This document shows positions 1-32,404 of a DNA stretch of 32,404 nt, in pieces. The notes under the pieces were generated by a model. That model did not search any database. It saw only the letters and a list, made by a program, of their open reading frames with translations, and was not told the origin of the DNA. The DNA comes from Sideroxydans sp. (GTDB lineage Bacteria > Pseudomonadota > Gammaproteobacteria > Burkholderiales > Gallionellaceae), in NCBI GenBank assembly GCA_013140695.1, contig JABFSI010000027.1, positions 1 to 32,404 of the forward strand, given 5' to 3'. A program made the translations under genes and the position numbers. How positions within the stretch are numbered: the first letter of the stretch is position 1; each line of letters begins with the position of its first letter.

Positions 1-580
1 GGGTTATGGTGGGGGAACCCGCTTTCAACGAAGCGCTACTCCGTAAAAAATCTACCACCTCCTGCGCTAACGCCTCCGCCTCCAACATGCGTCCCCAGCC
101 TTCTTCACCACACGCCTGCACGCCCCTCGCAGGGCCCAGCAAGGTCACGCGATCTGCTAGCAAACGTTGCACGTTGCGTTGCGTTGCCGCGTTAGACCAC
201 ATCTGTTTATTCATCGCTGGCGCAACCAGCAAGGGGCAGTCACGTGCCAAACATAACGTAGAAAGTAAGTCGTCCGCCAAACCTGTCGCTAACTTCGCCA
301 TGAAATCCGCCGTGGCTGGTGCAATTACAATCGCATCCGCCGCACGGCTCGCGTGAATGTGCGACATCCCCTTATCGTCTTGCCATTGATCAATCAGCAC
401 AGGGTGTCCGGTGAGTGCCTGCATTGTCGCGGGCGTGATGAAATGCGTTGCCGCTTCCGTCATCGCCACTTGAACCTCAATGCCTTGCTTCACCAGCAGA
501 CGCGCCAACTCCGCCGCCTTATAAGCCGCGATACCGCCCGTAATGCCGAGCACAATGCGTTTTGATTTAGCTTGTTCCAT
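1..580 (-). CDS. coaBC: CoaBC (Dfp), phosphopantothenoylcysteine decarboxylase/synthetase, N-terminal part (3' end cut by window)
   Basis: Bifunctional flavoprotein of coenzyme A synthesis. The N-terminal CoaC half decarboxylates 4'-phosphopantothenoylcysteine; the CoaB half, outside the window, joins cysteine to phosphopantothenate. About 193 residues are visible. The reading frame begins MEQAKSKRIVLGITGGIAAY, the flavodoxin-like FMN start. It continues with the catalytic-histidine region (MSHIHAS), the PATADFMAKLA motif, PAMNKQMW, and the QACGEEGWGRM loop whose cysteine is the conserved CoaC active-site cysteine. The frame stays open to the window edge. I chose the ATG at 580; an in-frame ATG at 592 adds four residues. 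Neither has a clear Shine-Dalgarno sequence. A TAAGAT hexamer at 596-591 would give an almost leaderless mRNA. Identification is firm; the start is less so. Confidence 0.95.
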   Translation of the reverse strand, partial: MEQAKSKRIVLGITGGIAAYKAAELARLLVKQGIEVQVAMTEAATHFITPATMQALTGHPVLIDQWQDDKGMSHIHASRAADAIVIAPATADFMAKLATGLADDLLSTLCLARDCPLLVAPAMNKQMWSNAATQRNVQRLLADRVTLLGPARGVQACGEEGWGRMLEAEALAQEVVDFLRSSASLKAGSPTIT

Positions 581-626
581 AGTGGCGCGCATCTTAACAA
601 GAAAGCGGCTTGGGTGGCGCAGTGGG

Positions 627-1208
627 CTAGCTGTTGTTGCGGCCTAAAACGAGTTGAACCCCGCGCCATAGTTTAGGCAGCAGCCAGATTAAAAGCGCGA
701 TGAACACGACGATGAATAGGAGGAATACAGCGGGGTGGGCAAAGGTAAGCCAGAGTCCGGTGGCGACGAGTCCTTCTTCGGCGAAGGAGGCGGTCCAGTT
801 ACTGACGGGTTCGGGGGAGGTGTTGATGAGGGCGCGGCTACCGGATTTGGCGAGGTGGGTGCCGCCTGCGAGTGTGCCGCCGAGGAGGGCGATGACGGTG
901 ACAATCAGCGGGTCGCTGCTGTCAATGGCGCCTATGGCGAGGAGTGCGCCAGCAGGGATGCGGATGAAGGTGTGGATACTGTCCCATGCGCTGTCCACCA
1001 GGGGAATTTTGTCGGCCATAAATTCGATGATGAGCAGCACACCAGACAGCGCAATGAGGTAGGGGTGAGACAGGATGTCGAGTGAGGCGGGCAGATGCAG
1101 GTAGCCATATTGGGCGAGTAGGCCGACGCTGAATACCGTGGCGTACAGGCGCAGTCCGCTGGCCCAACCTAAACCGGCGGCAAGTGCGATGCTGGAGAGT
1201 GTGTCCAT
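627..1208 (-). CDS. DUF4126 family integral membrane protein
   Basis: 193-residue hydrophobic protein of unknown function. It begins MDTLSSIALAAGLGWASGLR, the typical DUF4126 start, and has about five likely membrane segments. One spans roughly residues 5-30, further ones lie in the middle, and a strongly hydrophobic C-terminal helix precedes the basic end KLWRGVQLVLGRNNS. A small soluble stretch (TSPEPVSNW) separates the last segments. An upstream in-frame ATG at 1259 would add 17 polar residues. The ATG at 1208 is preferred because GGGGGA lies just upstream and the family starts there. It ends 46 nt before coaBC on the same strand, so co-transcription is possible. No enzymatic motif is visible. 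Confidence 0.82.
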   Translation of the reverse strand: MDTLSSIALAAGLGWASGLRLYATVFSVGLLAQYGYLHLPASLDILSHPYLIALSGVLLIIEFMADKIPLVDSAWDSIHTFIRIPAGALLAIGAIDSSDPLIVTVIALLGGTLAGGTHLAKSGSRALINTSPEPVSNWTASFAEEGLVATGLWLTFAHPAVFLLFIVVFIALLIWLLPKLWRGVQLVLGRNNS

Positions 1209-1273
1209 TAAAATTCCCCCATTGAATTTAGAAAAAAATTGAGCGGCAGATTTTCGCAAGCTCGCACCATGAA

Positions 1274-1343
1274 TGTGGGAGGCCGATTCATCGTGCGATT
1301 ATTTTTATTAAAGAGCCATCGCCCGATGAATCGGCCTCCCACA
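1274..1343. repeat. Inverted repeat, 20-bp perfect arms
   Basis: Arms 1274-1293 and 1324-1343 are exact reverse complements (ends TGTGGGAGG...CCTCCCACA) around a 30-nt AT-richer loop. It lies between mutM and the DUF4126 gene, both minus strand. It has no T tract and looks like a dispersed palindromic intergenic element rather than a terminator. The rest of 1344-1461 shows only a degenerate TAGGGTGGAC...GTGCCCAC palindrome near 1398-1424. Confidence 0.8.
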
Positions 1344-1461
1344 CCCCCCAGTTACGCGTGCAGTGCCCCTCACCAATCTGCGCAAAGCTAACGTTATGTA
1401 GGGTGGACAGTACAGCGTGCCCACTCCGCTGGCTTACGCTAGGCTATGAGGAGATTGAGGG

Positions 1462-2277
1462 CTAGCGCTGGCAGTGTGGGCAATAAAAGCTGGAGCGTTG
1501 TCCTTGTGTGAGGTGTTGGATGGGTGTGCCGCATTGTTTGCACGCTTGTCCTGTTCTGCCGTAGACAAAATAGTGTTGTTGAAAATAGCCGCTTGAGCCG
1601 TCGCTGTGAATGAAGTCGCGTAGGCTGCTGCCGCCTTTTTCAATGGCTTCACGCAACACCTCCTGAATCGTTCTCACCAAGGTTTCGCTACGCGCTTTGC
1701 TTAATTTATTTGCATGCAGTTGCGGTTTGATGCCGGCGCGAAACAGCGCTTCATTGGCGTAGATGTTGCCAACCCCCACCACCACGGCGCTATCCATGAG
1801 GGCGAGTTTGATCGCGATGCTGCGCGTGCGCGTGGCTTGATACAGCAGGCGCGCATCGAAATCCGTGGAGAGTGGCTCGGGCCCTAAATGGGCTAACAAA
1901 GGATGTTGCAATACTTCGCCCGTGTGCCATAACACGGCACCAAAACGTCGTGGATCGCGCAGGCGCATTAACTTGCCTGTCGCGAGTAGCAGGTCGAAAT
2001 GGTCGTGTTTTTCAGGGGGCGTGTCCTGCGCCAAAATGCGCAAGCTACCGCTCATGCCTAGATGCAAGATGAGTGTGCCGTGATCGAAAGTGATGAGCAG
2101 ATATTTGGCGCGACGTTGCAAGCCGCGCACCGTGTGTCCGCGTAACAGGGTGGCTAGATTGCTGGGAATAGGCCAACGCAGGCTGGCATTGCGCACAACG
2201 ACATTGCTCACCGATTGGCCTTGCAGATGGGGTGCGATGCCGCGCAACGTGGTTTCGACTTCGGGGAGTTCAGGCAT
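1462..2277 (-). CDS. mutM: Formamidopyrimidine-DNA glycosylase / AP lyase (MutM, Fpg)
   Basis: Base-excision repair enzyme that removes 8-oxoguanine and formamidopyrimidines and nicks the abasic site. The 271-residue length matches the family (E. coli 269). The start [14 protein letters not shown] carries the catalytic proline (P2 after Met removal) and E3. RRAKYLLI holds the conserved lysine, and the C-terminal zinc finger CKQCG...FYCPHC has all four cysteines. Its ATG directly follows the TAA stop of the upstream gene (no gap), so it is probably translated with the ABC-exporter genes. In related betaproteobacteria mutM lies next to the TPR-lolB-ispE run; here three transporter genes separate them. 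Confidence 0.98.
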
Positions 2278-3594
2278 TTAGCGTCTGCGCCACCACAACC
2301 AGCCACCTATTGCGATGAGTAGCAGCGGTAGTGCAAATAACAGTCCTACGCTTAACACGATGAGTTGCGTGCGGCTAAAGGTGAGGGTGGCATCTTGGGT
2401 AGCACGCGGGACGAGGGTGATGAGGCGTTCTTCGCCAGACAGCCAGTTCACCATGTTCATGCCTAAATCCAAGTTGCCGCCGTTGCCCGAGTACGCGTTG
2501 GAGAGGAATGATCCACTGCCCACCACCACGATGCGTTGTTCGCGTTCATTTACATTGCGTTGCAGCGCCAGCGCTAAATTCACTGGGCCGGGCACATCGG
2601 CGTATTTATCAAATTTGGCGTTATGGCGCGTGCTCACCCAGCCGTTCATTGCGCCTTCGACCAAGATATGACGTTGCCATGCGCTGTCCTCTTCCAAGCC
2701 CAATGCGCGCGCATAGGGGAACACCGTGATGAGGTCGAAATTCTGGGTGATGGCATGCGGTGCATAGCCTGTGCCCAGCGTCCAATCACTGGGGGCGTTC
2801 ATGTCTTGCGCGGCGGGGTCAAATACGATGCCGGGAGAGAGCGCCAGTCCTAGCTGTTCAGCCACGGGCTCTAGTCCACGCAGCGGTTCGGCATCCAACA
2901 ACCACAACACATTGCCACCGCGTTCGAGGTAACGCAGCAGCTTGGTGGTTTCGCCGGGAAATAATTTGCTCTGCGGTTGGGTGATGACCAGCACGCCCAG
3001 ATTATCTGGCACGTCTTGCGCGATGGTGAGGTTGAGCGGGGCGATGCGATAACCGTTTTGCGTCAGTCGTTGGCCGAATTCGCCGAGGTCGTGATTGGCT
3101 GCGCCATCCAACTTACGCTCACCATGCCCATTCACGTACATGAGGAGTTGCTGTTTGCCGTGCGCTAAACGCAGCAACGCGCTGGTGAGCGTTTGTTCGT
3201 TAAGTGTGGTGAGGTGCTCTTTGCGCCCCGCATATTCCACCACCATCTCACCATTGCCGCGAATGCCAGAATGACGCGTGGCTTCAGGCTCTTTCACAGG
3301 GTCAACAAAAACGAGGCGCAGTTCAGGTTTGTAGCGTTGGTAGAGCGCCACAAATTCACGCACCCATTTGCGCACATCGCCCATTTGCGCATCTTGCTCG
3401 GCGATATAAACGGTGAGCGTGAGCGGCTCATCAAGTTGGTGCAACACATCCACGCTGCCCTGTTCTAGGCTGTTCAAGGCGTTTTGCGTAGTGTCCCATT
3501 GCGCGGGATAGCGGGCCGCGAGTTGATAGATACCCAATAGCGCGGCAATCAAGATAAGCAGCATGAGCAGCTGTTTAGCCATGGGTTTAATCAT
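2278..3594 (-). CDS. GldG-like ABC exporter auxiliary protein
   Basis: 438-residue protein of the ABC_transp_aux / GldG type. One N-terminal membrane anchor (about residues 8-26, LLMLLILIAALLGIY) is followed by a large extracytoplasmic region. This has a thioredoxin-like part (PLTLTVYIAEQD, RLVFVDPVKEPEA) and a second alpha/beta part (LLMYVNGHGERKL, GVLVITQPQSKL, GNVLWLLDAEPL). A C-terminal membrane helix ends GGWLWWRRR. Its start overlaps the permease stop by 4 nt (ATGA at 3591-3594), so the two are translationally coupled. With the next two genes it makes a GldA-F-G-like set. In Bacteroidetes such proteins support gliding; in proteobacteria the substrate is unknown, and no gliding role is implied here. 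Confidence 0.85.
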   Translation of the reverse strand: MIKPMAKQLLMLLILIAALLGIYQLAARYPAQWDTTQNALNSLEQGSVDVLHQLDEPLTLTVYIAEQDAQMGDVRKWVREFVALYQRYKPELRLVFVDPVKEPEATRHSGIRGNGEMVVEYAGRKEHLTTLNEQTLTSALLRLAHGKQQLLMYVNGHGERKLDGAANHDLGEFGQRLTQNGYRIAPLNLTIAQDVPDNLGVLVITQPQSKLFPGETTKLLRYLERGGNVLWLLDAEPLRGLEPVAEQLGLALSPGIVFDPAAQDMNAPSDWTLGTGYAPHAITQNFDLITVFPYARALGLEEDSAWQRHILVEGAMNGWVSTRHNAKFDKYADVPGPVNLALALQRNVNEREQRIVVVGSGSFLSNAYSGNGGNLDLGMNMVNWLSGEERLITLVPRATQDATLTFSRTQLIVLSVGLLFALPLLLIAIGGWLWWRRR

Positions 3595-4325
3595 CGCGCA
3601 CCTCCGCGCTCACGGCGAATGTGGTAGAGGGTGAGACCGAGAAAAGCGCCAATAAATAAGCCAAAATAAACCAAGTCGCTACTGTTGATGAGGCCGCTAT
3701 TCAAGGCTTGGAAATGTACCGTGGGCGACAGCACACGCACCATGCCATTACTCATTTCCAGCATCCATAAGCCGAGCGAAACCGCGAGCGCGCCGAAGGC
3801 CGCCACGATGGGCTGCCGGGTGAGCGCAGAAAAATATAAGCCAAGCGCGGCGTAACTGGCGGCGAGCAACCACACCCCAAGCACGTTGCTTGCAATCAAC
3901 CCGACATCCACATGTGTGCCGAGTGCAATGGCGCACATCATCAGGCCGCAGGCAACGATGATGAGTGAGAGTAGCGCCAACAATCCCAAAAATTTCCCCA
4001 GCACAATGTGCAGGGAAGAAATGGGCGCGGTGGATAGCAAAATCCACGTTTGATTGCGCCGTTCTTCCGCAATTAGGCGCATGGTGAACAGTGGAATCAA
4101 CATCATCAGCACGATGGACAACACATTCGCCAGCGGGGCGGCAATCGAGATGGTGGCGCCTGGCGCGTTGCCAGATTGCGCCAACTGCGCTTGCACCAGT
4201 AGATAGTCATCCAAGCGTGCGAGGAAAAACCAAGCGAAGATAAATTGCAGCAGCGCCAACATCCACCACGTGGAAGGCGCGGCGAACAAGCAGCGAAATT
4301 CTTTACGGGCGAGGAGGCGAATCAT
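3591..4325 (-). CDS. ABC-2 type permease, GldF-like
   Basis: 244-residue integral membrane protein with six predicted hydrophobic segments. One follows the N-terminal KEFRCLFAAPSTWW motif typical of GldF-like permeases. Others are NVLSIVLMMLIPLFTMRLIAEERR, GLLALLSLIIVACG, LLAASYAALGLYFSALT, PIVAAFGALAVSLG and LVYFGLFIGAFLGL. The MRLIAEERRNQTWILLSTAPIS loop is the hallmark cytoplasmic coupling region of this family. It overlaps the ATPase gene by 4 nt upstream and the GldG-like gene by 4 nt downstream, so all three should be made together as one exporter. Confidence 0.88.
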   Translation of the reverse strand: MIRLLARKEFRCLFAAPSTWWMLALLQFIFAWFFLARLDDYLLVQAQLAQSGNAPGATISIAAPLANVLSIVLMMLIPLFTMRLIAEERRNQTWILLSTAPISSLHIVLGKFLGLLALLSLIIVACGLMMCAIALGTHVDVGLIASNVLGVWLLAASYAALGLYFSALTRQPIVAAFGALAVSLGLWMLEMSNGMVRVLSPTVHFQALNSGLINSSDLVYFGLFIGAFLGLTLYHIRRERGGAR

Positions 4326-5062
4326 GGTGCGACTCCTTCGGCTTGCATGGTGGTCAGGCGGATGAAGCTCGATTCAATGTCGTTGTGGCGATGCATCTCG
4401 GCAAGGGTGTCGTTAAAAATCACTTTGCCGTTTTGCAAAATCAATGCGCGGTCGCACAGGCTCTCCACTTCGTTCAATAAGTGAGTGGATAAAATCACGC
4501 TACTGCTATTGCCCAATTCACGGATGAGGTTGCGTATGTCACGAATTTGCGTGGGGTCGAGGCCTACGGTGGGCTCATCCAAAATAACCACCGCAGGTTG
4601 ATGAATGATGGCCTGCGCGATGCCCACCCGCTGTTGGTAACCCTTGGAAAGCGTACCGATCAGCTTGTCGCCGACTTCGCTCAAGCCGCAACGTTGCTTG
4701 GCGAGCGCTAAAAAATCGGGCAATTGTGCGGCGCTCACGCGATGCAAGCGCGCGGCGAACACTAAAAAATTATCCACCGTCATGTCTCGGTACAGCGGTG
4801 GATGTTCGGGTAGAAAGCCCAAGCAAGCTTTGCCTAAATCGGCTTGGCGAGACAAATCAAAATCGCACACTTCAACGTGACCACTCGTGGGGAGTAATGC
4901 GCCCGCGAGCATTTGCAAGGTGGTGCTTTTGCCTGCCCCGTTGTGTCCTAGCAAGCCCAATACTTCGCCACGACGTAATTCCAGCGAAACATCCTCTATG
5001 ACGCAACGCCGTCCACGAAACAGCGTGAGGTGTTGCGCAGAGAGGGTAAGGGGAGTGGACAT
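4322..5062 (-). CDS. ABC transporter ATP-binding protein, GldA/CcmA type
   Basis: 246-residue nucleotide-binding subunit that powers the adjacent permease. Walker A is GHNGAGKST, the signature is LSKGYQQR, Walker B is VVILDEPTVGLDP, and the switch histidine is in STHLLNE. GFLPEHPPLYRDMTV is the Q-loop region characteristic of the GldA/ABC-2 branch (QxxP replaced by PEHPPLY). It is first in the minus-strand ABC set. Its start lies 77 nt from the divergent TPR lipoprotein start, so 5063-5139 should carry two divergent promoters. Confidence 0.92.
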   Translation of the reverse strand: MSTPLTLSAQHLTLFRGRRCVIEDVSLELRRGEVLGLLGHNGAGKSTTLQMLAGALLPTSGHVEVCDFDLSRQADLGKACLGFLPEHPPLYRDMTVDNFLVFAARLHRVSAAQLPDFLALAKQRCGLSEVGDKLIGTLSKGYQQRVGIAQAIIHQPAVVILDEPTVGLDPTQIRDIRNLIRELGNSSSVILSTHLLNEVESLCDRALILQNGKVIFNDTLAEMHRHNDIESSFIRLTTMQAEGVAP

Positions 5063-5082
5063 GGAGGTCTGTTTAGGCAGTT

Positions 5083-5110
5083 TTGAATTGCGCTGAATAT
5101 AACCTAATAT
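5083..5110 (+). promoter_or_regulatory. Candidate sigma-70 promoter for the TPR lipoprotein gene
   Basis: TTGAAT (5083-5088) and TAATAT (5105-5110) are 16 nt apart, and the latter is followed directly by GCGC. The site sits in the divergent gap between the ABC ATPase and the TPR gene, about 30 nt before the chosen start. Each hexamer matches the consensus at four of six positions, so this is plausible but unproven. Confidence 0.45.
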
Positions 5111-5139
5111 GCGCGCTCGTTACAAAATGCCCACACGTT

Positions 5140-6909
5140 ATGAACCGACTTTTTAGTTACCCTATTTTTCTTTCACTCACATTGCTCACCGCTTGCGCGC
5201 ATGCCCCGCAAACGGTGGCAATTGCATCGCCAGTGCAAGTGGCGAGTGCCAGTGCCACTCCGTCGAGTGAGCCGTTAGAGCAGATAGTCGAGTCGCCTAA
5301 ATTGGACTTGCCGAATGGGGTGTTGACCGACCGTTTGCTGTTTGCTTTTTTAGTGGGCGACCTTGCTGCGCAACGCGGCAATGCAGAGTTGGCTGCGCGT
5401 GCTTACCTCGACCTCGCCAAAACGACACGCGACCCCCGTGTGGCAAGGCGTGCCGCGCAACTGTCATACGAGGCGCATCAATATGAATCCTCGTTGGAAG
5501 CGTTTCAGCTGTGGCAAGAATTAGAGCCGACCTCACCGTTAGCCAAACAAATGTGGGTCGCATTATTGTTAAGCGGCGGCAAGTTAGAAGAGGCAAAGCC
5601 GCACGTGGCGGCCTTGTTAAAAGCCGAACCGAAACAGTTGGCGCGCAGTTTTATGGGTCTGCACACCGCGTTGGCCCCTGTACCGAATAAGGCCGAAGTG
5701 TTGGATTGGTTGATTGAAATGGCGCATCCCTATCCGCAAGTAGCTGAAGCGCATTGGGTTGTCGCGCAAGCAGCGCATGCCGCAGGCAAGTACGAGTTGG
5801 CGCGCGATGAAGCACATCAGGCGGCCACCTTAAACCCCGACTGGGACAATGCGGTGATGTTGGAATCGCAGTTACTACAAAAAACAGCCCCACAAGAAAG
5901 CGCCGCCTTGCTTAAACAATATCTGGCAACACATGCCGATAAACACGAAGTGCGATTGTTTTATGCGCGCCTGCTGTTAGACCAAAAACAATATGCGCCA
6001 GCGCGCGAAGAATTTGGTGCACTGCTTAAATTGCGCCCCGGCAATCCTGATTTAGCGTTTGCCATCGCCATGATTTCGCTGCAACTGGGGGAATTGGATC
6101 GAGCTGAAAATGAATTGCGCTTGGCTTTGGAAGGGGACGCCCAGCCTAAAGATGCGGACACACTGAATTACTACCTCGCACAATTAAAAGAAGCCAAAAA
6201 AGACGAGGCGAGCGCCTTGCAGTACTACACAAACATAAAGGGCGGCGAACATCTGTTTGCCGCGCAGCTACGACGCTCTTTCTTGCTCAACAAGGCGGGT
6301 AAGTTAAAGGAAGCACGTAGCGTGTTGCAAGCGGCAAAGGCTAACAATGACACCCAGCGCGTGCGCTTGATCATGGTGGAGTCGCAATACCTGAACGAGG
6401 CAAAGCTGTATGAAGAAGGCTTCAAGGTGCTGACACAGGGGCTCAAAAAACATCCCAATCAGCCCGAGCTAATTTATCAAAGCGCGCTCACGGCAGATAA
6501 ACAAAACAAGCCCGAGGTGTTTGAAAAGCTGATGCGTCAGCTCATTAAGATCGAGCCCAATAATGCACACGCTTATAACGCGCTGGGCTACAGCTTGTTA
6601 GAGCGCAATGTGCGCTTGCCCGAAGCGATGAGCTTGGTTGAAAAAGCGTATCAGCTCGCACCTAAAGATGCGGCAATTACTGACAGCATGGGCTGGGGCT
6701 ATTTCCGCTTGGGACAATTCGCCAAGAGCGTGGAATTTTTACAGCGCGCGTACACACAAGTGCAAGATGTAGAAATCGCCGCACATTTGGGTGAGGCTCT
6801 GTGGATGAATGGCGACAAGGCGGGCGCGCAAAAAATATGGGCGGAAAGCTTGCAGGCGAACCCCGGTCACGTGCTTTTGCAAGCCCTGATGAAGCGCTAT
6901 CAGCCTTAA
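5140..6909 (+). CDS. Tetratricopeptide-repeat outer-membrane lipoprotein
   Basis: 589-residue TPR-rich lipoprotein. The start MNRLFSYPIFLSLTLLTACA gives a lipoprotein signal peptide with lipobox LTAC (Cys19), so I use this ATG rather than one 57 nt upstream. The body is a series of helix-turn-helix TPR units with the usual small and hydrophobic pattern. Examples are AELAARAYLDLAKTTRDP near residue 75, EEAKPHVAALLKAEP, AREEFGALLKLRPGNPD, and a C-terminal run NAHAYNALGYSLLERN...AAITDSMGWGYFRLGQF. The region between signal peptide and TPRs is Ala/Ser/Thr rich. Such proteins precede lolB in many betaproteobacteria and probably act as a periplasmic protein scaffold; the partner is unknown. The divergent upstream gap carries a candidate promoter. 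Confidence 0.88.
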   Translation: MNRLFSYPIFLSLTLLTACAHAPQTVAIASPVQVASASATPSSEPLEQIVESPKLDLPNGVLTDRLLFAFLVGDLAAQRGNAELAARAYLDLAKTTRDPRVARRAAQLSYEAHQYESSLEAFQLWQELEPTSPLAKQMWVALLLSGGKLEEAKPHVAALLKAEPKQLARSFMGLHTALAPVPNKAEVLDWLIEMAHPYPQVAEAHWVVAQAAHAAGKYELARDEAHQAATLNPDWDNAVMLESQLLQKTAPQESAALLKQYLATHADKHEVRLFYARLLLDQKQYAPAREEFGALLKLRPGNPDLAFAIAMISLQLGELDRAENELRLALEGDAQPKDADTLNYYLAQLKEAKKDEASALQYYTNIKGGEHLFAAQLRRSFLLNKAGKLKEARSVLQAAKANNDTQRVRLIMVESQYLNEAKLYEEGFKVLTQGLKKHPNQPELIYQSALTADKQNKPEVFEKLMRQLIKIEPNNAHAYNALGYSLLERNVRLPEAMSLVEKAYQLAPKDAAITDSMGWGYFRLGQFAKSVEFLQRAYTQVQDVEIAAHLGEALWMNGDKAGAQKIWAESLQANPGHVLLQALMKRYQP

Positions 6910-6933
6910 AGAAGGTCTGATTTTTTAGGTTTT

Positions 6934-7056
6934 GTCATTCCCGTGAAAGCGGAAACCCAGTTAAATAAAAGCGCTGGCTTCCCGCTTTCACCCGCAAGGG
7001 GTACGCCGTGGTTGCAAGGGGCTAAAGCTCCAATAACATAGGCAGCGCGGGAATGA
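6934..7056. repeat. Palindromic intergenic element (GTCATTCCCG family) with an internal insertion
   Basis: The left arm begins GTCATTCCCGTGAAAGC and the inner half CAGTTAAATAAAAGCGCTGG matches the element at 17000-17066 (CAGTTAATTAAAGGCGCTGG). The right arm CTTCCCGCTTTCA is interrupted after about 6990 by roughly 55 nt before it ends CGCGGGAATGA. It fills most of the 192-nt gap between the TPR gene and lolB. Confidence 0.75.
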
Positions 7057-7101
7057 ACGAATAAATCACTGTTGTTAAGGTCTTGGGGAGAGTCATAAAA
7101 A

Positions 7102-7653
7102 ATGCGCGCATTACTATTGCTGTTGGTTTTATTGACGGGCTGTGCAACGCAAAAACCGGTTGCAGTGCAACGCATGCCGCAAGCGGATACGCCCTTTACA
7201 TTTAGCGGACGTATTGCACTCAAGCAAGGCTCTAGCCGCGATGGCACAGGCATTCGCTGGGCGCATGACGATGCGGATGAAATTTTATTGTTGGGCCCGC
7301 TGGGTTACACCGCCGCGCGTATTTATAGCGATGCGCACGGTGCGACCTTGGAAGATGCGTATGGCAAAAAGTATTCGGGTGCGGACGCGGAATCGTTGAT
7401 GGAAAAAGCAGCGGGCTGGAGCTTGCCGCTAACGGGGTTGAGCTATTGGATTAAGGCAGTCCCCGCCCCACAAGGCGAGTCGGCGATTGAGCGCAACGCG
7501 GATGGCCAAATTAATTTGATAGAACAGCAAGGCTGGACATTACGTTATCTGCGCTTTAATTCTAAACAAGCGAATGCGCTGCCGTTGCAAATACTCATGT
7601 TGCGTGAGGGCGTGGAAGTCACCGTCGTTATTGATGAATGGCAAGTGCCGTGA
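7102..7653 (+). CDS. lolB: Outer-membrane lipoprotein receptor LolB
   Basis: Accepts lipoproteins from the periplasmic carrier LolA and inserts them in the outer membrane. It is 183 residues long. It has a short lipoprotein signal [14 protein letters not shown] (Cys14), then the LolB fold with [36 protein letters not shown] and [16 protein letters not shown], all recognisable family blocks. GGGGAG lies 11 nt before the ATG. The stop overlaps the start of ispE, the standard lolB-ispE coupling of beta- and gammaproteobacteria. It is slightly shorter than E. coli LolB (207) but shows no sign of truncation. Confidence 0.95.
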
Positions 7654-8522
7654 AGTCGTTCACCTGTCTTGCTCCAGCGAAACTTAATCTTTTTTTGCAC
7701 GTGGTGGGACGCCGCGCAGATGGCTATCACCTGTTACAAACCCTGTTCCGTTTTATTGACCTGAACGACACCTTGCATTTCACCTTGCGTACGGATGGCG
7801 TTGTACACCGTGTGAATGACATTATAGGCGTGCCCGCCGAGGCTGATTTGGTAGTGCGCGCCGCGCGTTTATTGCAGCGCGAAACAGGCTGTGTGCTGGG
7901 CGCGGACATTCAAGTCGATAAGCGCATTCCAATGGGCGGCGGCTTGGGCGGCGGCAGTTCCGATGCGGCAACCACCTTGCTCGCCTTGAATCGCCTGTGG
8001 GAATTGAATGTGTCCCGCGAAAAATTGATGGCATGGGGGCTGACGTTGGGGGCGGATGTGCCCGTTTTTGTGTACGGGGAAAATGCGTTTGCCGAAGGCG
8101 TGGGCGAGCAGTTGCAGTCCTACGATTTGCCCGTTGCGTGGTACGTCGTGCTGTGTCCGCCAGTGCATGTACCCACCGCACAGATATTTTCTCATCCAGA
8201 ATTGACACGAAATACGATTTCGATGACAATGCGCGCCCTTCCGAAAGGGCAAGACTTTAAGTCGGGTCAAAATCAGGGTGGTTTGCAGCTAGGCAATGAT
8301 TTACAAGCGGTCGCATGTGCTTTGTATCCCGCCGTTGCAGCCCATTTGGCGTGGTTATCGCAGTTCGCCCCCGCCCTGATGACAGGTTCTGGCGCATGTG
8401 TTTTTGCCGAATTTGCCACGGAAGTAGCAGCCGAAGCGGTGTTGCAAAAGTTGCCTAGTTCGATGCGCGGATTTGTCGCGCGGGGCTTGCAGCAGCACCC
8501 GCTGAAAGATTTAGCGGCATGA
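7638..8522 (+). CDS. ispE: 4-diphosphocytidyl-2-C-methyl-D-erythritol kinase (IspE)
   Basis: GHMP-family kinase that phosphorylates CDP-methylerythritol at the 2-hydroxyl, fourth step of the MEP isoprenoid pathway, in the cytoplasm. [19 protein letters not shown] near residue 13 carries the conserved lysine. The ATP-binding loop [14 protein letters not shown] lies near residues 98-111, and the C-terminal [12 protein letters not shown] is the third GHMP motif. It is 294 residues long (E. coli 283). The ATG at 7638 overlaps lolB by 16 nt. A GTG at 7650 would give a GTGA overlap and a protein four residues shorter. Either start implies coupling to lolB. Confidence 0.97.
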
Positions 8523-8580
8523 TTTTTTTTGAAGCTTTAACAGAGCTTCGAAGGATGCTTCAAGAAATTGTTTTTGGGAT

Positions 8581-8618
8581 GAAGTGCAAGGCGCACGGAG
8601 CGCAACGCAGCAATTCGC
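8581..8618 (+). repeat. Dispersed GAAGTGCAAGGCGCACGGAG repeat, short form
   Basis: The segment GAAGTGCAAGGCGCACGG... followed by GCGCAACGC.GCAATTCG recurs on the opposite strand at 31772-31856. There the two halves are separated by about 45 nt that this copy lacks. It lies in the 134-nt gap between ispE and tRNA-Gln. Confidence 0.7.
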
Positions 8619-8656
8619 CCGACAACTAAATTGATTGAAGTAGCCAAAAGTTTTAT

Positions 8657-8731
8657 TGGGGAGTCGCCAAGCGGTAAGGCAACGGGTTTTGATCCCGTCA
8701 TTCGTAGGTTCGATCCCTACCTCCTCAGCCA
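8657..8731 (+). tRNA. tRNA-Gln (anticodon TTG)
   Basis: 75-nt cloverleaf. The acceptor stem TGGGGAG pairs with CTCCTCA (one G-U). The D arm is GCC...GGC. The anticodon stem ACGGG/CCCGT encloses the loop TTTTGAT with anticodon TTG. The T arm is GTAGG-TTCGATC-CCTAC, with discriminator G and an encoded CCA. It sits between ispE and prs, the usual place for tRNA-Gln in this conserved run, and ends 54 nt before prs, so it may share a transcript with it. Confidence 0.97.
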
Positions 8732-8785
8732 GTTTATTCAAGGCGTTGTGGGCGTTAGCGCCGACATAAGCATCGAAAGGGTTAT

Positions 8786-9733
8786 ATGTCCGGCGACATG
8801 ATGGTCTTCACAGGCAATGCCAATCCCAAGCTCGCAGAAAGTGTGGCACGTCACCTAGGTATTCATCTAGGGCGCGCCACCGTCAGTCGTTTTTCTGATG
8901 GCGAAGTGATGGTTGAAATCATGGAGCATGTGCGCGGCAAAGATGTGTTTATTTTGCAATCTACTTGCGCCCCGACCAACGATCACCTGATGGAAATTAT
9001 GGTCATGGTCGATGCATTGCGCCGCGCTTCGGCCGCGCGCATCACCGCCGCCATCCCTTATTTTGGTTATGCCCGCCAAGACCGTCGTCCCCGTTCCGCT
9101 CGTGTAGCCATCACCGCCAAGGTCGTTGCCAACATGCTGACCGGTGTGGGTGTCGATCGCGTGTTGACCATGGACTTGCACTCCGACCAGATCCAAGGCT
9201 TCTTCGATATCCCCGTGGATAACGTGTATGCCAGCCCCATCCTGTTATCGGATGTGTGGCGCAACAACTACAAGAATCTCATCGTGGTATCACCCGACGT
9301 AGGCGGTGTGGTGCGTGCGCGTGCCTTGGCTAAACAATTGGATGCTGACCTCGCCATCATCGACAAACGTCGTCCCAAGCCGAACGTCGCCAAAGTGATG
9401 AACATCATCGGTGATGTCGCGGGTCGTACCTGCTTGATCATGGATGACATGGTGGATACCGCCAACACCCTGTGCGAAGCGGCGAATGCATTGAAAGAAA
9501 AGGGCGCAGAGCGCGTGGTCGCTTACTGTACCCACGGTGTGTTGTCTGGCCCTGCGATCGACCGTCTTGAGAAATCGTCTATCGACGAGTTGGTCGTCAC
9601 CGACACCATCCCGTTGAGCGAAGCCGCACGTAATTGCAAACGCATCCGTCAATTGAGCATCGCTGAACTGATGGCTGAGACATTGCGCCGTATCAACGCA
9701 GAAGAGTCAGTCAGCTCACTGTTCGTCGATTAG
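8786..9733 (+). CDS. prs: Ribose-phosphate pyrophosphokinase (PRPP synthetase)
   Basis: Makes 5-phosphoribosyl-1-pyrophosphate from ribose-5-phosphate and ATP for nucleotide, histidine and NAD synthesis. It is 315 residues long, identical to the E. coli length. Recognisable blocks are [11 protein letters not shown], the RFSDGE region, [10 protein letters not shown] (ATP-binding flexible loop), [33 protein letters not shown], and the PRPP-binding loop [13 protein letters not shown] near residue 220. GAAAGG lies 6-11 nt upstream of the ATG. Base use is that of a well expressed core gene. Confidence 0.98.
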
Positions 9734-9748
9734 GCAAGTCTGAAACAG

Positions 9749-9823
9749 ACCGTTCGTGGTGAGTGTTTTCCGTTCGCTCCCTCGATACGCTGCAAAAACG
9801 CGGCACTCGGGACGAACGGAAAA
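9749..9823. repeat. Inverted repeat of the CCGTTCGTGGTGAG family
   Basis: The outer arms CCGTTCGT/ACGAACGG and the inner perfect 11-bp pair TTTTCCGTTCG/CGAACGGAAAA enclose CTCGATACG. The same opening (CCGTTCGTGGTGAGT), CTCGATACG and closing GGGACGAACGG occur at 22769-22929. Downstream GTATCGAACCA near 9855 also matches that family. It fills much of the prs-rplY gap. Confidence 0.7.
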
Positions 9824-9888
9824 TGCCTCGAAGAGGTTCTCGCACCCTTTGGGTGTATCGAACCATAGCAGGCACCTAATAGTTTTTT

Positions 9889-9911
9889 GCATCAGCCATG
9901 TTGGCTGATGC
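9889..9911 (+). other. Hairpin in the rplY leader
   Basis: Perfect 9-bp stem GCATCAGCC/GGCTGATGC with a 5-nt loop, 55 nt before the rplY start. A T-run (TTTTTT) comes before rather than after it, so it is not a normal plus-strand terminator. It could be a leader structure or the end of the adjoining repeat. Confidence 0.4.
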
Positions 9912-9965
9912 GCAACCCGAAGTTCACTGGTCGCGGTGAATTTCATTAGAAGTGGAGAAGTACAA

Positions 9966-10637
9966 ATGACAATCGAAATCAGCGCAACAACACGCAAAAC
10001 GCAAGGAACGGGTGCGAGCCGCCGTCTGCGTTTGGCGAATCTCGTCCCCGGTATCGTCTACGGTACAGGCGAAGCAGCCATGATCGAACTCGATCACAAC
10101 ACCCTATATTTCGCACTGAAGAAAGAAGCGTTTCACGCCTCTGTGCTGACGTTGGATTTGGACGGCAAGAAGCAATCTGTATTGCTACGCGACTTCCAAA
10201 TGCACCCATACCGTCAACAAGTGCAACACATCGACTTTCAACGCGTTGACGCGAAGAAAAAGATTCACATGCGTGTGCCATTGCACTTCATCAACGCCGA
10301 CGTAGCACCTGGCGTAAAAACAAGCGGCGGCATCGTGAGTCACGTGTTGAGCGAATTGCACATCGCTTGCTTGCCAGCCGATTTGCCAACCTCCATCAGC
10401 GTTGACTTGTCTAGCTTGGCATTGGGTCATTCCATTCACGTGTCTGATGTTCAGTTGCCCAAAGGCGTAGAAGTTGCGGGTCATCACCACGCAGTGGATG
10501 CGGTGGCAACGATTCAAGTGCCACGTGGTCACGTTGAAGCAGTTGCTGCTGAAGCTGCCGCAGCAACCGAGGCTGCTGCCCCAGCTGCTGCCGCTGCTAA
10601 ACCAGCTGCCGCAGCCAAGCCAGCCGCGAAGAAGTAA
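9966..10637 (+). CDS. rplY: 50S ribosomal protein L25/general stress protein Ctc
   Basis: 5S rRNA-binding ribosomal protein of the long CTC/TL5 form. The protein of 223 residues starts [20 protein letters not shown]. The L25 N-terminal beta-barrel ([17 protein letters not shown]) covers about residues 1-95. The C-terminal TL5 domain ([32 protein letters not shown]) runs to about 190, and a low-complexity Ala/Lys/Pro/Glu tail ends KPAAKK. The ATG at 9966 is chosen over one 30 nt upstream because GGAGAAG precedes it by 6 nt and homologues start MTIE-like. It is followed by a clear terminator. Confidence 0.96.
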
Positions 10638-10652
10638 TCTGCATCAAGAACG

Positions 10653-10690
10653 ACCCGCCATGACATCGGATGATGCATGGCGGGTTTTTC
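10653..10690 (+). terminator. Rho-independent terminator after rplY
   Basis: 10-bp stem ACCCGCCATG/CATGGCGGGT with a 13-nt loop, followed by TTTTT. It ends the prs-rplY unit and lies 17 nt before the pth start, so pth must be read through or use its own promoter. Confidence 0.85.
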
Positions 10691-10707
10691 ATTTGTAGAG
10701 GTATCCA

Positions 10708-11286
10708 TTGAGCGAACCAATCAAACTTATCGTCGGCCTTGGTAACCCCGGCAAAGAATACGATGCCACACGCCACAACGCAGGTTTCTGGTGGGTGGAT
10801 GAGTTGGCGCGCAGCAATGCTGCCAACTTCAAAGCGGATAGCAAGTTCCACGGCTTGATCGCCAAGACCAATCTGCATGGGCACGAAGTGCATCTGCTCA
10901 AGCCGCAGACCTTCATGAACGTGAGCGGTCGCGCCGTCGGTGCAGTGGCACAGTTCTATAAGATCGAGCCGACACAGATACTCGTGGTGCATGACGAACT
11001 CGATTTGCCTCCGGGCAGTGCCAAGCTGAAGCAGGGCGGCGGTCACGGTGGGCACAATGGCCTGAAAGACATCATCGCCCATCTGGGCACTAAAGAGTTT
11101 TGGCGACTACGCATCGGCGTAGGCCATCCAGGCGATAGGGCAGAAGTGGTGAACTTCGTACTCAATGCGCCACGTAAAGAAGAGCAAGTTTTAATTGATG
11201 AAGCAGTGCAGCGCGCACAAGACGTCGCACCACTCATCATCGAAGGCAAGTTAGAAGCGGCGATGTTGAAGTTACATAGTGCATAA
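10708..11286 (+). CDS. pth: Peptidyl-tRNA hydrolase
   Basis: Recycles peptidyl-tRNAs released early from ribosomes by cleaving the ester bond. It is 192 residues long (E. coli 194). [24 protein letters not shown] carries the catalytic histidine and neighbouring Asn. [20 protein letters not shown] (catalytic Asp) and [13 protein letters not shown] are also present. The start is TTG, supported by GTAGAGG 6 nt upstream and by the match of [14 protein letters not shown] to the family N-terminus; no ATG lies before the conserved GLGNPG block. Confidence 0.96.
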
Positions 11287-11297
11287 AAGCGTTTTTA

Positions 11298-11383
11298 GCC
11301 ACAGAGGTCACAGAGCACACAGAGAAAACCACCAACAGCTTGGATGTCGCGACATTCTCTGTGGACTCTGTGTTCTCTGTGGC
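11298..11383. repeat. Inverted repeat built from CTCTGTG units
   Basis: 29-nt arms (11298-11326 and 11355-11383) are complementary except at four positions. The differences fall only between the CTCTGTG blocks, which occur three times per arm. The element fills the pth-ychF gap and ends 28 nt before ychF. Similar CACAGAG/CTCTGTG palindromes are scattered in many bacterial genomes. Confidence 0.8.
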
Positions 11384-11411
11384 AAATGATTTTGAATTTA
11401 AGGAAACAATT

Positions 11412-12503
11412 ATGAGTCTCAAGTGCGGTATCGTCGGTCTTCCTAACGTGGGTAAATCCACCATGTTCAATGCGCTGACCAAAGCGGGCATCGCTGCGGA
11501 GAATTATCCTTTCTGCACCATCGAGCCAAACGTCGGCATCGTTGAAGTGCCTGATCCGCGCATGGCTGAGCTGGCGAAGATCGTCAATCCGCAACGCATG
11601 CAACCTGCCATTGTCGAATTCGTCGACATCGCAGGTCTAGTTGCAGGCGCATCCAAAGGCGAAGGCTTGGGCAACCAGTTCCTCGCCAACATTCGCGAGA
11701 CCGATGCCATCGTCAACGTTGTGCGCTGTTTCGACGACGAGAACGTCGTACACGTCGCAGGCAAGGTCGATCCATTGTCCGACATCGAAGTCATCCTCAC
11801 CGAGTTGGCATTGGCTGACATGGCTGTGGTCGAGCGCACCATTCATCGCGACGGCAAGAAAGCTAAATCGGGCGATAAAGACGCAATCAAGTTGGTCTCT
11901 GTTTTGGAAAAACTCTTGCCGCACTTGAACGAAGGCAAGCCAGCGCGCACCTTCAATTTGAGCGACGACGACAAGGAAATCATCAAGCCTCTGTGCCTGC
12001 TCACCATCAAGCCAGCGATGTATGTCGGCAACGTATTGGAAGATGGCTTCGAGAACAACCCACACTTGGATCGCCTGCGTGAACATGCCGCGAAAGAAGG
12101 CGCGCCTGTCGTCGCCCTCTGCGCCAAGATCGAAGCTGAATTGGCAGACCTAGATGACGCAGACAAAATGGAATTTTTGGCTGACCTCGGTTTTGACGAA
12201 CCCGGATTGAACAAACTCATTCGCGTCGGTTACGACCTGCTTGGTCTGCAAACCTACTTCACCGCAGGAGTAAAAGAAGTGCGCGCGTGGACCATCCACA
12301 AAGGCGACACCGCACCGCAAGCGGCGGGTGTCATCCATACCGATTTTGAAAAAGGTTTCATCCGCGCGCAGACCATCGCCTTCGCCGACTTCATCGCCTG
12401 TGGTGGTGAAGCAGGTGCAAAAGAAAAAGGCAAAATGCGCGTCGAAGGTAAGGAATATGTAGTGCAAGATGGCGATGTGATGAATTTCCTTTTCAATGTG
12501 TAA
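11412..12503 (+). CDS. ychF: Redox-regulated ATPase YchF (Obg family)
   Basis: Translation-associated P-loop ATPase of the Obg family. The length of 363 residues equals E. coli YchF. It starts [17 protein letters not shown] (G1 at residues 9-17). G3 is [20 protein letters not shown], the coiled-coil region follows, and NVLED gives the N-x-x-E motif that makes this family prefer ATP over GTP. The C-terminal TGS-like domain is seen as [18 protein letters not shown] and [16 protein letters not shown]. The ATG at 11412 is preferred over an upstream ATG at 11340, which lies inside the CTCTGTG repeat; AGGA precedes it. The last gene of the conserved translation run. Confidence 0.97.
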
Positions 12504-12510
12504 ATAACGC

Positions 12511-12590
12511 TTGTAGGTCGGACTTCAGTCCGACATGTTGGGTTGCCCCGCAGGGGTTTTTGCACCCTGGTGGCGAAACCCGACCTACAA
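12511..12590. repeat. TTGTAGGTCGG palindromic element, left of the restriction locus
   Basis: The ends TTGTAGGTCG (12511-12520) and CGACCTACAA (12581-12590) are perfect complements. Inside are TCAGTCCGA and the segment GGTGGCGAAACCCGACC. The right part recurs at about 20330-20372 (GCGGTGAAACCCGACCTTC), in the same position relative to the next element. Together with the next two features it accounts for most of the ychF-hsdM gap (12504-12806). Confidence 0.75.
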
Positions 12591-12597
12591 AAATGTC

Positions 12598-12705
12598 GTC
12601 ATACCGGCGCAGGCCGGTATCCAGCGCAGTTATCAAATAGGCATTGGTTTTTGTCTGCTTCGCAGAATTATTTAATGACTGGATACCGGCTTGCGCCGGT
12701 ATGAC
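12598..12705. repeat. GTCATACCGG palindromic element, left copy
   Basis: About 108 nt with outer palindromic ends (GTCATACCGGCG...CGCCGGTATGAC). Each end is itself a hairpin (ACCGGC.CAGGCCGGT). The core TTTTGTCTGCTTCGCAGAATTA is shared, in inverted orientation, with the copy at 20381-20483 and, diverged, with 22049-22151. Confidence 0.85.
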
Positions 12706-12708
12706 GAA

Positions 12709-12743
12709 ACAGAAAGCCCGCCCCAAGCGGGCTTTCTGTTTTT
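12709..12743 (+). terminator. Rho-independent terminator after ychF
   Basis: 13-bp perfect stem ACAGAAAGCCCGC/GCGGGCTTTCTGT with loop CCCAA and a following TTTTT. It separates the housekeeping run from the restriction-modification locus, 200 nt after the ychF stop because two repeats lie between. Confidence 0.85.
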
Positions 12744-12770
12744 GGCGCTGCTCGCTAACGTGTCACGCCC

Positions 12771-12776
12771 TATAAT
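12771..12776 (+). promoter_or_regulatory. Candidate -10 element for hsdM
   Basis: Perfect TATAAT followed by GCGC, 30 nt before the hsdM ATG and just after the ychF terminator. No good -35 is seen 16-18 nt upstream, so strength is uncertain. Confidence 0.45.
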
Positions 12777-12806
12777 GCGCCTCCGCTATTTGAAGCCGAA
12801 CGCACC

Positions 12807-14375
12807 ATGATCGAAGACATCAAAAAAACTCTCTGGGCAGCCGCCGACAAACTACGCGCCAACACCGATGCCGCCGAATACAAGCACCTCGTCTTAGGTC
12901 TCATCTTCGTTAAATACATCTCCGACACTTTTGCAGCCCGACGTGCCGAGCTAGGCCGCCGCTTTGCCGATCCCAAAGATGACTACTACCTCGACGATGC
13001 CGCACTCATGGCGGAAGAGTTAGAAGACCGCGACTACTACAAAGAAGTGAACGTATTCTGGGTGCCTGAAACCGCGCGTTGGGAAGCCATCCGTGCAGCT
13101 GCCAAGCAGCCGGACATCGGCAAGCGGATCGACGATGCACTGTCCGTCATCGAAGCCGAAAACCCCAAACTCAAAAATATCCTCGACAAACGCTTTGGTC
13201 GCGCACCGCTGCCCGATGGCAAGCTGGGCGAGTTGGTCGATCTCATCTCCACCATCGGCTTTGGTGATGACCCGCGCCTTGCGCGCGATGTGCTGGGGCA
13301 AGTGTACGAATACTTCCTCGGCATGTTCGCCAGCGCCGAAGGCAAGCGCGGCGGCCAGTTCTACACGCCCGCCAGCATCGTTAAAACACTGGTCGCCGTG
13401 CTCGCACCGCATCACGGCAAAGTTTATGACCCCTGCTGCGGCAGCGGCGGCATGTTTGTACAATCAGAAAAATTCATCGAATCGCACGGCGGCAAGCTGG
13501 GCGATGTCGCCGTGTTCGGGCAAGAATCCAACCCCACCACATGGCGCTTGGCCGCGATGAACCTCGCCATTCGCGGCATCGACTTCAACCTAGGCCGCGA
13601 ACCGGGCGACACCTTCACCAAAAACCAACACGCCGATCTGCGCGCCGACTTCATTCTCGCCAACCCGCCATTCAATATCAGCGACTGGTGGCACGGCAGC
13701 CTCACCGGTGATCCGCGCTGGGTGTATGGCGACCCGCCTGCGGGCAACGCCAACTACGCGTGGTTGCAGCACATGCTCTACCACCTCAAGCCCAATGGCC
13801 GCGCAGGCATCGTGCTAGCCAACGGCTCCATGAGTTCCAGCCAGAACAGCGAGGGCGAGATACGCAAAGCCATGGTCGAAGCCGACGTGGTGGAAGTGAT
13901 GATCGCGCTACCCGGCCAACTGTTCTTCAACACCCAGATACCCGCCTGCCTGTGGTTCCTCGCCAAACAAAAAACCAGCAGGCAAGGCGAAGTGCTGTTT
14001 ATCGACGCGCGCAAACTCGGCACCATGATTAGCCGCGTGCAAACTGAATTCACTGATGAAGTGATTGAGAGAATCGCCGCCACTGTCGAAGCTTGGCGCA
14101 ACCCTGACCGTCATTCCCGCGAAAGCGGGAATCCAGTGGTTTACGCCGACATCCCCGGTTACTGCCGCAGCGTCAAACTCGCAGAGATCGCCGAACACGG
14201 CCACGTCCTCACCCCCGGCCGCTACGTCGGCGCGGAAGAAGTGGAAGACGATGACGAAGCCTTCGCCGACAAAATGCAAAAACTCACCGAAAAGCTGGGC
14301 GAGCAGATGGCGAAAGGAACAGAACTCGATGCGTTGATCCGGCAGAAGCTGGGAGGGCTGGGGTATGAGTTCTGA
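12807..14375 (+). CDS. hsdM: Type I restriction-modification DNA methyltransferase HsdM
   Basis: N6-adenine methyltransferase subunit of a type I R-M complex. With HsdS it modifies host sites; with HsdR added it restricts unmodified DNA. It is 522 residues long. The helical HsdM N-domain (MIEDIKKTLWAAADKLRAN) occupies about 1-140. The SAM-binding motif DPCCGSGG begins at D208, and the catalytic NPPF is at N286-F289. Late blocks YADIPGYCRSVKLAEIA and LTPGRYVGAEE are typical of the family. Residues 435-444 (RHSRESGNPV) are encoded by a 27-nt half of a genomic palindromic repeat inserted in frame (14110-14136) in a loop before YADIPGYC. The gene overlaps hsdS by 11 nt. Confidence 0.96.
   Translation: MIEDIKKTLWAAADKLRANTDAAEYKHLVLGLIFVKYISDTFAARRAELGRRFADPKDDYYLDDAALMAEELEDRDYYKEVNVFWVPETARWEAIRAAAKQPDIGKRIDDALSVIEAENPKLKNILDKRFGRAPLPDGKLGELVDLISTIGFGDDPRLARDVLGQVYEYFLGMFASAEGKRGGQFYTPASIVKTLVAVLAPHHGKVYDPCCGSGGMFVQSEKFIESHGGKLGDVAVFGQESNPTTWRLAAMNLAIRGIDFNLGREPGDTFTKNQHADLRADFILANPPFNISDWWHGSLTGDPRWVYGDPPAGNANYAWLQHMLYHLKPNGRAGIVLANGSMSSSQNSEGEIRKAMVEADVVEVMIALPGQLFFNTQIPACLWFLAKQKTSRQGEVLFIDARKLGTMISRVQTEFTDEVIERIAATVEAWRNPDRHSRESGNPVVYADIPGYCRSVKLAEIAEHGHVLTPGRYVGAEEVEDDDEAFADKMQKLTEKLGEQMAKGTELDALIRQKLGGLGYEF
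14110..14136. repeat. Half of a GTCATTCCCG palindromic element inside hsdM
   Basis: 27 nt identical to the left arm of the element at 22049-22151, with its GCG-AAA-CGC hairpin. The unit equals nine codons and leaves the hsdM frame intact, encoding HSRESGNP. It lacks the second half seen in the intergenic copies. Confidence 0.9.
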
Positions 14376-15636
14376 GTTTGAAGAACCTACGTTTGAAGAA
14401 ATAAAAGCCCCAACGAAGTCGGCATTTTCTATGGGGCCGTTTGGCTCACGAATAAAAGCAGAAAACTTTGTGTCGGAGGGGGTGCCCGTTATCAAAGGTG
14501 GCAATCTAAATGGTGATCTAGATAGTAGCTCGTTTGATTTTCTAACACCCGAAAAGGCGGCAGAGCTATCAACCTCTATTGCGCGAAGCCTTGATTTGGT
14601 AATCACGCACAGAGGTACTTTAGGGCAAGTTGGCATCATTCCGCCCAATTCCCGCTATCCCGAATATATTGTTTCTCAAAGCCAACTGAAGTTGAGCTTT
14701 GACCAAACCAAGGTTAATTCATATTTTGTTTACTACTTCCTTCGCTCATCAGTCGGTCAAAGGCGGTTACTCGCAAATACCTCACAAGTTGGTGTGCCAG
14801 CAATTGCTCAAGCTCTAACATCAATTCGCAACATAAGAATTCCGCTCCCCTCATTAAAAGAGCAGGACGGTATTGTTGGCGCATTGCGCCTTCTAGACGA
14901 CCGCATCGCCCTCCTGCGCGAAACCAATGCCACGCTGGAAGCCATCGCGCAGGCGATATTCAAATCGTGGTTTGTCGATTTCGACCCCGTCCACGCCAAC
15001 GCAAAAGGCCGTGCCCCCGAAGGCATGAGCGAAGCCACCGCCGCGCTCTTCCCCGACAACTTCGAGGAATCGGAACTGGGCTTGGTGCCGAGGGGGTGGA
15101 AGGTTGAGCGGCTCGAAACTTTTATGGAGCTTTCATATGGCAAGGCGTTAAAAGCAACTGAACGAATCGTTGGTGGAGTGCCTGTCTATGGCTCTGGCGG
15201 GATAACGGGCTGCCACAACGAAAGCCTAGTTAACGGCCCATCAATTGTTATTGGTCGAAAAGGAACAGTCGGCAGTCTCTACTGGGAAGATCAGCCGTTC
15301 TTTCCAATTGATACTGTTTTCTATGTGCGGTCAGTCATGCCGATGACGTACTGTTTTTATCTGCTTCAAACATTGGGCCTCGCAGATATGAACACCGATG
15401 CGGCAGTGCCGGGATTAAATCGGAATAATGTCTATCGCCTGAAAGTACCAAAAGCACCAGAGGCGGTGCTGTCGGCATTTAACGATGTAGTCGATGTCCT
15501 TCGCGGTTCGATATTCAAAAATAATCAGCAAGCCCAAACCCTCGCCACCCTCCGCGACACGCTGCTCCCCCGCCTGATCTCCGGCCAACTGCGCCTGCCG
15601 GAGGCCGAGACTGCGCTGGAGGCGGTGACGGAATAA
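14365..15636 (+). CDS. hsdS: Type I restriction-modification specificity subunit HsdS
   Basis: DNA-recognition subunit, 423 residues, with the canonical two-TRD plan. TRD1 covers about 1-165 (FSMGPFGSRIKAENF, VPVIKGGNLNG) and is followed by the conserved helix LPSLKEQDGIVGALRLLDDRIALLRETNATLEA (about 168-200) and IFKSWFVDFDPVHANAKGRAPEGM. TRD2 runs about 245-380 (LGLVPRGWKVERLETFMELSYGKALKA, GRKGTVGSLYWEDQPF), and the C-terminal helix is LATLRDTLLPRLISGQL. The TRDs are visibly AT-richer than the spacer helices, as expected for swapped recognition domains. It starts 11 nt inside hsdM. The DNA target cannot be read from sequence. Confidence 0.94.
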   Translation: MSSEFEEPTFEEIKAPTKSAFSMGPFGSRIKAENFVSEGVPVIKGGNLNGDLDSSSFDFLTPEKAAELSTSIARSLDLVITHRGTLGQVGIIPPNSRYPEYIVSQSQLKLSFDQTKVNSYFVYYFLRSSVGQRRLLANTSQVGVPAIAQALTSIRNIRIPLPSLKEQDGIVGALRLLDDRIALLRETNATLEAIAQAIFKSWFVDFDPVHANAKGRAPEGMSEATAALFPDNFEESELGLVPRGWKVERLETFMELSYGKALKATERIVGGVPVYGSGGITGCHNESLVNGPSIVIGRKGTVGSLYWEDQPFFPIDTVFYVRSVMPMTYCFYLLQTLGLADMNTDAAVPGLNRNNVYRLKVPKAPEAVLSAFNDVVDVLRGSIFKNNQQAQTLATLRDTLLPRLISGQLRLPEAETALEAVTE

Positions 15637-15740
15637 TTGCGCCTCACTTTGCGCGCTGTTGCCTGATGGGCTACGAACGTTGCCAATAAGGCAACATTCG
15701 CAATCCGACAAAGGCATATTAAATTTTGCTTGCAACACTA

Positions 15741-15774
15741 GACGGGATATTAAAGATTGCTTTAATATCCCGTC
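15741..15774. promoter_or_regulatory. Perfect 15-bp palindrome upstream of fic
   Basis: GACGGGATATTAAAG (15741-15755) and CTTTAATATCCCGTC (15760-15774) are exact complements with an ATTG loop. It ends 26 nt before the fic ATG. No T tract follows, so an operator or RNA hairpin is more likely than a terminator. The remaining hsdS-fic gap also has a second imperfect hairpin at 15674-15700 (GTTGCC/GGCAAC core). Confidence 0.6.
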
Positions 15775-15800
15775 ATTCCATTAAAGAAAGTTTTCATACC

Positions 15801-16949
15801 ATGCGAGTTACGGGTGCTTATGTAACTTCAACAACTTTGGGCGAGGCGGTGCAGGCGTTTGTGCCGCATGCCTTGCCGCCGCGCGCGCCTGTATTGGCCG
15901 CGACGGGTTATGCGGCGCTCAACCATGCGGCGGAGTTAGCGTTGGCGCGCTTGGCCGGTGTGTCTGGCTTGGTGCCGTCGGTGGATTGGTTGCTGTATAG
16001 CGCGGTGCGCAAGGAGGCATTGCTGACTTCGCAGATTGAGGGGACGCAGGCGACGCTGACGGATTTATTCGACGAGGAGGCGGGCTTTGCCATTGCCAAT
16101 ATCGACGATGTGGAAGAGGTGACGAACTATCTGCGCGCCTTCCGTTTGGTGCAGGACAATTTGCGCGCTGCCGATGGCTTGACGATCAGTGTGCGTTTGT
16201 TGTGCGAGGCGCACCGTCTGCTGTTGAATGGAGCGAGAGGCAGCGGCAAGCAGCCGGGCGAGTTGCGCCGTTCGCAAAACTGGATAGGCGGTACGCGGCC
16301 GGGCAATGCGGCGTTTGTGCCGCCGCCTGCGGAAAAGATCGCGGCGCTGCTGGCGGATATGGAGCGGTTTATTCACGCTGCATCGTCGGATAATTTGCCG
16401 CCCTTGGTAAAGATTGCGCTGGTGCATGCGCAGTTTGAAACCATCCACCCATTTCTGGATGGTAATGGTCGTATCGGGCGTTTGCTGATTGCAGCGTTGA
16501 TGGAGCATTGGGAGTTGTTGCCCGAGCCGTTGATGTATTTGAGCGGATATTTGAAGCAGCACCAGTCGGAGTATTACCGTCGGTTGTCGGCGATTCGCAC
16601 GGATGGCGATTGGGAAGGCTGGGTGGCGTTCTTTTTGGAGGGCGTTGCGGTGGCGGCCTTGGATGCGGAGCGCAACATTGTGGCGGTGGCCAGTTTGATT
16701 GCGGCGGATCGGCGGCGTTTGCTGGCGGCGGAAAAAGGCGGGCTGGCAAGTTATCGTTTGTTTGAGCTGTTGCCGATGATGCCGCGCTTTAGCATTGAGC
16801 AGGTGCGCCAAAAACTCAACACGACTTTCCCAACCGCGAACGCTGCCGTGAAGGTGTTGGAAGATTTAGGCATCGTGGCGGAATTCACCGGACAGAAGAA
16901 AAACCGCAGTTTCAGTTATCAGCCGTATATCGAGTTGCTGACGCGTTGA
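15801..16949 (+). CDS. Fic family protein (putative AMP-transferase) with N-terminal inhibitory motif
   Basis: 382-residue Fic protein. The active site H216-PFLDGNGRIGR-227 has the catalytic His and all phosphate-loop residues, so it should transfer AMP (or another nucleotide) to a target hydroxyl. T76-SQI-E80-G81 fits the [S/T]xxxE[G/N] inhibitory motif that keeps class II Fic proteins auto-inhibited. The C-terminal part (FSIEQVRQKLNTTFPTANAAVKVLEDLGI) looks like a winged helix. The ATG at 15801 is preferred over one 75 nt upstream, which would lie within the palindrome region; AAAGAAAG precedes it. It sits between hsdS and hsdR, a common but poorly explained association. The target is unknown. 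Confidence 0.9.
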   Translation: MRVTGAYVTSTTLGEAVQAFVPHALPPRAPVLAATGYAALNHAAELALARLAGVSGLVPSVDWLLYSAVRKEALLTSQIEGTQATLTDLFDEEAGFAIANIDDVEEVTNYLRAFRLVQDNLRAADGLTISVRLLCEAHRLLLNGARGSGKQPGELRRSQNWIGGTRPGNAAFVPPPAEKIAALLADMERFIHAASSDNLPPLVKIALVHAQFETIHPFLDGNGRIGRLLIAALMEHWELLPEPLMYLSGYLKQHQSEYYRRLSAIRTDGDWEGWVAFFLEGVAVAALDAERNIVAVASLIAADRRRLLAAEKGGLASYRLFELLPMMPRFSIEQVRQKLNTTFPTANAAVKVLEDLGIVAEFTGQKKNRSFSYQPYIELLTR

Positions 16950-16999
16950 AGCGTTTGAATAAAACCTATGTCGAGGGAGTCGCTGGTTTATTCGGTTTT

Positions 17000-17066
17000 G
17001 TCGTTCCCGCGAAAGCGGGAACCCAGTTAATTAAAGGCGCTGGATTCCCGCTTTCGCGGGAATGAC
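17000..17066. repeat. Short GTCGTTCCCG palindromic element between fic and hsdR
   Basis: Two hairpin arms (GTCGTTCCCGCG...GGGAACCCAG and CTGGATTCCCGC...GGGAATGAC) flank a 13-nt core TTAATTAAAGGCG. It is the compact version of the 22049-22151 element and shares its core with 6934-7056. Confidence 0.85.
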
Positions 17067-17080
17067 GGTGTCTACATGGC

Positions 17081-17130
17081 ACATGTAAAAAAATTGCCAT
17101 TTTCTTTACATGATGAGCGTGTCATGTAAA
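17081..17130. promoter_or_regulatory. Operator-like CATGTAA repeats upstream of hsdR
   Basis: ACATGTAAA (17081-17089) is followed by an exact inverted pair, TTTACATGA (17105-17113) and TCATGTAAA (17122-17130), separated by 8 nt. The pair ends 17 nt before the hsdR ATG. Three spaced sites of one half-palindrome suggest a dimeric repressor, possibly delaying restriction until methylation is complete. No regulator gene is in the locus apart from the winged-helix tail of Fic. Confidence 0.55.
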
Positions 17131-17147
17131 AACTTTGTGAGTGAGAA

Positions 17148-20100
17148 ATGACCGAAGACCAACTGGAACAGGAAGCATTAGGCTGGCTCAACGAGGCTGG
17201 CTATTCCACCGTGTATGGCCCGGACATCGCGGTAGATGGTGATGCACCAGAGCGTAGCGATTATCGCCAAGTGGTATTGGTGGAGCGGTTGAGGACTGCC
17301 ATTGCGCGCTTGAATCCGTCTATTCCCAAGGTGGCGCAAGATGATGCGATTCAGCAGGTGCTTGAGTTGGGCACGCCGGTGTTGCTGTCGGCGAATAAGC
17401 GCTTTCATCAGTTGCTGGTGGGCGGTGTGCCAGTGCAGTATCAGCTAGGCAATGAGACGCGCGGCGACTTCGTGCAGTTGGTTAATTGGGCAGAGCCTAC
17501 CCGCAACGAGTGGCTGGCAATCAATCAGTTCTCGATCAAAGGCGCACACCATACGCGCCGCCCAGATGTGATTTTGTTCGTGAACGGTTTGCCGCTGGTG
17601 TTGCTGGAGCTGAAGAATCCCGCTGACGAAGCCGCCGACATCTGGAAAGCCTACGACCAGATTCAAACCTACAAAGAACAGATTCCCGATGTGTTCCAGT
17701 ACAACGAGGTGCTGGTAATTTCGGATGGCAGCGAGGCGAGGCTCGGTTCGTTGTCGAGTGATGCCGAGCGTTTCATGCAGTGGCGCACGATTGATGGCGT
17801 GATGCTTGATCCGTTGGGGCAGTTCAATGAGTTGGAGACGTTGATTCGCGGCGTGCTGGCTCCGGCTTATCTGCTCGACTATCTGCGTTACTTTGTGTTG
17901 TTTGAGGATGACGGTGCGCTGATTAAAAAGGTCGCGGGCTATCACCAGTTCCATGCGGTGCGTGCGGCGATCAATCAGGTAGTGGCTGCTTCACGCCCCG
18001 GTGGGTCGCACAAGGGCGGCGTGGTGTGGCACACGCAAGGCAGCGGCAAGAGCATCACCATGACGTGCTTTGCCGCGCGCGTGATGCGCGAAACGGCGAT
18101 GGAAAATCCGACCATCGTGGTCATCACCGACCGCAACGATTTGGACGGGCAGTTGTTCGGGGTGTTTTCACTGGCGCAGGATTTGTTGCGCGAACAACCG
18201 GTGCAGGCCAACACGCGGCAAGACCTGCGCGCGAAGTTATCCAACCGTCCTTCCGGCGGCATCGTGTTCGCCACCATTCAAAAGTTTATGCCGGGTGAGG
18301 ATGAGGACACCTTCCCTATCCTTTCCGAGCGCAGCAATATCGTGGTGATTGCCGACGAGGCACACCGCACGCAATACGGGTTTGAGGCGAAGCTGAAAAC
18401 CATCAAGCCATCACGTGACGCAGCGAATGATGCGCAAGCGTTGATGGCGGCAGAGCCGAAGTCGGTCTATCAAGTGGGCTACGCACAACACCTGCGCGAT
18501 GCCCTACCCAATGCCACTTTTGTGGCCTTTACCGGCACCCCAGTATCCAGCGAAGACCGTGACACGCGCGCCGTGTTCGGTGATTACATCCATGTGTACG
18601 ACATGCAGCAGGCGAAGGAAGATGGCGCGACGGTGGCGATCTACTTTGAATCACGCCTAGCGAAGTTGTCTTTGAAAGCGGATGAGTTGCCTCAGTTGGA
18701 TGCCGAAGTGGATGAGTTGGCCGAGGACGAAGAAGAAAGCCAACAAGCGAAGTTGAAGAGTCGCTGGGCAGCGCTAGAAAAGGTAGTGGGTGCAGAGCCG
18801 CGCGTGGCGAGTGTGGCGGCGGATTTGGTGGCGCACTACGAGGAACGTAGCAAGGCGCAGACGGGCAAGGCGATGGTGGTGGCGATGAGCCGCGAGATTT
18901 GCGTTCACCTCTACAACGAGATCATCAAGCTGCGGCCTGAGTGGCACGACGCTGATCCTGAGAAAGGCGCAATCAAGATCGTGATGACAGGATCGGCCAG
19001 TGATAAGGCGCTACTGCGCCCGCACATCTACAGTGGACAGGTGAAGAAGCGACTAGAGAAACGCTTCAAAGACCCCGCCGATCCCTTGCAGATCGTCATC
19101 GTGCGCGATATGTGGTTGACGGGATTCGATGCGCCGTGCGTGCATACCCTTTATGTCGATAAGCCGATGAAGGGCCACAACCTGATGCAGGCCATCGCGC
19201 GGGTGAACCGCGTGTTCAAAGATAAGCAAGGCGGCTTGGTGGTGGACTACATCGGCATCGCCAATGAATTGCGCAGCGCATTGAAGGAATACACCAACAG
19301 CAACGGGCGCGGTAAGCCAACGGTGGATGCGCACGAGGCATATGCGGTGTTGGAGGAGAAGCTGGATATTCTGCGCGCCTTGTTACACGGATACGATTAC
19401 AGCGACTTCCTCACTGCCAGCCACAAGCGTTTGGCCGGCGCAGCCAACCATGTGCTGGGCGAGAAAGATGGCAAGAAACGTTTTGCTGATACCGCGCTGG
19501 CGATGAGTAAGGCGTTCACTTTGTGCTGTACCTTGGATGAAGCCAAAGCGGTGCGTGAAGAGGTGGCGTTCTTCCAAGCGGTGAAAGTAATTCTGACCAA
19601 GCGAGAAATCAGCCTGCAAAAGAAGACCAACGAGGAGCGCGAGTTAGCGATCCGGCAGATCATCGGTTCGGCAGTGGTGTCGGAAGAGGTGGTGGATATA
19701 TTCAACGCGGTGGGCTTGGATAAGCCGGACATCGGCATTCTGGATGAAGCCTTCCTTGCCGACGTGCGCAACCTGCCCGAAAAGAATCTGGCGGTGGAGT
19801 TGCTGGAACGTTTGCTGCAAGGGGAGATCAAGACGCGCTTCGCGGGTAACGTGGTGCAATCGAAAAAGTTCTCCGATCTGTTGAGTGACGTGGTTATGCG
19901 CTACCAGAACCGTGCGATCGAGACGGCTCAAGTCATCGAAGAGTTGATTGCTATGGCGAAGAAATTCCGTGCGGCGGCAGAGCGCGGTGATGATCTGGGG
20001 CTAACTGAAGACGAGATTCGTTTCTACGATGCATTGGCCGACAATGAATCTGCTGTGCGCGAATTGAGCGATGAGATACTGAAGAAAATCGCACACGAGC

Positions 20101-20285
20101 TGACCGAAAACCTGCGCCAAAATTTGAGTGTGGATTGGTCTGCACGTGAAAGCGTGCGCGCCAAGTTGAGGCTTATGGTGAAACGCATCCTGCGTAAATA
20201 CAAATATCCACCGGATCAACAGGAAGCTGCGGTTGAGTTGGTGTTGCAACAGGCGCAGGCGCTGGGTGAGGCGTGGGCGGTGTAG
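17148..20285 (+). CDS. hsdR: Type I restriction endonuclease subunit HsdR
   Basis: 1045-residue motor and nuclease subunit. It translocates DNA using ATP and cuts at a distance when the complex meets unmethylated sites. The PD-(D/E)xK nuclease is D140...E154-L-K156 ([20 protein letters not shown]). The SF2 helicase motifs are HTQGSGKS (about 295-302), the DEAH box at 403-406 ([11 protein letters not shown]), FTGTP near 461, and the late motifs [10 protein letters not shown] and [10 protein letters not shown]. The C-terminal helical region (about 830-1045) probably contacts HsdM. The frame is complete. It follows fic by 198 nt with operator-like repeats between, so it may be controlled separately from hsdMS. 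Confidence 0.96.
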
Positions 20286-20329
20286 GGGGAGGTCGTTATT
20301 TATCCCGACGCAGCGCTGTCGGATTGCAC

Positions 20330-20483
20330 TCAAAGGGGACGAGAACCCCTGCGGTGAAACCCGACCTTCAAAAACGTACCGTCATACCGGCGTAGGCCGG
20401 TATCCAGTCATTTAATAATTCTGCGACGCAGACAAAAGCCTTTTCAATACAAGGCACTGGATACCGGCCTACGCCGGTATGAC
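20330..20483. repeat. Right-flank composite repeat (AAACCCGACC segment plus GTCATACCGG element)
   Basis: 20330-20372 resembles the right half of 12511-12590 (ACCCCTGCGGTGAAACCCGA). It is followed, after AAAAACGTACC, by a 103-nt GTCATACCGG element (20381-20483) with perfect-looking hairpin ends. Its core (AATAATTCTGCGACGCAGAC) is inverted relative to 12598-12705. The rest of the 20286-20673 gap is the rhlE leader; apart from a GCTTC-AAC-GAAGC hairpin at 20629-20641 and the TAAGAT site I see nothing else there. Confidence 0.8.
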
Positions 20484-20541
20484 GATATATGGGAATGTGG
20501 CAGTAGGTAAAACATTCCCCAGTCTGTATTCCCCCTTCTGT

Positions 20542-20547
20542 TAAGAT
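20542..20547 (+). promoter_or_regulatory. Candidate -10 element for rhlE
   Basis: TAAGAT followed by GCGC, about 126 nt before the rhlE start, which would give a long 5' leader. The same TAAGATGCGCGCC string occurs before coaBC on the minus strand. No convincing -35 is seen. Confidence 0.3.
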
Positions 20548-20673
20548 GCGCGCCGCGATCTCGTTTCAGTCTAGTGATCGCCGCCGATTCCGGTACGTAG
20601 TCCCCACCTCATTCAGCCTCAGACTGGCGCTTCAACGAAGCGACAGGCCGTTTGTATTTAAGAAAGAAACACC

Positions 20674-22038
20674 ATGTCATTTGCATCTCTCGGCTTGTCC
20701 GCAGAAATCGTTCGCGCCGTCACCGAGCGCGGTTATACCGAACCCACCCCCATCCAAGCACAGGCTATCCCCGTCATTCTGAAAGGCGGCGACCTTATGG
20801 GCGGCGCGCAGACTGGCACGGGCAAGACAGCTGGTTTCACATTGCCCTTGCTGCAACGTCTCGCTGACAAGCAAGTCGTTGGTAAAGGCCATATCCGCGC
20901 ATTGGTGCTCACGCCCACACGCGAACTCGCTGCTCAAGTAGAAGAGAGCGTGCGCATGTACGGCAAACATTTGCCGCTCAAATCCATGATGATGTTCGGC
21001 GGTGTGAACATCAATCCGCAGATCAAACAATTGCATGGCCGCGTGGATATCTTGGTGGCGACGCCAGGTCGTTTGCTCGATCACCTGCAACAGAAGACGG
21101 TCGATCTGTCGCACGTTGAGATCCTCGTGTTGGACGAAGCTGACCGTATGTTGGACATGGGCTTCATCCGTGACATCAAGCGCGTCATCGCGGTGCTGCC
21201 AAAGAAACGCCAGAACCTGTTGTTCTCCGCTACGTTCTCCGACGAGATCAAGTTGTTGGCAGATGGTCTGCTGACGAATCCTGCACTCATCGAAGTCGCA
21301 CGTCGTAACCAGACAGCGGAACTCATCGAGCAGCGTGTGTATCCAGTTGATCGTGAACGTAAGCGTGAATTGCTGACGCACCTCATCAAAGAGAACAATT
21401 GGTTCCAAGTGTTGGTGTTCACCCGTACCAAACACGGCGCGAACAACCTCGCCGACCATCTGAACAAGAACGACATCCCTGCGATGGCCATCCACGGCAA
21501 CAAGAGCCAAGCCGCGCGCACCCGTGCGCTGGCCGAGTTCAAGACAGCCAAGCTACAAGTGTTGGTCGCGACCGACATCGCTGCGCGCGGTATCGACATC
21601 AGCGAACTGCCACACGTGGTGAACTACGAGTTGCCTAACGTCGCAGAAGATTACGTGCACCGTATCGGTCGTACCGGACGTGCAGGTAGTTCGGGCGAAG
21701 CCAGCTCACTCGTGTGTATCGACGAAAAGAAACTGTTGAACGACATCGAGCGTCTCATCAAGCGCGACATCCCTGTGACGAATGTGCCCGGCTTCGATGT
21801 CGATCCACGTATCAAAGCTGAGCCGATCTTGAATGGTTCGAATCGCGGTCAAGGTGCCCCACGTCAAGGCCAAGGTCGCGGTCAGCCGCGTACTGGTGGC
21901 ACAGGTGGAGCAGGTCGCACAGGCGGCGCACCGCGTACAGGCGGAGGCAAACCAGCGGGTGCGCCTAAGCCAGCCGGTGCAGGGCGTGGTGCAGTGCCAT
22001 CGGGTGCGCAGCATCGCTCCGGCGGTCGCGGTCGCTAA
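20674..22038 (+). CDS. rhlE: DEAD-box ATP-dependent RNA helicase RhlE
   Basis: 454-residue RNA helicase for ribosome assembly and RNA turnover. The motifs in order are: Q-motif (FASLGLS...PTPIQ), I (AQTGTGKT), Ia (PTRELAAQ), GG, Ib (TPGR), II (DEAD at about 154-157), III (SAT), IV (LVFTRTK), V ([10 protein letters not shown]), and VI ([10 protein letters not shown]). The C-terminal tail from about residue 390 is a Gly/Arg/Pro/Ala-rich disordered region ending GGRGR, typical of RhlE. The long leader (about 120 nt) may allow post-transcriptional control, as seen for other cold-induced helicases; that is inference. Confidence 0.95.
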
Positions 22039-22048
22039 CTTCTTGATT

Positions 22049-22151
22049 GTCATTCCCGCGAAAGCGGGAATCCAGTGCTTTTATTGAATATGCATTTGGT
22101 CTGTTTCGCAGACTTGTTTAATTGCTGGATTCCCGCTTTTGCGGGAATGAC
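22049..22151. repeat. GTCATTCCCG palindromic element between rhlE and the DUF1415 gene
   Basis: 103 nt starting 10 nt after the rhlE stop, with hairpin ends ATTCCCGCG/CGCGGGAAT and AAAGCGGGAA. Its core (GGTCTGTTTCGCAGACTTGT) aligns with that of the GTCATACCGG elements although the end sequences differ. It could double as a processing or termination structure. Confidence 0.85.
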
Positions 22152-22180
22152 GAAATTCAAAGTCTTATAGGATTCTGAAA

Positions 22181-22753
22181 ATGATATCAACAGTAACCAA
22201 CGAAGACGCCATCGCCGCCACCAAACTGTGGCTTGAGAAGGCCGTCATCGGCCTCAACTTGTGTCCCTTCGCCAAGGGCGTGCACGTCAAAGGGCAGATA
22301 CGTTACGTGGTGAGTGCTGCGCAAACGCCGGAAGAATTGCTGGCCGATGTGATGAAAGAGTTCGAAGTGTTGGCCGAGGCTAGTCGCGACAAGATCGACA
22401 CCATCCTACTCATCCATCCGCACGTGCTGACCGACTTCCTCGACTACAACGACTTCCTCGAAGTCGTTGATGAAGCATTGGAAGAAGTCGACCTCGCAGG
22501 TGAGCTGCAAGTCGCCAGCATGCATCCGCAATATCAGTTCGCCGAGACCGAGTTAGACGACATCACCAACTTTACCAATCGTTCGCCGTACCCAACCTTG
22601 CACATCTTGCGTGAAGAGAGCATCGACGAAGCCGTCGCTGCCTTTCCTGAAGCAGAGCAGATATTCGAAAAGAACATCGAGACGATGCGTAAGCTGGGTT
22701 ATGACGGGTGGGATGCGTTGGGTCTCGCCGAAGTACAGCGACGCAAAAAGTAA
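22181..22753 (+). CDS. DUF1415 family protein
   Basis: 190-residue soluble protein of unknown function. The family hallmark near the start is WLEKAVIGLNLCPFAK, with a conserved cysteine. Other conserved-looking stretches are LLIHPHVLTDFLDYNDFL, ASMHPQYQFAE and TNRSPYPTLHILRE. The His, Asp and Glu-rich central part might bind metal, but nothing shows this directly. No signal peptide or membrane segment is present. It stands alone between two palindromic repeats. Confidence 0.9.
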   Translation: MISTVTNEDAIAATKLWLEKAVIGLNLCPFAKGVHVKGQIRYVVSAAQTPEELLADVMKEFEVLAEASRDKIDTILLIHPHVLTDFLDYNDFLEVVDEALEEVDLAGELQVASMHPQYQFAETELDDITNFTNRSPYPTLHILREESIDEAVAAFPEAEQIFEKNIETMRKLGYDGWDALGLAEVQRRKK

Positions 22754-22768
22754 TTTGCAAACCTAGTG

Positions 22769-22929
22769 ACCGTTCGTGGTGAGTAGGCGCAGCCGTATCG
22801 AACCATCTGGCGCGGAACGCGACGGTGCACCTTTGGCATCCCTCGATACGGCTGCGCCTACTGATGAAACTACTAGCCAATCCACTAAGCCAGCAAGCTG
22901 GCAAGTGGCTGGTTATCGGGACGAACGGT
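22769..22929. repeat. Nested inverted repeat of the CCGTTCGTGGTGAG family
   Basis: The outer arms ACCGTTCGT (22769-22777) and ACGAACGGT (22921-22929) enclose a perfect 20-bp inner pair (22782-22801 and 22843-22862, ends AGTAGGCGC/GCGCCTACT). It lies just before the nitroreductase gene. A related element is at 9749-9823. Confidence 0.8.
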
Positions 22930-22965
22930 TTGGTGAATAATGACCACCCCAGACATTGGAGACAT

Positions 22966-23622
22966 ATGGACATCGCCCGCATCGCCCTGACACGCCACAC
23001 CTGCAAAGCCTACGACCCCACCCGCAAGATACCCGCAGCGCAGATCGAACAACTCAAGACCCTGCTCAGATACTCGCCCTCGTCGATTAACTCGCAGCCC
23101 TGGCACTTCATCATCGCCTCAAGCGAAGCAGGCAAGGCGCGCGTCGCCAAGGCCGCGCAGCAAGGCCCATACGCAGCCAATGGCACGAAGATACTCAACG
23201 CCTCCCATGTCGTCGTGTTCTGCGCCCGCACCACCCTAGACGAAGCCCACCTCGCCAGCCTGCTCGCGCAGGAAGAGGCCGACGGACGTTACCCCACGCC
23301 GGAGAGCAAGGCTGCGCAAAGCAAGGGCCGCAGTTTCTACACCGGCCTACATCGCTACGATTACAAAGACACGCAGCACTGGATGGAAAAACAGTGTTAC
23401 CTCGCCCTCGGCACCTTGCTGCTGGGCGCCGCCGCACTGGAGATCGACGCCACGCCGATAGAAGGATTTGATATGCGCATCCTCAACGAAGAACTTGGTC
23501 TGCGCGAACAAGGGCTGACCAGCGTGGTGATTGCCGCGATGGGTTACCGCAGCGCGGATGACTTCAATGCGAAATTGCCGAAGTCGCGGTTTTCGATGGA
23601 GAGGGTGGTTGAGGAGATTTGA
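22966..23622 (+). CDS. nfsB: NAD(P)H nitroreductase, NfsB-like
   Basis: 218-residue FMN flavoprotein that reduces nitro compounds and quinones (E. coli NfsB 217). It aligns by eye with NfsB: MDIARIALTRHTCKAYD, LLRYSPSSINSQPWHF (FMN-binding SxxNxQPW), GKARVAKAAQ, SHVVVFCARTTLDE, and the end DDFNAKLPKSRF. The ATG at 22966 is used because it matches the family start and has GGAG just upstream; an upstream ATG at 22825 would run through the repeat. It appears to stand alone. Confidence 0.92.
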   Translation: MDIARIALTRHTCKAYDPTRKIPAAQIEQLKTLLRYSPSSINSQPWHFIIASSEAGKARVAKAAQQGPYAANGTKILNASHVVVFCARTTLDEAHLASLLAQEEADGRYPTPESKAAQSKGRSFYTGLHRYDYKDTQHWMEKQCYLALGTLLLGAAALEIDATPIEGFDMRILNEELGLREQGLTSVVIAAMGYRSADDFNAKLPKSRFSMERVVEEI

Positions 23623-23703
23623 GGGGAGGGTTGTCGGCCGTAGCCGACCTTGAGCCTCTGCAATGCCTCGGGCTGCAATTCGTCGGTTACCCGCCGTTCA
23701 GAA

Positions 23704-23729
23704 CTGCCAGCATCCGAAGATGCTGGCAG
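23704..23729. other. Perfect 11-bp hairpin downstream of nfsB
   Basis: CTGCCAGCATC and GATGCTGGCAG flank a CGAA loop. No T tract follows on either side, so terminator function is doubtful. The rest of the 23623-23891 gap, between convergent nfsB and the lipoprotein gene, shows nothing else I can support. Confidence 0.4.
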
Positions 23730-23891
23730 CATGAATCTCGTCCCTTGGTGCGCGAAAAACACAGGGTCGGTCACGATCGAATCGTCGGATTGTTCGCCTA
23801 GCAGCAATTTAGCGATATGTGATTGAGTTTTATTGTGATCGTAAATGCCTATTGCTACTAGTTACGAGCCCTAACCCATCGGTCGCTCACA

Positions 23892-24722
23892 TTACGGAAT
23901 GTTAAACCCACAGGCCACTGCCACTTCATTGTATGCATCGAAGTTAATAACCGCGTCCTCTCCAGCCTGTTGCCTAATTTCCGCAATTTTTTTATCCGTA
24001 CATGCCATCACATCAGGATTTTTGATTTCCACAAATCCACTGCTTATCGCCTCCTCGGCAGCCGGTGACAGTTTTGACTGGGCAGGCTCAACTGACTGAG
24101 TTGGCTTACTCTCCTTTACAGGGGGCGTTAGATCATAGAATTTTGCCGCTTTCGCCACCAGTGCAAGAAGTCTGTTTGGTTCTCTCCATACGGGGCTCAT
24201 TTCTATATAATGTTGAATTGCGCCGTCTTGTTGAGCAGAAGTCGAATTAAATTCAATTGAAAATTCTTGATTAATGGCTCCCAATGTAGCGGCTCCTATA
24301 TAGCGAGGCAACTCTTGAAGTTGTGCATTTGAATTTATCCTACGCTTCACATTCTCAAACTTTACAATTTTTTCTTGCACCTCACTTTCTGTCATTGGAG
24401 CGCCAGATTCATTCTTTCCGAACATACCAGGAATTCCGACTTTGTAATCACTGAGAAATTTTTCAAGCTTTCCTGCGGCTCTAACTACAATCCCAGCTTT
24501 ACACTCATACCTCTCTGGCTCTTGTGAGTGCGAGAGTGTCTGAATCGCATTGACCTCTACATTAAACATCTCTGAAAGACTGTCTGAATCTTCACCCAGC
24601 AGATTCTGTAGAACCAATTGCTTGACGAGAGCCACAGTCTTTTCATCTCCACAGTCTGGAACAGACGATGCACAACCAGACAAAGCTAATACCAACACCA
24701 TTGGAAGCAAGAACGATTTCAT
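23892..24722 (-). CDS. Hypothetical lipoprotein
   Basis: 276 residues. The start MKSFLLPMVLVLALSGCASS is a lipoprotein signal with lipobox LSGC (Cys17), so the product is likely membrane-anchored in the periplasm. Cys24, Cys75, Cys256 and Cys272 could form disulfides. A Pro/Ser/Thr/Glu-rich linker (VKESKPTQSVEPAQSK, about residues 202-217) separates the main domain from a short C-terminal part (MACTDKKIAEIRQQAGEDA). I do not recognise the family. GC is lower than in the core genes. A strong minus-strand terminator lies upstream (24912-24952), so it is transcribed apart from the four-gene operon even though it lies next to it on the same strand. Confidence 0.75.
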   Translation of the reverse strand: MKSFLLPMVLVLALSGCASSVPDCGDEKTVALVKQLVLQNLLGEDSDSLSEMFNVEVNAIQTLSHSQEPERYECKAGIVVRAAGKLEKFLSDYKVGIPGMFGKNESGAPMTESEVQEKIVKFENVKRRINSNAQLQELPRYIGAATLGAINQEFSIEFNSTSAQQDGAIQHYIEMSPVWREPNRLLALVAKAAKFYDLTPPVKESKPTQSVEPAQSKLSPAAEEAISSGFVEIKNPDVMACTDKKIAEIRQQAGEDAVINFDAYNEVAVACGFNIP

Positions 24723-25089
24723 AAATATCCCCTATTTGTTAAACACACGACTGAATAACTGGATTAATCGCAGTGCCACGCCAATGAGTGCGCTGTGCGT
24801 ACCAGCCGACTTACTGAAAGGGATTTTAGGGGGCGTGTGCGACATACCAAGACGCAAGGAGTTTGTTTCTTTTTGCCGAATGGGCAAAGCAGCGCGCAAT
24901 GCGCACACTTTAAAAAAGCACTGGGGTCTACACGATGCGTGTAGACCCCAGTAGGTTGCCTGTCAAATTTGAAGCGCTGATGTATTCCTCGTTCTTGGTT
25001 CGACAGACTGAACGTGTGCGGTCGGGGCGAATGCCCCTAACAGCCACGACCTACCTCCTGCGAGCACACCGCGAACGGAGAAACAAAGT
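24723..25089. other. 367-nt gap between lipoprotein gene and AAA+ gene
   Basis: It contains the minus-strand terminator described separately (24912-24952) and, nearer the AAA+ gene, a set of nested complementary segments at about 24988-25076. There GGGGC-GAAT-GCCCC lies within GGTCG...CGACC, within GTGTGC...GAGCACAC, within CGTTC...GAACG. It also must hold the promoter of the lipoprotein gene. No coding sequence is supported. Confidence 0.5.
24912..24952 (-). terminator. Strong minus-strand terminator of the four-gene operon
   Basis: The perfect 15-bp stem (24920-24934 with 24938-24952, ends ACTGGGG/CCCCAGT) has a 3-nt loop. Read on the minus strand it is followed by GC and TTTTTT. It lies 138 nt after the AAA+ stop and marks the end of the WYL-to-AAA+ unit. 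Confidence 0.85.
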
Positions 25090-26628
25090 TCAAGATGCTT
25101 TTTTTATCTTCATCGCATCGAACTTAGCCTTTATCTCTTTCACTTTATCCTTCATTATCTCCCCCAATGGGTGGGTATTTCTGAGTACCGCCATCAAACG
25201 TTCCGTATCTAAAGTTTTACCACCATCGACAAAAGCCTTTTCGATTGCGTCTTTCACTGCAGCCTCGATGTCAGCGCCGGAATAATTGACCGATTTGGCC
25301 ACCAAATCATCCAGCGAGATATTCTCCCAAGAGTCGTTGATTCGATTTTCTGAATTTGCACGTTTTGCGAGATGTAACCTAAAAATCTCCTTGCGCTCGG
25401 TATCATTTGGAAAATCCACATAAAATATTTCGTCAAAACGCCCCTTGCGCAATAACTCTGGCGGCAACGCAGAAATATCGTTCGCTGTTGCAATTACAAA
25501 CACATGGCTGGTTTTTTCCTGCATCCAAGTTAGAAAATAGCCGAACATCCGAGTGGCCACTTCCGAATTTGCACCACCGCCACCGATTCCCACAAACGCC
25601 TTCTCAACCTCATCGACCCATAAGACACAGGGACTCACCGCCTCCGCTAACGACAATGCGCGACGCAAATTCCCCTCGCTCTCCCCCACATACTTGCCCA
25701 TCATCGAGCCCATATCCAAACGGAGCAGCGGTAATCTGAATAAATTTGAGGCCGCCTTTGCGGTAAGCGACTTGCCGCACCCCGGCATACCCACCACCAT
25801 AATCCCTTTGGGCGCGTCCACGCCAAATCGGCTCGCCTCCGGCCAGCGCTGCAACACCTTATCTTTTTGCTTCAACCAAGCCTTTAAACTCTTTAAACCA
25901 CCGATGGACTTCAACTCCTCAGTTGACTTGACCAACTCTAGCGAACCGCCCTTCTGGATGATTTGCGCCTTCGCCTCTTGGATCAACTCAACGTCCTGAC
26001 CGTTGATTTCGCCATCGCTCTGGTAACTTCGCAGGAGCAACTGGCCAATTTCATAGCGCGTCAACCCCTGAAACGACATCACCAAACGCTCTCGCGTCCC
26101 CTCATCAACCACCACCTCATAAAGTTGAACAAATTCATCGAGCATCGCCCGAATCACCTCTTTATCCGGCAGCGGCAATTCGAACAGCACAACAAACTTC
26201 TCCAACTCTTGAGGCACAAACACCTGTGGCGACACCAAAAAAATAGTCACCTCGGAATCGTGACGATCAATGAACTGCATCGCCAACGCCTTCAAACGCG
26301 CCACCGCTACCGGATTATCACGCAAGCCTACGTGCACATCCCGTAGCACGATCACCTTGCGCTCATAATCCTGCTCAATCATGTGCAGCAACGCGGTGGA
26401 CAAGTCTTGAAGGTGCGCATCCTCAAAAGGCTGCTTGGTGTCAAACCTCACCATGCCGCGCGCCATATTCCACTCGATGATGCCGCGCGCCTCCGCCAAC
26501 TCGGCGATGAGGCTGTCTGCCACCTCATCCTCCTGGGTGACGAGGTAAATCAAGGGATAGTGCGACTTCACGTGACTGCGCAAATCCAGCATCAGTTTAT
26601 CGCTCCGCGTTTTGTTTTCTATTTGCAT
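25090..26628 (-). CDS. AAA+ ATPase, Ycf46/SpoVK-like
   Basis: 512 residues in two parts. Residues about 20-165 look like a degenerate ATPase-like domain ([53 protein letters not shown]), as in Ycf46. Residues about 240-450 are an active AAA+ module: Walker A GMPGCGKS at 280-287, [15 protein letters not shown] pore/second region, Walker B LWVDE at 336-340, sensor 1 N383 in ATAND, arginine fingers in [10 protein letters not shown]. The lid ([15 protein letters not shown]) follows, then a basic Lys-rich tail. Expected to form a ring that remodels proteins. Last gene of the operon, 27 nt after the pentapeptide gene, with GAGGTGA before the ATG. The substrate is unknown; the neighbouring repeat protein or effector is the natural candidate. 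Confidence 0.9.
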
Positions 26629-26655
26629 GACTCACCTCATTCTAATCAAACAACC

Positions 26656-27603
26656 CTAGACCACTGGCCTAGGGTCTTCCCCCCTAATCCCAACGAGACT
26701 CGCACCAGCAAATTGGGACTGTCCGAATCTGGCATCACTCAAATCAGCAAAAGATAGATTGGCGTTGCTAAAGTCCGCGCCATCAAACCAACTCTCTACC
26801 AGACTAGCCTTGGTCAGATTGCATCCACAAAACAAGGCATCGCGTAGTACTGCACTTGAGAGATCCGCCCCAACAATATTCGCATTGCTAAAGTTGACCG
26901 GAAGCGCGGATGTTTTACCTTCTAACTGCTTAGCAGTCGCGCTCATCCAATTAGCAACAATATCCATATTGCTAAAGTTGACCGGAAGCGCGGATGTTTT
27001 ACCTTCTGACTGCTTAACAGTCGCGCTCATCAAATTAGCACCACGCAGGTTTGCTCCAACAAATAGTGCTCCTGTTAAGTCAGCTTCGGACAAATCAGCT
27101 TCACTCAAATCCGCGCCGCTCAAATCCGCACCGCTCAGGTCCGAGCCGGAAAAATTGACCTCCTTCAAGTTGGCGTTGCGCAAATCCGCACCCACGAATT
27201 TACGGTTGCTCATATCCTGCCCGCTCCAATCCACCACTTCACCAGAGGGTTCAGTCTCTTCTTCATTTTCCTTGCTGGCTAGTGCCGCTGGCACCGATGC
27301 TGCCGCAGGTGCAGCCGCTGCCGCTGCATTGTGCCAATCCTCCAGCATGAATTGCGCATCCTCTGCATCCATCGCGATTTCAAGCACCCCCGCCACAGCC
27401 AGCAATTGCGCGGCTTCATCGCTATTTTTATCAATAGCGCGAATGGCCTCGGCTTGCACTTGCATATCTCGACCGTCGAACCATTTGGCCAAGCGACCGC
27501 TTTGTAAGGCAGGCAATATGTCGGCGCAGAAATGATCTTGCAATTCTTCCAGCTTGTTGATTGTTCGGCCTTCCAGGGTAATGCTGATTTGTACCTTTTT
27601 CAT
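26656..27603 (-). CDS. Pentapeptide-repeat protein with helical N-terminal domain
   Basis: 315 residues. The N-terminal part (1-92) is helical with ILPALQSGRLAKWFDGRDM at 29-47; I do not recognise its family. An Ala/Pro linker (93-108) and acidic stretch (111-119) follow. Pentapeptide repeats A(D/N)Lxx cover about 130-192 and 245-305 (GADLSGADLSEADLSEADL), forming a right-handed beta-helix. The helix is interrupted by two 28-residue near-identical units (190-217 and 218-245) carrying KTSALPVNFSN. Strong GAGGAGA precedes the ATG. It lies between the nuclease-like and AAA+ genes on one strand. Some pentapeptide proteins mimic DNA (MfpA/Qnr), but no such claim is made here; it may be a scaffold or an adaptor for the ATPase. 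Confidence 0.85.
   Translation of the reverse strand: MKKVQISITLEGRTINKLEELQDHFCADILPALQSGRLAKWFDGRDMQVQAEAIRAIDKNSDEAAQLLAVAGVLEIAMDAEDAQFMLEDWHNAAAAAAPAAASVPAALASKENEEETEPSGEVVDWSGQDMSNRKFVGADLRNANLKEVNFSGSDLSGADLSGADLSEADLSEADLTGALFVGANLRGANLMSATVKQSEGKTSALPVNFSNMDIVANWMSATAKQLEGKTSALPVNFSNANIVGADLSSAVLRDALFCGCNLTKASLVESWFDGADFSNANLSFADLSDARFGQSQFAGASLVGIRGEDPRPVV
26884..27051 (-). repeat. 84-bp tandem duplication within the pentapeptide gene
   Basis: Two copies begin ATTGCTAAAGTTGACCGG on the plus strand at 26884 and 26968. Over the first 73 nt they differ at about three positions; the last 11 nt diverge. The period is 84 nt, exactly 28 codons, so the frame is kept. The low divergence points to a recent event. 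Confidence 0.92.
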
Positions 27604-27692
27604 GCGATTCTCCTCAGGTTATGTTTCGATGTTGCGTCTTGTGTTTGCTTCCAACTTGTTGCGCGCGGCAAAAAGATTTGAGCGATGTCCAT

Positions 27693-29258
27693 CTAAAACC
27701 AGTTCAAAGGATTCAATGCGTTTGCTACGCTTTTTACCCCGTCATAAACGGTACTGGCGACGCTGCTCACCATGCTGACGGCAGATTTGACGATTGATTT
27801 CCCACCCTCGTAAATATATTCACCCACTTTGCCCCCCGCAATGCCACCGACAATACCGCCGATTAGGCCACCCGCGAATGTGCCGACCGGGCCAAACACT
27901 GAGCCATATGCAGCACCCAGCATGCCTCCCTCCACAGCCGCAGCCAAACTAACCGCCAAGCTGGTGGTGGTCTTGCCTATCGCATCCATTGCTTCAACGC
28001 CGGTCAATTCACCCTTGGCTAGTTTTGCCAAAACTTTGGCATTTTCCATTGCTAGGTACACCATGTTGGCAATTCTTCCTGCCGGTGTCCCCTTGAGCAC
28101 AGCCCCCAACCATCCGTTTCTGGCGGACACCAATACCGCACCCGACACTGCAACTTGAACGCCCACATGGGTTGCACTCTTTATGGAGCTTTCAAAAAAG
28201 TCTTGCATGTCTTTGCTGAGGGGGGGATTTTCCTTGCCCAGCAAATTGTTCCAAATGCGACGGCCAAATACGCGCACACCTTGAAACCCTGCCGTAAGTC
28301 CTGCACTGATGAGCGCCTGTTTGCCAATGGTTTTCGCAATTTCTCCACGAGAAACTTCGTTCCATTCGTACTTTTTGATTTCAGAGTGTAGCTGGGCTTT
28401 TTCTTGCATTGCCTTCATTTCGGCCTTGGTGGCTGGCTTGGATTTAATGCCATCCACCTCTATGCAATCGGTCGCGCCTTCGATGTCGTTCACTTGATCG
28501 GCGGGGACTAATTTCTGTTGCCCCGGATATTTGTTACCAAACAGGTCTTGGGTGGCTTTGGCATCCTGCCCATATTTAGCTTGATAGCGCTTGACCAATT
28601 TTCCGTTGGAATCATAAATGCCGATGTCCATCGAATTCTTGCCGTATGTCGTGCCATCTGGCACCAGCGCCTTGGCTCGGTATCCGCTGCCCTTGGCGGC
28701 AGCTTCCAGATTAAAGGTGTCCACATGGTGCTGTTCGGCAATGAAGCCATCGAGATTCAACGCTTCACTGATGCCGCCATCAAGTCGTGTGACTGTGCGA
28801 ACCATATCGGCATTGGCTTGGGTAATAGCCGCATCAATTTGTCCGGCATATTCGCCCACATTCACCACTCCTGCGGATTTCGCGCCTTGCTCGATTTGTT
28901 TGGCCAGCCAGCTTTCTTGGCTTTTCCCCGCATCAAGATGGGCATAGAGCGATGCTTTGTCTGCATTGGCTTGCGTAACAGCGCTGATCACTTGCGTGGC
29001 GCTGTTGGTCAAATCTTCCTCGTTTTGCCAAGCCTCGGGGTGCTGCTTGAATTTAAATACCAGCCATTCATTCAGCGGCATTTCGGTTTTGTGTTTTTCG
29101 TATGACAGGACAAAGTCGCTGATCGTGCTGCCGGTTTTCTCGGCATTGCCATCTTGGTTGAGTTCTTTTTCTAGGTTGTCTGCTTGAATTTCTTGGAACT
29201 CTTCGGAGGTCAGCACTTCTAGCTTAGTGCGCAGATTTGTATTGGTTACGTCGTTCAT
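27693..29258 (-). CDS. Putative effector: QxK nuclease-like core plus glycine-zipper membrane domain
   Basis: 521 residues, family not named. Residues 1-170 are helical and contain an internal repeat (AVTQANADKASLYAHLDAGKS at 93-113, AITQANADMVRTVTRLDGGIS at 144-164). Residues 174-255 look like a restriction-endonuclease-like fold: AEQHHVDTFN, SMDIGIYDSNGKLVKRYQAKYG with D211 and Q226-A-K228 in a D-(x)14-QxK pattern, then LVPADQV. Residues 360-405 are moderately hydrophobic, and 436-480 form a glycine zipper (GGMLGAAYGSVFGPVGTFAG, GGLIGGIVGGIAGG) suited to membrane insertion. AAGGGGAA precedes the ATG by 5-8 nt. It is second in the operon, 37 nt after the WYL gene. A membrane-active or DNA-cutting toxin is inferred, not shown. 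Confidence 0.75.
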   Translation of the reverse strand: MNDVTNTNLRTKLEVLTSEEFQEIQADNLEKELNQDGNAEKTGSTISDFVLSYEKHKTEMPLNEWLVFKFKQHPEAWQNEEDLTNSATQVISAVTQANADKASLYAHLDAGKSQESWLAKQIEQGAKSAGVVNVGEYAGQIDAAITQANADMVRTVTRLDGGISEALNLDGFIAEQHHVDTFNLEAAAKGSGYRAKALVPDGTTYGKNSMDIGIYDSNGKLVKRYQAKYGQDAKATQDLFGNKYPGQQKLVPADQVNDIEGATDCIEVDGIKSKPATKAEMKAMQEKAQLHSEIKKYEWNEVSRGEIAKTIGKQALISAGLTAGFQGVRVFGRRIWNNLLGKENPPLSKDMQDFFESSIKSATHVGVQVAVSGAVLVSARNGWLGAVLKGTPAGRIANMVYLAMENAKVLAKLAKGELTGVEAMDAIGKTTTSLAVSLAAAVEGGMLGAAYGSVFGPVGTFAGGLIGGIVGGIAGGKVGEYIYEGGKSIVKSAVSMVSSVASTVYDGVKSVANALNPLNWF

Positions 29259-29295
29259 TATTTCCCCTTTGTATTTTCAATGTTGAAGCTGAAAC

Positions 29296-30333
29296 TTACT
29301 GCATTTGCGCTCCGGCAAATTGCGCTTTGTTTTCGTAGCGATCTACCAAGCGCTTGGCACTATCAGCCATTTGCTGGCGTAGTTGCTTAGGTTCAACAAC
29401 TTCGACCGCATCTCCAAAACCTTGTAACCACCAACGAAGTTGCAGTGTCTCTTGCACTGTTGCCTCCAGCTGGATTCTGCCGTCCTCCAATTCGAATAGT
29501 GCCTGATTTGTTTCAAGCGGTGTTTCGTATAGATGTGCTGCTGCTTCCTGCACAAATATCGCCTTGAGTTTGATTGATTCTTTGGGCATCCATCCAAATG
29601 CACTGGAAGCGATATATGCATCCAGATCGAAATCAACAGGCGGTACAGTTGCGTCATCCAACAAGGCTACCGCTTTGATTCGATGCAATGCCAACAGTCG
29701 TAGGTGAGGATAGGTTCTGATGGTGCAAACCAGATACAGGATCTGCCCACGTTGAACCAAACCTAATGTGTGCACTGGATAATTTTCTGGTTCTGTTGCA
29801 TCTCTTTTCTGATAGGCGATCAGGCACTGTTTTTCCATCAGCAGTGCTTCGTAAATTGTGGCTTGTACTTCTTCTTCAATTGCGGGAGGAAGTAAAGGTT
29901 GTGTGGCAGGTATCACACGAACTTTGTGTTGCCATCCTGTAATTTGGGTGTGCTGTTCCAGCGTGGAAAGTTTCTTTTCTGCCAGCGCAAAGTAGGGGTG
30001 CAATTGTGCGAGTGTAGAGATTGGCAGCAAGGTATGCAGGTGGTCTCGCGCCAATAGTAAGGCGATGGCTGCACTGTTTGAGATGCCGGGCAAATCAAAT
30101 GTGGGCGCATTACTTTGCCAGCACCAGCCATAAGGTTTGCTTCGCTCGTCAGAAACAATGGGGAAGATCGTGCCCAACGATTGCAAGTCACGCTCAACAG
30201 TGCGCTTTCCTACGACAAATCCGTCTGCTTGCAAATTGGCGCATAGCTCGCTTGCCGTTATCTTGCGAGGATGGCGCGGTATTAGTCGTAGCGTTTGCCA
30301 CTGGCGCATTAGGGTTTCGGGTGTGAATGACAT
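29296..30333 (-). CDS. WYL-domain transcriptional regulator
   Basis: 345 residues. The N-terminal winged helix-turn-helix (about 5-60, KITASELCANLQADGFVVGKRTVERDLQSL) is of the DeoR/HTH_11 kind. The WYL domain (about 150-225, CLIAYQKRD...HTLGLVQRGQILYLVCT...LLALHRIKAVALLD) commonly senses nucleic acid or nucleotide ligands. A C-terminal WCX-like part follows (IQLEATVQETLQLRWWLQGFGDAVEVV). It is the first gene of the minus-strand operon and likely its autoregulator. WYL repressors such as BrxR and CapW control phage-defence loci, which fits this setting. The upstream gap carries a GATAATTATC palindrome. Confidence 0.92.
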   Translation of the reverse strand: MSFTPETLMRQWQTLRLIPRHPRKITASELCANLQADGFVVGKRTVERDLQSLGTIFPIVSDERSKPYGWCWQSNAPTFDLPGISNSAAIALLLARDHLHTLLPISTLAQLHPYFALAEKKLSTLEQHTQITGWQHKVRVIPATQPLLPPAIEEEVQATIYEALLMEKQCLIAYQKRDATEPENYPVHTLGLVQRGQILYLVCTIRTYPHLRLLALHRIKAVALLDDATVPPVDFDLDAYIASSAFGWMPKESIKLKAIFVQEAAAHLYETPLETNQALFELEDGRIQLEATVQETLQLRWWLQGFGDAVEVVEPKQLRQQMADSAKRLVDRYENKAQFAGAQMQ

Positions 30334-30407
30334 TTTTCGGCTTTCGTATGACGTGAAGCCATTCTACTCAACCCAGCGACAAACCGTGACGCACAAGTGC
30401 TAATCAA

Positions 30408-30417
30408 GATAATTATC
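30408..30417. promoter_or_regulatory. Palindrome GATAATTATC, possible operator of the WYL operon
   Basis: A perfect 10-bp palindrome 75 nt upstream of the WYL start, bracketed by TCAA and TTGA a few nucleotides away. Short AT palindromes arise by chance, so this is only a candidate. Confidence 0.25.
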
Positions 30418-30498
30418 GAATGGTTGAGATGGGTGCGGTAAGAAGATTGAGGGATTGCGATGAAGAGTGGCTGGGTATATCCCACCAGCTTCTCCTAG

Positions 30499-30654
30499 AA
30501 GGAAGTCGGCGAATGTGCAGTTGAAACTTTTATTAACGGGAAATTCTTTGCATACCTTGAATTGGAAGTGTCCGAAAGTTTGTGTAAAGCAGCCCTAGAT
30601 CCTCATGTTCTAAATGTCAGCTATGGCCGAATTTCTGACATCTGTCCGCAATAG
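30499..30654 (+). pseudogene. Possible remnant of a small coding sequence
   Basis: An open frame of 51 codons with protein-like composition (VETFINGKFFAYLELEVSES, then LDPHVLNVSYGRISDI) opens directly after a TAG and has no ATG or good start. It may be the 3' part of a decayed gene whose 5' part is lost or frameshifted. I do not recognise it; chance is possible. Confidence 0.2.
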
Positions 30655-30764
30655 CTTCCGTACCTAATATTCTCGCAACCTCACTCCTGCTTCACCACGC
30701 GTGAAAAGCTTGAGCCGCGCTTCTTCGGCACCAGTCCATTCGGAATGACTGGTATCCTTGCTGC

Positions 30765-31754
30765 ATGACGAACACGCCCAATCATTCCTTTTCCTCACTC
30801 ACTCCCGACGCCATGCTCAACGCGCTGGAGAGCATCGGCTTGCGCTGCGATGGTCGTTTGCTTGCCCTCAACAGTTACGAGAACCGCGTGTATCAGGTCG
30901 GCATCGAAGACGATAAGCCGCTGGTCGCTAAGTTCTATCGCCCCGCACGTTGGAGCGACGCAGCCATCCTTGAGGAACATGCATTCGTGCAGGAATTGGT
31001 CGAGCTTGAGATCCCCGTTGTTCCCGCTTCGACGATAGCCGGTACGACACTGCATCACTTCGATGGATTCCGATTCTCTGTGTTCGCCAAACATGGTGGA
31101 CGCGCACCCGAGTTGGAGGATCGCGACACGCTGGAATGGCTAGGTCGCTTCCTCGGGCGTATCCACGCTGTGGGCGCGACCAAGGATTTCCAGCATCGTC
31201 CTTCACTCAATATCGAGACATTCGGCATCGAGCCGCGCGATTTCTTGCTGGCGAATAATTTCATCCCAAGCGACATCGACGCGGCGTATCGCAGCGTGGT
31301 GCAACAGGCGTTGGATGGCGTGCGTCACTGCTTCGATAGAGCAGGGGATGTGAAACAGTTGCGTCTGCATGGCGACTGCCACGCAGGCAACGTGCTGTGG
31401 ACAGATGAAGGCCCGCACTTCGTCGACTTCGACGACAGCCGCATGGGGCCCGCCGTGCAAGATTTGTGGATGTTGCTCTCGGGTGAACGCGAAGACCGTG
31501 TGCGGCAGATGGGCGACGTGCTGGCTGGCTATGAGGATTTCTGCGAATTCGATGCGCGCGAACTACACCTCATCGAAGCTCTGCGCACCTTGCGTTTGAT
31601 TCACTACTCCGCATGGCTCGCGAGGCGCTGGAATGACATCGCCTTCAAGCAAGCCTTCCCGTGGTTCAACACACAGATCTATTGGCAGAACCGCATCTTG
31701 GAGTTGCGTGAGCAGATCGCCCTGATGGAAGAACCCCCTCTATGGCAAAACTGA
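30765..31754 (+). CDS. srkA: Stress response kinase A (SrkA/YihE/RdoA)
   Basis: Ser/Thr protein kinase of the aminoglycoside-phosphotransferase fold that protects against stress-induced death in E. coli. It is 329 residues long (E. coli 328). The opening is FSSLTPDAMLNALESIGLRCDGRLLALNSYENRVYQV, and the Lys of PLVAKFYRP is the ATP-binding lysine. The catalytic loop is LHGDCHAGNVLW, the metal-binding motif FVDFDD, and the C-terminal block LRLIHYSAWLARRWND. In E. coli it precedes dsbA; here it is followed by ychJ. The start at 30765 fits the family length. Confidence 0.95.
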   Translation: MTNTPNHSFSSLTPDAMLNALESIGLRCDGRLLALNSYENRVYQVGIEDDKPLVAKFYRPARWSDAAILEEHAFVQELVELEIPVVPASTIAGTTLHHFDGFRFSVFAKHGGRAPELEDRDTLEWLGRFLGRIHAVGATKDFQHRPSLNIETFGIEPRDFLLANNFIPSDIDAAYRSVVQQALDGVRHCFDRAGDVKQLRLHGDCHAGNVLWTDEGPHFVDFDDSRMGPAVQDLWMLLSGEREDRVRQMGDVLAGYEDFCEFDARELHLIEALRTLRLIHYSAWLARRWNDIAFKQAFPWFNTQIYWQNRILELREQIALMEEPPLWQN

Positions 31755-31771
31755 AAAACCTACTGCGCAAT

Positions 31772-31856
31772 CGAATTGCGGCGTTGCGCGGTGCTCGAAA
31801 TCCTCATGTGCATTAAGCACACTCCGGTTTCTGTGCTCCGTGCGCCTTGCACTTCG
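31772..31856 (-). repeat. Dispersed GAAGTGCAAGGCGCACGGAG repeat, long form
   Basis: Read on the minus strand it starts CGAAGTGCAAGGCGCACGG and ends GCGCAACGCCGCAATTCG, with about 45 nt between. The same two ends are joined directly at 8581-8618. It fills the srkA-ychJ gap and ends about 30 nt before ychJ. Confidence 0.75.
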
Positions 31857-31885
31857 ACTGCTCGCTACGGTTTTAAAACGTTCGT

Positions 31886-32281
31886 ATGCTAATGAATAAA
31901 CAATCAACCAACTGCCCCTGCGGTAGCACTAAACCCTTCACCGCTTGCTGCGCTCCTTACGTCGAGGGCAACGTACCTGCACCCACCGCAGAAGCTCTCA
32001 TGCGTTCGCGCTACACCGCCTATACCCTGCTACGAGAAGATTATCTGCTGGCCACATGGCACACCTCCACACGACCAGCCTCATTGGAGTTGGCAGCTGA
32101 TGCCGCGACGAAGTGGATAGGGCTAGAAGTGAAGCGTCATGAACAACAAGATACCGATCACGCCATCGTCGAATTCGTCGCGCGCTACAAAGTGAACGGT
32201 CGTGCGCATCGGCTGCACGAAGTCAGCCGCTTCGTGCGCGAGGATGGACGGTGGTTTTATTTAGATGGCGATTTGGACTGA
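31886..32281 (+). CDS. ychJ: YchJ family protein (SEC-C motif, UPF0225)
   Basis: 131-residue cytoplasmic protein (E. coli YchJ 152). The N-terminal SEC-C zinc-binding motif [13 protein letters not shown] is followed by [28 protein letters not shown] and [12 protein letters not shown], hallmarks of the family. The C-terminal region is an NTF2-like fold ([36 protein letters not shown]). The exact role is unknown. ATGs at 31886 and 31892 are both possible. The 3' end overlaps the convergent msrB by 25 nt. Confidence 0.93.
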
Positions 32282-32404
32282 ATTGCATCGGGGACGAACT
32301 TGAGTACATTCCCGTTGATGCAATAACGCTTGAAAGTAGGCGCGGGGCCGTCATCAAAAACGTGGCCAAGATGGATGCCCGAACTGGCACTGCGCACTTC
32401 GACG
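32257..32404 (-). CDS. msrB: Peptide methionine-(R)-sulfoxide reductase MsrB, C-terminal end (5' part cut by window)
   Basis: About 49 C-terminal residues of a methionine-R-sulfoxide reductase. They read [20 protein letters not shown], then [20 protein letters not shown] and a short Ser/Lys tail. HLGHVF and RYCIN (catalytic cysteine) are diagnostic. It repairs oxidised methionine using thioredoxin. The stop (TAA at 32259-32257) lies inside the end of ychJ on the other strand. I cannot tell from this end whether it is free MsrB or an MsrAB fusion. Confidence 0.93.

Follow-up and report, generated by a model that had tools for sequence, protein, structure and literature searches.

Genes and repeats of the window

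The window, a stretch of 32,404 nucleotides from a Sideroxydans genome, contains an hsdM-hsdS-fic-hsdR island on its plus strand.

12807–14375, plus strand: hsdM, methyltransferase subunit of a type I restriction-modification system, 522 aa (Pfam HsdM_N, N6_Mtase)
14365–15636, plus strand: hsdS, specificity subunit, adjoining hsdM
15801–16949, plus strand: gene for a Fic-domain protein between hsdS and hsdR, start at ATG 15801
17148–20285, plus strand: hsdR, type I restriction endonuclease subunit

The longest fic reading frame begins earlier, at TTG 15726, and the ATG at 15801 was taken as the start. The HsdM_N and N6_Mtase domains, the intact frame and the nearby hsdS and hsdR identify the hsdM product as a type I methyltransferase subunit with a predicted methylase activity. 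Its 522-aa frame also contains the NPPF motif. Two similar CCGG-type repeat pairs flank the island (12596–12707 and 20377–20487). Elsewhere in the window, an open reading frame at 26656–27603 on the minus strand holds two tandem 84-bp units that are 93% alike (26871–27038), and its protein looks pentapeptide-like by eye.

A second kind of repeat occurs both between the genes and inside hsdM.

14110–14136, plus strand: arm of a CGTC-1 type REP, in frame from 14109 as RHSRESGNP
17000–17066, both orientations: head-to-head pair of the CGTC repeat, intergenic, between fic and hsdR (sequence comparison)
22049–22151, both orientations: head-to-head pair of the CGTC repeat, intergenic (sequence comparison)
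6934–6960, plus strand: diverged copy of the CGTC repeat with 3 mismatches (sequence comparison)

The sequence of the hsdM arm is GTCATTCCCGCGAAAGCGGGAATCCAG. Within the window, the arms at 22049–22075 (plus strand) and 17040–17066 (minus strand) have exactly this sequence, and the exact match with the latter extends to 30 nt (14107–14136 and 17040–17069). The arms at 22125–22151, 17000–17026 and 6934–6960 differ from it by 1, 2 and 3 mismatches, respectively. In a random genome as large as this one and with equal base frequencies, one given 27-mer would be expected ~3e-10 times. An earlier sequence-only reading had described these 27 nt as one arm of the intergenic elements, coding for HSRESGNP in HsdM with the frame unbroken; the exact identities and the intact 522-aa frame bear out both statements.

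The number of copies depends on the way of counting: in the whole genome blastn found 71 places (the hsdM copy included) and a strict core pattern 101 (55 forward and 46 reverse), and a search allowing up to 4 mismatches in the window and 53 further stretches found 111, the CGTC and CCGG motifs overlapping once mismatches are allowed. The core pattern read backwards, used as a control, matched at 0 places in the genome. CGTC-1 REPs are described as having a CGTC tag, an 8-bp stem starting with AT, a 4-nt loop and a CCA tail, and the Neisseria dRS3 repeat is of the same type (PMC3733652). The arm in hsdM fits this type: the tag lies at 14109–14112, the 8-bp stem at 14113–14120 and 14125–14132 (ATTCCCGC and GCGGGAAT, with AT at positions one and two), the loop is GAAA and the unpaired CCA tail lies at 14133–14135. 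The repeat is also dispersed, many of its 101 places forming plus/minus pairs ~40–100 nt apart, and the hsdM copy is a single arm, unpaired with a second one.

The variable loop and a relative without the repeat

The arm lies in a variable stretch of the protein.

14100–14141, plus strand: variable loop of HsdM, 42 nt long in the window against 21 nt in the nearest relative (L018); predicted coil

In the structure predicted from 53 sequences (mean pLDDT 79.9) residues 432–446 are mostly coil, and the loop, a coil with two bridge residues, lies between a helix (417–431) and a strand (453–457). The mean pLDDT falls from 93 (421–430) to 67 (431–440), and is 78 for residues 441–450 and 96 for 451–460. 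A second loop of HsdM, at residues 385–398, sits between two predicted strands, and both loops are probably exposed to solvent.

The nearest HsdM (L018) is 97% identical to that of the window (L009) over 341 codons, although the two genomes differ in genus code and dS is 0.43. The two are sisters in the tree described below (branches 0.004, support 82), and L018 does not have the repeat at the site. Its genome contains the CGTC repeat at 20 places, yet its hsdM site is empty. Between TGGCG(C/T) and TACGCC the window has 42 nt and L018 has 21 nt, that is, 14 residues against 7, and the codons neighbouring the arm differ as well. Because of this, the hsdM insert reads as a REP arm with remodelled flanks and not as a clean 27-nt insertion. 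The idea that nine codons had been inserted is slightly off, as the net gain is seven residues. A target-site duplication is unreadable because the flanks are remodelled, and among the HsdM sequences compared we found no species represented by both a repeat-bearing and a repeat-free allele. Other HsdM proteins usually have a few residues at the site (e.g. GEAGAGEY). The only other CGTC carrier at the site among 107 HsdM is L115, from Pseudomonadaceae bacterium UBA836; it reads RHSREGGNL, and in its genome (G154) 16 places, that in hsdM among them, have the repeat.

Four repeat families at one HsdM site

We compared HsdM proteins drawn from 149 genomes, that of the window counted (30 loci), together with the best 80 of 580 relatives, which gave 110 sequences (L009–L118). 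Four were removed as duplicates (L039, L043, L061 and L074 of L012, L015, L014 and L010, respectively) and one paralogue (L251) was added, leaving 107. At reference residues 430–446, 17 of the 107 have a palindromic repeat; as L251 was found through a match to a repeat pattern, the fairer count is 16 of 106. The repeats belong to four families that are unlike in sequence. Nine proteins carry the CCCTCTCCC..GGGAGAGGG palindrome (L010, L011, L016, L017, L022, L027, L042, L092 and L111), four the TTCGCCCTGAGC/TTCGCCCTGAGCnnnTCGAAGG family (L014, L036, L095 and L251), two GTAGGTCGGGTTA (L015 and L047) and two the CGTC repeat (L009, that of the window, and L115). Three of the 17 have a second repeat in the loop after CLWFLxK (reference residues 385–398). 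Family matches elsewhere in the protein numbered 0 in the 107 sequences, and 90 of these had no family match at the site.

A scan for perfect hairpins that used no family motif pointed to the same place. With arms of at least 9 nt, 11 of 19 hairpins fell in residues 431–440, in nine loci, one of which (L080) belongs to no family; with arms of at least 8 nt, the figure was 15 of 47. Five further proteins (L028, L045, L078, L093 and L098) have longer inserts at the site that matched none of the families tested. Two candidate families were dropped. The pattern of the SENNSC peptide (L078, L092 and L093) has a single match in the genome of L078, a single one in that of L092 and none in that of L093, which does not show it to be dispersed. 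The GTAGGGGCG repeat of L014 has 3 matches in its genome (G058), 2 of them inside the insert, and its backwards control also gave single matches in G058 and G150. As a separate observation, the second-loop CCCTCTCCC repeat in L010, L016 and L036 is read in another frame than at the main site, of the SPASGRGAGGEG type.

The insert families recur in the genomes of their carriers (all counts include the insert itself). Forward-strand copies of CCCTCTCCC number 55 in G030, 82 in G069, 27 in G126, 39 in G103, 17 in G149, 30 in G151, 7 in G033, 5 in G002 and 4 in G153; of the 23 genomes searched with the backwards control, G154 had one match and the other 22 had none. On both strands, TTCGCC has 12 copies in G058, 11 in G152 and 2 in G021 (one besides the insert), and GTAGGT has 4 in G150. 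In G012 the strict patterns found the inserts only (one TTCGCC match, and two GTAGGT matches, both in the hsdM insert). In total, for 14 of the 17 inserts the genome of the carrier has one or more strict copies besides the insert, L014 being counted by its TTCGCC part; the inserts without one include L015 and L251, both from G012.

Repeats in MutL and other proteins

In the genome of the window we examined 53 stretches that cover the places listed by blastn and, among the matches listed, by the core pattern; with the window they contain the 111 copies counted at up to 4 mismatches. Ten candidate reading frames were scanned with Pfam, and the repeat lies with certainty inside four recognisable proteins: HsdM, MutL (two CGTC arms in the linker that joins DNA_mis_repair to MutL_C), a DAO oxidoreductase, whose domain contains two CGTC arms, and an IF-2B protein, whose domain contains one. 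Less certain, and left out of this count, are frames of ApbE, LysR and phosphoesterase type with the repeat close to what may be the N-terminus, a radical SAM frame with the repeat near its end, a permease frame with two arms ahead of the Pfam domain, and repeat-bearing frames that had no Pfam match or were outside the ten scanned.

We also collected 45 MutL sequences from the same 149 genomes, comprising the 30 best matches (L212–L241) and 15 chosen for broken or odd matches. Of the 30 best, 3 have repeats at residue ~193 and 12 have them in the linker; the corresponding numbers for all 45 are 10 and 18. Two single GTAGGT matches lie elsewhere in MutL. Since MutL has repeats at two places, HsdM is not unique but one of several proteins with permissive loops.

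How the repeats came to lie in HsdM

We consider it likely that an arm of a CGTC-1 REP was captured in a tolerant loop of hsdM and that permissive loops of this kind retain palindromes. One arm of a dRS3-like REP would have entered hsdM and been kept, as the loop before YADIPGYC would tolerate extra, mostly hydrophilic residues. In general, several dispersed palindrome families would occasionally enter genes; inserts disrupting the reading frame or the fold would be lost, and those in a small number of permissive loops, two each in HsdM and MutL, would persist as protein sequence. The sequence-only reading, which saw a mobile non-coding element becoming protein in a loop that seems to tolerate it, was right in fact and interpretation but understated the case, the site being used by four families. 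Tolerance agrees with the 17 proteins that have a repeat there, and mobility is suggested by the copy number of the CGTC repeat and its scatter on the tree. The same residues in close homologues without the repeat family, which would speak against capture, did not occur among the 107 HsdM.

The site could instead be a target at the DNA level, with integration or template switching preferring this hsdM sequence and selection playing a minor part. The inserts do follow the same few codons, often TGGCGCGGCGA (by eye), but these codons encode a conserved protein motif. Moreover, four families unlike in sequence use the site, in hsdM genes whose proteins go down to ~58% identity with that of the window, and other loops behave alike (HsdM 385–398, and MutL residue ~193 and linker). 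A DNA target is therefore unlikely, and selection rather than target choice probably makes the site.

Slightly less likely again is that recombination moves the loop between hsdM genes, so that older insertions spread by exchange and no repeated insertion is needed. We built a FastTree phylogeny from 487 columns that excluded both HsdM loops. Presence or absence of an insert takes at least 13 changes on this tree, at least 11 of them forced by the starred branches, and the family label takes at least 16. When the insert labels were shuffled, the mean was 16.1 changes and 5 of 500 shuffles were as low as 13; the carriers are therefore somewhat clustered, as exchange would have it. The close likeness of L009 and L018 despite their differing genus codes points the same way, as does the second-loop repeat common to L010 and L016. 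The frame of the CCCTCTCCC repeat at the main site is also the same in all nine carriers (..GEG, by eye; eight if the near-copies L022 and L027 are counted once). Chance among open frames would not predict this, and it counts against our best explanation. So do the remodelled flanks with their unreadable junction, the absence among the sequences compared of a species having both kinds of allele, the scarcity of strict copies outside the inserts in G012 and G021, and the five longer inserts that match no family. On the other side, the tight clade of L009, L010, L014, L016 and L018 contains three families and one empty member, and the genomes of most carriers have further copies of the family of their insert. 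Some events may have been inherited or exchanged (L022 and L027, L010 and L016), but each repeat was probably placed by insertion rather than by loop exchange.

Positive selection is improbable. It would have the inserts vary the HsdM surface that phage anti-restriction proteins meet, or supply an mRNA hairpin before hsdS, and a loop of a defence gene is indeed struck repeatedly at the same place; yet MutL, a repair protein, has the same pattern at two places, and most HsdM (90 of 107) have no family match at the site. Least probable by far is a decaying hsdM that accumulates junk, for which the insert itself is the sole point in favour, against an intact 522-aa frame with NPPF, adjoining hsdS and hsdR, and a dN/dS of 0.063–0.118 between L009 and five relatives (0.057–0.152 over 11 pairs), low values which indicate that the hsdM genes compared are maintained.

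Repeat DNA thus seems to have become protein at this loop again and again, which makes it possible to test the idea that working enzymes gain new segments from non-coding repeats. HsdM offers a natural experiment, in that a single loop has many inserts from different families, close relatives are empty and methylation gives a simple readout.

A DUF559 domain beside the CCCTCTCCC palindromes

In one carrier (L016; G069:C203), whose open frame is 739 aa long, CCCTCTCCC palindromes flank a DUF559 domain (E 9.5e-37) within the HsdM insert. Of the 149 genomes, 92 have DUF559 matches. We examined 39 loci (L119–L129 and L131–L158; L130, a weak match, was excluded), 11 of them from genomes picked partly for their repeats and 28 from a wider search. 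A CCCTCTCCC palindrome or its CCCTCCCCC variant lies within 200 bp of DUF559 in 27 of the 39 (7 of 11 and 20 of 28); the remaining 12 had no palindromes. Less than 100 bp from the domain edges there were 36 palindromes (4.73 per kb), at 100–199 bp 10, and in the bins from 200 to 1499 bp 8 (0.09 per kb), so that the CCCTCTCCC..GGGAGAGGG density is ~50 times higher within 100 bp than beyond 200 bp. As a control, the ends of the 30 MutL matches had no such palindrome within 200 bp.

At several loci DUF559 and the palindromes share one open frame with another protein. In L123 (G012) DUF559 (501–607) is placed between the best MmeI methylase stretch (285–474) and the MmeI target domain (731–933) of an MmeI-type enzyme; in L124 (G126) it follows the DnaG N-terminal and Toprim domains; in L252 (G133:C56) it follows the methylase domain of another HsdM; and in L150 (G007) it stands ahead of SdhE (Sdh5). 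In L157 (G123) it lies ahead of the latter part of Radical_SAM_N, followed by Radical_SAM and DUF3362, a YgiQ-like domain set. The 12 loci without palindromes speak against a simple account, as do many DUF559 matches in open frames of 800–1700 aa, which may be ordinary domain architectures.

The association makes DUF559 a candidate enzyme for one palindrome family. Tentatively, and with slightly more doubt than confidence, we propose that CCCTCTCCC..GGGAGAGGG and DUF559 could make up a single mobile unit that inserts in frame into protein-coding genes and is then translated within the host proteins. Solo palindromes would be its short forms, and the receiving loops would be common to other REPs, such as the CGTC copy of the window. 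DUF559 has been called Vsr-like in Caulobacter, in the accessible part of PMC12907096. A literature search by title, a weak one with most subscription papers outside it, found no link between DUF559 and palindromic repeats.

Comparison with known repeats

The window repeat corresponds to the CGTC-1 REPs of Di Nocera, De Gregorio and Rocco (2013, PMC3733652) in tag, stem, loop, tail, head-to-head pairs and intragenic copies. As far as the accessible part of that paper goes, CGTC repeats are apparently without a dedicated transposase, S. lithotrophicus is named among the CGTC species, and REPs inside genes were already known, including different REPs at about the same recB site in two Xanthomonas species. 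The genes it names there are uvrA, recB, dnaE2, tRNA synthetases and others, with hsdM and mutL not among them. A similar search by title, likewise weak with most subscription papers outside it, brought up nothing further on point for HsdM or type I restriction-modification with in-frame palindromic repeats.

Palindromic repeats translated in frame within many genes are also known as Rickettsia palindromic elements (RPEs), according to the parts of PMC10969869 and PMC3733652 available. In-frame capture of a REP as such is therefore a known kind of event. The REPtrons described in the same portion of PMC3733652, a REP with a RAYT transposase, resemble the CCCTCTCCC/DUF559 arrangement in that a palindrome family borders an enzyme gene; the enzyme is DUF559 here but a tyrosine transposase in REPtrons, and movement by DUF559 is hypothetical.

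RPEs are spread over unrelated genes, whereas here one HsdM loop has been struck repeatedly, across Beta- and Gammaproteobacteria, by several families. Beyond the recB case, the part of PMC3733652 available contains no report of several families converging on a single loop of a protein. What is new is thus the convergence of several repeat families on one HsdM loop, which extends the in-frame capture known from these systems.
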